Assembly: GCF_030682845.1 (NCBI RefSeq)
Contig: NZ_JAUXNK010000079.1
Span: forward strand, 1-45,147
Length of the DNA: 45,147 nt
Direction of reading: 5' to 3'
Origin: Methanolobus sp.
Lineage (GTDB): Archaea > Halobacteriota > Methanosarcinia > Methanosarcinales > Methanosarcinaceae
The position numbers and the translations under genes are program-made. This document shows, piece after piece, positions 1 through 45,147 of this stretch (within the stretch, counting starts at the first letter, position 1; each line of letters begins with the position of its first letter). Under the pieces are notes generated by a model. The model did not search any database, had not been told where the DNA came from, and saw only the letters and a program-made list of their open reading frames with translations.

Positions 1-4
1 CGCC

Positions 5-319
5 TTATCCGCCGCCGGTGACCTGTCCGATATCAACTGTCTGTGAGCCCCTTTGGGAATAACTCTGCGCATATTCCTGTGCATCCATTCCTTTTTCAGC
101 CTCTTTTTTCTCTTTCAGCTCATCTGGATCGATTATCAAAAGGACATCGACTTTATAGTAAAGACCCGTTGCGTCAATCTGCGCCCAGATACCTTCGTCA
201 TCCTTCATGACATCCAGCACCCTTCCCGTGGTGCCGGTGTTCAGGTACCTCACGGCATCCCCGGCTACGATGCGGTCCCCGTTGATGTCCAGAGCTTCTA
301 AATGTTCATTTTCAGCCAC
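5..319 (-). CDS. DUF2098 family protein
   Basis: A 104-residue soluble protein that resembles the DUF2098 family of methanogens; the recognisable block is 'RYLNTGTTGRVLDV' followed by 'IWAQIDATGLYYKVD'. The compact beta-rich N-terminal two thirds is followed by a charged 'KEKKEAEKG' segment and a low-complexity glycine-ending tail. The start is GTG (317-319), preceded by a good GGAG Shine-Dalgarno; no upstream ATG is available. It lies 51 bases downstream of mptA on the same strand and is probably cotranscribed with it. No biochemical function is established for the family, and I infer none beyond a possible link to the methanopterin gene. Family assignment is from remembered sequence pattern. 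Confidence 0.8.
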   Translation of the reverse strand: MAENEHLEALDINGDRIVAGDAVRYLNTGTTGRVLDVMKDDEGIWAQIDATGLYYKVDVLLIIDPDELKEKKEAEKGMDAQEYAQSYSQRGSQTVDIGQVTGGG

Positions 320-370
320 GCAATTGACTCCTTTTAAGTGATCCTTATACGAAGTATGCGACTGACAGCA

Positions 371-1348
371 TTAATGCTTGACGATGTCTGTGATATACTC
401 CTGTGAGATCTCCTTGCGCAGTTCTCCAAGAGTTGCGAGCCTTTCAGCAAAAGCATTGTGCCTGTGGATGCTTTCCTCATTGATCTGCTTGATCGTCACA
501 ATGGCTTCATCAGGCAGGAGCGGGAAGTCCTTTACCACATTCTTGGCCATAGTCCGTACGCAGTCCTCGACGAACTTGGGATTGTTGTGTGCTCTCTGCA
601 CCACCATGGCCTCATCTGAACGCTTGAGGAGCTCAAAAACGCTGGAACTCATGGATCTCTCGATAATCTCGATGATCTTGTCAAGCGAAACGAACTTGCT
701 TCCTTCCACTTCTATGGAAATGATCCCACGGCCGCGCTGGTTGTGGGTTGCCATGGGTACCCTGTGCAGGAACTCTGCGATCTTTATATCCTCGATCTTA
801 AGGGATTCCAGCTCCTTGCGCGCATTGTCCCTCATAATTTCCTGTGCGCAAGGGCAGGCGGTCATCCCTACAACCTCGGCACCTATGAGTTTCTTGACCA
901 CTATGTTCTCCACATCCTCGCGCATTGCTATGGCTTCTGCGAAGATGTCCACAACCTCCTGGCACTCCATCTTTGTAGAAGGGGATTCCCTTTTCACAAC
1001 ATATTCGCTCTTGAGGATGACCTCCGCACGGGTGGCATACTCATGACGGTTCAGGAGACTTTGCGCAACATCGCTGCATAGCTGCTCAATCTCATAGACG
1101 GGCATATTCACAGCTTTTTCAAGAACCTCATCAACAGCCTCAAAATTGCGCGAGAGGTTAGCGCCTTTCAGGTGAGAGGGGAGGTCCACAAAAATGTCGA
1201 ACGTAGCTATCAGAACGATAGGGCGCCTTTCTTTTCTCTTGACCTCCACAAGCTTCTTTACGTTAGTGACGCCTACACGGGTAAGATTAATCGCGATCTG
1301 TGGCCTGTTTGCCTGTATATCCGGTAATTTAACGACTGGAACTTCCAT
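371..1348 (-). CDS. mptA: GTP cyclohydrolase MptA (type IV)
   Basis: Fe(II)-dependent GTP cyclohydrolase that opens GTP to 7,8-dihydroneopterin 2',3'-cyclic phosphate, the first committed step to tetrahydromethanopterin. At 325 residues it has the usual length. Seen in the sequence: the metal/active-site cysteine block 'TACPCAQ' (C165 and C167), the conserved 'ATHNQRGRG' block shared by MptA and bacterial FolE2, and an N-terminal '[11 protein letters not shown]' strand. The ATG at 1346-1348 is preceded by a strong GAGGT Shine-Dalgarno. It leads a likely two-gene unit with the DUF2098 gene and is divergent from MC1 across a 425-base spacer. The presence of methanopterin synthesis fits a methanogen. 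Bacterial FolE2 is the main alternative name, but the archaeal context favours MptA. Confidence 0.95.
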
Positions 1349-1622
1349 GATATTACCTCAAACTAAAATAGGAATTGAACTCTGTTCAGTAATAAGTGCA
1401 GATACCCTCCTGAAATGGACTCATTACATGTAAATGTTGTGTTGAAAGCAGCAAGGATTTAATTATTTCTACAAATATACAGAGGAGTTTTCTAAAAGTA
1501 TTGTCCATCCATTAATATCTCCCTCTGGCTGCCGAATAATAATTTGGTAAATAAAACAAGTAAAATTGTCTTGCTGCATGATATCGCTCGTTCCAAACTA
1601 AACCATTGTAAAAAAATATTGA

Positions 1623-1677
1623 ATTTACCTCTATTTCAGCATTTTTCACTACTAAAAATGCGCATATTGGGGTAAAT
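1623..1677. repeat. Concentric nested inverted repeat upstream of MC1
   Basis: Outer arms ATTTACC (1623-1629) and GGTAAAT (1671-1677), and inner arms GCATTTTT (1639-1646) and AAAAATGC (1654-1661), are all perfect and share the same centre at 1650. The unpaired stretches between outer and inner arms are nine bases on each side. The element ends about 27 bases before the MC1 TATA box, so it is outside the transcribed leader. It could be a paired operator, a divergent-promoter control element or a small RNA; the sequence alone does not decide. Confidence 0.6.
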
Positions 1678-1703
1678 CAGAAACAAAGGGCGACATTAAA
1701 AGA

Positions 1704-1770
1704 AAAATATATATACTTCATACACTAAATACGATTAGCAGTGGTAATCATTGATTGATTACGAGGTGAC
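1704..1770 (+). promoter_or_regulatory. MC1 promoter and RBS
   Basis: TATA box AAATATATATA at 1704-1714 predicts transcription start near 1735-1740. A GAGGTGA Shine-Dalgarno lies at 1763-1769, four bases before the ATG at 1774. Strong box and strong RBS fit an abundant chromatin protein. Confidence 0.7.
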
Positions 1771-1773
1771 AAT

Positions 1774-2064
1774 ATGTCTGAAACAAGAAATTTTGTGTTA
1801 AGAGACAAGAAGGGAAATGAGCATGGAGTATTCACCGGAAAACAGCCACGTCAGGCTGCACTGAAGGTAGCTAACCGTGGTAAGGGAACCAAAACAAAGC
1901 CAGAGGAGATCAGGCTTCGCGAACGTGGGACAAAGAAGATCCACGTATTCAAAGGATGGAGAGAAATGGTCGCGGCACCCAAGAACAAACCAGACTGGAT
2001 GCCAGACAAGATCAACAAGCCATTCGTAAAGAAAGTCGGTATCGACAAATTGGAAAAGATCTAA
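1774..2064 (+). CDS. Chromosomal protein MC1
   Basis: Small basic DNA-bending chromosomal protein, 96 residues against about 93 for the classic Methanosarcina protein. Nearly the whole sequence matches the family: 'RNFVLRDKKGNEHGVFTGK', 'PRQAALKVANRG', 'IRLRERGTKKIHVFKGW' and the C-terminal 'KPFVKK'. MC1 is monomeric and binds and kinks duplex DNA; it is the main nucleoid protein of Methanosarcinales. It is monocistronic, with its own strong promoter and a hairpin/T-tract terminator. This gene is one of the best taxonomic markers in the window. Confidence 0.97.
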   Translation: MSETRNFVLRDKKGNEHGVFTGKQPRQAALKVANRGKGTKTKPEEIRLRERGTKKIHVFKGWREMVAAPKNKPDWMPDKINKPFVKKVGIDKLEKI

Positions 2065-2070
2065 GCACCC

Positions 2071-2099
2071 AACCCATGTTCCATGGGTTTCTTTTTTCT
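2071..2099 (+). terminator. MC1 intrinsic terminator
   Basis: Perfect 8-bp stem AACCCATG (2071-2078) and CATGGGTT (2082-2089) with a 3-base loop, followed immediately by a T-rich run (TTTCTTTTTT region). It lies 7 bases after the MC1 stop. Confidence 0.8.
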
Positions 2100-2224
2100 G
2101 TTGCGCAGCGCGTTTTCTGCTAAATAAGTTTTAAATCGTTTAAGCGTCTTTTATATCATTTACGGATACGGGATAGTAAATGATTCCAGTCCTGCAGCAG
2201 TGCATGTAATACACAGGTAAGAAT

Positions 2225-3109
2225 ATGACACTTAAACGCGAGAACGTGTTGATAGAGGCCCTTCCGTACATAAGGGATTTCTACGATTCAGTGATGATAA
2301 TCAAGGTTGGCGGGCATGCCATGGTCAATCCACAGGTAATGAGCGATATAGTCCAGGATATCGTATTGCTCAGGTTCGTTGGCATTCACCCCATCATAGT
2401 CCACGGCGGAGGACCGGAGATAACCGAAAAGATGGAACGCATGGGGAAGAAACCCGAGTTTGTAGGCGGGTTGCGCATCACTGACGATGAGACACTTGAA
2501 ATAGCAAGGATGGTGCTTGTGGGCAATATCAACACAGAGATCGTATCACTTATCGGCAGGCATGGCGGCAAGGGAATAGGCCTTTCCGGAAAGGATGGTA
2601 AACTGATAATTGCCAAGAAGAAGCCTTTCCAGAAAGTAATGATCGAGAATGTCGAGCACGAGGTAGACCTTGGATGGGTCGGGGATACAGAGATCATCAA
2701 TACGGAAATCCTGAACATCGTCACCAGGGAAGGCTACATCCCCGTTATATCCCCTATTGCCATGGATATGAACGGCAATGCCCTGAACCTGAACGCCGAT
2801 ACCATTGCAGGAGATATTGCCGCAGCCCTGAGTGCCAAGAAACTCATCCTGATGACAGACGTGCCCGGAGTGCTGATGGAGCCAAGCGACAGGTCATCAC
2901 GTATATCCAGGGTGACCCTTGAGGATGTCGAGCACCTTATCCGGACAGGTGTTATCTCAGGCGGCATGATACCGAAGATGAGGGGCGCCGCAACTGCAGT
3001 AGAGAGTGGTGTGGAGAACGTCCACATCATCGACGGAAGTATATCCCATTCCGTATTGCTTGAGCTGTTCACGGATTCAGGGATAGGTACAATGGTCTGT
3101 AAAGACTGA
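2225..3109 (+). CDS. argB: Acetylglutamate kinase
   Basis: Phosphorylates N-acetylglutamate with ATP, the second step of arginine (acetylated ornithine) synthesis. The 294 residues are family-typical and show the amino-acid-kinase motifs: 'KVGGHAM' near the N-terminus (residues 27-33), the 'VHGGGPEI' substrate loop, 'GLSGKDGKLI', 'LMTDVPGVL' and the ATP-site 'ISGGMIPKM'. The ATG at 2225 is preceded by AGGTAAG; a TATA-like TTTTATATC lies at about 2149-2157. It stands alone, with no other arg gene adjacent, and is convergent with raSEA. A hairpin terminator follows directly. Confidence 0.96.
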   Translation: MTLKRENVLIEALPYIRDFYDSVMIIKVGGHAMVNPQVMSDIVQDIVLLRFVGIHPIIVHGGGPEITEKMERMGKKPEFVGGLRITDDETLEIARMVLVGNINTEIVSLIGRHGGKGIGLSGKDGKLIIAKKKPFQKVMIENVEHEVDLGWVGDTEIINTEILNIVTREGYIPVISPIAMDMNGNALNLNADTIAGDIAAALSAKKLILMTDVPGVLMEPSDRSSRISRVTLEDVEHLIRTGVISGGMIPKMRGAATAVESGVENVHIIDGSISHSVLLELFTDSGIGTMVCKD

Positions 3110-3142
3110 GACGGGATACATAACCCGTCACATCCTATTTTT
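3110..3142 (+). terminator. argB terminator
   Basis: GACGGG (3110-3115) pairs perfectly with CCCGTC (3124-3129) around an 8-base loop, followed by ACATCC and a TTTTT run at 3138-3142. It starts one base after the argB stop and lies in the convergent gap with raSEA. Confidence 0.65.
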
Positions 3143-3150
3143 CTTCGGCT

Positions 3151-4194
3151 TCAGTCAGTTATAGGCGCACCGAAGGTATGGTCATCCAGTTCCAGCACGG
3201 ATTCCCACAGACCCTTGCATCCACAGTCCGGTGCATTCAGGCAGGCTATGTCCTGTGTTACCGAGAAAAGCCTTATTGAATCAGCCACATCGTGACTGCA
3301 TTCCTTGCAATTGTGAGGACCCCTTTTGGAACCTGCACCTACTGGGTCTGAAGTGATTACCTTATCAGGGAACTCTTCTTTGGCCTTCTTCAGCACTTCA
3401 ACGATGCTCCACAGCCAAGGAGGACGGTACTGGCCCTTCTGCCACAGGTTTTCAACGAATGTACCGTTCTGTATATTGCACAGGTTAATCGAGAAGGTAT
3501 CAGCGTATGCAGCAGCTTCCCTTATGGAGTTTACCATGTCATCCATGGCCTCTTTCTCGGAAAGGAAAGGAGGCTTGAGCATAAGGTATGCTTTTACCGT
3601 GGCACCGCTGTTCCTGGCAATGGTCGCAGCCCACTTGAAATCATCAAATGTGAAACCCTTGTTGATGGAACCCTTGCGCACTATGTCAGAGCTTGTTTCA
3701 AGACCGACGGCGATCTCAAAAGGCTTGTCCCCCATTGAGTTGCGGCAATCGATCATCGCATCCTCTTTGACAAATTCCGGCCTGGTCTCCACTAGCACTT
3801 TTATGACCCTTGAATCACTTTTTAATGCTTCCAGTATCCTGTGCCTGACTTCCAGCGGTATCTCCCGCGTATCCAGAAAACTGCCGGAGGTGAATATCTT
3901 TACCATGAACTCGCTAAAACCGGATGCCTTCCTCATCGCTTTTCCAAGCTGGGAGAACAGGTCTTCGTCAGATGGGGAGACTTGCGCACTATCGTACACA
4001 TAGCCGCACATAGTGCAGCCGCCTGCCTTACCCCACCAGCAGCCGGAGGTACTGAAGATTATGGTAAGAGTATCTACTTTCTTCCCGTCGACCAGATCGG
4101 CTCCGGTCCACATTGCGCACGGCTCATCCGGACGTGAGGATTTGGCCTTCTGTCGGTTCCGGATGTCAAGAACTACTTTATTTAGTGTCATCAT
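3151..4194 (-). CDS. Archaeosine biosynthesis radical SAM protein RaSEA
   Basis: Radical SAM enzyme that, with ArcS, converts preQ0-lysine-modified tRNA to archaeosine at position 15 of archaeal tRNAs. The 347-residue protein has the family's non-canonical cluster motif C52-x7-C60-x2-C63 ('[14 protein letters not shown]'), like Elp3-related proteins rather than the common Cx3Cx2C, and C-terminal cysteines ('NCKECSH', 'APDCGCKG') that probably bind a second metal site. The start (ATG at 4192-4194) overlaps the guaAB stop in an ATGA junction, with a second ATG just before the first codon series (protein begins Met-Met). Translational coupling to guaAB is therefore likely. tgtA and arcS are not in the window. 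Assignment rests on the motif and overall pattern. Confidence 0.9.
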
Positions 4195-5108
4195 TCGAAC
4201 TCTATTGTAGCCGGTGGTTTTGGAGTGAGATCGTAAACAACCCTGGAAACAGTAGGCAAAGATGCCGATATCCGGGATTCTATCCTGTTGAGGACTTCCC
4301 AGGGCAGCTCCATGGCTTCTGCGGTCATGCCGTCCCTTGAACCGACAGCCCTTACTGCAACTATCCAGCCGTGGACCCTTACGTCACCCTTGACACCGGT
4401 ACCCTTGCCGATAATGGCTGCGAAGGTCTGCCACGGATGGAACTTTTCTACCAGTTCATCCTCTACGATGGCGTTTGCTTCCCTAACGATACTCACAAGC
4501 TCTTCAGTGACCTCACCAACTATCCTGACGGACAGTCCCGGTCCCGGGAAGGGCATCCTCTCGGATATCTCATGCGGCAGCTCAAGGGCACGCGCAAGTT
4601 CACGAACCTCGTCTTTGTACAGATCCTCTACAGGCTCGACTATTGACTTAAAGTCCATTACGGAAGGGAGGCCGCCGACATTATGGTGGGACTTGATGCC
4701 TCCCTCTGACTCTATCCTGTCCGGGTAGATGGTACCCTGTATCAGATAATCGGCCTTGAGCTCTTTTGCTTCCTTTTCAAAGACACGGATGAATGTCTCC
4801 CCCACTGCTTTACGTTTCTCCTCAGGATCCGTGATACCTTTAAGGGCTCCAAGGAAACGGTCTTTTGCATCAATGACCACCAGGTTCATGTCACAGAATA
4901 TTTCCTTTATCCGCTCTGTTTCGCCTTTTCTCATGAGGCCTGTGTCGATGTATATAGGAGTCAGCCTGTCGCCGATGGCGCGGTGGGCCAGGACAGCACA
5001 CACAGAACTGTCAACGCCACCCGAAAGAGCTATTATTGCCCTGCCACCTGTGACCTGCTGCTGTATCTTCTCAATTGCCTTAGGAATGAACTTATCTGCT
5101 TTTACCAT
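4191..5108 (-). CDS. guaAB: GMP synthase subunit B (ATP pyrophosphatase)
   Basis: The ATP-pyrophosphatase half of the archaeal two-subunit GMP synthase. It activates XMP by adenylation and uses ammonia from the GuaAA glutaminase subunit. The 305 residues contain the PP-loop 'SGGVDSS' (29-35), '[12 protein letters not shown]', '[10 protein letters not shown]', the conserved '[11 protein letters not shown]', '[15 protein letters not shown]' and the dimerisation-domain ending '[18 protein letters not shown]'. The partner guaAA is about 20 kb away (24330-24899), so the subunits are not cotranscribed. It is first in a two-gene unit with raSEA. Confidence 0.95.
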
Positions 5109-5268
5109 AAATGTGAACTCCGAAAATAGGATTTTTGTTTCTGAGATTTTACTCTTGAGATATAAGTTTGTGCTTATTAATGCTCGCCTTTTTTAAAGCC
5201 TCTATAAGAGAGCCGCCATAATTAAGAGTTACTGCACGCCTATTACTTACACCCCGCTTACAAGGGAA

Positions 5269-5277
5269 TTATATATA
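5269..5277 (+). promoter_or_regulatory. recQ TATA box
   Basis: TTATATATA at 5269-5277 predicts a start near 5300 and a leader under 20 bases before the recQ ATG at 5317. Only a weak GCGGT RBS candidate is present. Confidence 0.5.
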
Positions 5278-5316
5278 CCGGGAACATAGGTCGAACAAAA
5301 TAACTGCGGTCGTATA

Positions 5317-7449
5317 ATGTATCAAACTCTCCAGAAGTATTTCGGATATTCTGAGTTCCGCCCTCTTCAGAAAGACATAATCCAGGATGTGCTTGATGGA
5401 AAGGACACTTTCGTGCTTATGCCCACAGGAGGCGGGAAGTCCCTGTGCTATCAATTGCCTGCGTTACTAATGGACGGGTTGACGGTTGTTATCTCTCCCC
5501 TTATATCCCTTATGAAAGACCAGGTCGACAGTCTCAGGGCCAACGGCGTCAATGCGGCATTCCTGAACAGCACCCAGAATTATACCGAGTCCAGGAAGAT
5601 CTGCGACGACATTGCCACAAACGACATAAAGATACTATACATGGCGCCTGAGAGACTTGCAATGTCCGGCACGTTATCGATGATCACAAAGGCAAAGGTC
5701 AGCCTTTTCGCCATTGATGAGAGCCACTGCATATCTGAGTGGGGCCATGATTTCAGGCCCGAGTACCGCAAGCTCAGCATGCTCAAAAAGAAGTTCCCCA
5801 AAGTGCCGATCATTGCCCTGACAGCTACCGCAACACCGAAGGTGAGAGAAGACACCCTCAACCAGCTGGGGCTTACAAATCCCAAGACCTACATTGCAAG
5901 TTTCAACCGCAGCAATCTTCTTTACGAAATCAGGCCGAAAAAGGAAACCTATGACCAGATGCTGCAGTACCTGAGAAGGAACAAGGGAAAGAGCGGGATA
6001 ATCTACTGCCAGAGCCGCAAGAACGTGGACACTGTGACTGCAAAGCTCAGGAAGGATGGTTTTAATGCGCTTCCCTATCATGCGGGACTGAGCGACACCC
6101 AGAGAGGCAGGAACCAGGAAGCATTCATCAAGGACAAAGCAGACATAATTGTCGCAACCATCGCTTTTGGAATGGGAATTGATAAGCCCAATGTGCGTTT
6201 TGTTATCCATTATGACCTTCCCAAGAACCTGGAAGGCTATTATCAGGAGACTGGCAGAGGTGGCAGGGACGGACTTGAATGTGAATGCATCCTCTTCTTC
6301 AGCCATGGCGACAGATACCGTATAGAGTATTTCGTCAAGCAGAAGGGCAGGAAGGAAGAGCGGGATATCGCCCTGAAACAGCTTCAGGACATGGTGAACT
6401 ACTGTGTGAGCACAACATGCCGCAGAAAAGCGCTTCTCAGCTACTTCGGGGAAGAACTGGAAGAAGACAACTGCGGCGGATGTGATGCCTGTCTCAGGCC
6501 TAAGGAGATGGTGGATGGGACAGAAGAAGCAAAGCTGCTCATCAGCTGCGTAGATGAGCTTGGCGAGCGCTATGGCATGAATCACGTTATAGACGTCCTG
6601 TGTGGCGCCAATATAAAAAGGGTCAAGGAAAAGAAACACGACAAGCTGAAGACATACAATTCAGGCTGCCGCCACACCCGGCCCAGCTGGCAGGATATGG
6701 CACGCGAGATGGTGCAACAGGGAGTGGTCGCGGTAGAGGGCAGCAGGTATCCCCTCCTCAAACTCAACAAGGCGAGCAGGGAAGTTATGCAGGGCTCACG
6801 CAAGGTAACCTTTACGAGAGTTGCACCGCTGGAGTTCCCTGACACACTGGCATCGGAAGATGATGAGGTGTATGAGCCCTACGAGTTGGATACGATCGCA
6901 AAACCAGTGCCACCACCAAGTACCCGAAAAACTGTGCAGAGCAGTGACAGCGAGCTGTTTGCAAGGCTCAAGGATCTCAGGAAAGAAATGGCCGAGCTAC
7001 AGGACGTCCCGCCCTATATTGTGTTCGCGGACACAAGCCTCAAGCAGATGGCTGCAAAGAAACCTTCCACCAAAGCTGAGATGCTCAAAATCACAGGTGT
7101 CGGAGAGTACAAGCTGAAGAAGTATGGGGACATTTTCCTCAGGGAGATCAGCAATTATTGCGAAGAGAAGAACGACGGTTCCCCTAAAAGCGCGGTAGAG
7201 GAAAAGGCTCCGTCATCACAAGAGCAAGGCCCAATACAGGGTACCATTGTTCCGGAACAACCGGCCAAAATCAAAACATGCTGCAAGAATGTGCCTGACA
7301 CCATGAAGCGCGAAACGATCCTGAAGACCATAAGCGGACTTGAGAAAGAGCTCATCATCCTGGCAAGAGGGAAACTGGGAGATTCTGTTTCCGAAGAGGA
7401 GATAAAAGAAGTGTGGGCAGAGATACTTTCGGGAAGCAGGCAGGCTTAA
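5317..7449 (+). CDS. recQ: ATP-dependent DNA helicase RecQ
   Basis: A 710-residue 3'-5' DNA helicase with bacterial-type domain order. Domain 1 has Walker A 'MPTGGGKS' (35-42) and 'DESHCISEWGHDFRPEY' (DESH 134-137). The second RecA domain ends with 'ATIAFGMGIDKPNVRFVIHY' and 'QETGRGGRDG'. Next come the RecQ zinc domain ('CRRKALLSYFGE', 'CGGCDAC'), a winged-helix (RQC) part and an HRDC domain ('FARLKDLRKEMAELQ', 'ITGVGEYKLKKYG'). Beyond HRDC is a variable linker and a terminal helical 'SEEEIKEVWAEIL' segment, giving about 100 extra residues over E. coli RecQ (about 610). RecQ with this layout is scattered in archaea and was probably acquired from bacteria, which is an inference. No repair partner is adjacent. 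Confidence 0.95.
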   Translation: MYQTLQKYFGYSEFRPLQKDIIQDVLDGKDTFVLMPTGGGKSLCYQLPALLMDGLTVVISPLISLMKDQVDSLRANGVNAAFLNSTQNYTESRKICDDIATNDIKILYMAPERLAMSGTLSMITKAKVSLFAIDESHCISEWGHDFRPEYRKLSMLKKKFPKVPIIALTATATPKVREDTLNQLGLTNPKTYIASFNRSNLLYEIRPKKETYDQMLQYLRRNKGKSGIIYCQSRKNVDTVTAKLRKDGFNALPYHAGLSDTQRGRNQEAFIKDKADIIVATIAFGMGIDKPNVRFVIHYDLPKNLEGYYQETGRGGRDGLECECILFFSHGDRYRIEYFVKQKGRKEERDIALKQLQDMVNYCVSTTCRRKALLSYFGEELEEDNCGGCDACLRPKEMVDGTEEAKLLISCVDELGERYGMNHVIDVLCGANIKRVKEKKHDKLKTYNSGCRHTRPSWQDMAREMVQQGVVAVEGSRYPLLKLNKASREVMQGSRKVTFTRVAPLEFPDTLASEDDEVYEPYELDTIAKPVPPPSTRKTVQSSDSELFARLKDLRKEMAELQDVPPYIVFADTSLKQMAAKKPSTKAEMLKITGVGEYKLKKYGDIFLREISNYCEEKNDGSPKSAVEEKAPSSQEQGPIQGTIVPEQPAKIKTCCKNVPDTMKRETILKTISGLEKELIILARGKLGDSVSEEEIKEVWAEILSGSRQA

Positions 7450-7477
7450 CCCACACTCGAATTTAACAAGGGCTTTT

Positions 7478-8239
7478 TCACATCATCATAAACTGCATCG
7501 TAATATAGAATATCAGGTCGCCGAACACTACCGCAGTGATAAATCCGGCTGTGATGGGTATCATGAACGGGAGACCGGGAGTGACCCAGACGCTGTCCTC
7601 CATCCTGCCTGCCCTGACATGACCCTTAAGCTGGGCAACGACGTTTGAGGTAAGTTCGGTTCCGGCTCTTGTGAAGCTGAACTTTACACCCTCTTCTGTT
7701 TCCTCATAGGATTCGATCATGCGGATATGATCTTTACCAAGTCCGGATACAGATGTCCTGTAACCGATGAACATGTAGAAAGGTCTGCGCAGTGACTCCT
7801 TCAAGGGATTGTGCAGGAGATTGTAAATGAAAAGCCCGATTGGTACAACTATTGTGAGTATAATAGAGTTACCAAAGACACTGAAGGCGAAAATATCAAA
7901 GATAGGAGTTCCCTGGAGAGGCAGGCTGGTGTTGAATACCATAATAGCCGGGAAGGTTGGGACTATTAACGATATGACCATGAGCGCCTTGGCATCGGCG
8001 CCACCAAATGCCCCGAACTGGAAAAGGATGTAAACGAAAAGGTAAACGAACGCGAAGGTCAGCAGGTTCCTGATAAGGTAAGGCATTCCAAGGGTCATGA
8101 AGTCGTACAGGATGAAAACGTAACAGACACCAAACATCGCCACCCATACTTCATTCACAACCCTGCGGCTTTTTATGTCAGAATAGCAGGCATACAATAA
8201 GAAAGGCATGCAGGCAAGCACTTTAAGTAATTCCATCAT
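7478..8239 (-). CDS. Archaeal A24-family prepilin/preflagellin peptidase
   Basis: Membrane aspartic protease of the GXGD type that removes the class III signal peptide from archaeal pilins or archaellins. The 253-residue protein shows the first catalytic aspartate in 'YSDIKSRRV' (D21) and the second in 'FGAFGGADAK' (D82), separated by two hydrophobic helices. A soluble insertion with 'GHVRAGRMEDSVWVTPGLPF' precedes a final membrane segment. The first ATG (8237-8239) has GGAG nine bases upstream; a second ATG follows at once. No pilin or archaellin gene is nearby, so FlaK-like versus EppA-like substrate choice is open. It is transcribed toward recQ (convergent). Confidence 0.88.
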   Translation of the reverse strand: MMELLKVLACMPFLLYACYSDIKSRRVVNEVWVAMFGVCYVFILYDFMTLGMPYLIRNLLTFAFVYLFVYILFQFGAFGGADAKALMVISLIVPTFPAIMVFNTSLPLQGTPIFDIFAFSVFGNSIILTIVVPIGLFIYNLLHNPLKESLRRPFYMFIGYRTSVSGLGKDHIRMIESYEETEEGVKFSFTRAGTELTSNVVAQLKGHVRAGRMEDSVWVTPGLPFMIPITAGFITAVVFGDLIFYITMQFMMM

Positions 8240-8257
8240 TTCCGTTATCTCCGTTTT

Positions 8258-9538
8258 TCAATGTTTTTCCCATTTTTTGAGTTTCATGACCTCAGAGAGG
8301 GTCGCTCCTCTCCTTATCTCCTCGGACAGGCGCTGTTCTGTCTTCTCGACTTCCTTTGCACGCCTTGCAATCTCATAGGCGCGCTCCCTCGGGATCACTA
8401 CTACACCGTTATCGTCTCCCACAATGTAGTCGCCAGGTCTTACGGTCTGGTTGCCGCACACGATCTCGGAGTTGATCTCACCAAAACCCTTGGGCTCCCC
8501 GGCGTTGGGAACATGACATGTGGCAAACACAGGAAGGTCCATTGACCGGATGTCCTCTATATCCCTGACGGCACCATCGACAACGACACCTGCTATTTCC
8601 TTGTTCAGGCAGCTCTGGGTCGCAAGGCCGCCCCATGGAGCCACATGACTGCTTCCGTTATAGATCACGATCACATCATTTTTCCCTGCCACATCAATGG
8701 CCTCAACAGGCTTTGCCCAGTCACCCCTGAAAGTCTGTACTGTAACAGCAGTGCCGACCATTTTCCTGCCGGGCACCTGAGAGAATATGTTCTGCATAGC
8801 TCCCTTGCGGTGCATGGCATCGGAAATGTTAGGAGTGGAAACCGACAGGAAGATATCCCGTATCTCGTTATCGCGGCTTTTTCCCGAATGGAATACCGCA
8901 GAAGGCGCATCCACACTGCTCCTTATGAACCTGGCGGAGGCTGTCACGTCAGATGAACGGACTATGTTGCCCCCCACTATCACTATCTGAGCACCGGCTG
9001 TAACGGCCTGTGCACATGAAACCGAGTCCAGGCCGCCTGCAACAGCAACAGGTATGTCCACTTCCTTTATGACTTCCTTCATGATAGTGAGAGAATCGCG
9101 GCCAGTCATTTGCTGATCGATGCCGGCATGCACGTTTATGTAGTCAACACCCATGTACTCAAGTTCCTTTGAACGTGATACCGGTTCGGGTGAAGATATG
9201 AGATCAGCCATGACCCGGGCACCATATTTCTTTGCAGCCCTGACAGCTTCAAGTACTGTGGAGTCATCAGCGCTTCCGAGGATGACTATTATATCCGCAC
9301 CAGCCTTTGCTGCCATCTCTACTTCCATGGCTCCGGTGTCGGCTATCTTCATATCTGCCACCAGGGTTCTGCCGGGGAACGCTGCTTTGAGCCTCCGTAT
9401 GGAATCCATTCCCTCGCTTTTGATAAGCGGAGTGCCTGCCTCTATCCAGTCCGCACCTCCCTCCAGAGCTTCTGCAGCAATCTGGATAGCGCGGTCTGTT
9501 TCCAGAATATCCAGGGCAACCTGGATTATGGGTCTTAT
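8258..9538 (-). CDS. Hexulose-6-phosphate synthase / RraA-like fusion with apparent ATA start
   Basis: A two-domain protein. Residues about 1-210 are 3-hexulose-6-phosphate synthase ('[12 protein letters not shown]', '[14 protein letters not shown]', '[11 protein letters not shown]', 'AVAGGLDS'), joining or releasing formaldehyde and ribulose 5-phosphate. Residues about 225-426 are an RraA/aldolase-fold domain ('[15 protein letters not shown]', '[20 protein letters not shown]', 'AVRD', '[15 protein letters not shown]'). The first in-frame ATG is at 9407-9409, inside the HPS barrel, and would delete its first beta strand and active-site glutamate region. Reading upstream the frame stays HPS-like for 43 codons, with no ATG, GTG or TTG before an in-frame TAA. 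The best start is ATA at 9536-9538, just after AGGTGATC. A TATA box at 9583-9590 fits. Such fusions are known in Methanosarcinales; the role of the RraA half is unknown. Confidence 0.85.
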
Positions 9539-9539
9539 A

Positions 9540-9590
9540 TGATCACCTTCATTTATTTCTGTACTACTAAATACTTTAGAGCGTATAAAT
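9540..9590 (-). promoter_or_regulatory. Promoter and RBS of the HPS/RraA gene
   Basis: On the minus strand, ATTTATAC (9583-9590) is a TATA box predicting a transcript start near 9558-9561. AGGTGATC (around 9541-9548) is a near-ideal Shine-Dalgarno a few bases before the proposed ATA codon. Together they limit the start codon to the region upstream of the first ATG. Confidence 0.55.
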
Positions 9591-9697
9591 CTAATCTCAA
9601 TAAAACATGGATAAGATTAAAAAAAGGTCTGATGAGAATGTCCGCAAAGGGAATCCTATCAGTAAACATTTATCTCATGTAATTCCTTTATTGTCCG

Positions 9698-10627
9698 ATG
9701 AAATTTAAGGGCCACCACATCATCTCAATGACATCTTTCTCGAAGGATATGATCGATATTATCCTGGAGACAGCAGAAGGAATGGAGCCGATAGCTCTTG
9801 GAAAACAAAAATCGGACCTGCTCAGTGGCAAGGTTCTGGCAGTGCTGTTCTTTGAACCAAGCACAAGAACCCGCATGTCATTTGAAACAGCCATGTACCG
9901 CCTGGGAGGAGATGTGCTTAACCTGGGATCCATAGATGCCAGTTCGATCGCCAAGGGTGAAACCCTTGCAGATACGATAAGGGTCGTGGACGGTTATGCA
10001 GATGCAATCGTGTTGCGCCATCCAAAAGAAGGAGCAGCATTACTTGCATCCGAGTTCTCTACTGTGCCTATACTGAATGCAGGAGATGGCGCTGGTCATC
10101 ATCCCACACAAACTCTCCTGGACCTCTATACCATAAAAAGAGAAAGTCACCTTGATGGATTGAAAATAGCACTTGCAGGAGACCTGAAATATGGCAGGAC
10201 TGTGCATTCCCTGTGTTACGCGCTGTCCCTATATGGTGCAGATATCACCCTGATATCACCAATGGAGCTGAGAATGCCTGAAGAGATAATAAAGGATCTT
10301 GAAAAAAGGGGCGCAAAGGTCACCGAGACAGACTCCATAGAACACGCCATTAACGAGGTTGATGTGCTATACATGACCCGCATACAGAAGGAGAGGTTCC
10401 TTGACCCGACAGAATACGAGAGAGTAGCTAACAATTTAAAGATCACACCGGAACTCCTGACAAATGCCAGACCTGAGCTTAAGATATTACACCCGCTTCC
10501 CAGAGTAAACGAGATACATACCGGAGTGGATGAAACGACGCATGCATGCTACTTCAGGCAGGCTTTCTACGGAGTGCCGGTAAGAATGGCGTTGCTTGCG
10601 CTTGTGCTGGGGGCAATAGAAGTATGA
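9698..10627 (+). CDS. pyrB: Aspartate carbamoyltransferase, catalytic subunit
   Basis: Catalytic chain that condenses carbamoyl phosphate with aspartate in pyrimidine synthesis; 309 residues, typical length. Motifs: carbamoyl-phosphate loop 'FFEPSTRTRMSFETAM', 'GHHPTQTLLDLYTI', the 'YMTRIQKERF' aspartate loop and 'HPLPRVNEI'. No Shine-Dalgarno precedes the ATG; a TATA-like ACATTTATC is centred about 28 bases upstream (9665-9675), so the mRNA is probably leaderless. The stop overlaps the start of pyrI (ATGA), giving the usual pyrBI unit. Confidence 0.97.
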   Translation: MKFKGHHIISMTSFSKDMIDIILETAEGMEPIALGKQKSDLLSGKVLAVLFFEPSTRTRMSFETAMYRLGGDVLNLGSIDASSIAKGETLADTIRVVDGYADAIVLRHPKEGAALLASEFSTVPILNAGDGAGHHPTQTLLDLYTIKRESHLDGLKIALAGDLKYGRTVHSLCYALSLYGADITLISPMELRMPEEIIKDLEKRGAKVTETDSIEHAINEVDVLYMTRIQKERFLDPTEYERVANNLKITPELLTNARPELKILHPLPRVNEIHTGVDETTHACYFRQAFYGVPVRMALLALVLGAIEV

Positions 10628-11088
10628 ACGAAGAGCAGGAACTCAGGGTCAAGAGGATAGAAAATGGTACCGTGATAGACCATATCACTGCGGGCCAGGC
10701 CCTTAATGTGTTAAAGATACTCGGGATCCCGGACTCTTCACAAGGTGTTGTGAGCGTGCTTCTCAACTCCCCGGGAAAGTTTGGGATAAAGGATGTTGTC
10801 AAGATAGAGAAACGGGAGCTGAACGTTCGTGAGGTGGACAGAATAGCATTAATAGCACCCAATGCAACTATCAATATCATCCGGAATTTCAACGTGTCCC
10901 AGAAAAAGAAGGTCCATATTCCCAATTTTGTTGAAGGTGTCGTCCGGTGTGTGAATCCGAATTGTATCTCCAACAGTAACGAACCTGTCACATCAAAGTT
11001 CAATGTCTCTGTAGATGGATGTCTACGACTAAGATGCACATATTGCGGTAGATTCATTTCTGAAGATATTGCAAAGCATTTACTATGA
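10624..11088 (+). CDS. pyrI: Aspartate carbamoyltransferase, regulatory subunit
   Basis: Regulatory chain that binds nucleotide effectors and assembles with PyrB into the allosteric dodecamer. The 154 residues start at 'MNEEQELRVKRIENGTVIDH', with the N-terminal allosteric domain ('GQALNVLKILGI', 'IALIAPNATINIIR') and a C-terminal zinc domain whose four cysteines are in 'CVNPNCIS' and 'CTYCG'. A longer in-frame reading would start inside pyrB, but the ATG at 10624 in the ATGA overlap with the pyrB stop is clearly the start. Convergent with dapB across an AT-rich gap. Confidence 0.96.
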   Translation: MNEEQELRVKRIENGTVIDHITAGQALNVLKILGIPDSSQGVVSVLLNSPGKFGIKDVVKIEKRELNVREVDRIALIAPNATINIIRNFNVSQKKKVHIPNFVEGVVRCVNPNCISNSNEPVTSKFNVSVDGCLRLRCTYCGRFISEDIAKHLL

Positions 11089-11159
11089 ATTGTGATAATA
11101 AATAAAAAAAGAACTTAGAGATAGCCAACAGATATAGCACCCTGAGGTGGAGATGGATA

Positions 11160-11200
11160 CTATAATATAAGATATATTATAGCAAATATATAATATATCT
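11160..11200. repeat. Two overlapping AT-rich inverted repeats between pyrI and dapB
   Basis: CTATAATATA (11160-11169) and TATATTATAG (11173-11182) form a perfect 10-bp repeat around AGA. The right arm is shared with a second perfect repeat, AGATATATTATA (11170-11181) with TATAATATATCT (11189-11200), 7-base spacer. The two hairpins are mutually exclusive. They lie in the 245-base convergent gap; I see no gene in that gap. Pairs are almost all A-T, so stability is low. Confidence 0.5.
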
Positions 11201-11333
11201 GGCTATAAATAATGATTTATCATTCACTTTTATGACCACATAGTAAAATATCTATGCCCCGTTTGGCCACAAAATGTCTGTAAGACTACAACATGTGCAA
11301 AAATAGGATCAAAATAATGGAAGCCGATAAGTA

Positions 11334-12125
11334 TTATAACCCAAGGATGTCTTCCATTGTATAGAGACCAGGTTTTGCACGGGCGATCCACATAGCGGCT
11401 TTTACTGCACCGCCTGCAAATGCCTGGCGGGAATGAGCCTGGTGTTTTATCTCGATCCTTTCACCGTCGCCTGCGAAAAGCACTGTGTGATCCCCTACTA
11501 TATCCCCGCCGCGCACAGCGTGAATACCAATCTCCCTTCCCCTTGGGGCCAGTCCCTCACGGCCGAAGACATATTCCTTGCCGCCAAGGGCCTCACTGAT
11601 AATATCAGCAGCCTTTTTTGCAGTGCCACTCGGAGCATCTTTCTTTTGATTGTGATGGGCTTCGATGATCTCGACATCCATCTCGCCAAGATACCTGGCG
11701 GCTTCCCTGAGCACCTTGAAGAAGACATTGACACCCACGGAGTAGTTAGGGGATATTATCCCTGCCACATTGTTTTTTAGGATGGCAGCCTCAATAGTTG
11801 CTTTCTGATCATCGGTAAAGCCGGTGGTACCAATGACAAGATTAACACCGCAATCTGCCGCCTTGGGGGCGTTTACAACAGTTGCCCCGGCAATTGTGAA
11901 ATCAACCAGCACATTAGTACCTGATGACTTTAGCACGGACCCTATATCCTTTACGTCAGAGATGGGAACATTAAGCGTGCCTAACTGGGCAACCTCCCCC
12001 ACATCCAGTCCTATATTCACAAGGTCAAATGCTGCTGAAAGCTTGGCACCTTCTACTTTAAGGATGTTGGAGATGATGAGTGTACCCATCTTTCCTGATG
12101 CGCCTGTAACTGCTATATTGATCAT
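11334..12125 (-). CDS. dapB: 4-hydroxy-tetrahydrodipicolinate reductase
   Basis: NAD(P)H-dependent reductase after DapA in diaminopimelate/lysine synthesis. Rossmann motif 'VTGASGKMG' at the N-terminus, 'GTTGF', 'SPNYSVGVNVFFKV' and the substrate-binding 'EAHHNQKKDAPSGTA' are all present. The ATG at 12123-12125 overlaps the dapA stop (ATGA) and gives 263 residues; an in-frame GTG three codons earlier is less likely. It is third in rps17e-dapA-dapB. A diaminopimelate route without peptidoglycan is normal in methanogens, for lysine. Confidence 0.95.
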   Translation of the reverse strand: MINIAVTGASGKMGTLIISNILKVEGAKLSAAFDLVNIGLDVGEVAQLGTLNVPISDVKDIGSVLKSSGTNVLVDFTIAGATVVNAPKAADCGVNLVIGTTGFTDDQKATIEAAILKNNVAGIISPNYSVGVNVFFKVLREAARYLGEMDVEIIEAHHNQKKDAPSGTAKKAADIISEALGGKEYVFGREGLAPRGREIGIHAVRGGDIVGDHTVLFAGDGERIEIKHQAHSRQAFAGGAVKAAMWIARAKPGLYTMEDILGL

Positions 12126-12997
12126 GCTATACACCCGAGTTCACGAAGTACGTTTTTCAGGATCATGTCATTCCCTTCGCTCAGTTGCGCCAGCGGCAGC
12201 CTTAGATCCCCTCTTGCAAGACCCATGAGTTCCACAGCACGCTTAACAGGGATAGGATTTATCTCTGAGAACAGGGCACGTGTGAGTGGCGCCATCCTGA
12301 AGTGCATTTCCCTTGCAGTCTTCAGATCGCCATTGCGGGCTGCTTCAACGAGCTTTACCATCATCCCCGGAACAACGTTTGCGACCACCGAGATAACACC
12401 GATACCTCCAAGAGATATAATTGGCAGTGTCAGACCATCCTCGCCGGAAAGGACTTCAAAGTCCTCATCCGCAGTCAGTTCAAGTATGCGTGAGACCTTC
12501 TCGACATTCCCGCTTGCCTCCTTGACAGCTACGATGTTACCCACCTTTGCAAGTTCGGCTATGATCTCTGCCGAAACATCCTGTCCGGTACGGGAGGGCA
12601 CATTATACAGAATGATAGGAATATCAGCGGAATCCGCAATAGTCTTAAAATGAGCAAGAAGCCCTGCTTTATTGGACTTGTTGTAATAGGGGGAGATTAC
12701 AAGAGCCGCATCGACCCCTGCATCTGCCGCATGCCTCGTCAGTTCGACTGCTTCGACCGTGTTGTTGGAACCCGTGCCGGCGATTACCGGGACATTGGCG
12801 CAATCCATGGAAAGGTTAATGAGCTGTTTATGCTCCGCCATCGCGAGGGTTGCCGACTCGCCAGTTGTGCCACAGGCCACAATACCTGAAACACCGCCTT
12901 CTTCAACAAATGTGACAATCTTCCGGAAACTTTCGAAGTCAATGGTATTGTCCTTTGAGAATGGGGTTACAAGCGCAGGTAGAACTCCTTCGAACAT
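12122..12997 (-). CDS. dapA: 4-hydroxy-tetrahydrodipicolinate synthase
   Basis: Class I aldolase that condenses pyruvate with aspartate semialdehyde. The 291 residues start at 'MFEGVLPALVTPFS' (ATG 12995-12997), preceded by GAAGGGATG; an in-frame TTG five codons upstream overlaps that RBS and is unlikely. Motifs: 'GTTGESATL', the catalytic tyrosine in 'IILYNVPSRTG', the Schiff-base lysine in 'IVAVKEASGN' and 'LSGEDGLTLPI'. It lies 19 bases after rps17e and overlaps dapB by four bases, so the three are cotranscribed. Confidence 0.96.
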   Translation of the reverse strand: MFEGVLPALVTPFSKDNTIDFESFRKIVTFVEEGGVSGIVACGTTGESATLAMAEHKQLINLSMDCANVPVIAGTGSNNTVEAVELTRHAADAGVDAALVISPYYNKSNKAGLLAHFKTIADSADIPIILYNVPSRTGQDVSAEIIAELAKVGNIVAVKEASGNVEKVSRILELTADEDFEVLSGEDGLTLPIISLGGIGVISVVANVVPGMMVKLVEAARNGDLKTAREMHFRMAPLTRALFSEINPIPVKRAVELMGLARGDLRLPLAQLSEGNDMILKNVLRELGCIA

Positions 12998-13016
12998 GGG
13001 ACATCCCTTCAAAGGA

Positions 13017-13211
13017 TTACTCTTTGGGCTTGTGTGTGATCTTTCTTGTCACGTAACCTGCAACACGGTTCCTGATAACTTTACTCTCTATGGTGGTGTA
13101 CTTTGTTACAAGGAGCTTGTTTGCGTCAAAGTCCCCTGTAAAGGAGTCACTATACTTGTCAATTAAGCGCAGTGAGATGGTCTTGATGTTGTTCTGTCTA
13201 ATATTTCCCAT
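13017..13211 (-). CDS. rps17e: Small ribosomal subunit protein eS17 (S17e)
   Basis: A 64-residue basic protein of the archaeal/eukaryotic small subunit. '[20 protein letters not shown]', '[12 protein letters not shown]' and '[15 protein letters not shown]' match the S17e family throughout. It heads the dapA-dapB unit. A TATA-like ATTTATTATAAG on the minus strand (about 13272-13283) lies about 65 bases upstream. The pairing of a ribosomal protein with lysine genes is a conserved oddity in some methanogens as far as I recall. Confidence 0.95.
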
Positions 13212-13332
13212 GATGATTCTCCATTGATATGTGATAAGACTGTAAACTTTATGACAATAAGTTGTAACGGCTTATAATAAATACACTTACATTTATACCT
13301 TTTGGATTGCCGGAATAGACCTTCAACCATAA

Positions 13333-13620
13333 TTAAATGTCGGTCTTGCCAAGCAACCGGTCCGTAGTACCTGCATCCCTGAATACTTTTTCCCTGATTC
13401 CCTTTCGGTTTATGAAAAGCCCGATAAAGACTACAAGAAGCCCCGGATTCGGGAACAGAGGAGTGAGCAGGACACCCAGGAGCACGACAGTTGAGGCTAT
13501 AAGCCCCTTAAAAGCTCCTTTACGATACGAAGCCAGACCCGTGCGCCTGTAGATGCGGATATCGCGCAGGGTGAGGAAAAGGACAACAATATAAGCTGAC
13601 ATTGCGATATATAGATACAT
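13333..13620 (-). CDS. Small membrane protein of unknown function
   Basis: A 95-residue protein I do not recognise. It starts with a membrane helix ('LYIAMSAYIVVLFLTL'), then a basic stretch 'RDIRIYRRTGLASYRKGAFKG', then two close hydrophobic segments ('LIASTVVLLGVLLTPLF' and 'PGLLVVFIGLFI') and a basic/acidic tail. The ATG is preceded by AAGGTGAAGA, a good Shine-Dalgarno, which supports a real gene. It has its own spacing from rps17e (about 120 bases) and is divergent from dinB. Confidence 0.7.
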   Translation of the reverse strand: MYLYIAMSAYIVVLFLTLRDIRIYRRTGLASYRKGAFKGLIASTVVLLGVLLTPLFPNPGLLVVFIGLFINRKGIREKVFRDAGTTDRLLGKTDI

Positions 13621-13736
13621 TCTTCACCTTATGGATTAGTTAAAGCCGGTAGCATATTAGTACTCCTGTGATAAGAATACTTTCGGAGCGCTACCAATAG
13701 TTTAATTAAAGTACTTATTATATAAAAATAATCTCA

Positions 13737-14825
13737 ATGAACAAGTCACCGCACAGCAGGATAACGATGCATGTGGACATGGACAGTTTTTATTCTTCCG
13801 TTGAGGTAAGGGAGCAGCCTGAACTTAAGGGTTTGCCTGTGGTCGTAGGCTCCGACCCAAAAGGAGGGAAGGGAAGAGGAGTTGTCAGCACCTGCTCATA
13901 TGAAGCCCGAAAATTCGGGATCCATTCAGCAATGCCCATATCCAGAGCCTACAGGCTCTGCCCTGAGGCCATCTACCTGCCTGTAAATATGAGTCTTTAC
14001 AAGGAAACATCGGACAACATAATGGAAGTGCTGCGGATATTTGCAGACAGGTTCCAGCAGGTCAGCGTTGATGAGGCCTACCTGGATGTAGGGGACAGTA
14101 TAGAGGATTATCTGTCAGCTACCCTGCTTGCGCGAAAGATCAAGCGGGAGGTGCTCTCTAAGCAGGGCCTGACCTGTTCTATTGGGGTCGCACCCAATAA
14201 GGTCATTGCCAAAATAGCTTCCGATATCAACAAGCCCGACGGACTGACGGTTGTAAGACCTGAGGAAACAGAAAGTTTCCTCCATCCCCTTTGCGTGTCC
14301 AGGATACCCGGGATTGGAAAAAAGACACAACCAATGTTGGAGGATATAGGCATAAACACAATCGGAAAGCTCGCGATGGCCGATGTGCAGTTCCTCATAT
14401 CACGTTTTGGGAAATATGGCCTTGTAATGCACCAGCTTGCAAACGGTATTGACATCAGGCAAGTGAAAGAGAAGGAAGAAGTAAAATCCATCAGCACGGA
14501 GGATACATTCGACGAGGATATTTCCGACCCGGAACTAATAACTGGAGTATTCTGTGAACTTACAGGAAAAGTGCATGCCGAACTTACAAAAAAGAAGTTT
14601 CGCTTCAGGACAGTTAGCATAAGGGTCCGCTTTGATGATTTCAGGACCTATACCAGAGCCAAGACCCTGCATGCAGCAACGACCGATAAGATGTCAATAA
14701 TAAAAATAGCTGTAGAGCTGATGGAGGAATTTATGGGACGTGGAAGGTTCAGGTTGCTTGGGGTAGGGGTCAGCAAACTGGAAAGAATAGATGAGATGCA
14801 GACATTCCTGAGCGATTTTTGCTGA
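13737..14825 (+). CDS. dinB: DNA polymerase IV (Y family)
   Basis: Error-prone translesion polymerase, 362 residues. The catalytic carboxylates are in 'MHVDMDSFYSSVEVRE' and 'SVDEAYLDV'; also 'YEARKFGIHSAMP', 'IGVAPNKVIAKIASDINKPDG' and the helix-hairpin-helix 'IPGIGKKTQPMLEDIGI'. The last residues 'MQTFLSDFC' look like a PCNA-interacting peptide (Q355, L358, F361). Start uncertain: the TATA box TTATATAAA (about 13718-13726) predicts transcription from about 13747, after the first ATG. The ATG at 13767 (the methionine of 'MHVDMDS'), with GCAGG upstream, may be the true start, giving 352 residues. I keep the longer form. Confidence 0.92.
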   Translation: MNKSPHSRITMHVDMDSFYSSVEVREQPELKGLPVVVGSDPKGGKGRGVVSTCSYEARKFGIHSAMPISRAYRLCPEAIYLPVNMSLYKETSDNIMEVLRIFADRFQQVSVDEAYLDVGDSIEDYLSATLLARKIKREVLSKQGLTCSIGVAPNKVIAKIASDINKPDGLTVVRPEETESFLHPLCVSRIPGIGKKTQPMLEDIGINTIGKLAMADVQFLISRFGKYGLVMHQLANGIDIRQVKEKEEVKSISTEDTFDEDISDPELITGVFCELTGKVHAELTKKKFRFRTVSIRVRFDDFRTYTRAKTLHAATTDKMSIIKIAVELMEEFMGRGRFRLLGVGVSKLERIDEMQTFLSDFC

Positions 14826-15015
14826 CGCGGGGCAACTGCGGATTTAAAGAATAAAAAGGCAGCCATATTTAATCATATTTAAAATATATAGGAAATATAA
14901 AATATACAGCACCATCAAAAGGTCTTGTGCGGACATAGATTTTTATTCTTAAGACATCTATTTTCAGCTTAAATGTATCAATAGATACAGCCCATAATTC
15001 AGAGGGAAATACCTG

Positions 15016-16932
15016 ATGAAAAATAAAGCCAAAAACTATCAGAACAAATGCAAAAGCAGACCAAGGACACTCGGGCCTGTCTCACGTCTTGAAGAACATG
15101 TGAATCCGGAATGGTGGAAAAAGATATTCAATTCCCTTTACCTGAAAACAGATGCAGATATAGTGGATGATGCCTCCATCACCAGGCAGGAAATAGACAC
15201 TTTTCACAACATCCTTAAACTAACGCCTGAGAGTCACGTGCTTGACCTGTGCTGCGGGCAGGGAAGGCATACACTGGAACTTGCAAGAAGAGGGGTCAAA
15301 AATGTGGAAGGGCTGGACAGATCCCACTATCTTATCCAGAGGGCAAAGACATCTGCAAAAAAAGAGGGACTGAGTGTTAAGTTCAGGGAAGGCGACGCCA
15401 GGAAAACCCCCTATGTAACGGATAATTTCGATGCGGTCATGCTTCTGGGAAACAGTTTTGGTTATTTTGAGACAGCTGAAGAAGACCTGAGAGTATTAAA
15501 AGAAGTCAAACGAATACTCAAGCCCTGGGGTAAGATCCTGCTTGATGTGGCAGATGGTTCTTACCTTAAGGAGAATTACCAGCCAAGGTCCTGGGAATGG
15601 ATCGATAAGCACAATTTTGTGTGCAGGGAGCGGTCCATATCCATCGACGGTCAGAAGCTGATATCAAGAGAGGTTATCGTCAACGAAACCTCGGGCGTTG
15701 TTGCAGATCAGTTCTACGCAGAGCGACTTTATACTAACGAAGGCCTCATTGAACTTTTGAAGGAGGCAGAATTCACAGATATAGAGATAGTGGACTCCAT
15801 TAAGTCCGAGACCCTCCGCAACCAGGACCTGGGAATGATGGAAAGGCGCATATTCGTAACTGCATCTATCAAGAAGGAATGGACACCTAAGAAAAAGAAG
15901 ATAAAAGATGTTGAAAAGAACGTAGTGGTCGTTTTCGGGGACCCGAAGAAGAGAGATGAACTAAAACCCTGTGGCGTCTTTGATGATGACGACCTGTATA
16001 CCATTGAACAGCTGAAAGGCAGTATCCAGCCAGCCGAAGGTTACTCTTTCAAATACCTGAACAACCACGATACGCTCATCCCTGACCTTGCAAAACTCAA
16101 AGGCAAGGTAGATTTCGTATTCAACCTGTGTGACGAGGGTTACAGCAACGATCCCAGAAGGGAACTGCATGTGCCCGCACTGCTGGAGATGCTGGGCATC
16201 CCCTACACCGGCTCAGGGCCACAATGTCTTGCATTCTGTTATGATAAGGCACTTGTCAGGGGAATTGCAAAGGACCTGGGAGTGCCGGTGCCTGAAGGTA
16301 TAATCGTAAAAGCGGAAGACAGCATGTTCGAGCTGCCATTGGGCTTTCCGGTTATTGTAAAACCCAACTTTGGAGATTCGAGTTTCGGACTTAACCAGCG
16401 CAGCGTGTGTAACAGCTATGATGAAGTTGTCAGGGCCATCTACGACATAAGAGAGGGTCTGGGATACGACAAACCGATACTCATTGAAGAATTCCTTACA
16501 GGAAAGGACCTGAGCATAGGGATCATCGGCAACCCTCCTGAGAACTACACAGTCCTCCCTATCATTCAGGAGGACTACTCCGAGCTTCCGGAGGAACTGC
16601 CAAAGGTGTGCGGATATGAGGCAAAGTGGATACCGGAATCGCCATACTGGAAAATAAAATCTGTTTCTTCAGACCTGCCACGGGACATAGAAGAAAAGAT
16701 AATAGAGTGCAGTCTGAAGCTCATCAACCGTCTTGAATGCAGGGATTACACCCGCCTTGACTGGAGACTTGATGCCGCAGGCAACCCTAAGCTTCTGGAA
16801 GTGAACCCAAATCCCGGCTGGTGCTGGGACGGCCACCTAGCAAAAATGGCAAAACTTGCCGGCATGTCATACGAGGAGATGTTGGGGCATATACTCAAGA
16901 GCGCGGATGAAAGGATTTCTGCACAGAAATGA
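15016..16932 (+). CDS. SAM methyltransferase / D-Ala-D-Ala-ligase-like ATP-grasp fusion
   Basis: A 638-residue two-domain enzyme. Residues about 30-290 are a class I SAM-dependent methyltransferase: motif I 'VLDLCCGQG' (75-83), 'VEGLDRSHYLIQRA', 'FDAVMLLGNSFGYFE' and 'ILLDVADGSYLKENY'. After a lysine-rich linker ('PKKKKIKDVEKN'), residues about 305-638 are an ATP-grasp ligase like D-alanine-D-alanine ligase: 'FNLCDEGYSNDPRRE', 'IPYTGSGPQCLAFCYDK', 'PVIVKPNFGDSSFGL', 'ILIEEFLTGKD' and the metal/ATP motif 'LLEVNPNPGWCWDGHL'. Methanogens of this group lack peptidoglycan, so a cell-wall role is improbable. The substrate is unknown; ligation and methylation of one amino-acid-like compound is an inference. 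The ATG is weakly supported by GAGGG ten bases upstream. The glycosyltransferase that follows is 278 bases away with its own promoter. Confidence 0.85.
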   Translation: MKNKAKNYQNKCKSRPRTLGPVSRLEEHVNPEWWKKIFNSLYLKTDADIVDDASITRQEIDTFHNILKLTPESHVLDLCCGQGRHTLELARRGVKNVEGLDRSHYLIQRAKTSAKKEGLSVKFREGDARKTPYVTDNFDAVMLLGNSFGYFETAEEDLRVLKEVKRILKPWGKILLDVADGSYLKENYQPRSWEWIDKHNFVCRERSISIDGQKLISREVIVNETSGVVADQFYAERLYTNEGLIELLKEAEFTDIEIVDSIKSETLRNQDLGMMERRIFVTASIKKEWTPKKKKIKDVEKNVVVVFGDPKKRDELKPCGVFDDDDLYTIEQLKGSIQPAEGYSFKYLNNHDTLIPDLAKLKGKVDFVFNLCDEGYSNDPRRELHVPALLEMLGIPYTGSGPQCLAFCYDKALVRGIAKDLGVPVPEGIIVKAEDSMFELPLGFPVIVKPNFGDSSFGLNQRSVCNSYDEVVRAIYDIREGLGYDKPILIEEFLTGKDLSIGIIGNPPENYTVLPIIQEDYSELPEELPKVCGYEAKWIPESPYWKIKSVSSDLPRDIEEKIIECSLKLINRLECRDYTRLDWRLDAAGNPKLLEVNPNPGWCWDGHLAKMAKLAGMSYEEMLGHILKSADERISAQK

Positions 16933-16969
16933 ACCTTTGAATACATTGATATTCGAGATTCACAGGGAG

Positions 16970-16989
16970 GAGTAAGTTCTTACTTACTC
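16970..16989. terminator. Hairpin after the methyltransferase/ATP-grasp gene
   Basis: GAGTAAGT (16970-16977) and ACTTACTC (16982-16989) pair perfectly around TCTT, and flanking GGAG/TCTCC can extend the stem imperfectly. It lies 38 bases after the stop. There is no strong T-run, so it may be a terminator or a processing/stability element. Confidence 0.45.
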
Positions 16990-17210
16990 TCTCCGATTTA
17001 CTTGCTTCCAGATGGATTCTGAATTGTATTTTAGTACATGCTATTCCTCATGATTATTAGTTCTTCCGAGATGAATCAAAGTCTACTGCCGGAATTAAGT
17101 TAAATGTAGTATTTTTAGAAGGGTTTATTTAAGTAGGATTCCGGCAAAAAGTTAACCTGAAAGATGTCGGCATATATGTATAATCAGTACAAGCAGAGAT
17201 AGGGAAGAAC

Positions 17211-18410
17211 ATGGAAGTAAATCGTGGTATAGGGGAACAGCTGGAAGGCATTGGCGAGATAGATGTTGTTGTGGGAATCCTTACAAAGAATGTAGAACCC
17301 ACTATATTGCATGTAATGAATGTTGTAAGAGAGGGAATATTGCAATACCTTTCTCCCTACAATACACTGGTTGTCGTCTCAGATGGCTTTTCAACTGACA
17401 GGACAGCGGAACTTGCAGGCCTGTTCGAACTGTCCCCGGTGAAAAAGATAGTTGTCGAGCAGATGGGAGTCCCTGGTAAGGGAGATGGGATACGCACGGT
17501 AATGGAAATTGCGCACAAGCTCAATTCCAAAGCTATTGCTTTTGTTGACGGGGACTTACTATCGGTCAAGGGAGAATGGATACAGGAGATGGTCCGGCCC
17601 GTACTTTATGGCAGAACGGACCTTGTTGTTCCTTTCTATGTGCGCGACAAGTTTGACGGGGTTATCACGAACAACCTTGCATATCCCTTCACAAGAGCTT
17701 ACTATGGTACCGATATCCGGCAACCCATTGGAGGAGAATTCTGCATATCCAGCAAACTAATGGAAATATTACGCACCCATCCTCTTTTTCCTTCGGACTT
17801 TGGAATAGACATATTCATTACTACCGTAGCATCCGCAGAGAAACGCAGGATAAGGGAGGCCATGCTTGGGTTAAAACTCCATGAATCCACTACAAAGTAT
17901 GTAGATCCCGAATCTTCCCTGATACCAATGTTCAGGCAGGTGGTCAAAACAATGTTTGACCTTGCCGTTTACTATGATGGAAAGAATCACAGGTCTGTGC
18001 CAACGGAAATTGCAGGGGTGTCTGAATACTATGGGCCTGTGCCTGTGCCTGTGGCTGTCAACAGGGAGAAAATGCTTGAGACAGTATCCAAAAGATACGG
18101 AGAATATTCCGATATTTACGAGAAACTGCTGCCAAAGGATATCCTGAATCATCTGGGAGCTTTCCTTGAGGGAGAACAATACCTTGATGCTGAGAGGTGG
18201 TCACGCATTGTATGGCTTATCTACAATGAATATTCAACAACATATGATGTCCGCCTGGTGGATGCACTGAGAGTTATGTGGCTCACAAGGTTCATTGGGT
18301 TCTATAACGAGTGCAAGGACCTCAACTTCTCTGAAGCTGAAGCCAGGATAAGAGAGAACGCCATAATATTCGAAGAGATAAAGAGCGAAGTAGCCGGAGA
18401 GGCAGCCTGA
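17211..18410 (+). CDS. Hexosylglycerate-synthase-like glycosyltransferase (GT-A fold)
   Basis: A 399-residue cytoplasmic glycosyltransferase. It shows a nucleotide-sugar site 'VVVSDGFSTDRT', 'PGKGDG' (88-93), the metal-binding 'VDGD' (112-115), 'RQPIGGEFCIS' (170-180) and 'SDFGIDIFITTVA' (195-207). These blocks and the length most resemble mannosylglycerate synthase (GT78) and, less, glucosyl-3-phosphoglycerate synthase (GT81). Both families make hexosylglycerate compatible solutes, a plausible product for a salt-tolerant methanogen. No phosphoglycerate-sugar phosphatase is in the window, which suits a one-step synthase. TATA-like TTTATTTAAG near 17125; AGGGAAG precedes the ATG. Exact donor and acceptor cannot be read from sequence. 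Confidence 0.75.
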   Translation: MEVNRGIGEQLEGIGEIDVVVGILTKNVEPTILHVMNVVREGILQYLSPYNTLVVVSDGFSTDRTAELAGLFELSPVKKIVVEQMGVPGKGDGIRTVMEIAHKLNSKAIAFVDGDLLSVKGEWIQEMVRPVLYGRTDLVVPFYVRDKFDGVITNNLAYPFTRAYYGTDIRQPIGGEFCISSKLMEILRTHPLFPSDFGIDIFITTVASAEKRRIREAMLGLKLHESTTKYVDPESSLIPMFRQVVKTMFDLAVYYDGKNHRSVPTEIAGVSEYYGPVPVPVAVNREKMLETVSKRYGEYSDIYEKLLPKDILNHLGAFLEGEQYLDAERWSRIVWLIYNEYSTTYDVRLVDALRVMWLTRFIGFYNECKDLNFSEAEARIRENAIIFEEIKSEVAGEAA

Positions 18411-18441
18411 TCAACGGCTTCAGCTGTATTGTGAAAAGGAC

Positions 18442-18743
18442 CTACTTTTCCATTGCCTTTTTTCTCATATCTTCCGGGAACTTCTCGATTGCATACCTCA
18501 AAGATGTTCTTGGCATGACCGTCTTATTTTTCATCACATATTCAAAAATTTCCTGCTGGTGCGCTTTATCTGCCCGTAGTGTTTATCTGCGACCCTGAGG
18601 ACAATTGCAGCCTTTACACCATAACAGTTTATCCCTTCCTTAAAAAAACGTGCATTTGAAGCTTTTGTCTTTTCATCTGCGCTTTGGGCCAGTTCCGCCC
18701 TTATACTCGATATGAGATCTTCATGCATTTGCTCGCCAGCCAT
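18442..18743 (-). pseudogene. Decayed DNA alkylation repair (AlkD-like) gene
   Basis: The first part (from ATG 18741-18743) encodes an AlkD-like N-terminus: 'LISSIRAELAQSADEKTKAS', 'NARFFKEGINCYGVKAAIV', ending 'KHYGQIKRTSRKF' and a stop. In a different frame, the bases immediately after encode an AlkD-like C-terminus: 'HQQEIFEYVMKNKTVMP', 'RTSLRYAIEKFPEDMRKKAM', ending at a TAG (18442-18444). Family members are about 220-235 residues; here the two ends abut with roughly 120 residues of the HEAT-repeat core missing and a frame change at the junction near 18560. It is therefore an internally deleted pseudogene, not a short gene. It lies between the glycosyltransferase and pirin genes, with no clear Shine-Dalgarno. 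Confidence 0.75.
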
Positions 18744-18821
18744 GGTTTCTTTTGTAAAGATATGAGAAAGATGACACAAATGGTTAATACGGCTTACGGA
18801 CGATATCCATAGGGGGAAACA

Positions 18822-19721
18822 ATGGGTAATACTAGCGATATAAGCAATACCAGTAATGTCAGACAGATACTGAAGAGCGTGCCAATCACCGAAGGAGCCG
18901 GAGTGCATCTGAAAAGGGCGTTCACTTCAAGCAGAGGCCCGGACCTGGACCCGTTCCTTATGCTTGACGATTTCCACTCGGACAATCCGAGTGATTACAG
19001 GATGGGGTTCCCGTGGCATCCCCATCGTGGCATGGAAACGATAACCTATATGATTTCGGGGATTGTGGAGCACAGGGACAGCCTCGGGAACAAAGGCACG
19101 ATAGGCCCCGGCGACATACAGTGGATGACTGCGGGCAGCGGCATAATACACCAGGAAATGCCAAAGGGAAATGAGAAGGGAGAACTACGGGGGCTGCAAC
19201 TGTGGACCAACCTTCCTGCAGCACATAAGATGATGCCTCCCCGATACAGAGAAATTAAAAGCGAGCAGATACCCTCGGTGCACACAATGAACGGCACCGT
19301 GGTCAAAGTGATATGCGGAAATGTCGATGGGATGCACGGCCCTGTTAAGGATATCATGACTGAGATAGAATATCTGGACGTGAATATCCCTGCCGATGCT
19401 TCCTTCAGGCACCCCACGCAGCCGGAAAATACTGTTCTGGCATACGTCCTGGAAGGAGAGGGTTATTTCGATCCGGAAAGCATCTCATTTGCAGGGAGTG
19501 AGAGCCTTGTCATATTTAAGAGCGATTACTGGATAGAAGTAAAAGCAGCAGACAAAGGCGTAAGGTTCCTGTTGCTTTCCGGCAAACCACTGAATGAACC
19601 TGTGGCATGGCGCGGGCCGGTAGTAATGAACACGCAGGAAGAATTAAAGCAGGCTTTTGAAGATTACAAAGAGAATAGGTTCGTAAAGGGGGAAGCCCAT
19701 TTTACAGAAAGCTCACAATAA
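18822..19721 (+). CDS. Pirin family protein
   Basis: A bicupin of 299 residues, the usual pirin length. The N-terminal cupin has the metal-binding block 'GFPWHPHRGMETITYMISG', with further histidine in 'GIIHQEMP'; also 'TIGPGDIQWMTAGSG' and 'LQLWTNLPAAHKM'. The C-terminal cupin ('HPTQPENTVLAYVLEGEG') completes the fold. Prokaryotic pirins include quercetinase-like dioxygenases and redox-sensing partners, but the archaeal role is unknown. The ATG is preceded by AGGGGGAAACA. It is monocistronic and convergent, nearly abutting the DUF1624 gene. Confidence 0.93.
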   Translation: MGNTSDISNTSNVRQILKSVPITEGAGVHLKRAFTSSRGPDLDPFLMLDDFHSDNPSDYRMGFPWHPHRGMETITYMISGIVEHRDSLGNKGTIGPGDIQWMTAGSGIIHQEMPKGNEKGELRGLQLWTNLPAAHKMMPPRYREIKSEQIPSVHTMNGTVVKVICGNVDGMHGPVKDIMTEIEYLDVNIPADASFRHPTQPENTVLAYVLEGEGYFDPESISFAGSESLVIFKSDYWIEVKAADKGVRFLLLSGKPLNEPVAWRGPVVMNTQEELKQAFEDYKENRFVKGEAHFTESSQ

Positions 19722-19729
19722 AGTTCCCA

Positions 19730-20503
19730 TCAAAACCAAGATGGTATAAAATCAATATTCGTAAATCCTCCAAGTATCAGGAAGCCTATGATCAATGGTT
19801 GATGCACCAGGTAGATGAAAAGCGAGTTCCTACCCAGGTAACCAAACAGTCTCACCAGAGGATTATTTTCAAGGTCACGTATCCTGAACTGCCTCCTATA
19901 ACCACGGTACAGGATGTTTCCGGCTGAAACACCCAGGAGGACCAATCCAAACCAGGGAATTAAAGGAACGTAATCTATGGAATAAAAACCGTAGGGTCTG
20001 AGGCCAAGCCAGAGCAGCCAGGGAAAATCAACATATGCACCTTCTGCAAAAAAACCTATGAAAAGGATTGCCAGACCTACGAACAGAGGCTTCATCTGAA
20101 ATTTAAGAAAAGGATATGCCAAGATAATAGAAACGCCTATCAGGTGAAGTATCCCGAAAAAGATGGTGCCGCGGGGAAGCAATGTGCCTGTGACAAAGGT
20201 AATGACAAGTCCCCATGAGAATATAGCAGCACCCCTTCTAACATATTTGGGAAATAGACTACGATTTCCACTTGTACGATTCCTTGCCCGGGAATAACTA
20301 AGAGTGAGAGACAGACCTACGAGGAAAATGAAGGTCATAGAAGCGCTTCTTCCTATTATCAGCAGGATACCTGAATTAACATCCAGTTCGTATATGCCTA
20401 AAGACCTCAGATCATAAAAAAAGTGGTATATAACCATCAGGATAATTGCAACACCACGGAAAGCATCAACCTCCCAGAAGCGCTTTTGGAGAGTGTTGTC
20501 CAT
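19730..20503 (-). CDS. DUF1624 / heparan-alpha-glucosaminide acetyltransferase-like membrane protein
   Basis: Multi-pass membrane protein of 257 residues from the ATG at 20501-20503, beginning 'MDNTLQKRFWEVDAFRGVAI'. That ATG has GAGG seven bases upstream. An upstream in-frame ATG (20539), two bases after the OapC-like stop, would add 12 residues. About seven to eight hydrophobic helices follow, with the family block 'DAFRGVAIILMVIYHFFYD' at the N-terminus and 'NSLFIYLVHQPLI' near the end. Related proteins transfer acetyl groups across the membrane to sugars. The archaeal substrate is unknown. Probably cotranscribed with the OapC-like gene. Confidence 0.82.
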   Translation of the reverse strand: MDNTLQKRFWEVDAFRGVAIILMVIYHFFYDLRSLGIYELDVNSGILLIIGRSASMTFIFLVGLSLTLSYSRARNRTSGNRSLFPKYVRRGAAIFSWGLVITFVTGTLLPRGTIFFGILHLIGVSIILAYPFLKFQMKPLFVGLAILFIGFFAEGAYVDFPWLLWLGLRPYGFYSIDYVPLIPWFGLVLLGVSAGNILYRGYRRQFRIRDLENNPLVRLFGYLGRNSLFIYLVHQPLIIGFLILGGFTNIDFIPSWF

Positions 20504-20541
20504 GGTTTGCCTCAGTACTGATGAAACTGGCAATGTCATCT

Positions 20542-21012
20542 TTACTTTCTATCCTTATCCTTATCCCTCTTGAACATGGAAGACAGATGCAGCGCATAGG
20601 TGCCATCTTCTTTTATCGCCATCACTATTTCCTTGCGATCGAAAAGGGATTCAAGGTTCAGCTCGTAGGAACCCGGGCCAAGTATGCGCACGGATTCCAC
20701 ACGTTCGCCCTCATCTTCCGAGATGCTTCGGTCTTTTTTCTCAGGACCGATTATCTCATCGATCTCCCGTATTATCTTCCCTGCAGACTTATCTTCAGGC
20801 TTGTGTCCTGAACTCTCATCTATTATTGCATGGTGTCCGGTCTCTTTCTCAGCCTCACCTGCATCATCTTCAGATGCCTCTTTTTCAGCTGGCTCCGTTT
20901 CTTCCTCCTTTACATAGAGGAACTTGTTCCAACCACAGCTAGGACAACCGCTAAGTATAACGGGAGCACCGTCGTCGAATATAGATTCACATCGTGTGCA
21001 CTTGTGAGGCAT
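20542..21012 (-). CDS. OapC/ArvC-like zinc-ribbon protein
   Basis: A 156-residue protein with an N-terminal zinc ribbon (C5-x2-C8 and C23-x2-C26, 'KCTRCESIF' and 'SGCPSCGW'). A long acidic, probably disordered middle ('EEETEPAEKEASEDDAGEAE') is followed by a C-terminal ordered segment 'SVRILGPGSYELNLESLFDR' and 'KEIVMAIKEDGTYALHLSSMF'. The layout matches the archaeal OapC/ArvC family, named for genes found near archaeal replication origins. Its function is undefined. No cdc6/orc gene or origin repeats are in this window. Confidence 0.82.
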   Translation of the reverse strand: MPHKCTRCESIFDDGAPVILSGCPSCGWNKFLYVKEEETEPAEKEASEDDAGEAEKETGHHAIIDESSGHKPEDKSAGKIIREIDEIIGPEKKDRSISEDEGERVESVRILGPGSYELNLESLFDRKEIVMAIKEDGTYALHLSSMFKRDKDKDRK

Positions 21013-21082
21013 GGTTCACCGGATTATATAAGCACTATGTATATTAAAATCCTTGCGATAATCTTCAAATCAGGATAAGACA

Positions 21083-21946
21083 TCACTTTTCAAGGTATTT
21101 TCCTATAAGTAGATCGAGTTTTCTCCTGGTTTCATAAGATATCACCTCATGAGATGTTGTAATGGCCCCTGCCAGAGCATTCTTGCACATACATTTCTGC
21201 TGCAGGCTTATCTTTTCGATGGCTTCCACAATGATATCCTTTACAGCGGCTTCGTTCCTTACAGCATTCTCAATGACCTTTTCGATTGTGACATCTTCCT
21301 CACTCCACACATCGTAGTCTGTCACGGTGGCTATCATGGAATAGCAGATCTCCGCCTCACGTGCCAGTTTAGCTTCAGGTATTGCGGTCATGCCTATAAT
21401 ATCAAAGCCCAGAGACTGGTACACCCTGGACTCTGCCCGTGTCGAGAACTGTGGGCCTTCCATGCACACGTAAGTTCCACCTTCTTTTACACTATAGCCT
21501 TTGGACCTGGCAATATCCACAAAGGAGGATGACATCTCTGGGCAGAAAGGGTCGGCAAAACCTATGTGTGCCACGATGCCATCTTCAAAGAATGTGGAAG
21601 GCCTTGATCTTGTGCGGTCGTATATCTGATCCGGAATGACAATATCCAAAGGAGCCAGTTCCTTTTTCAGGCTACCAACAGCAGATACGGCTATTATGCG
21701 CCTGACACCCAGTTTCTTCAGCGCGAAGATATTTGCTCTGGAGTTGAGCTCGGACGGAGATATCCGGTGCCCGGTGCCATGCCTTGGCAGAAAACACACA
21801 TTCTTGTCACCATGTTCACCTATAGTGATCGAGTCAGATGGCTTTCCAAAGGGAGTGTCGATATCGACAGTTCGAACCTTGTCCAGCATATTGGTATCGT
21901 AGATACCGCTTCCACCTATGATTGCAATATCGGCCATTTCATTCAT
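21083..21946 (-). CDS. S-methyl-5'-thioadenosine/thioinosine phosphorylase
   Basis: Purine-nucleoside phosphorylase family, 287 residues from ATG 21944-21946 ('MNEMADIAIIGGSGIYD'), which has AAAGGAA upstream. Phosphate site 'GGSGIYD', 'CFLPRHGTGHRISPSE', 'GTYVCMEGPQFSTRAE', 'IGMTAIPEAKLAREAEICY' and the base-recognition 'TVTDYDVW' are present. The family splits methylthioadenosine, or in methanogens methylthioinosine, to methylthioribose 1-phosphate and the free base. Which base is used cannot be settled by eye. It lies 31 bases after a phosphoribosyltransferase gene that could recycle the base, so the pair looks like a salvage operon. An upstream in-frame start would overlap that gene and is less likely. 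Confidence 0.92.
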   Translation of the reverse strand: MNEMADIAIIGGSGIYDTNMLDKVRTVDIDTPFGKPSDSITIGEHGDKNVCFLPRHGTGHRISPSELNSRANIFALKKLGVRRIIAVSAVGSLKKELAPLDIVIPDQIYDRTRSRPSTFFEDGIVAHIGFADPFCPEMSSSFVDIARSKGYSVKEGGTYVCMEGPQFSTRAESRVYQSLGFDIIGMTAIPEAKLAREAEICYSMIATVTDYDVWSEEDVTIEKVIENAVRNEAAVKDIIVEAIEKISLQQKCMCKNALAGAITTSHEVISYETRRKLDLLIGKYLEK

Positions 21947-21977
21947 GAAATTCCTTTCCTTTTGCTTCCTGGAACAC

Positions 21978-22676
21978 TCAGGCCAGTCCCCATGTATGTT
22001 TCCCATTCTCCACTGTTTGCTTTACAATTCCCCTGCGGGTCATCTCGGCCATGATCTCCGGGAGCCTGCCGGGCTGCGCTATCTCAAAAGAGAAGGAATC
22101 CAGCGAGTGATACACATAAAGTCCGTGCCTTATCGAAGGGATGTCCCATGACGACCGGTTTTCCTTTGCCATGAGCCTGGAGATGATGTCCATCATGTCC
22201 TCCATTAAGTTCCACGGATAGACTACCCAAGCCCACTCCTCAAGGCGCTCACCACAGTAATCAGGGTCAAAAACAGAGCACTCAAGATATTGCAGTGTTG
22301 CTGTCCTGACCTCTTTTGGATGCTGCTTCATAACATATTCCCTGGAATGCAGGAGACTCTTGCCAGTGTCAGCTATATCGTCAACAATGAGCACGTTCTT
22401 TCCCGTCACGGAATTATCTGCCAGAGGGTATCTTATCAGTGGCTCATTGCCTGCGAGTGCTGTCCCGATGTAGTGCTCGATCTTAAGACTTGTCAGGTCA
22501 TCCAGTCCCAGGAAGTCACATAGCACACGCCCACCAAACCAACCGCCTCTTGCAAGAGCAATTATCATGTCAGGCTGGTAACCAGAAGTTTTTACCTGGT
22601 CTGCAACTTCTCTGCACAGGTCGTAAATATAATCCCAGTTAGTAACTACACATTTGAACTTATCAGGCAATGCCAT
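21978..22676 (-). CDS. Purine-type phosphoribosyltransferase
   Basis: Type I phosphoribosyltransferase of 232 residues. The PRPP loop is 'VLIVDDIADTGKSL'; 'DMIIALARGGWFGGRVLCDFLG' is the substrate-side loop. Similar archaeal proteins are annotated hypoxanthine or xanthine-guanine phosphoribosyltransferase. A C-terminal extension ('ENRSSWDIPSIRHGLY', 'RLPEIMAEMTRRGIVKQ') looks like a small helical add-on. Two ATGs lie six bases apart. The Shine-Dalgarno GGAGGA is only about two bases from the first but eight from the second, so I use the second (22676). It is upstream of and cotranscribed with the phosphorylase. Confidence 0.88.
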   Translation of the reverse strand: MALPDKFKCVVTNWDYIYDLCREVADQVKTSGYQPDMIIALARGGWFGGRVLCDFLGLDDLTSLKIEHYIGTALAGNEPLIRYPLADNSVTGKNVLIVDDIADTGKSLLHSREYVMKQHPKEVRTATLQYLECSVFDPDYCGERLEEWAWVVYPWNLMEDMMDIISRLMAKENRSSWDIPSIRHGLYVYHSLDSFSFEIAQPGRLPEIMAEMTRRGIVKQTVENGKHTWGLA

Positions 22677-22811
22677 TTCCATTTCCTCCGGATTTAGATA
22701 TATTTAGACAGAAATTGCATATATTCTTTCGCTTCCCGATACTCATACGCAACCTTTATCTGTAATGATACTCTTCTTAGGGGTACCCTTACGAATTGAA
22801 GCAATAACCGA

Positions 22812-22886
22812 AGCGGGGTGGGGTAGCCAGGAGATCCCGACGGGCTCATAACCCGTAGACCGATGGTTCGAATCCATCCCCCGCTA
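22812..22886 (+). tRNA. Initiator tRNA-Met (CAU)
   Basis: Cloverleaf by eye: acceptor AGCGGGG (22812-22818) with CCCCGCT (22879-22885) and discriminator A. Anticodon stem ACGGG/CCCGT closes a 7-base loop CTCATAA with anticodon CAT; the T arm is ATGGTTCGAATCCAT-like. The A1-U72 end pair and the three G-C pairs next to the anticodon loop are the hallmarks of archaeal initiator tRNA rather than elongator Met or Ile2. CCA is not encoded. A T-run follows at once as terminator. Confidence 0.93.
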
Positions 22887-23008
22887 CTTTTTTTCAATTC
22901 CTTGTTTTTTGTTACCATAATCCTGCATTACAGGAACTGGTTTCACAACAATGTTAAATATGAACTGCCCATTTATTAGAACTAAAAGAGAGACAGGATG
23001 ATCCTTAA

Positions 23009-24328
23009 ATGGTTATGGATAAATTAGGGAGTTCCTTGCAGGATGCCCTCAAGAAACTGGTAAAATCAGGACGTATCGATGAACGAACTGTGACCGAGGT
23101 AGTCAAGGACATTCAGAGAGCCCTGCTTCAGGCAGATGTCAATGTCAAGCTGGTTATGGAGATGTCAAAGCACATCAAAGAGCGTGCGCTACATGAAGAG
23201 GTACCATCGGGCATGAGCCCGCGGGAGCACGTGCTGAGGATCGTCTACCAGGAACTCATCAATATCATCGGAAAAAGCACAGATATCCCCCTCAAGCCCC
23301 AGAAGATAATGATGATAGGGCTGCAGGGTAGCGGTAAGACCACAACCACATCCAAGCTGGCACGCTATTTCCAGAGAAAAGGACTGAGACCTGCAGTTAT
23401 ATGCGCCGATACGTTCAGGCCGGGTGCTTACCAGCAACTTAAGACGCTATGTACCAAACTCGATGTCGCATTCTACGGAGAGGAGGGCAATCCTGATGCT
23501 GTAGGCATAGTTGAAAGAGGCCTTAAGGAATGCCATAAATCCGACGTCATCATTGTAGACACTGCGGGAAGGCATTCCCTTGAGAAAGACCTTATCAAGG
23601 AAATGGAAGACATACATGCAATGGCACAGCCGGATTATAAGCTGCTTGTGCTTGATGGTGCTATCGGGCAACAGGCTAGCGAGCAGGCCCGTGCGTTCAA
23701 TGAATCTATCGGGATATCCGGAGTCATAATCTCCAAGCTGGATGGTACCGCAAAGGGTGGTGGTGCTCTTTCTGCAGTGTCCGAGACAAATTCCTCAATA
23801 GCCTTTATCGGAGTCGGAGAAACGCCTGAGGATCTTGAGAAATTCGAACCTGACAGGTTCATCTCCAGGTTACTTGGGATGGGTGATATCAAGAGCCTTA
23901 TCGAAAAAGCAGAAGAGACACTGGCAGACGAGGAACTCGATGTACAATCCATGATGATGGGCCGGTTCACCCTCAAGGACATGTACAAGCAGCTCGAGAG
24001 TCTGAATAAGCTTGGACCCATGAAGCAGATCATGCAGATGCTCCCTCTTGGAGGACTCGGGGCAAAGATACCCGAGGACGCTTACCAGGTCACTGGTGAC
24101 AAGCTCAAGCGCTACAGGATACTGATGGACTCCATGACCGAAGAGGAAATGCTCAACCCCAGGGTTATTGGCAGTTCCCGCATAAAGAGGATAGCCATTG
24201 GTTCAGGATCCAGTGCAGAGGATGTGAGGGAACTCCTCAAGTATCACAAGATGATGCAGACCGCCATGAAAGGATTCCGCGGCGGCAAGTTCAACATGCA
24301 GAAAATGATGAAGAAAATGGGAATGTGA
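23009..24328 (+). CDS. srp54: Signal recognition particle protein SRP54
   Basis: GTPase that binds 7S RNA and signal sequences and docks at FtsY; 439 residues. The N domain ('[16 protein letters not shown]', '[16 protein letters not shown]') is followed by the G domain with P-loop 'GLQGSGKTT' (104-112), '[12 protein letters not shown]', 'DTAGRH' and '[14 protein letters not shown]'. The M domain is rich in methionine ('[16 protein letters not shown]', '[10 protein letters not shown]', '[10 protein letters not shown]'). The ATG at 23009 has GGATGATC upstream; a second ATG is two codons on. Convergent with guaAA: the two stops are one base apart. Confidence 0.97.
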
Positions 24329-24329
24329 G

Positions 24330-24899
24330 TTAATATTTCTCACATACCTCAAGGAAATTCGTCAGAAGCTTTTCCCCTTTTTCAGTATGTGCGACTTCGG
24401 GATGCCACTGTACGCCGTAAATAGGCCTTTCAGAATGCTTCATGGCCTCGATGTCGCATATAGGGGACCTTGCGAGCCTTATGAAATCCTCTGGCAGCAC
24501 GCTTACCTCATCTGCATGGGAAGCCCATACATGCGTTCTGGGGCCAAGCCCTTTGAGGATATCGTCCTCGTCAATGATCTCAATCTCCACATCAGCATAG
24601 CCTCCCGAATTACCCTGACGGACCTCGCCGCCGAATGTGCTGGCTATTACCTGGTGGCCGAGGCAAATGCCCAGTATAGGAATGTCGATACTTTCCAGAT
24701 ACTCCGCACAGTTGCCAGCCCGCTCCATGGTGGGTCCACCGCTCAATATTAATCCGTCCGGCTCCTGGCCCAGTATATCTTCAACCGAAGTTGTGTTTGG
24801 GATCATCCCGGTCTCCATATCAAGGTCCCGGACCGCACGGTGAATAAGATGGCAGAACTGACCATAGTTGTTGATTACAAGGATCTTCAATGTTCTCAT
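24330..24899 (-). CDS. guaAA: GMP synthase subunit A (glutamine amidotransferase)
   Basis: Class I glutaminase subunit that feeds ammonia to GuaAB; 189 residues as in other archaea. Catalytic triad visible: C79 in 'GICLGHQ', H166 and E168 in 'VQWHPEV'. 'LILSGGP' forms the oxyanion strand, and 'VWASHADEV' is characteristic of GMP synthase. AAGGTC precedes the ATG, and TTTAAATATC near 24941-24950 is a TATA candidate on the minus strand. The synthetase subunit is encoded 20 kb away, so expression must be balanced from separate promoters. Confidence 0.96.
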
Positions 24900-25070
24900 G
24901 TGTTCGACCTTTTTTATGATGATATTAGAGGATATTTAAAGATGATAGGATAATATTGTTGCTATTGTAACTCACGATATAAGACAGTTTCACATTCCAC
25001 CTATCTAAGAAACATAGTATTAAGTAAATCTAGATACAAACTATATTGAAAAGAGGACATTCCATATAAT

Positions 25071-25095
25071 GGTAAATATAATTAGTCCATTTACC
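25071..25095. promoter_or_regulatory. Inverted repeat over the KaiC-like gene promoter
   Basis: GGTAAAT (25071-25077) and ATTTACC (25089-25095) form a perfect 7-bp inverted repeat. TAAATATA (25073-25080) inside it is the best TATA box, about 40 bases before the start codon. A repressor bound here would block TBP. The arms are the same heptamer pair found, in opposite order, in the repeat upstream of MC1. Confidence 0.45.
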
Positions 25096-25118
25096 GTACG
25101 ATATAGAGAGGAATTATT

Positions 25119-26486
25119 TTGGAAGTAAGAACTACAGGTATTCCCGGCCTGGACAAGATACTTGGAGGAGGTATTCCCCGGCCTTCAACCGTACTTCTCG
25201 CCGGAAACCCTGGTAGCGGAAGAACCACACTGGGGATACAGAGCCTTTGTTATGCCGCCGCAAGAGGAGAAAAGGTACTGTATGTGTGTCCTACATCAAG
25301 ATCAGAAAAATCCGTAAGAGAAGCATTATCAGGATATGATTTCTATGATGATTCACTCAATATCCGTACCTATAGTATAGGTTCGGTCGAAAGAGACCCT
25401 CTTACCATGCTGGTCGACCTTGGAAACGCTGTCGCAAATATGAAGCCAGACAGGGTAATGATAGACCCGGTCACTCCGATAGGCTTTGGTTTCGCTGAAG
25501 CGGAAAGAAGAAGGTTCATGTATTCACTCAACACAGCCATGAACGAGTGGAACGCTATTGTATTCATGACAGGGACGATGACAACCACTGAGGTCTGCAG
25601 GTCGGTCATCAGTGATATCGCTGATGGCGTCATATACCTGTCCCAGAAGATAGGGCGGATGCACAATGACCGCCGTCTCAAAGTGGTCAAGTTCAGTAGT
25701 GTCAATTACCTTGATGGAGAACACTCTTTTGAGATAACTGGCTCAGGAGCAAATATCTATCCCCGGATGGAATACCTGGTTACTGATAATTACAGAGATT
25801 TACAGAGGACAGGATTTGGAATACCTCTTCTGGATGGATTTCTCGGAGGAGGACTTTTTAAGGGATCCTCGACGCTCCTGGCAGGTAACACAGGCACTGG
25901 TAAGACCTTGTTCGGACTGCAGTTCATTGTGCATGGCGCGATGAACGGGGAACCCGGGATAATAAGCAGTTTCGAGGAAACTCCTCAGGAATTGAGACAT
26001 TATGCGGCAAATGCAGGAATGGATCTTAAAGGGCTGGAGGAAAGGGGCATGATAAGTATAATGCATACTTCCCCTTCAGATGTCAATGCATGCAAGCAGG
26101 CAATACAGCTTAAAGAAGCCATTGAAGAAACAGGCGCAAAGAGGATACTCCTTGACGATATCTCAGGTTTTGACTACATTTTTAAAGACAGCATTGAGAA
26201 GAGAGAGCATATCTCAAACCTCATCCGACTCTTTAAGAACAAGGAAGTGACTTCCATGTTCATCAGCAGCAACCAGGCAACATGGGTCGATTCGCTTGCT
26301 TCGTCAATTCCCATTTCAACGATCGTTGATAATCTTCTACTTCTCAGGCATACGGAAGATACGGAAGAGATAAAAAAATCATTCTACATTTTAAAGAGCC
26401 ATGGCACCGACCATGAAAAGCGCCTCATAGGTTATGAGGTCACTGGAGACGGAATCAGAATCTCCGATTTTCAAAAAGATGCCTGA
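25119..26486 (+). CDS. KaiC-like double RecA-domain ATPase
   Basis: A 455-residue protein with two tandem RecA/KaiC domains. Domain 1 begins 'GIPGLDKILGGGIPRPSTVL'; its P-loop is 'GNPGSGRTT', so the Walker A lysine is arginine (R35). The strand that normally carries the catalytic glutamates reads 'VLYVCPTSRSEKS' and lacks them. Domain 2 begins 'GIPLLDGFLGGGLFKGSSTL'; it keeps an intact 'GNTGTGKT' and 'ISSFEETPQEL', so it is probably the active half. The start is TTG (25119-25121) with GAGAGGAA upstream. No KaiB or kinase partner is adjacent. Such proteins in archaea are usually linked to signalling; this is not a clock claim. Confidence 0.85.
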   Translation: MEVRTTGIPGLDKILGGGIPRPSTVLLAGNPGSGRTTLGIQSLCYAAARGEKVLYVCPTSRSEKSVREALSGYDFYDDSLNIRTYSIGSVERDPLTMLVDLGNAVANMKPDRVMIDPVTPIGFGFAEAERRRFMYSLNTAMNEWNAIVFMTGTMTTTEVCRSVISDIADGVIYLSQKIGRMHNDRRLKVVKFSSVNYLDGEHSFEITGSGANIYPRMEYLVTDNYRDLQRTGFGIPLLDGFLGGGLFKGSSTLLAGNTGTGKTLFGLQFIVHGAMNGEPGIISSFEETPQELRHYAANAGMDLKGLEERGMISIMHTSPSDVNACKQAIQLKEAIEETGAKRILLDDISGFDYIFKDSIEKREHISNLIRLFKNKEVTSMFISSNQATWVDSLASSIPISTIVDNLLLLRHTEDTEEIKKSFYILKSHGTDHEKRLIGYEVTGDGIRISDFQKDA

Positions 26487-26525
26487 GAGGAAGTTTATGG
26501 AAGCCTTCTACAGTACTGCGCAAAA

Positions 26526-26582
26526 GATTTAAATAGTTCACCGTGCTACTATGTCACACACTAGCACGGATGCATTGCATCC
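26526..26582 (+). promoter_or_regulatory. aro operon promoter with two dyads
   Basis: TATA box GATTTAAATAG (26526-26536) predicts a start near 26558-26562. Around and after it lie CCGTGCTA (26541-26548) with TAGCACGG (26562-26569), and then the 15-base dyad GGATGCATTGCATCC (26568-26582); the two share two bases. Positions fit operator sites or a short leader structure controlling the five-gene operon. Confidence 0.6.
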
Positions 26583-26618
26583 TGCTTACCATTCACAAAT
26601 AAAGGAAGGCATAATACA

Positions 26619-27416
26619 ATGACGGGAATCGGAAAGAAAATTCGCATCGAAAGAATAATGCACAGGGAAAGCAGGAATATGGTCGTTATCCCCATGGATC
26701 ACGGTATATCTAACGGACCTATCAAGGGACTGATAGATGTCCCTGAATCGATAAACAAGGTTGCTGAGGGCGGGGCGGATGCAGTTCTGATGCAGAAAGG
26801 TATTATCATACATGGTCACAGAGGATACGGGCACGATGTGGGACTCATTGTACACATCAGCGCCTCAACTGCCCTCGGACCTGATCCAAACGATAAGGTG
26901 CAGGTGTGCTCGGTGGAAGAAGTTGTGAAGATGGGTGCTGACGCTGTATCCATCCACATAAACGTAGGTTCTGTAACTGAGTCTGATCAGCTAAGGCAGC
27001 TTGGAGAGGTATCTGAGCAGTGCACTTACTGGGGAATACCTTTACTGGCTATGATGTACCCACGTGGTAAGGACATAGAGAATCCCCATGATGCAGAGCT
27101 TGTGGCCCACGTGGCAAGGGTTGGTGCCGAGCTTGGAGCAGATGTTGTCAAAACCCTTTACACAGGAGATCCCGACACATTCAGGGATGTTGTAAGAGGA
27201 TGTCCTGTGCCCGTAGTTATAGCAGGCGGACCGAAGACGAATACAGACCAGGAATTCCTCGAGATGATCAGGGGCGCAATGGATGGTGGCGCACGGGGTG
27301 TCGCAATAGGAAGGAACGTGTTCCAGCATGAGAATCCCACAAAAATTACAAAAGCTATAACAGAGATAGTGCACTTCAACAGGAGTGTAGAAGAAGCGCT
27401 GGAAATGCTCAAATAA
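26619..27416 (+). CDS. aroA': 2-amino-3,7-dideoxy-D-threo-hept-6-ulosonate synthase
   Basis: Class I aldolase-family enzyme that starts the archaeal aromatic pathway, condensing a 6-deoxy-5-ketofructose phosphate unit with aspartate semialdehyde. It replaces DAHP synthase. 265 residues with '[13 protein letters not shown]', '[11 protein letters not shown]', the Schiff-base lysine in '[11 protein letters not shown]', '[10 protein letters not shown]' and '[13 protein letters not shown]'. The ATG at 26619 has AAGGAAGG upstream. It is first in the operon with DHQ synthase II, aroD, aroE and tyrA, which separates it from an ordinary class I fructose-bisphosphate aldolase. Confidence 0.94.
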
Positions 27417-27450
27417 GAGAGATAAAGCCAGTACATCTGGAAGTGCTCAT

Positions 27451-28593
27451 ATGAAGGATAAGACGATTTGGATTAAGGCCGATGAAGGAAACTGGGACGA
27501 CAGGAAGATCGTGATCACAACAGGTATTGAATCTGGTGCAGATTGCATTCTTGTCAATGGTGCGGACGTCAGCAAGGTCAAAGAACTGGGAAATGTAAAA
27601 GTTGCTGCCTTTGCCTATGATAACAAATCAGAGGCTGACATTATCGTAGTCGGAAAAGGAGGGGAAGGAGATGGCACAAAGCCGCTTCCACCTGACTACG
27701 GAGGATCCCTTGATGTCACAACGGCCATCCGGCTAAAGGAGAAGGGAATCAAGGTTGCCGGATACGTCATCATCCGCAACAAGGAATATGAGAACTTTGC
27801 CGCAGAGCTGGGTAACGTCTGTGATTATCTTATCACTGTGGGAACAGACTGGCAGGTCATCCCCCTGGAGAACCTTATAGCAGGACTACAGAAAAAGAAC
27901 GTGAAACTGATATCCGGTGTGAAGAACTCCGAACAGGCAAAGCTTGCCTTTGAGACCATGGAGCACGGTTCCGACGGAGTGCTTCTGGACACCAAAGATC
28001 TCAACCAGATAAAAAAGACTGCTACCCTTGCAGAAAGTGCAGGTGTAAATGACATTGAGCTTAAGACTGCCATAGTCACAAGGGTCGACCCTATAGGCAT
28101 GGGAGACCGGGTCTGCGTGGATACCTGTAACCTCATGGTCAGGGGAGAGGGCATGCTTGTGGGCTCGCAATCAAATGGTATGTTCCTGGTGCACTCTGAA
28201 TCCGAAGAAAGTCCTTATGTGGCATCCCGTCCGTTCAGGGTCAATGCCGGTGCTGTGCATGCCTATATAAAGGTGGGCGAGAAGACCCGCTACCTCTCCG
28301 AACTGAAGGCCGGGGATGAGGTCACTATCGTGGATGCCGATGGCGGGCAAAGGACAGGCGTTGTAGGCAGGGTCAAGATAGAGAGAAGGCCGCTGGTAAT
28401 CGTGGAAGCAGACATCGATGGCAAGATAGTCAAGAACATATTGCAGAATGCTGAAACAATAAAACTTGTTACCAAAGATAAAAAGCCCGTATCTGTGACC
28501 GACCTTAAGGTTGGTGACGAGATACTCGTGCACTCAGAGGATATCGGTCGCCACTTCGGAATGAAGATCGAAGAAACGATCATTGAAAAATAA
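27451..28593 (+). CDS. aroB': 3-dehydroquinate synthase II
   Basis: NAD-dependent enzyme that oxidatively deaminates and cyclises the heptulosonate product to 3-dehydroquinate, the archaeal counterpart of AroB. 380 residues with 'KTIWIKADEGNWDDRK', 'ALTRVDPIGMGDRV-like' sequence (here 'VTRVDPIGMGDRVCVDTCN'), 'GEGMLVGSQSNGMFLVHSE' and 'FRVNAGAVHAYIKV'. GGAAGTG precedes the ATG. It lies 34 bases after ADH synthase and before aroD, as expected for this pathway. Confidence 0.95.
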   Translation: MKDKTIWIKADEGNWDDRKIVITTGIESGADCILVNGADVSKVKELGNVKVAAFAYDNKSEADIIVVGKGGEGDGTKPLPPDYGGSLDVTTAIRLKEKGIKVAGYVIIRNKEYENFAAELGNVCDYLITVGTDWQVIPLENLIAGLQKKNVKLISGVKNSEQAKLAFETMEHGSDGVLLDTKDLNQIKKTATLAESAGVNDIELKTAIVTRVDPIGMGDRVCVDTCNLMVRGEGMLVGSQSNGMFLVHSESEESPYVASRPFRVNAGAVHAYIKVGEKTRYLSELKAGDEVTIVDADGGQRTGVVGRVKIERRPLVIVEADIDGKIVKNILQNAETIKLVTKDKKPVSVTDLKVGDEILVHSEDIGRHFGMKIEETIIEK

Positions 28594-28617
28594 TCAAGCA
28601 TAGTAGCAGGTGTGGCA

Positions 28618-29322
28618 ATGGTGCATATAGGCAGTTTTGACCTTGGGAAGAAACCGGGAATCGTAGCAGTCATTTCTGAAGAACCAGTGGAAAGCGCCAA
28701 GGCTGCTAAATGGCTGGGTGCCGACCTGCTGGAGCTTCGCCTTGATATGCTGGGTTTCAGCAGCCCGGATGAAATGAATAAGGTTATTAAAAAGGTAAAG
28801 TCTATCACAGGCCTCGCCTGTATTGCAACCAATAGATTACAAACCGATGGTGGCAAATGGACAGGAAGTGACGAAGCCAGAATAGAATTACTGGACATGG
28901 CTCTCCTCACGGCCGATGCAGTCGATATAGAACTTGCCGCGGATGCAGGCCTGAGAGACCCCCTCATAAGAAAGGCAAAGGATGCCGGAAAGATAGTCAT
29001 CGTATCCTCACATGATTTCAAATCCACACCTTCACCGGCAGATATGAAGGAAATCCTTGACAGCTCTTTTAAAGCCGGTGCAGACATCGCAAAACTGGCG
29101 GTCACACCTGTATCCATGCAGGATACGCTTAACCTGCTGCAGGTTACCCTGGATGCAGGCGGGCCGGTCTGCACAATAGCAATGGGAGACACCGGCAGGC
29201 ATACAAGGATAGTTGCACCCTGCTATGGTTCGGTCCTTACTTACGGCTCCATCGGCAAAGCAGTGGCACCCGGACAGATACAGATCCATCAACTCAAGTC
29301 AGCCCTGGAGATACTCTTTTGA
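28618..29322 (+). CDS. aroD: 3-dehydroquinate dehydratase (type I)
   Basis: Schiff-base dehydratase producing 3-dehydroshikimate; 234 residues. Active-site histidine in 'VIVSSHDFKSTP' and lysine in 'GADIAKLAVTP'; 'LLELRLDML' and 'GRHTRIVAPCYGSVLTYG' are also typical. The start is the ATG at 28618 ('MVHIGSFDLG'), because AGGTG lies about five bases before it; an in-frame GTG at 28612 overlaps that RBS. The TGA stop overlaps the TTG start of aroE. Confidence 0.94.
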   Translation: MVHIGSFDLGKKPGIVAVISEEPVESAKAAKWLGADLLELRLDMLGFSSPDEMNKVIKKVKSITGLACIATNRLQTDGGKWTGSDEARIELLDMALLTADAVDIELAADAGLRDPLIRKAKDAGKIVIVSSHDFKSTPSPADMKEILDSSFKAGADIAKLAVTPVSMQDTLNLLQVTLDAGGPVCTIAMGDTGRHTRIVAPCYGSVLTYGSIGKAVAPGQIQIHQLKSALEILF

Positions 29323-30140
29323 GAACCGTGTTCGCTGTTTTCGGAGATCCTGTGGGTCATTCTCTGTCGCCTGCAATGCACAATGCAGCATTCGAGGCCC
29401 TTGGCATGGAGTGTACGTACCATGCCTTCAAAGTAGGAAGAGAGAACCTGAAAGATGCACTTACGGGTGCAAAGGCGATGGGATTTGGAGGCGTCAACCT
29501 TACAGTGCCCCTGAAGCAGGAAGCTCTGAGCATAGTAGATGCTGACCCGCTGGCTGCGGCTATCGGGTCTGTGAATACGATTGACTTCAAGAAAGGCATG
29601 AAGGGTTACAATACTGATGGTTTAGGTGCTAAAAGAGCACTTGAAGAGGAAGGTATGGATATCCGAGGCTCTGAAGTACTTATCGCTGGCGCAGGTGGCG
29701 CAGCCCGTGCTATCGCCTTCCAGTTTGCCAGGGATGGCGCCAGTGTTACCATAGCCAACAGGACGCCGGAAAGGGCACTTGAGCTGGCGGCTGATGTCTC
29801 ACCTGTCGGAAAGGTCAGAGGCTGTGGCTTCGAGAACCTTCGGGCACTTATCGGAAAAAGTGACATCCTGGTGAACTGCACGGTCCTGGGAATGCATCCT
29901 GATACTGAGAGGACCATAGCGACCTCAGAGGATATGCACCCTGACCTCACCGTTTTTGATATTGTTTACAATCCCCTGGAAACCCGCCTGCTCAAAGAGG
30001 CAAAGCTTGCCGGCGCCAAACCTGTCAACGGCGTCATGATGCTTGTTTATCAGGGAGCTGAGGCTTTCAGGATATGGACAGGAGTTGAACCTCCTGTTGA
30101 TATAATGAAAAGGGCAGTCTTGGAGGGGTTACAGACTTGA
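29319..30140 (+). CDS. aroE: Shikimate dehydrogenase
   Basis: NADP-dependent reduction of 3-dehydroshikimate; 273 residues. Substrate motif 'GDPVGHSLSPAMHN', catalytic lysine in 'GVNLTVPLKQEA', 'GYNTDGLGA', the Rossmann 'IAGAGGAARAIAF', 'NRTPERALEL' and 'GVMMLVYQGAEAF'. The start is TTG (29319-29321), overlapping the aroD stop as TTGA, with GGAG eight bases upstream. The same arrangement recurs at the next junction. Confidence 0.95.
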   Translation: MRTVFAVFGDPVGHSLSPAMHNAAFEALGMECTYHAFKVGRENLKDALTGAKAMGFGGVNLTVPLKQEALSIVDADPLAAAIGSVNTIDFKKGMKGYNTDGLGAKRALEEEGMDIRGSEVLIAGAGGAARAIAFQFARDGASVTIANRTPERALELAADVSPVGKVRGCGFENLRALIGKSDILVNCTVLGMHPDTERTIATSEDMHPDLTVFDIVYNPLETRLLKEAKLAGAKPVNGVMMLVYQGAEAFRIWTGVEPPVDIMKRAVLEGLQT

Positions 30141-31453
30141 AGGTACTCATCATCGGCGGCACCGGGGAAATGGGACAGTGGTTCACCCGTTTCTTCAAAA
30201 ATAACGGTTATGAGGTAACTGTCTGGGGCAGTGGAGGGAAGGTGGAGATAGCCCGGAAGATGGGTGTTGAATTTGCCCCGGACCTTGACATGGCAATATC
30301 GGAGAGCGATATCGTCATAGTTACAGTTCCCATTGACATCACCGAACAGGTTATCATCGAAACTGCACCGAAGATGAAAAGTGGCAGTCTCCTGATGGAC
30401 CTGACATCACTCAAGGTCAAACCTACGGAAGTCATGAAAGAGTACGCACCTGCGGATGTGGAGATACTGGGTACTCATCCCATGTTCGGCCCTTCCATAC
30501 CCAGTCTTCATGGTCAGATATTCATACTAACGCCTATCGAAGGAAGGTGCAAGAAGTGGTTCCCTGTAATCAGAGCCCTGCTGGAAGATAACGGGGCCCA
30601 CATAGAGGTCATCAGTGCACAGGAGCATGACCGTTTTGTATCTGTTGTCCAGGGGCTTACACACTTTGCTTACATAACCATAGGCACCACATTCAACAGG
30701 CTGGACTTTAGCGTCGCGCAGTCCAGGAGATTCATGAGCCCTGTGTATGACATCATGGTGGATTTCGTTGGCAGGATACTGGGCCAGAACCCTTACCTGT
30801 ACGCCTTCATCCAGATGGAGAACCCTGAAGTATTAAAAGTGCATGAGGCCTTTATGCAGGAATGCAGAGATATGTCCGCAATCGTGCGGGAGCATGATGT
30901 GGAGAGCTTCATCTCCAGAATGAAAGAAGCGTCAGTCCATTTTGGAGACACTTCCGCAGCGCTGCGCCGCTCTGACAAGCTGATAAATTCCAAGATAGCC
31001 GAGCTTGACGAACTTGTTAACTCCATCGGTATGGAGAAAGGGCTGAGGCATATCTATTCAGATGTTGTGCATGTCGGTATAGTAAAAAAAGTCACACCTC
31101 GGAGTGTTGTACTCTCCACAGGCAGCAAGCTCGTTTCACTGAAGCTGGAAAACATCCGTCTGCTATCCCCGGAAGAACACAGAAAATGGAAAACAGAGAA
31201 TCTCAGGGAGTATTCGAGGGATATATCCGTCATCATTCCAAAGGGTGCCGACCCGGAAGTTATACGCAGCATCATTAGAACTAACATGAATGTCATCTCG
31301 GTTCAGTTAATAGATACATATACATGTGCTAAGAGTGATACCGGATCAAGCGTGACTTATCGTGTAGGTGTAATAGGAGATGCCAACGCCACTGTGGTCA
31401 ACAATGAGATAGCAGCACTGCTCACAGGCATAGGCTGTAAACTCAGAGGATAA
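30137..31453 (+). CDS. tyrA: Prephenate dehydrogenase with C-terminal regulatory-type extension
   Basis: NAD(P)-dependent oxidation of prephenate toward tyrosine. Residues 1 to about 270 are the TyrA core: 'IIGGTGEMGQWFTRFF', 'DIVIVTVPIDIT', 'LLMDLTSLK', 'GTHPMFGPSIPSLHGQ' and 'QGLTHFAYI'. The remaining 165 or so residues include a helical part and a terminal 'DISVIIPKGADPEVIRSIIR' to 'RVGVIGDANATVVNNEI' region that could bind a ligand; an ACT-like role is only a guess. Similar longer TyrA proteins occur in Methanosarcina as I recall. The start is TTG in a TTGA overlap with aroE, after GGAGGGG. Last gene of the operon. Confidence 0.93.
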   Translation: MKVLIIGGTGEMGQWFTRFFKNNGYEVTVWGSGGKVEIARKMGVEFAPDLDMAISESDIVIVTVPIDITEQVIIETAPKMKSGSLLMDLTSLKVKPTEVMKEYAPADVEILGTHPMFGPSIPSLHGQIFILTPIEGRCKKWFPVIRALLEDNGAHIEVISAQEHDRFVSVVQGLTHFAYITIGTTFNRLDFSVAQSRRFMSPVYDIMVDFVGRILGQNPYLYAFIQMENPEVLKVHEAFMQECRDMSAIVREHDVESFISRMKEASVHFGDTSAALRRSDKLINSKIAELDELVNSIGMEKGLRHIYSDVVHVGIVKKVTPRSVVLSTGSKLVSLKLENIRLLSPEEHRKWKTENLREYSRDISVIIPKGADPEVIRSIIRTNMNVISVQLIDTYTCAKSDTGSSVTYRVGVIGDANATVVNNEIAALLTGIGCKLRG

Positions 31454-31506
31454 CACTGCCACCCAGACTTTAACACCATTTGAACCTGATTCGTACAATT
31501 TTATAC

Positions 31507-31611
31507 ATGGTGCTGGGACAAACATTATCAGGCACCTATGCTTACACTAATTCTGTGAGAATGGTGGCTACAACCGTGCTACTGCTTATAGCATGGCTGA
31601 GCCTTCCTTAA
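31507..31611 (+). CDS. Possible 34-residue membrane peptide
   Basis: ATG-initiated ORF in the convergent gap between tyrA and tpiA, encoding a hydrophobic tail 'MVATTVLLLIAWLSLP' after 'GQTLSGTYAYTNSVR'. ATTTTATAC lies directly before the ATG, too near to be its TATA box, and there is no Shine-Dalgarno. It could be a small membrane protein, a pseudogene end or chance. Confidence 0.2.
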   Translation: MVLGQTLSGTYAYTNSVRMVATTVLLLIAWLSLP

Positions 31612-31626
31612 AGCGGACGAAAATAG

Positions 31627-32298
31627 TTATCTGATCTTGCTTACAAGGTCTTCAAGCGCAACCTTGGGATTCTTAGCTTTAACAATACCTGAGGCCAGCA
31701 GGACACCCACGGAACCAAGCTCAAGAGCTGCAAGGAGATCCTCTCCTTTTGATATGCCTGCCCCGCACAGCACTTTAACGGCAGGGTTCACTCTTTTGAC
31801 AGCTTCCACGGAACCTGTGATCACCTGCGGGTCTGCTTTTGACACCGGTATTCCGCTGCCGATAAGTTCCGGCGGCTCTACTGCCACATAATCAGGGCCC
31901 AGAGCTGCGGCTGCTGCAGAAGTCGGCACATTGTTAGTACATACGATACTTATAAGGCCGGTTTCTTTAGCTCTGCTTATAGATGCATCAATGTTTGCCA
32001 GTGTCAGGCGGTATTCGGAATGGTTAATAAGAGTGCCAACTGCTCCTGCATCCTTTATGCACTGGGCAAAAGCATGACCTGTAAAGCTCCCGGCACCCAC
32101 GTTGTCAAGGTGCTGCGCATAAACGGGGATATCCACCTGAGAGGAGACACGATAAATATCACAGAACTGGGGTGCTACTGCAATGTCTATGCCGGAATCT
32201 TCAGCAACGTCCCTGCAAGCCTGTGATATCTTCACGGCGCCTTCTCCGGTGCTCTCAAGGAAGGTCTTCAGGTTCAAAACTATTAATGTGGAACTCAT
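31627..32298 (-). CDS. tpiA: Triosephosphate isomerase (archaeal short form)
   Basis: Interconverts glyceraldehyde 3-phosphate and dihydroxyacetone phosphate. 223 residues, matching the short archaeal tetrameric form. 'IVLNLKTF' carries the substrate asparagine/lysine, 'LINHSEYR' the catalytic histidine, 'VAVEPPELIGSG' the catalytic glutamate, and 'VLCGAGISKGED' the phosphate loop. GGAGAGATCAT precedes the ATG and sits inside a 14-bp palindrome. It is downstream of fae-hps, but a terminator-like hairpin separates them. Confidence 0.96.
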   Translation of the reverse strand: MSSTLIVLNLKTFLESTGEGAVKISQACRDVAEDSGIDIAVAPQFCDIYRVSSQVDIPVYAQHLDNVGAGSFTGHAFAQCIKDAGAVGTLINHSEYRLTLANIDASISRAKETGLISIVCTNNVPTSAAAAALGPDYVAVEPPELIGSGIPVSKADPQVITGSVEAVKRVNPAVKVLCGAGISKGEDLLAALELGSVGVLLASGIVKAKNPKVALEDLVSKIR

Positions 32299-32302
32299 AT
32301 GA

Positions 32303-32316
32303 TCTCTCCGGAGAGA
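32303..32316. promoter_or_regulatory. 14-bp palindrome over the tpiA ribosome binding site
   Basis: TCTCTCCGGAGAGA is a perfect loopless palindrome whose right half, read on the minus strand, supplies the GGAGAGA Shine-Dalgarno of tpiA. It may be a protein-binding dyad or allow RNA dimerisation; it may also be coincidence of a purine-rich RBS. Confidence 0.4.
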
Positions 32317-32334
32317 GATAATACCTCAAAATAG

Positions 32335-32367
32335 AAAAAAGCGTGTGTCGATTTGCTGAACACACGC
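32335..32367 (-). terminator. fae-hps intrinsic terminator
   Basis: On the minus strand GCGTGTGT (32360-32367) and ACACACGC (32341-32348) form a perfect 8-bp stem with an 11-base loop, followed at once by TTTTTT (32340-32335). It begins 13 bases after the fae-hps stop. Confidence 0.85.
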
Positions 32368-32380
32368 ACAAAATACATGT

Positions 32381-33559
32381 TTAGAAGTCGGTCATTACCC
32401 TGAACTGGTCTATCTCAGGGTTGTTAAGGCCTTCAATGAACTTCTCTGCAACCTGCCTTACATCCTTGGCATTGGTGATTGCCCTGCCTACCACAAGGAT
32501 ATCGGCGCCTGCCTTAAGTGCATCAGGCATTGTGTCGATACGGATACCGCCAGCAACTGCCACAAGGATCTTTGGTGAGAGAGCCTTTATGTCCTGGATA
32601 TTGCCCCATGCGTGAGCAGTTTCCTCAACATCGATAGCACGGTGCAGTTCCACAACATCCGGCAGTTCTTTGAGCTGCTTGAGTATTGCTACAGGATCCG
32701 GGCAGTTCAGAGTATCCATGACAGCATATATTCCGGTCTTGTGAGCTTCCTCGATGGCTTTGTTGAGAGTCGCCACAGGTGCGAGAGCTGAGACTACGAT
32801 AGCATCTGCTGTTGCATCTGCAACCATACGGGCTTCCAGGTTACCGGTGTCAAGGGTCTTGAGATCAGCAACTATGAATGCATCCGGACGGACAGTCCTG
32901 AGCTTAGAAATGACATCTACACCATAACGCTTGATAAGAGGTGTACCCGCTTCCAGGATGACGTGGTCGCTCTTTGGCAACTGGTTCACTATACTGAGTA
33001 TAGCCTCGATATTGGGGTTATCCAGCGCAACCTGAAGGTATGGCGGGTTCCAGAGCCTGGAGACCTTGAATCCCATTACTGCGTGTCCCATCCTGTCCTT
33101 CTCCTTGAGCACTGTACCTACGTCCGGGAATCCTTCCAGCGCGCGCTTGACTGCCAGCTTGGTTGCCCCGTAATTGTACCTGAAGATCCGGTTGTAATCT
33201 TTGGCTTCAGGATGGATGAAAACGCTTGCAATGACAACGATATCCTCGATATCCATGTCACCGAACACGCCCTCTTCAAGGGCATCGGCGACCGCCTTTG
33301 CTACAGCGGCCTGTGCAGGACCAAATATCTGGGCTGCCTGATTCATATTCTTTACAGTAACCTTTGGGACTATCAGTGTAGCAGGTTTTGTAGGAAGGTT
33401 GGGGCGTATCACTGAGAGCAGAGGGGTGTGTCCTGCTGTCAATTGTGTTAGACCGTTTGCAAATGCCTGACCTACAGGACCGTTCTTGTTCCCTATTAAA
33501 AGGTCAACGTGCGCGAGTTCTGGTGCCTCGCCAATTAGAGCTTCTCCGACTAAGAACAT
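32381..33559 (-). CDS. fae-hps: Bifunctional formaldehyde-activating enzyme / hexulose-6-phosphate synthase
   Basis: 392-residue fusion. Residues 1 to about 160 are Fae (5,6,7,8-tetrahydromethanopterin hydro-lyase): '[19 protein letters not shown]', with the conserved active-site histidine, and '[16 protein letters not shown]'. Residues about 165-392 are HPS: '[14 protein letters not shown]', '[13 protein letters not shown]', '[12 protein letters not shown]', '[12 protein letters not shown]'. In methanogens the pair runs in reverse: HPS makes ribulose 5-phosphate from fructose 6-phosphate and releases formaldehyde, which Fae attaches to the methanopterin carrier. AGGTGAATC precedes the ATG. 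Upstream are two tandem promoters and downstream a strong terminator. Confidence 0.97.
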
Positions 33560-33647
33560 TGATTCACCTACATGTAGATTAGATAATATTATTTTATCAA
33601 CATTAATTCGCTAATATGAAATATACTATTTCTAGTGCAAAACCAGC

Positions 33648-33700
33648 GCTTTATATATTAGAGTTATGGCATTGGCACAAGAATTGTGCTTTATATACTA
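33648..33700 (-). promoter_or_regulatory. Tandem promoters with dyad upstream of fae-hps
   Basis: Two near-identical TATA elements, GCTTTATATATTA (33648-33660) and GCTTTATATACTA (33688-33700) on the printed strand, lie exactly 40 bases apart and face fae-hps. Between the distal box and its expected start is the perfect dyad GCACAA-GAA-TTGTGC (33675-33689). Predicted starts are near 33669 and 33629. Confidence 0.55.
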
Positions 33701-33749
33701 TCTACCGATAAATAGTTTGTTGAAACTGTAGTTCTTAGTCAGGACATGA

Positions 33750-34361
33750 TCAGATTATTTTCGGACAGATATCACCCATAATACACTCTTCACATTTCGG
33801 GCCTACCGGACGACATACGCTCTGACCGAACAAGACCATCAGACCGTTAATCTCTTTCCACGCATACTTAGGAAGAACTTTTTCAAGCTCCTTTTCGGTT
33901 TCATCGGGGTCGGAAGTCTTGACCAGACCCAGGCGGTTAGATATCCTGTGTACGTGAGTATCCACTGCTATAACGTCCTGTTCATATGCATAACCAAGCA
34001 CACAATTGGCAGTCTTCCTGCCAACTCCGGGTAATTTGAGCAGCTCGTTCATGCTATCAGGGACAACTCCCCTGTAATCCCGCAAAATGATTCGGGAAAT
34101 GTCAATGATACGCTGTGCCTTCACCCTGTAAAAACCCACATCCATTATAAGAGACTGTATCTCATCAACACTAGCCTCTGCCATCTTTTGCGGAGTATCG
34201 AATTCCTCAAAAAGTCTCCTTGTTGCAGGAATGGTCACCTCATCACGGGTACGCTGGGAAAGCACTGTGGAGATGAGCATGTAGTAAGGATCCCTGTTTA
34301 CGTGGAAATATCCTCCTGGATACATTTCCCTGAGGCGGGAGATAAGCTCTTCAACGAACAT
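33750..34361 (-). CDS. nth: Endonuclease III
   Basis: Bifunctional DNA glycosylase/AP lyase for oxidised pyrimidines; 203 residues. Helix-hairpin-helix 'LPGVGRKTANCVLG' with catalytic K116, the catalytic aspartate D134 in 'VDTHVHRI', and a C-terminal [4Fe-4S] loop C183-x6-C190-x2-C193-x5-C199. No usable Shine-Dalgarno: AGG abuts the ATG. A TATA box (34382-34390, minus strand) is centred about 25 bases upstream, so the transcript is probably leaderless. Confidence 0.96.
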   Translation of the reverse strand: MFVEELISRLREMYPGGYFHVNRDPYYMLISTVLSQRTRDEVTIPATRRLFEEFDTPQKMAEASVDEIQSLIMDVGFYRVKAQRIIDISRIILRDYRGVVPDSMNELLKLPGVGRKTANCVLGYAYEQDVIAVDTHVHRISNRLGLVKTSDPDETEKELEKVLPKYAWKEINGLMVLFGQSVCRPVGPKCEECIMGDICPKII

Positions 34362-34486
34362 CCTGAATGGTAGTTTGCCAAATTATAAACTGTTTTCTAT
34401 GGATCGAAAGAGAAGGATGCCGCTTAAGGTAAACAGTTCAGGAGCTAAAGGAATATGTTTTATACTTGCAGATCTCATTTTTATTT

Positions 34487-35908
34487 ATGGGAGTGAATAA
34501 ATTAGTTACTTACACATTAATGTTCATTGTTTTTCTTGCAGCCCTTTCTTTGCTGCCTGCACATGGAACATCAGCAGATGAACAGCTGATTGGCACTGCT
34601 TCTGCACAGAACATGAGCGATGGTACCGAGCTCACAATATACTCACAAAACATTGCACTTGTCAGGGAAACCAGGGAGCTCGACCTTCAGGAAGGGGAGA
34701 ATCTGGTTGAGGTCACTGACGTTACTTCCCGCATAGATCCAAGTACTGTCATCTTTGAAGATACCGAAGATCCTGGAACTTATATTATCGAGCAACAGTA
34801 CATGCGGGATGCTGCCAGTATGAACAAACTACTGGAAAGACATATTGGTGAGGAGATAACAGTCATCGATGAAGAAGGTGATTCTTACACTGGTGTACTG
34901 CTAAGCCATGAGAGCGATAACATTATCCTGAGCACATCAGGGAATATCATTGCAATTGTAAACATCGCAAGGATAGAGTTCCAGGATACCAATGATGGCC
35001 TGACGGGACCTGCACTCACATGGCTGATATATTCACCGGAGGCAGGGCCAAGAGTTATATCAACCTCATACCTGACAGAAGGGCTGAGCTGGAAGGCGGA
35101 TTATATTGTTATGGTGGATGATAATGAAACTCAGGCCAGTATCAATGGATGGGCCACCATAGATAATCAGGCAGGCGCCAGTTTCAATAATGCAAGTTTG
35201 AAGCTTGTCGCAGGAGATGTGCGCAGAGTATCCGGACAGCCGCCATCTCCGGAGATCGCAACTGATGATGCGGCTGTTGACCAGCCGGCTGAACAGTTCA
35301 TAGAGGGAGAGTTGTTCGATTATCACATCTACACCCTGAACAGGACCACCAATTTAATGGACGGTGAGATAAAACAGATATCCCTGTTGTCTGAAGACTC
35401 TGTGCCTGTAGAGAGGGAGTACATATTCGAGAGTGCTACAGGTGACAGGGTAAAAGTAGTGATGAATACTGAGAACACTGAAGACAACGGTCTTGGGATG
35501 CCGCTGCCACAGGGCATTGTCAGAGCATATGCACAAGATCCGGATGGAACGCTGCAGTTTGTCGGAGAGGATACGATAGACCATACTGCCACGGGAGAGG
35601 AAATACGCATCTTTGTCGGATATGCTTTTGATGTCACTGGAGAAAAGACCCAGACAGACTATCAGAGCCTGAGTGAATCCGTTGAGAGGAGAAGCTACAG
35701 CATAAACCTTACAAACCAGAGATCAGATGATGTCAACGTCACGGTTGTGGAAAATATATACGGGGACTGGGAAATAACCAATTCCTCGCATGAATATACA
35801 AAAGTGGATGCATTTACTGCAGAGTTTGATGTAAGAGTCCCTGCAAACGGGGAAGAATCCATAACATACACAGTAGAGGTACGCTATCCCAGGCCAATCC
35901 CTTACTGA
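34487..35908 (+). CDS. Secreted DUF4139-type protein
   Basis: A 473-residue exported or membrane-anchored protein. The start at 34487 ('MGVNKLVTYTLMFIVFLAAL') gives a signal peptide ending about 'LLPAHGTSADE'; TTTATACT (34459-34466) is centred about 24 bases upstream, so the mRNA is probably leaderless. A longer in-frame TTG start would sit at the TATA box. The mature part is acidic and beta-rich, with 'ELTIYSQNIALVRETRELDLQEGENLVEV', split here for length only by its pattern, 'YLTEGLSWKADYIV', 'WATIDNQAGASFNNASLKLVAG' and a C-terminal 'VVENIYGDWEI'. These match the DUF4139 fold of unknown function. Probably on the cell surface. Convergent with the histidine kinase. Confidence 0.8.
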   Translation: MGVNKLVTYTLMFIVFLAALSLLPAHGTSADEQLIGTASAQNMSDGTELTIYSQNIALVRETRELDLQEGENLVEVTDVTSRIDPSTVIFEDTEDPGTYIIEQQYMRDAASMNKLLERHIGEEITVIDEEGDSYTGVLLSHESDNIILSTSGNIIAIVNIARIEFQDTNDGLTGPALTWLIYSPEAGPRVISTSYLTEGLSWKADYIVMVDDNETQASINGWATIDNQAGASFNNASLKLVAGDVRRVSGQPPSPEIATDDAAVDQPAEQFIEGELFDYHIYTLNRTTNLMDGEIKQISLLSEDSVPVEREYIFESATGDRVKVVMNTENTEDNGLGMPLPQGIVRAYAQDPDGTLQFVGEDTIDHTATGEEIRIFVGYAFDVTGEKTQTDYQSLSESVERRSYSINLTNQRSDDVNVTVVENIYGDWEITNSSHEYTKVDAFTAEFDVRVPANGEESITYTVEVRYPRPIPY

Positions 35909-35926
35909 TACGGAATCCTGGAAACC

Positions 35927-38239
35927 CTATTTAGTTCCTGTGCGGGAAGGAGAATAAGATGGGAATGACACATGCACTGCAGTGCCTTTTCCCTCTTCAC
36001 TTTCAATCCAGATACTCCCGCTGTGAACCTCAGTTATCGTTTTGCTTACATGCAATCCCAACCCGCTGCCTCCGTATCTCCTTGTCAGGGAGCTGTCCAC
36101 CTGATAAAAGGGGTTGAAGATATTGGAAAACTCAGCCTTGGGGATGCCTATGCCATTATCTTTAACTACCACATGCACATTCCCATTATCCCTGTAAGCT
36201 GAAACTTCGATGACTCCTTCACTCTTGCTGAACTTGATGGCATTGTCTATAACAGACCTGAAAATGTAAGGAATGTACTCCACGTCACCTTTAACAAGCG
36301 GCAGGCCATTTTCAAAATTGCGGACCAGCTTTATGTTCTTCTCTGTTGCTTTAAAGGAGAAGTAATCCATCACTTTTTTCAAAGCATCTTCTATCCGGAG
36401 TGGGTCGAACCTGTAATTGACCTTGCCAGACCTTGCAATACTTATGTAGATAAGGGAATCAAGCAGAAAACTCAGGTGATCATATTTGTCAAGAACTATA
36501 TGCAAAGCATTTTTCTGCTTATCGGTGAGTGGACCCAGCACTTCATCGTACACAAGTTCACTGTACCCTTTTATGGATATTAGGGGAGTCTTTAGTTCAT
36601 GGCTGAGATTTGAGATAAACTCATCCTTCATCCTATCCAGAGAATGAAGTGATTCATTTGCCTTTCCCAGCTCGTGAACATAATTCCGGATAGCTTCCTG
36701 AGATTTTTTACGTTCACTTATATCGCGAGTGACACCCTGGAAAAATTTAAAATTCCCATTCTTGTCAAATAAAGGGGTTGCAAGTGCTTCGGTCCAAACT
36801 GTGTAACCTTGCTTATGGAATTGTTCAAGCTCCATGATTTCTGTGCGGTTTGCTATCTTTGCATATTGGACATCTGAAAAAAAAGCACCCATAGCCGACC
36901 TGATTTTTAAAATGCTGTCCTGTGAGAATATTTCCGGGAAACATTGGTTCATTACCTCCTCTGGAGTATAACCCCGCAATTTGATCACAGATGGACTGAC
37001 GTACAGGAACTTGCCATTTTTGTCCATGGTCCAGATGACATCATTTGCATTTTCTGCCAGCATGCGGAACTTTTCCTCGCTTTCCTGAAGAGTTCTTTCA
37101 GATTGTTTCCTTTCGGTTATATCACGCACATTGCTAAGAATCGCAGGTTTACCTTCATATTCTATCACCTTGATGCTCATTTCAACAGGAACCCTGGAAC
37201 CATCTTTTTTCAGGCACTCCGTTTCAAATACGCTATGCCCCTTCTCCAGGGCAGAGACAAGGTATTCTTTACACTTGTGCAAGTACTCAGGTGCAATGAA
37301 ATCGGATCTTGATAGTTGCAGCATCTCATCTTTCCGGTACAATAACAGATCGCATAGTGAAGGATTCACTTCCAGGATATTGTAATCCATATCAAGGATC
37401 ATAATGGAATCGACAGCATTCTCAAAAAGTGCCCTGAATTTTTCCTCTGAGACCTTTATCTTTTGTTCGGAATGCCTTTGCTCAGTGATGTCCGAGCCGG
37501 AGCTTAGAATAGTTGTGATCTTACCTGTGGAATCCTTCACGTATGAATTGCGCCAGGAAATGAGCTTTTTTTGCCCTGTTTTTGTCAATACATTGCTTTC
37601 AAAACATTCAACCGGGCTGACATCACCCTTAAGGATATTTCGGAAAAGAGATTCATTCTCTCCTCTTTCATCTGCCGGCACTGCCTTTTCTAACCAACTG
37701 GAACCAATAAGTTCCCCTTCGGCATAGCCAAGCACCTCATTGCATTTTGCATTGGCAATGGTCACAGTAAGATCGATATCAAATGCCACTATCATACATC
37801 CGGCGATGTCAAGATACTTTTTTGTCCTATCACCCTCCGCAATCAGCTCATCATATAATTGCTTGCTCTTCAAAAGAGTCCTGACGCGGGTTAGAACCTC
37901 AAACCGGTCAAAAGGCTTTGTAAGGAATTCATCGGCTCCGGCCATGATACCTTCCATGCGGTCATTCCTTGAAGAAAGGGCAGTGACAATTATAACCGGT
38001 ATAAAACATGTATCCTTGGAGGATTTAATTCTTCTGCAGACGTCATATCCGCTCATGCCGGGCATCATAACATCAAGGATGACAAGGTCAGGTTTGTCAG
38101 AATCAATGAGATCAAGAGCTTCTTCCCCACTATAAGCAGCCTCTATAGTATACTCTGTCATGAGCTGAGCTTCAATTAACCTTACATTAAGGACATCGTC
38201 GTCGACAACTAGTATTTTTGATCTGTGTTTTTCGCTCAT
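35927..38239 (-). CDS. REC-PAS-PAS-PAS histidine kinase
   Basis: A 770-residue soluble sensor kinase. Residues 8 to about 125 are a receiver domain with acidic pocket D13-D15 and phosphoacceptor D56 in 'VILDVMMPGMSGYD', and the conserved lysine in 'FLTKPFD'. Three PAS domains follow (about 133-255, 262-380, 385-510), each with a PAC-like end ('SWRNSYVKDSTGK', 'SNVRDITERKQSE', 'GVTRDISERKKSQ'). HisKA has 'FISNLSHELKTPLISIKGY'; the ATPase domain has 'SVIDNAIKFSKSEG', 'VKDNGIGIP' and 'YGGSGLGLHVSK'. No membrane segment is seen, so signals are probably cytoplasmic (redox, gas or ligand). The receiver is N-terminal, unlike common hybrid kinases. A 17-bp palindrome sits between TATA box and gene. 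No partner regulator is adjacent. Confidence 0.95.
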   Translation of the reverse strand: MSEKHRSKILVVDDDVLNVRLIEAQLMTEYTIEAAYSGEEALDLIDSDKPDLVILDVMMPGMSGYDVCRRIKSSKDTCFIPVIIVTALSSRNDRMEGIMAGADEFLTKPFDRFEVLTRVRTLLKSKQLYDELIAEGDRTKKYLDIAGCMIVAFDIDLTVTIANAKCNEVLGYAEGELIGSSWLEKAVPADERGENESLFRNILKGDVSPVECFESNVLTKTGQKKLISWRNSYVKDSTGKITTILSSGSDITEQRHSEQKIKVSEEKFRALFENAVDSIMILDMDYNILEVNPSLCDLLLYRKDEMLQLSRSDFIAPEYLHKCKEYLVSALEKGHSVFETECLKKDGSRVPVEMSIKVIEYEGKPAILSNVRDITERKQSERTLQESEEKFRMLAENANDVIWTMDKNGKFLYVSPSVIKLRGYTPEEVMNQCFPEIFSQDSILKIRSAMGAFFSDVQYAKIANRTEIMELEQFHKQGYTVWTEALATPLFDKNGNFKFFQGVTRDISERKKSQEAIRNYVHELGKANESLHSLDRMKDEFISNLSHELKTPLISIKGYSELVYDEVLGPLTDKQKNALHIVLDKYDHLSFLLDSLIYISIARSGKVNYRFDPLRIEDALKKVMDYFSFKATEKNIKLVRNFENGLPLVKGDVEYIPYIFRSVIDNAIKFSKSEGVIEVSAYRDNGNVHVVVKDNGIGIPKAEFSNIFNPFYQVDSSLTRRYGGSGLGLHVSKTITEVHSGSIWIESEEGKGTAVHVSFPSYSPSRTGTK

Positions 38240-38277
38240 GATGCGTACCGCTTGTTTTTGCCCTGAGATGTATTCTA

Positions 38278-38310
38278 GGCGCTATAATAGCGCCATTGGG
38301 TATATAATAA
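38278..38310 (-). promoter_or_regulatory. Histidine kinase promoter with 17-bp palindrome
   Basis: TATATAATAA (38301-38310; minus-strand TTATTATATA) is the TATA box. GGCGCTATAATAGCGCC (38278-38294), arms perfect around a single A, fills the space from the TATA box to the predicted start near 38279. That is a classic archaeal repressor position. Confidence 0.65.
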
Positions 38311-38443
38311 ATTTTCCTTTCAAACCATTAATTTATGGACGCAGAAAATATACTCCTCTCCGGCAGTTATTCTTATGATGTGGTCAACTTCCATAGAATA
38401 ACAGGAATACATTCTTAATGTATATATGACCAAAGGAGAGTAA

Positions 38444-38896
38444 ATGTTTGAGCAGCTAATCGTCCCAGTATCTATCTATACATACCTGAGCCTTTTTATT
38501 ACAAGTTTCCTGGCATCAACTGTTCTTCCAATGGGGTCTGAGGCTCTTGTGGTCCTGCTTATAAAATCAGACCATAACTTTTATGCAGTGGTCTTATTAG
38601 CTACAATTGGAAATTACCTTGGCGCTTGCACGACCTATTATTTAGGCCTGAAAGGGCGCAGCGGAGTTATAGAAAAATATATGTCCATCTCAAAGAAGGA
38701 TCTTGAGAAAGCGGACAGGTGGTTCACACGGTATGGATCATATGCTCTGCTGTTTACATGGCTACCTCTGGCAGGAGACGCCATTACAGCCATGGGCGGT
38801 CTTTTAAAACTGGACTTCAGGATATTCTCTTTTTACGTTTTCATCGGAAAGTTTGCGCGCTACCTGGTGCTGGCATATATAGCCACAAGCATATGA
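38444..38896 (+). CDS. YqaA/DedA-like membrane protein
   Basis: A 150-residue polytopic membrane protein of the SNARE-associated (DedA/VTT) superfamily, YqaA subgroup. The visible pattern is 'SLFITSFLASTVLPMGSEALVVLL', abbreviated here to its features: a hydrophobic helix with the 'P-x-GSE' turn, then 'ATIGNYLGACTTYYLG', 'RYGSYALLFTWLPLAGDAI' and a final helix 'FYVFIGKFARYLVLAYIA'. Family members take part in membrane homeostasis and lipid scrambling or transport; the archaeal substrate is unknown. AAAGGAGAG lies just before the ATG. Divergent from the kinase across 204 bases. Confidence 0.8.
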   Translation: MFEQLIVPVSIYTYLSLFITSFLASTVLPMGSEALVVLLIKSDHNFYAVVLLATIGNYLGACTTYYLGLKGRSGVIEKYMSISKKDLEKADRWFTRYGSYALLFTWLPLAGDAITAMGGLLKLDFRIFSFYVFIGKFARYLVLAYIATSI

Positions 38897-39049
38897 GAAA
38901 GCAACCTTAAGGATCTCATAAAGTAAAGCATTTTTGCCAATTTCATTCCAAACATTTTTGGGTCAGCGCATTAGATAACTATATATACACTTGCATCAAT
39001 ATTATCTTAAATATATAATAGATGTTACAAAACATGGGCCGGATTAAAC

Positions 39050-39247
39050 ATGACCACGTTCGATATAAACCAGAAAGAACTTGTTAAGAACTCAGTTCTG
39101 ATACCCGTTGCATTCGTAGCCGGAACACTGATAGCGATTCTGGCCTACAATTATTTGCCCCAAGAAGTTGCCCTCATATCAGTAATCGGCGGCGCAATAC
39201 TGGTATCACTGATCACATATGCCCTTGTAAGGGCAAAGTCCAATTAA
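39050..39247 (+). CDS. Small two-helix membrane protein
   Basis: A 65-residue protein I do not recognise. After 'MTTFDINQKELVKNS' come two hydrophobic helices (about 16-36 and 41-60, the second containing 'ISVIGGAILVSLITYALV') and a short basic end. TATA-like TAAATATATAATA (39008-39020) gives a leader of about ten bases; the RBS is weak. It ends 64 bases before tRNA-Val. The clean helix pattern and promoter support a real gene. Confidence 0.55.
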   Translation: MTTFDINQKELVKNSVLIPVAFVAGTLIAILAYNYLPQEVALISVIGGAILVSLITYALVRAKSN

Positions 39248-39311
39248 CCCTGCATCATTTTCGATGCGATAATTATATAGCCTTGCATATACATTCACAT
39301 CTCTTGCCTTT

Positions 39312-39385
39312 GGGCTCGTGGTCTAGCTGGTCATGACGTCGCCTTCACACGGCGGAGGTCCGGAGTTCGAATCTCCGCGGGCCCA
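39312..39385 (+). tRNA. tRNA-Val (CAC)
   Basis: Acceptor GGGCTCG (39312-39318) pairs with CGGGCCC (39378-39384), with one U-G pair; discriminator A. The anticodon stem TCGCC/GGCGG closes loop TTCACAC, anticodon CAC (valine GUG). T arm CGGAGTTCGAATCTCCG is perfect. CCA is not encoded. It borders the accessory-looking stretch to its right. Confidence 0.95.
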
Positions 39386-39506
39386 CTAAGAGTTTCTAAC
39401 GATGTGGATGCTGGTTCTTGCATCAATGCCAACTGTTTTTCAAGTGATTCAACTCTTGAAACAATTATGCTGTTATCGATTGGAAATCAGGGATTTCTAC
39501 AGGTCA

Positions 39507-39839
39507 TTAATGAGTGTAATCAATTAATCTTATCGAATCACCTATCTTCTTTTCAATTGCTGTTTTCATCTGTTCGGCATGCGGACAGGCAAATCTAATG
39601 GGATTTCCTCGTGTGATACATGAAGCAAGGACAATTGTATCAGCTCCGCGTTTGACCATTTCAGCAGCCCTCCAAACTGCTTTTTTTCCGGGGCAACCAC
39701 CACATGAAACAACACCGATCACTTCAATTTCATCCTCGACGCCCTCGAATGCAAGTTTTTTCTCCTTCATTACTTTAAAATCCGTTGTTGCAGGACATAT
39801 GTCCTCTGTTTGCATACACCTGATCAATCCTACTATCAT
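39507..39839 (-). CDS. CGGC domain protein
   Basis: A 110-residue protein with the family's name-giving motif in 'VVSCGGCPGKKAVWRA'. Other conserved-looking cysteines are in 'GLIRCMQTEDICPATTD', 'LASCITRG' and 'FACPHAEQM'. The cysteine set suggests metal or redox-cofactor binding; the biochemical role is not known. The ATG has a very strong RBS, AAGGAGG, and overlaps the stop of a 21-codon ORF (ATGA), so translation may be coupled. Confidence 0.85.
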   Translation of the reverse strand: MIVGLIRCMQTEDICPATTDFKVMKEKKLAFEGVEDEIEVIGVVSCGGCPGKKAVWRAAEMVKRGADTIVLASCITRGNPIRFACPHAEQMKTAIEKKIGDSIRLIDYTH

Positions 39840-39901
39840 GATTCCGCCTCCTTGATATCTCCAAATATGCTTTCCGCCAGCAAAACTGAAATGTCCTTCA
39901 T
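39836..39901 (-). CDS. 21-residue ORF coupled to the CGGC gene
   Basis: ATG at 39899-39901, preceded by AAGGGTGAAGAG (Shine-Dalgarno GGGTGA), encodes a peptide starting 'MKDISVLLAESIF' and ending 'GDIKEAES'. Its TGA (39836-39838) overlaps the CGGC ATG in an ATGA junction, and its last codons contain the CGGC gene's AAGGAGG. The peptide is amphipathic, with no cysteine and no run of regulatory codons. It is either a small protein or a translational-coupling leader. I know of no named family. Confidence 0.45.
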   Translation of the reverse strand: MKDISVLLAESIFGDIKEAES

Positions 39902-40000
39902 GTTCAACTCTTCACCCTTTTACATTGTATTTTTCCTCTTTGATTTCCTATGCTTCGACTCCTTTATTCAGCAAAAAAACCTTTACTTTATGGTCCGCTT

Positions 40001-40624
40001 TCAGTGACGTAACACCAAATCTGAAAGCGTTTCAGACAACTTCATATTTATTTTATCACTTTTCTTTATTAGGACAATTCCATAATGATACGGTTTAAGA
40101 TCATATTTATCTGGATTGCTAAATCCTGAAGAAATGGCCCATTCAATGCACTTTTCAGGTGTAGGCCGAATTTCCATTGGTGGTCCTCTTGGAGTTGCCT
40201 GATCATAGTTCCAGTGGATGATTACTACTTTTCCATTAGGTCTCAGAATCCTGTGAGCTTCCCTGAGCAGCTTCTCCGGCCCCTCCACATGTAAAATGTT
40301 AGCGAAGATGACATAATCCACACTTTCATCTTCAAGGCCGCTGCCATCTGACATGAAATCACGGAGCACGGTTTCAACATTGTTTAGGTTCTCAGCCTTT
40401 GCTTTTTGTTCGGTAATCTCTATCATTTCCGGCTCTATGTCGATAGCGTAGACCTTTCCGTATATCATCTTTGCAGCCGGAATCGTAAAGGTTCCATAAC
40501 CGCAGCCAAAATCTGCTACATCTGCGACCTTATCGTTCAAACCCAGCTTTTTAAGAACCTTATCCGGTTCAAAAAACCCATTCCATACATCTTCACATGG
40601 CATTCCACTTTCTCTGATTTTCAT
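40001..40624 (-). CDS. Class I SAM-dependent methyltransferase
   Basis: 207 residues. Motif I 'VADFGCGYGTFTIPAA', 'VYAIDIEPEMIEI' (acidic residue binding the SAM ribose), 'DYVIFANILHVEGPEKLLRE' and 'ILRPNGKVVIIHWNYDQATP'. This is the Methyltransf_11/UbiE-like pattern. The N-terminus 'VWNGFFEPDKVLKKLGL' recalls small methanogen methyltransferases of unknown substrate. AGGAC about ten bases before the ATG is a modest RBS. It lies about 100 bases upstream of the micro-ORF/CGGC pair on the same strand. Confidence 0.88.
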   Translation of the reverse strand: MKIRESGMPCEDVWNGFFEPDKVLKKLGLNDKVADVADFGCGYGTFTIPAAKMIYGKVYAIDIEPEMIEITEQKAKAENLNNVETVLRDFMSDGSGLEDESVDYVIFANILHVEGPEKLLREAHRILRPNGKVVIIHWNYDQATPRGPPMEIRPTPEKCIEWAISSGFSNPDKYDLKPYHYGIVLIKKSDKINMKLSETLSDLVLRH

Positions 40625-40699
40625 TTTTTTTAGTCCTGGATATAGTCATTTTGTAGCTGTTATATACCTAGGTAGTGCACTTAATGATGGCCGACATAT

Positions 40700-41110
40700 T
40701 CAGATCTCAACGAAAACCTTTGCAAGGGATTCACCTTTGACATGGATGGAGAATTGGTAAAGATATCCAAAAGGTACCGTATAAACGTTTATACCTTTGT
40801 TTTTCAGTTTCTCCTCAATTGATACAATAACTTCCATTGCAAATTCCGGTGATGACTTACTTGAAGACAGGTGAGCAAAGGAATGCAATACAATATGATC
40901 CTTATTTACTTTATTCAGATACCATTTGATGTTCCCCACTGCACTTTTGACGATCTTGCTTTTTCTCTCTTCATCTTCTGATTCAGCATGGATGAAAACA
41001 ACAGCAGTATTCTCTATCCTTTCTTCAATTTCGACATCTTCAACGCTTTCAATTGTCTTGCAATGAGTGTCAAACCAAAAATATTCTACATCAAATAGTA
41101 ACAACTTCAT
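40700..41110 (-). CDS. Freestanding threonyl-tRNA synthetase editing-type domain
   Basis: 136 residues matching the N-terminal editing domain of archaeal ThrRS over its whole length: 'MKLLLFDVEYFWF', 'TAVVFIHAESEDE', 'HSFAHLSSSKSSPEFAMEV', 'EEKLKNKGINVYTVPFGY' and 'IHVKGESLAK'. In full-length enzymes this domain removes serine wrongly attached to tRNA-Thr and has a D-aminoacyl-tRNA-deacylase fold. H80 of 'FAHLS' is kept, but the lysine that normally follows 'PFGYY' or 'PFGWY' is tyrosine (Y118). No catalytic ThrRS domain follows. The start is ATG 41108-41110 after GGGAG/GCGGGG; an upstream TTG is less likely. Trans-editing factor or repurposed binding protein are both possible. Confidence 0.75.
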   Translation of the reverse strand: MKLLLFDVEYFWFDTHCKTIESVEDVEIEERIENTAVVFIHAESEDEERKSKIVKSAVGNIKWYLNKVNKDHIVLHSFAHLSSSKSSPEFAMEVIVSIEEKLKNKGINVYTVPFGYLYQFSIHVKGESLAKVFVEI

Positions 41111-41207
41111 GTGCCCCGCTCCCAATAAAATAATTATTTTATACTTTATCTCCTTCTGCTCCGTTCACTAAGCAGTTATTGCCAGAAAATAATTAAAACT
41201 GGATAGA

Positions 41208-41522
41208 TTAGGGATATATTGATATATCCACATCTTTTCCAAAAGCAACATAATTTGTAAAATCTGAGCTGATGGCCATGATAGCCTCTTCCGTTGGCTC
41301 GGAGTAATACCAGGCTGCATCTTTATTCACTTTACCATTGACAACGATATCGTAGTAATTGATCTTTCCCTTTGGGGATGATTTCTGATTCCCATTGTCT
41401 TTGAAGTATTCCAGATTCAATGTTTCCGGAGCGAAGAATTTTTCTCCGTCGATCATGAAGAACTTCTTGCTTTTACCGAGCAGTGCTCCGTTCCATTTGA
41501 TATACCATGCCATTATTACCAT
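41208..41522 (-). CDS. DUF427 family protein
   Basis: 104 residues. The DUF427 pattern is clear: 'WNGALLGKSKKFFMIDGEKF', 'FAPETLNLEYF', 'GKINYYDIVVNGKVNKDAAW', 'YYSEPTEEAI' and 'NYVAFGKDVDISIYP'. It is a small beta-rich protein of unknown function, common in bacteria and found patchily in methanogens. Two possible ATGs (41522 and 41513); 'MAWYIKWNG' from the second matches the usual family start and has GGTAATA before it. I list the longer form. Confidence 0.82.
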   Translation of the reverse strand: MVIMAWYIKWNGALLGKSKKFFMIDGEKFFAPETLNLEYFKDNGNQKSSPKGKINYYDIVVNGKVNKDAAWYYSEPTEEAIMAISSDFTNYVAFGKDVDISIYP

Positions 41523-41760
41523 AATATCAGTTCCATCATTTTATTATTGCAAGAATAAGGAGCGGACTTTTTTCATATATACATATTCTGCATATTATAT
41601 TCATGGTATTACCATTGTCGAAGGCGTTGATAATTCTCTTATAAGTATTTTCTTTGCCTTGGATTCAGGAAATCAAGAGTATGACGGATGTACGTGGAAG
41701 ACATCCTGAAATTAGTATATAACAAGTAGCCCTCAAAAGGCTTAATATTGGTTAAGGACA

Positions 41761-42921
41761 ATGCCTGAAGAGAACATGCAGTGTTTTAAAACTCTTGAAT
41801 ATCTCAAAAACTCATATGGTGAACGTATTCATCAGATATCAGATGAAAGAAAGTCGGGAAAGAAATTAGTCGGCACTTTCTGTCTCTTCGTACCTGACGA
41901 GATTATTTTTGCAGCAGGAGCTGACCGTGTAATACTCTGCGGAGGCAAGAATGACACTGTATCTATAGCGGAGCAGTATCTGCCAAGGAATATCTGCCCA
42001 CTGGTCAAATCTTCTTTTGGCTCAATTGTCAATGATGGTTGTTCAGGCATAAAATCCTGCTCTCACTTCAGTATGGTAGATATGATCGTAGCCGAGAATA
42101 CCTGTGACAGTAAGAAGAAGATGTATGAATTACTGGGGGACTACGTTCCAACCTACGTAATTGATCTTCCTCAAAGACCTGACACTCCTGAAGCCCTTAA
42201 ATACTTTTTATCTGAGCTCGAAAAGTTCAGGGATGCCATGGAACAGCTTACAGGCAACAAAGTAACTACCGAAGGATTAAGACAGGAGATCAGATCCTCG
42301 AATGAGACAAGACAGTTGCTTCACAGGCTCTATGAACTACGTAAAAGAGATCCAAGCCCCATAAGTGGTGCCGATGTGCTGAAAATCCTTCAAAAGCAGT
42401 ATTTCTTATCACCAGATAAGCTTAAGGAATACCTCCAGATGCTTATCAACGAAGTGGGGAGCGTTGAACCAGGGCAGGTTCACAAGCCCAGGATAATGAT
42501 CTCCGGTTGCCCAATGCCAGGTGGTAACACGAAAGTAACTGAGATGATAGAGAGCAAAGGCGGTGTCATTGTTACAGAGGAAAGCTGTACCGGCACGAGA
42601 TCTTTCTGGGACCTAGTAGATGAAAATAAGGAACCTATGACAGCTCTGGCTGAACGCTATATAAAGATACCCTGCTCCTGCATGAGTCCCAATGACAGGC
42701 GTATAGATAATATCCTCGAGCTTGCCAGAGAGTTCAGGATTGATGGTGTGATCTACTACACATTGCAGTTCTGCCACGGTTACAATATCGAAAAACAGAA
42801 GGTACAGAAAGCCCTGAAGGAGGCCGGGATTCCGATGCTCTCTATCGAGACAGATTACAGTGACTCTGACGTTGAGCAGATCGGACTTCGTATAGATGCA
42901 TTTATGGAGATGATCTCATGA
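41761..42921 (+). CDS. Double-cubane-cluster anaerobic reductase
   Basis: A 386-residue protein of the 2-hydroxyacyl-CoA dehydratase subunit superfamily, matching the double-cubane-cluster protein (DCCP) branch. Cysteine-bearing blocks include 'RNICPLVKSSFG' (C79), 'DGCSGIKSC', 'AENTCDSKKKMYELL' (C115), 'ISGCPMPGG', 'EESCTGTRSFWD', 'KIPCSCMSPN' and 'LQFCHGYNIEKQ'. DCCPs carry an [8Fe-9S] cluster and, with an ATPase activase, perform low-potential reductions of small molecules; the physiological substrate is unknown. TATA at about 41715-41722; AAGG just before the ATG. The stop overlaps the activase start (ATGA). Confidence 0.88.
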   Translation: MPEENMQCFKTLEYLKNSYGERIHQISDERKSGKKLVGTFCLFVPDEIIFAAGADRVILCGGKNDTVSIAEQYLPRNICPLVKSSFGSIVNDGCSGIKSCSHFSMVDMIVAENTCDSKKKMYELLGDYVPTYVIDLPQRPDTPEALKYFLSELEKFRDAMEQLTGNKVTTEGLRQEIRSSNETRQLLHRLYELRKRDPSPISGADVLKILQKQYFLSPDKLKEYLQMLINEVGSVEPGQVHKPRIMISGCPMPGGNTKVTEMIESKGGVIVTEESCTGTRSFWDLVDENKEPMTALAERYIKIPCSCMSPNDRRIDNILELAREFRIDGVIYYTLQFCHGYNIEKQKVQKALKEAGIPMLSIETDYSDSDVEQIGLRIDAFMEMIS

Positions 42922-43679
42922 TCTCAGTGGGAATTGATGCAGGTTCGGCTACAACCAAGGCAGTGCTTGTCAAAGATGACAGCAGCATTATTCAATCCAT
43001 ACGGTCTACTGAATTTGATTTTGTTTCTGCGGCGGAAAAGGCATACGAAGACGTACTTGAAATTGCCGGAATTGACAGAAAAGAAGTCGATCATGTATAT
43101 TCAACAGGATATGGCAGGAACAGCATAAAATTTGCCGACGGGTCCATCAGCGAGATAACTGCCCATGCAAAGGGCGTACATCATCTCTATCCGGATGTCG
43201 AAGGCATAATAGATATTGGAGGGCAGGACAGCAAGGTAATATCGGTCAACAAAGGAAAAGTAACTGATTTCCTGATGAACGACAAGTGCGCTGCCGGCAC
43301 AGGCAAATTTGTGGAGTACACCGCGAGGGCACTTGAAGTCCCAATAGAAGAACTTGCAAAGATGGCACTTGCTTCAAAATCACCTGCAGGTATAAGCAGC
43401 ATGTGTACTGTTTTTGCTGAATCGGAGGTAATATCACTGCGCGCAAAAGGTTACTCAAAAGAGGATATCGCAGCCGGGATTATTGAAAGTATTGCCCGGA
43501 GAGTCGCTGTAATGGCCAGACAGATCGGGCTGAAAAGAAATGTGGCTTTTGTTGGAGGAGTGGCAAAGAACGCCGCCATCAAAGCAGCACTTGAGAAGGA
43601 ATTAGGAATATCACTCTATGTGCTTCCGGAACCGCAGATCACAGGAGCACTGGGGGCAGCACTGCATGGTAGCAATTGA
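42918..43679 (+). CDS. Acyl-CoA-dehydratase-type activase (DCCP reductase)
   Basis: 253-residue homodimeric ASKHA-fold ATPase with a bridging [4Fe-4S] cluster. It injects electrons into its partner with ATP hydrolysis. Phosphate motif 'GIDAGSATTKAVLV' at the N-terminus, 'IDIGGQDSKVI', cluster cysteines C124 in 'NDKCAAGTGKF' and C163 in 'SSMCTVFAESE', and 'VAFVGGVAKNAAIKAAL'. It overlaps the reductase gene by four bases, so stoichiometric coupling is likely. No acyl-CoA genes are nearby, which supports a DCCP pair rather than a dehydratase. Confidence 0.92.
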   Translation: MISVGIDAGSATTKAVLVKDDSSIIQSIRSTEFDFVSAAEKAYEDVLEIAGIDRKEVDHVYSTGYGRNSIKFADGSISEITAHAKGVHHLYPDVEGIIDIGGQDSKVISVNKGKVTDFLMNDKCAAGTGKFVEYTARALEVPIEELAKMALASKSPAGISSMCTVFAESEVISLRAKGYSKEDIAAGIIESIARRVAVMARQIGLKRNVAFVGGVAKNAAIKAALEKELGISLYVLPEPQITGALGAALHGSN

Positions 43680-44089
43680 ACAAATGGCTGCTATTTCCCA
43701 AAAGACAGACTCTGTAGGGATTCTCATTTGAATAACATAAACGCTTCCCACTGTTTCAGGTGCCCTGCCCTGTATGAAGTCAGCCAGATTCTCAGTGACT
43801 CCCTTTTTGATGTAGCATTGAGATGCCATTTACGAATGTTTTAGCGGAAACTCTACCGACTTGAAGCCTCTTGCTTATGGCCTTATGTTTATCTGGAGAT
43901 TTGAATGAATTTATTTCCGGCATATATGCTGCTGGTTTCTGAGCAGACCAACAGTTTGTACACTATTTTCAAATGGGCAGGACAGGACACATATACCTCT
44001 GAATATCTTGTCGTAAAATTTATCTTTCCTCACTTACAACGTTATTATGCAGGGATGAAGATTTCAATCCGCACCGAGGGAAACAAAAT
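43680..44089. other. Intergenic stretch (410 bases)
   Basis: Between the activase and the cupin gene. It contains a possible recombinase fragment on the minus strand (about 43745-43840). The rest is AT-rich with a weakly supported plus-strand reading ('MNLFPAYMLL...', 43905-44093) that lacks a credible RBS and overlaps the cupin start. TATA-like AAATTTATC near 44018-44026 could drive the cupin gene. Confidence 0.5.
43745..43840 (-). pseudogene. Possible tyrosine recombinase C-terminal fragment
   Basis: Minus-strand translation gives 'KKGVTENLADFIQGRAPETV', which resembles the segment before the nucleophilic tyrosine in archaeal integrases ('...ADFIQGR.P..VG..HY'). It continues 'GSVYV' where 'HY' would be expected, then loses similarity. 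Just upstream a different frame reads 'FRKWHLN', so frameshifts are likely. Too short to be sure. Confidence 0.35.
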
Positions 44090-44494
44090 ATGACTAATTC
44101 AATTTATTCCGATCTCGCCCAGGTGACCTACCACAGAATATATGTGGACTCACATGGTGATTCACACTTTGATGTCGTGACGGTCGAACAGAGCCTTATT
44201 CAAGCAGCACCACCAGCTGCCCCGTTCTACGTCTCAGAGGACGGACCGGCAGTGAAGTATCGCTTCTATACATTTGAGCCGGGCTGGATTGGCGAACTCC
44301 ATCCGGCTCCAACCCGCCAGTTCCTGGCCCTCATGTCAGGTGCCGTGGAGATGGAAACCACGGACGGGACTGTCAGACGACTTACGCCCGGAGATCTGAT
44401 CCTGCTGGAAGATACCTCCGGCAAGGGTCACGTGACGAGGAACATCGGAGACGGGTTCTGTACGTTCTTTGTGGTCCCAGTTCCTTCGGACTAA
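44090..44494 (+). CDS. Cupin domain protein
   Basis: 134-residue single-domain cupin. 'GELHPAPTRQFLALMSGAVE' and 'MTTDG'-like turns lead to 'RRLTPGDLILLEDTSGKGHV' and a final strand 'CTFFVVPVPSD'. The first cupin motif keeps a histidine (in 'ELHPAPTRQ') and the second one ('GKGHVTRN'), so metal binding is plausible. Function unknown. GAGGG lies seven bases before the ATG. The coding region is visibly richer in G and C than its surroundings, suggesting acquisition from bacteria. Convergent with the UbiA fragment. Confidence 0.82.
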   Translation: MTNSIYSDLAQVTYHRIYVDSHGDSHFDVVTVEQSLIQAAPPAAPFYVSEDGPAVKYRFYTFEPGWIGELHPAPTRQFLALMSGAVEMETTDGTVRRLTPGDLILLEDTSGKGHVTRNIGDGFCTFFVVPVPSD

Positions 44495-44516
44495 TATGTT
44501 ACCCAGATATCGCTCT

Positions 44517-45017
44517 TCACGCTTCAAGCAGCCGGATTAATAAAAAAATCAGCAACCCCAGAGTTGAACCCAGATAGATCCAGCGAATATATTTCCGTCC
44601 TGCAGTCTTATTACCACCAGACTTCAGTAATCTTAAAGATGAACAGGCAATCGAGACATCCATTATCGCAATCGGCAGCAAGTAAATGGCAGGCAGCCAC
44701 CCACGTATGAAAGGAACGGATGTCAGCAGAATAACGAAAAGGAAAATGTAACTGCTTATCTTCAGAGCAAACTTACTTCCATATCTGATTGCCAGGGATC
44801 TTGAGTTGATAAGGAGATCGCCCTGCACATCCATAGCATCAGCAGCAATCTCTTCTCCCAGGTCAATTAATGCGGCAATTGCTGCAAAGAGCCAGACGAT
44901 ATTATTGAAGGGTAATCCTACGGACGCCCCTCCATAGATAAATGTCATTCCAACTGAAAAGCTTACCATCAGATTCCCGGGCAGGCCACTCTTCTTGTAG
45001 TTCCTGTTATAACCCAA
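44517..45017 (-). pseudogene. UbiA-family prenyltransferase lacking its N-terminal half
   Basis: 166 codons of a polytopic prenyltransferase. 'NYKKSGLPGNLMVSFSVGMTF' and the second aspartate-rich motif in 'EEIAADAMDVQGDLLINSRS' are clear, followed by four hydrophobic helices. Full-length UbiA proteins are about 280-300 residues, with the first aspartate motif (NDxxDxxxD) about 100 residues before this point. Here an in-frame TGA lies five codons before 45017, the next bases are very AT-rich, and no first motif is visible up to the window end. There is no ATG; the open frame begins at a TTG. Probably a disrupted archaeol-pathway or quinone-type prenyltransferase; insertion of an element is one explanation. 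Confidence 0.65.
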
Positions 45018-45018
45018 G

Positions 45019-45106
45019 TTTGACAGTTTTCACTCCTTGACTAAGAATGTATTTTTTTCAACCCAAAATTTTCGTTTTTTTGTCAGGAAAACCTATTTGA
45101 CAGTTT
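45019..45106. repeat. Direct repeat of TTTGACAGTTT flanking the UbiA breakpoint
   Basis: TTTGACAGTTT occurs at 45019-45029 and again at 45096-45106, 77 bases apart, in a very AT-rich stretch. The first copy lies exactly where the UbiA reading frame breaks. It could be part of the end of an insertion element that extends beyond the window. Confidence 0.4.
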
Positions 45107-45147
45107 AAACAAATTGATGCAAAATTCTGCGATTTCATCCATTTTTG

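Follow-up and report, generated by a model that had tools for sequence, protein, structure and literature searches.

The gene at positions 15016 to 16932 of the window (the whole stretch of Methanolobus sp. DNA that was analyzed, 45,147 nucleotides) encodes a SAM-dependent methyltransferase fused to a Ddl-fold ATP-grasp ligase. We favor, with moderate confidence, the reading that the protein is a stand-alone bifunctional N-methyltransferase/amide ligase forming a small N-methylated, amide-linked product, which would be neither D-Ala-D-Ala nor a hexosylglycerate.

Architecture of the fusion gene

The original prediction of a methyltransferase/Ddl-like ligase fusion was confirmed by a single ORF of 638 amino acids containing both Pfam domains, namely Methyltransf_25 (residues 75–172, E 2e-20) and Dala_Dala_lig_C (residues 439–627, E 2e-25), the latter scoring 90.2 bits against a gathering score of 24 for PF07478 of the ATP-grasp superfamily. 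The features of the gene, all on the forward strand, are as follows:

15016..16932, + strand: fusion gene (SAM methyltransferase and Ddl-fold ATP-grasp ligase), 638 aa; from ORF, Pfam, NCBIfam, alignment and AlphaFold model
15073..15867, + strand: methyltransferase domain, approximately residues 20–284, class I Rossmann fold with beta cap; from Pfam and structure model
15448..15468, + strand: invariant GNSFGYF motif, residues 145–151, SAM site; in 52/52 homologues
15589..15600, + strand: invariant SWEW motif, residues 192–195, cap region; from homologue alignment
15868..15909, + strand: linker between the domains; pLDDT ~50 at residues 290–299, weak conservation
15910..16929, + strand: ligase domain, residues 299–638, complete three-subdomain Ddl fold; from structural alignment
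15979..15993, + strand: acidic patch F-D-D-[DE]-D, residues 322–326, at the N-terminal end of the first helix of the ligase domain; from alignment and model
16804..16836, + strand: invariant acceptor-site loop NPNPGWCWDGH, residues 597–607, in place of the Ddl D-Ala-binding loop; from alignments

The AlphaFold model of the whole protein had a mean pLDDT of 86, with a flexible linker at about residues 286–298. A sequencing or frame artefact can be excluded, since about 50 of 112 genomes from the same family carry a full-length co-linear homologue, as do dozens of contigs assigned to other phyla. In nearly all homologues found, both domains are fused with conserved register. An alignment of 52 homologues from Archaea and Bacteria revealed about 105 invariant residues, and the SAM site and the ATP-grasp catalytic core were both intact in these 52, which supports a bifunctional enzyme.

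Methyltransferase domain

Sequence and model place the N-terminal domain among the class I SAM-dependent methyltransferases, as it has motif I, an acidic motif II and the Rossmann fold. Motif I (DLCCGQG) and the acidic positions D101 and D127 were conserved in the 52 homologues, and the domain modelled alone reached a pLDDT of 89 and a pTM of 0.88. The top structural matches (Z 21–25) were mostly amine N-methyltransferases with a similar cap, including TylM1, DesVI, KedS8, CalS10, CypM, CcbJ, NmbA and GSMT. TylM1, DesVI, CypM, KedS8 and the glycine/sarcosine methyltransferase all methylate nitrogen, but they are unfused, only 14–23% identical and act on other substrates. C- and O-methyltransferases were also among the fold neighbors.

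The nearest PDB sequence was NmbA (E 4e-24; structural Z 23.1, about 28% identity), the N-methyl-bacillithiol synthase (PDB 9ri2), whose methyl acceptor is the cysteine amine and whose Y134 and F135 in the SFGYF motif stabilize the adenine (PMC12719100). Both proteins share the capped fold class and a similar motif (GNSFGYF in the fusion, SSFGYF in NmbA), whereas NmbA has no ligase domain and needs bacillithiol. Since NmbA was only at rank 20 (tied) among the structural matches, the likeness is to the wider amine-methyltransferase family.

Ligase domain

Structural alignment (VIA-align) of the C-terminal domain with D-Ala-D-Ala and D-Ala-D-Lac ligases gave Z-scores of 26–30 (maximum 29.9) over 280–309 residues. 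The ATP-grasp catalytic set K449, E491, K537, R580, D582, E595 and N597 was invariant or nearly so in the 52 homologues. The domain thus shares the fold and the ATP/Mg catalytic residues with DdlB and VanA (ATP-grasp, COG1181), but it differs from them at 20–28% identity by the altered acceptor loop, the attached methyltransferase and an acidic FDDDD patch instead of the EhEVS-type first-substrate motif. D323, D325 and D326 of this patch were invariant in the 52 homologues, and the model has a helix at residues 324–337. By analogy, the patch may lie approximately where Ddl enzymes hold the amine of the first substrate. The NPNPGWCWDGH loop was partly relaxed in divergent homologues only, and in a DdlB-numbered alignment the D-Ala-contacting S281 and Tyr216 were replaced by Gly606 and Trp538, both replacements being invariant.

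The fold and ATP site common to Ddl and Van ligases might suggest a normal D-Ala-D-Ala (or D-Ala-D-Lac) ligase that picked up an additional domain by chance. This is hardly credible in view of these replacements and the invariant loop, of scores far below the D-Ala-D-Ala ligase cut-offs (123.5 versus 245.65 bits for TIGR01205 and 132.1 versus 243 bits for PRK01372) and of an archaeal host without peptidoglycan.

Distribution and genomic context

Full-length homologues, mostly 55–70% identical, were traced to Asgard and ANME archaea as well as to numerous bacterial phyla, most of which are uncultured; the hosts are mostly anaerobes and include groundwater, hot-spring and freshwater lineages. 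About 25 of the fusion-bearing genomes of the family belong to genus g13, which we take to be Methanosarcina. The fusion was absent from most g10 genomes and from both g12 genomes, one of which (G073) is presumably that of the halophile Methanosalsum. No relatives were found in viral contigs, and a literature search found no paper on the fusion.

The fusion is usually a solitary gene and shows signs of horizontal transfer. Clustering of 721 neighboring ORFs and inspection of 20 further loci by eye revealed no general operon partner. As most genomes carry the fusion as a lone gene, genomic context says little about it. An AstE/AspA-type amidohydrolase gene lies directly 3′ of the fusion in three Desulfobacterota and before it in a TA06 bacterium, i.e. 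in only 4 of about 72 neighborhoods. Its closest NCBIfam model is DoeB, an amide-cleaving enzyme, in keeping with an amide bond in the product. As a universal partner the hydrolase was rejected, a close relative being present in just 6 of 29 fusion genomes.

In one genome without a dedicated ligase (G228), a stand-alone methyltransferase of 51% identity is located behind two SET-domain genes, an arrangement that would suit a protein substrate too. Split versions were also considered as proof of coupling and discarded, as the only ligase match in this genome is 30% identical and most likely an ordinary Ddl.

Proposed reaction

In an archaeon, a SAM methyltransferase joined to a Ddl-fold ligase is unlikely to have a role in peptidoglycan, and a methylated, amide-linked metabolite is favored; the original suggestion that a methylated peptide-like metabolite is synthesized is therefore supported as the best reading. 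We infer nitrogen as the methyl acceptor, the amide bond, the coupling of both reactions and the kind of product. In this scheme SAM would donate the methyl group, and the N-terminal domain would place it on a small substrate, most likely on an amine nitrogen. Using ATP and Mg2+, the C-terminal domain would convert a carboxylate to an acyl phosphate, which would then be attacked by an amine to form the amide, yielding a small N-methylated, pseudo-dipeptide-like metabolite. The C- and O-methyltransferases among the fold neighbors and the rarity of the hydrolase neighbor (4 of about 72) were counted against the bifunctional reading.

A portable role of the cofactor or metabolite type fits the strict conservation, the solitary gene and the scattered, transferred distribution better than a bulk osmolyte does. 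Tentatively, one horizontally spread gene could provide the same N-methylated amide-linked molecule in Archaea (Asgard, ANME, Methanosarcinaceae) and in many anaerobic bacterial phyla. Its product might then be a cofactor, a thiol or a redox-active pseudo-dipeptide, with one protein performing both steps, and this too we regard as possible rather than probable.

Alternative functions

An unlikely alternative is a thiol synthase, in which the ligase adds a cysteine or cysteinyl unit whose amine the NmbA-like domain methylates, to give an N-methylated thiol resembling N-methyl-bacillithiol. NmbA as the nearest solved methyltransferase relative, the mostly anaerobic hosts and the invariant cysteines C80, C408 and C603 are consistent with it. 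The tied rank 20 of NmbA and the distribution of BshC argue against it: BshC was found in just 4 of 22 fusion genomes and neither in the Methanolobus nor in the Methanosarcina genome among them. Its absence from the other 18 led us to reject the bacillithiol/N-methyl-bacillithiol pathway itself.

To the same low degree we would credit a modification of proteins or peptides, with a side chain or terminus as target of RimK-like tailing and methylation. The stand-alone methyltransferase behind the SET-domain genes and the peptide N-terminal methyltransferases CypM and YunM among the fold matches point in this direction, but no conserved gene for a substrate protein was found in about 72 neighborhoods of the fusion and, to our knowledge, the functionally characterized Ddl-fold ligases have small-molecule substrates.

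Somewhat more doubtful still is that the fusion alone makes a bulk peptide-type osmolyte and that the AstE/AspA-type enzyme is the recycling hydrolase. Known peptide osmolyte systems include a hydrolase, and the adjoining enzyme is closest to DoeB of ectoine degradation. A close relative of this hydrolase is missing in most fusion genomes (present in 6/29), however, and the fusion is carried by groundwater, hot-spring and freshwater lineages and absent from both g12 genomes, including that of the presumed halophile, and from most g10 genomes.

The neighboring glycosyltransferase

Downstream of the fusion, the following features were assigned:

16966..16994, + strand: intergenic hairpin that may terminate the fusion transcript; dG −17.4 kcal/mol, z −3.2 versus shuffles
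17124..17132, + strand: conserved AT-rich box (TTTATTTAA), candidate TATA box of the glycosyltransferase; from an intergenic alignment across five Methanolobus genomes
17211..18410, + strand: MGS/GpgS-like glycosyltransferase, 399 aa; from ORF, Pfam, PDB match, and co-occurrence and clustering with GpgS

The relationship of this gene to compatible-solute synthases, as originally predicted, was borne out for the hexosylglycerate solute type. Pfam assigned MGS_GT (E 2e-10) and Glycos_transf_2, the former (PF21969, mannosylglycerate synthase GT domain) with 41.2 bits against a gathering score of 27, and the protein matched the GT78 mannosylglycerate synthase 2bo4 (E 2e-5). It is a paralogue distinct from GpgS: it stays below the cut-off of the GpgS model NF010496 (54.6 versus 262 bits), and its matches did not include the methanogen GpgS model NF040724, to which a relative's GpgS scores 716 bits. 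Within Methanosarcinaceae the gene is confined to 2 of 14 genera, and its occurrence follows that of true GpgS without exception (12/12 versus 0/8). Six genomes of Methanolobus (G039, G049, G054, G055, G062 and G063) have it as part of the GpgS/MpgP cluster, and in G073 it lies beside a DUF4147/MOFRL gene of the glycerate-kinase type. A place in the glucosylglycerate pathway is the better-supported assignment.

Separate promoters had been proposed for the two genes, and separate transcription is plausible given the gap of 278 bp, the hairpin (which is not followed by a T run), the TTTATTTAA-containing block kept in five relatives, and an interval of about 1.4 kb with another gene between fusion and glycosyltransferase in the closest relative, G044.

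The proposed functional link did not hold. A lack of co-occurrence in Methanosarcinaceae had been set beforehand as a refuting result, and many genera there have the fusion without the glycosyltransferase. Among 27 Methanolobus genomes no positive association was seen: seven had both genes, eight the fusion alone, eight the glycosyltransferase alone and four neither (Fisher p 0.44, odds ratio 0.44). Each gene was lost where the other persisted, with remnants left: G050 has an intact fusion beside a glycosyltransferase remnant, and G052 and G049 have fusion remnants and an intact glycosyltransferase.

One pathway of both genes to a methylated or glycosylated osmolyte, as read earlier from their adjacency on the same strand (seen in five close Methanolobus genomes), is thus very improbable. 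A 32%-identical glycosyltransferase does lie divergently beside the fusion on one Aerophobetes contig (L072), but none of the approximately 25 fusion-bearing g13 genomes has the glycosyltransferase, both glycosyltransferase-positive g12 genomes lack the fusion, and the counts, remnants and GpgS/MpgP clusters described above speak against a common pathway. Among about 72 neighborhoods, a case such as L072 would arise by accident with a chance of several percent, as a rough estimate. The glycosyltransferase probably adjoins the fusion by chromosomal history, as a neighbor and not as a functional partner.

Significance

These results remove a tempting link between the fusion and compatible solutes, and the glycosyltransferase is better placed in the glucosylglycerate pathway. 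With 55–70% identity over two domains of life and about 105 invariant residues, the fusion ranks as a strong candidate for a metabolite pathway yet to be discovered in anaerobes, among them lineages that cannot be grown. As an orthologue is present in a genetically tractable archaeon (G074, presumably Methanosarcina acetivorans), its function can be tested now.

Distribution and conservation of the fusion protein

Both open reading frames were present at the predicted coordinates, and the joining of a methyltransferase to a ligase in one protein is real, since co-linear full-length homologs exist in many genomes. The features are:

15016-16932 (+), methyltransferase-ligase fusion, 638 aa
residues about 20-284 of the fusion, class I SAM methyltransferase domain
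residues 299-638 of the fusion, Ddl-type ligase domain
17211-18410 (+), glycosyltransferase, 399 aa

Full-length co-linear homologs of the fusion were detected in about 50 of 112 Methanosarcinaceae genomes. Homologs were also present in roughly 45 of 227 genomes from the phylum of a Jordarchaeia-type archaeon and, among sampled genomes, in 8/343 Planctomycetota and 8/297 Desulfobacterota-type genomes, with one stand-alone methyltransferase in addition in the latter. Named contigs with the fusion include those of Methanophagales, Altiarchaeota, Lokiarchaeota and Jordarchaeia among archaea, and further those of Atribacteria, Aminicenantes, Zixibacteria, Stahlbacteria, Cloacimonadota, Thermotogota, Chloroflexota, Spirochaetes, Caldithrix, and Desulfonema. 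Compared over their full length, homologs outside Methanosarcinaceae were mostly 63-70% identical to the window fusion, and the Methanosarcina-type copies and those of genomes G007 and G349 were 55-59% identical. Alignment of 52 sequences revealed about 105 invariant columns, including the stretches GNSFGYF, SWEW, FDD[DE]D, YEAKW, and NPNPGWCWDGH.

In a quick 92-row tree with weak deep branches, the copies from Methanolobus, Methanomethylovorans-type genomes and G033 formed one clade (support 100), and Methanosarcina-type copies (G074, G079, G083) and that of G007 were placed elsewhere. The simplest reading is nevertheless that Methanosarcinaceae acquired the gene at least twice and that it was also transferred between domains. 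No relatives were found in the viral contigs searched. A contig labeled Nitrosotalea (L036) carries a copy that hardly differs from one of Methanophagales (L032), so the public record was probably binned wrongly here. In the second lineage, made up of Methanosarcina-type genomes and G007 (loci L137, L139, and L148), a gene of the URO-D family (PF01208) is found close to the fusion, in L137 with a CitMHS-type transporter fragment between the two.

Predicted structure and function of the fusion protein

The full-length model had a mean pLDDT of 86 with an uncertain linker, and its ligase part matched D-Ala-D-Ala and D-Ala-D-Lac ligases, the highest Z being 29.9 across 309 residues. As in DdlB, the ATP and Mg residue set is retained, whereas the DdlB loop for the second D-Ala (N-x-x-P-G-M-T-x-x-S) is replaced by NPNPGWCWDGH, and Ser281 and Tyr216 of DdlB correspond to the invariant Gly606 and Trp538. 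The roles of these DdlB residues are established. The protein also reached about 50% of the score required by the curated Ddl models. It is therefore predicted to work like a Ddl-type ligase, but its identity as a D-Ala-D-Ala ligase was rejected. The first ligase helix begins with the invariant Asp323, Asp325, and Asp326, which may occupy approximately the position at which the amine of the first substrate is bound in Ddl enzymes.

Modeled alone, the methyltransferase domain reached a pLDDT of 89 and a pTM of 0.88. Its fold matches (Z 21-25) were mostly natural-product amine N-methyltransferases (TylM1, KedS8, CalS10, CcbJ, DesVI, CypM), together with NmbA, glycine/sarcosine methyltransferase, and some C- and O-methyltransferases. 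By sequence, the nearest solved chain was 9ri2, which is NmbA, an enzyme for which methylation of bacillithiol at its cysteine nitrogen has been demonstrated (PMC12719100).

We lean slightly toward a bifunctional N-methyltransferase/amide ligase making an N-methylated, amide-linked small metabolite, in which the methyltransferase domain would perform the N-methylation step and the ligase domain the amide-bond step. That the product is a thiol appears improbable, and action on a protein substrate is to be doubted to the same degree. The distribution makes a bulk osmolyte less likely: neither of the g12 genomes and few of the g10 genomes, genera which we take to be halophilic, have the fusion, yet lineages from groundwater and hot springs carry it.

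Gene neighborhoods and split versions

The fusion gene was solitary in most of about 72 neighborhoods. Its sole repeated partner was an AstE/AspA-type amidohydrolase gene. This gene directly follows the fusion in three Desulfobacterota, at a distance of 3 bp, with an overlap, or at 69 bp, and precedes it in one TA06 bacterium. The best NCBIfam model for this neighbor was DoeB, under its cut-off, and 6 of the 29 fusion genomes contained relatives with ≥55% identity. In locus L088 (8892-18797), the fusion and this neighbor are immediately followed by a cluster of an ATP-grasp Ddl-like protein, gamma-glutamyltranspeptidase and N-formylglutamate amidohydrolase, here with GNAT-nitrilase and amino acid permease; the cluster recurs in L142 (2107-6759). 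The C-terminal region of its Ddl-like protein is long and has no Pfam match, but looks peptidase-like on inspection by eye.

Genome G228 has a stand-alone methyltransferase 51% identical to that domain of the fusion, and the best ligase match in this genome is only 30% identical. Two SET-domain genes lie directly upstream with short gaps. Stand-alone ligases (50-52% identity to the ligase domain) were found in two Asgard-phylum genomes also carrying the fusion. In an Asgard-phylum genome (G860), about 46 bp separate a lysine 2,3-aminomutase gene from that of a Ddl-like ligase, which is 32% identical to the fusion ligase. A gamma-glutamyltranspeptidase gene is nearby, and the set is possibly a beta-lysine amide pathway. 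Two genomes of the same phylum (G853, G854) have a Ddl-like ligase in tandem with a Ddl-like ligase-GNAT acetyltransferase fusion.

L134 (G228:C26:43000-61000), 7939-9642, same strand, SET-domain genes and stand-alone methyltransferase
L165 (G860:C195), 2383-4570 and 6657-8342, aminomutase, Ddl-like ligase and gamma-glutamyltranspeptidase
L158, 6747-9456 (G853), and L159, 7232-9966 (G854), tandem ligase genes

No positive association of glycosyltransferase and fusion

The original prediction raised the possibility of one pathway for fusion and glycosyltransferase, a link that was not borne out. The glycosyltransferase occurs in only 2 of 14 Methanosarcinaceae genera. The window's genus is Methanolobus; of its 27 genomes examined, 7 had both genes, 8 the fusion only, 8 the glycosyltransferase only, and 4 neither (Fisher p 0.44, descriptive because the genomes are related). 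One of the 7 (G056) has a fusion ORF without the first 94 residues, and its omission leaves the conclusion unchanged. Remnants of either gene alone were found: G050 has an intact fusion beside a 52-residue glycosyltransferase remnant, G046 a broken glycosyltransferase at another place than the fusion, and G052 and G049 fusion remnants with intact glycosyltransferases. In G041, G048, and G064, the dinB-pirin locus contains the glycosyltransferase without the fusion. The only independent co-location, one case in about 72 neighborhoods, is an Aerophobetes contig (L072) with a 32%-identical glycosyltransferase adjoining a fusion in divergent orientation, but this is outweighed by the co-occurrence and remnant data.

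The dinB-pirin stretch (window 13737-19721; syntenic in L143-L145, L149, L153, L184, and L185) is a gene-turnover spot in Methanolobus, where both genes were gained or lost with remnants left; in G044, a gene whose product has a PEF-CTERM-like tail is inserted there.

Glucosylglycerate pathway

The predicted relationship of the glycosyltransferase to compatible-solute synthases held: its MGS-type domain scored above the Pfam cut-off, and it co-occurs and clusters with GpgS. GpgS, identified by the NF040724 equivalog (716 vs. cut-off 700 bits), was present in 12/12 glycosyltransferase-positive vs. 0/8 negative genomes tested (p 8e-6). Six genomes (G039, G049, G054, G055, G062, G063) have the glycosyltransferase clustered with GpgS and a GH15-like protein; in the stretches read, an MPGP-type phosphatase and a glycogen-phosphorylase-type gene were each present in 5 of these 6 clusters. 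In G073, 16 bp separate it from a gene of the DUF4147/MOFRL (glycerate-kinase) type, and the window's own genome has GpgS and MpgP on a different contig, C61. The best interpretation of the glycosyltransferase is that it is an additional hexosyltransferase in the pathway to glucosylglycerate, a solute reported as an osmolyte in Methanococcoides burtonii (PMC11009771).

L146, 3004-10143 (also L150, L180-L183), conserved Methanolobus cluster

The gene order in this cluster is MpgP, a 176-aa protein, the GH15-like protein, GpgS, the phosphorylase-type gene, and the glycosyltransferase. It probably provides Methanolobus with all the genes for making and turning over solutes of the glucosylglycerate type.
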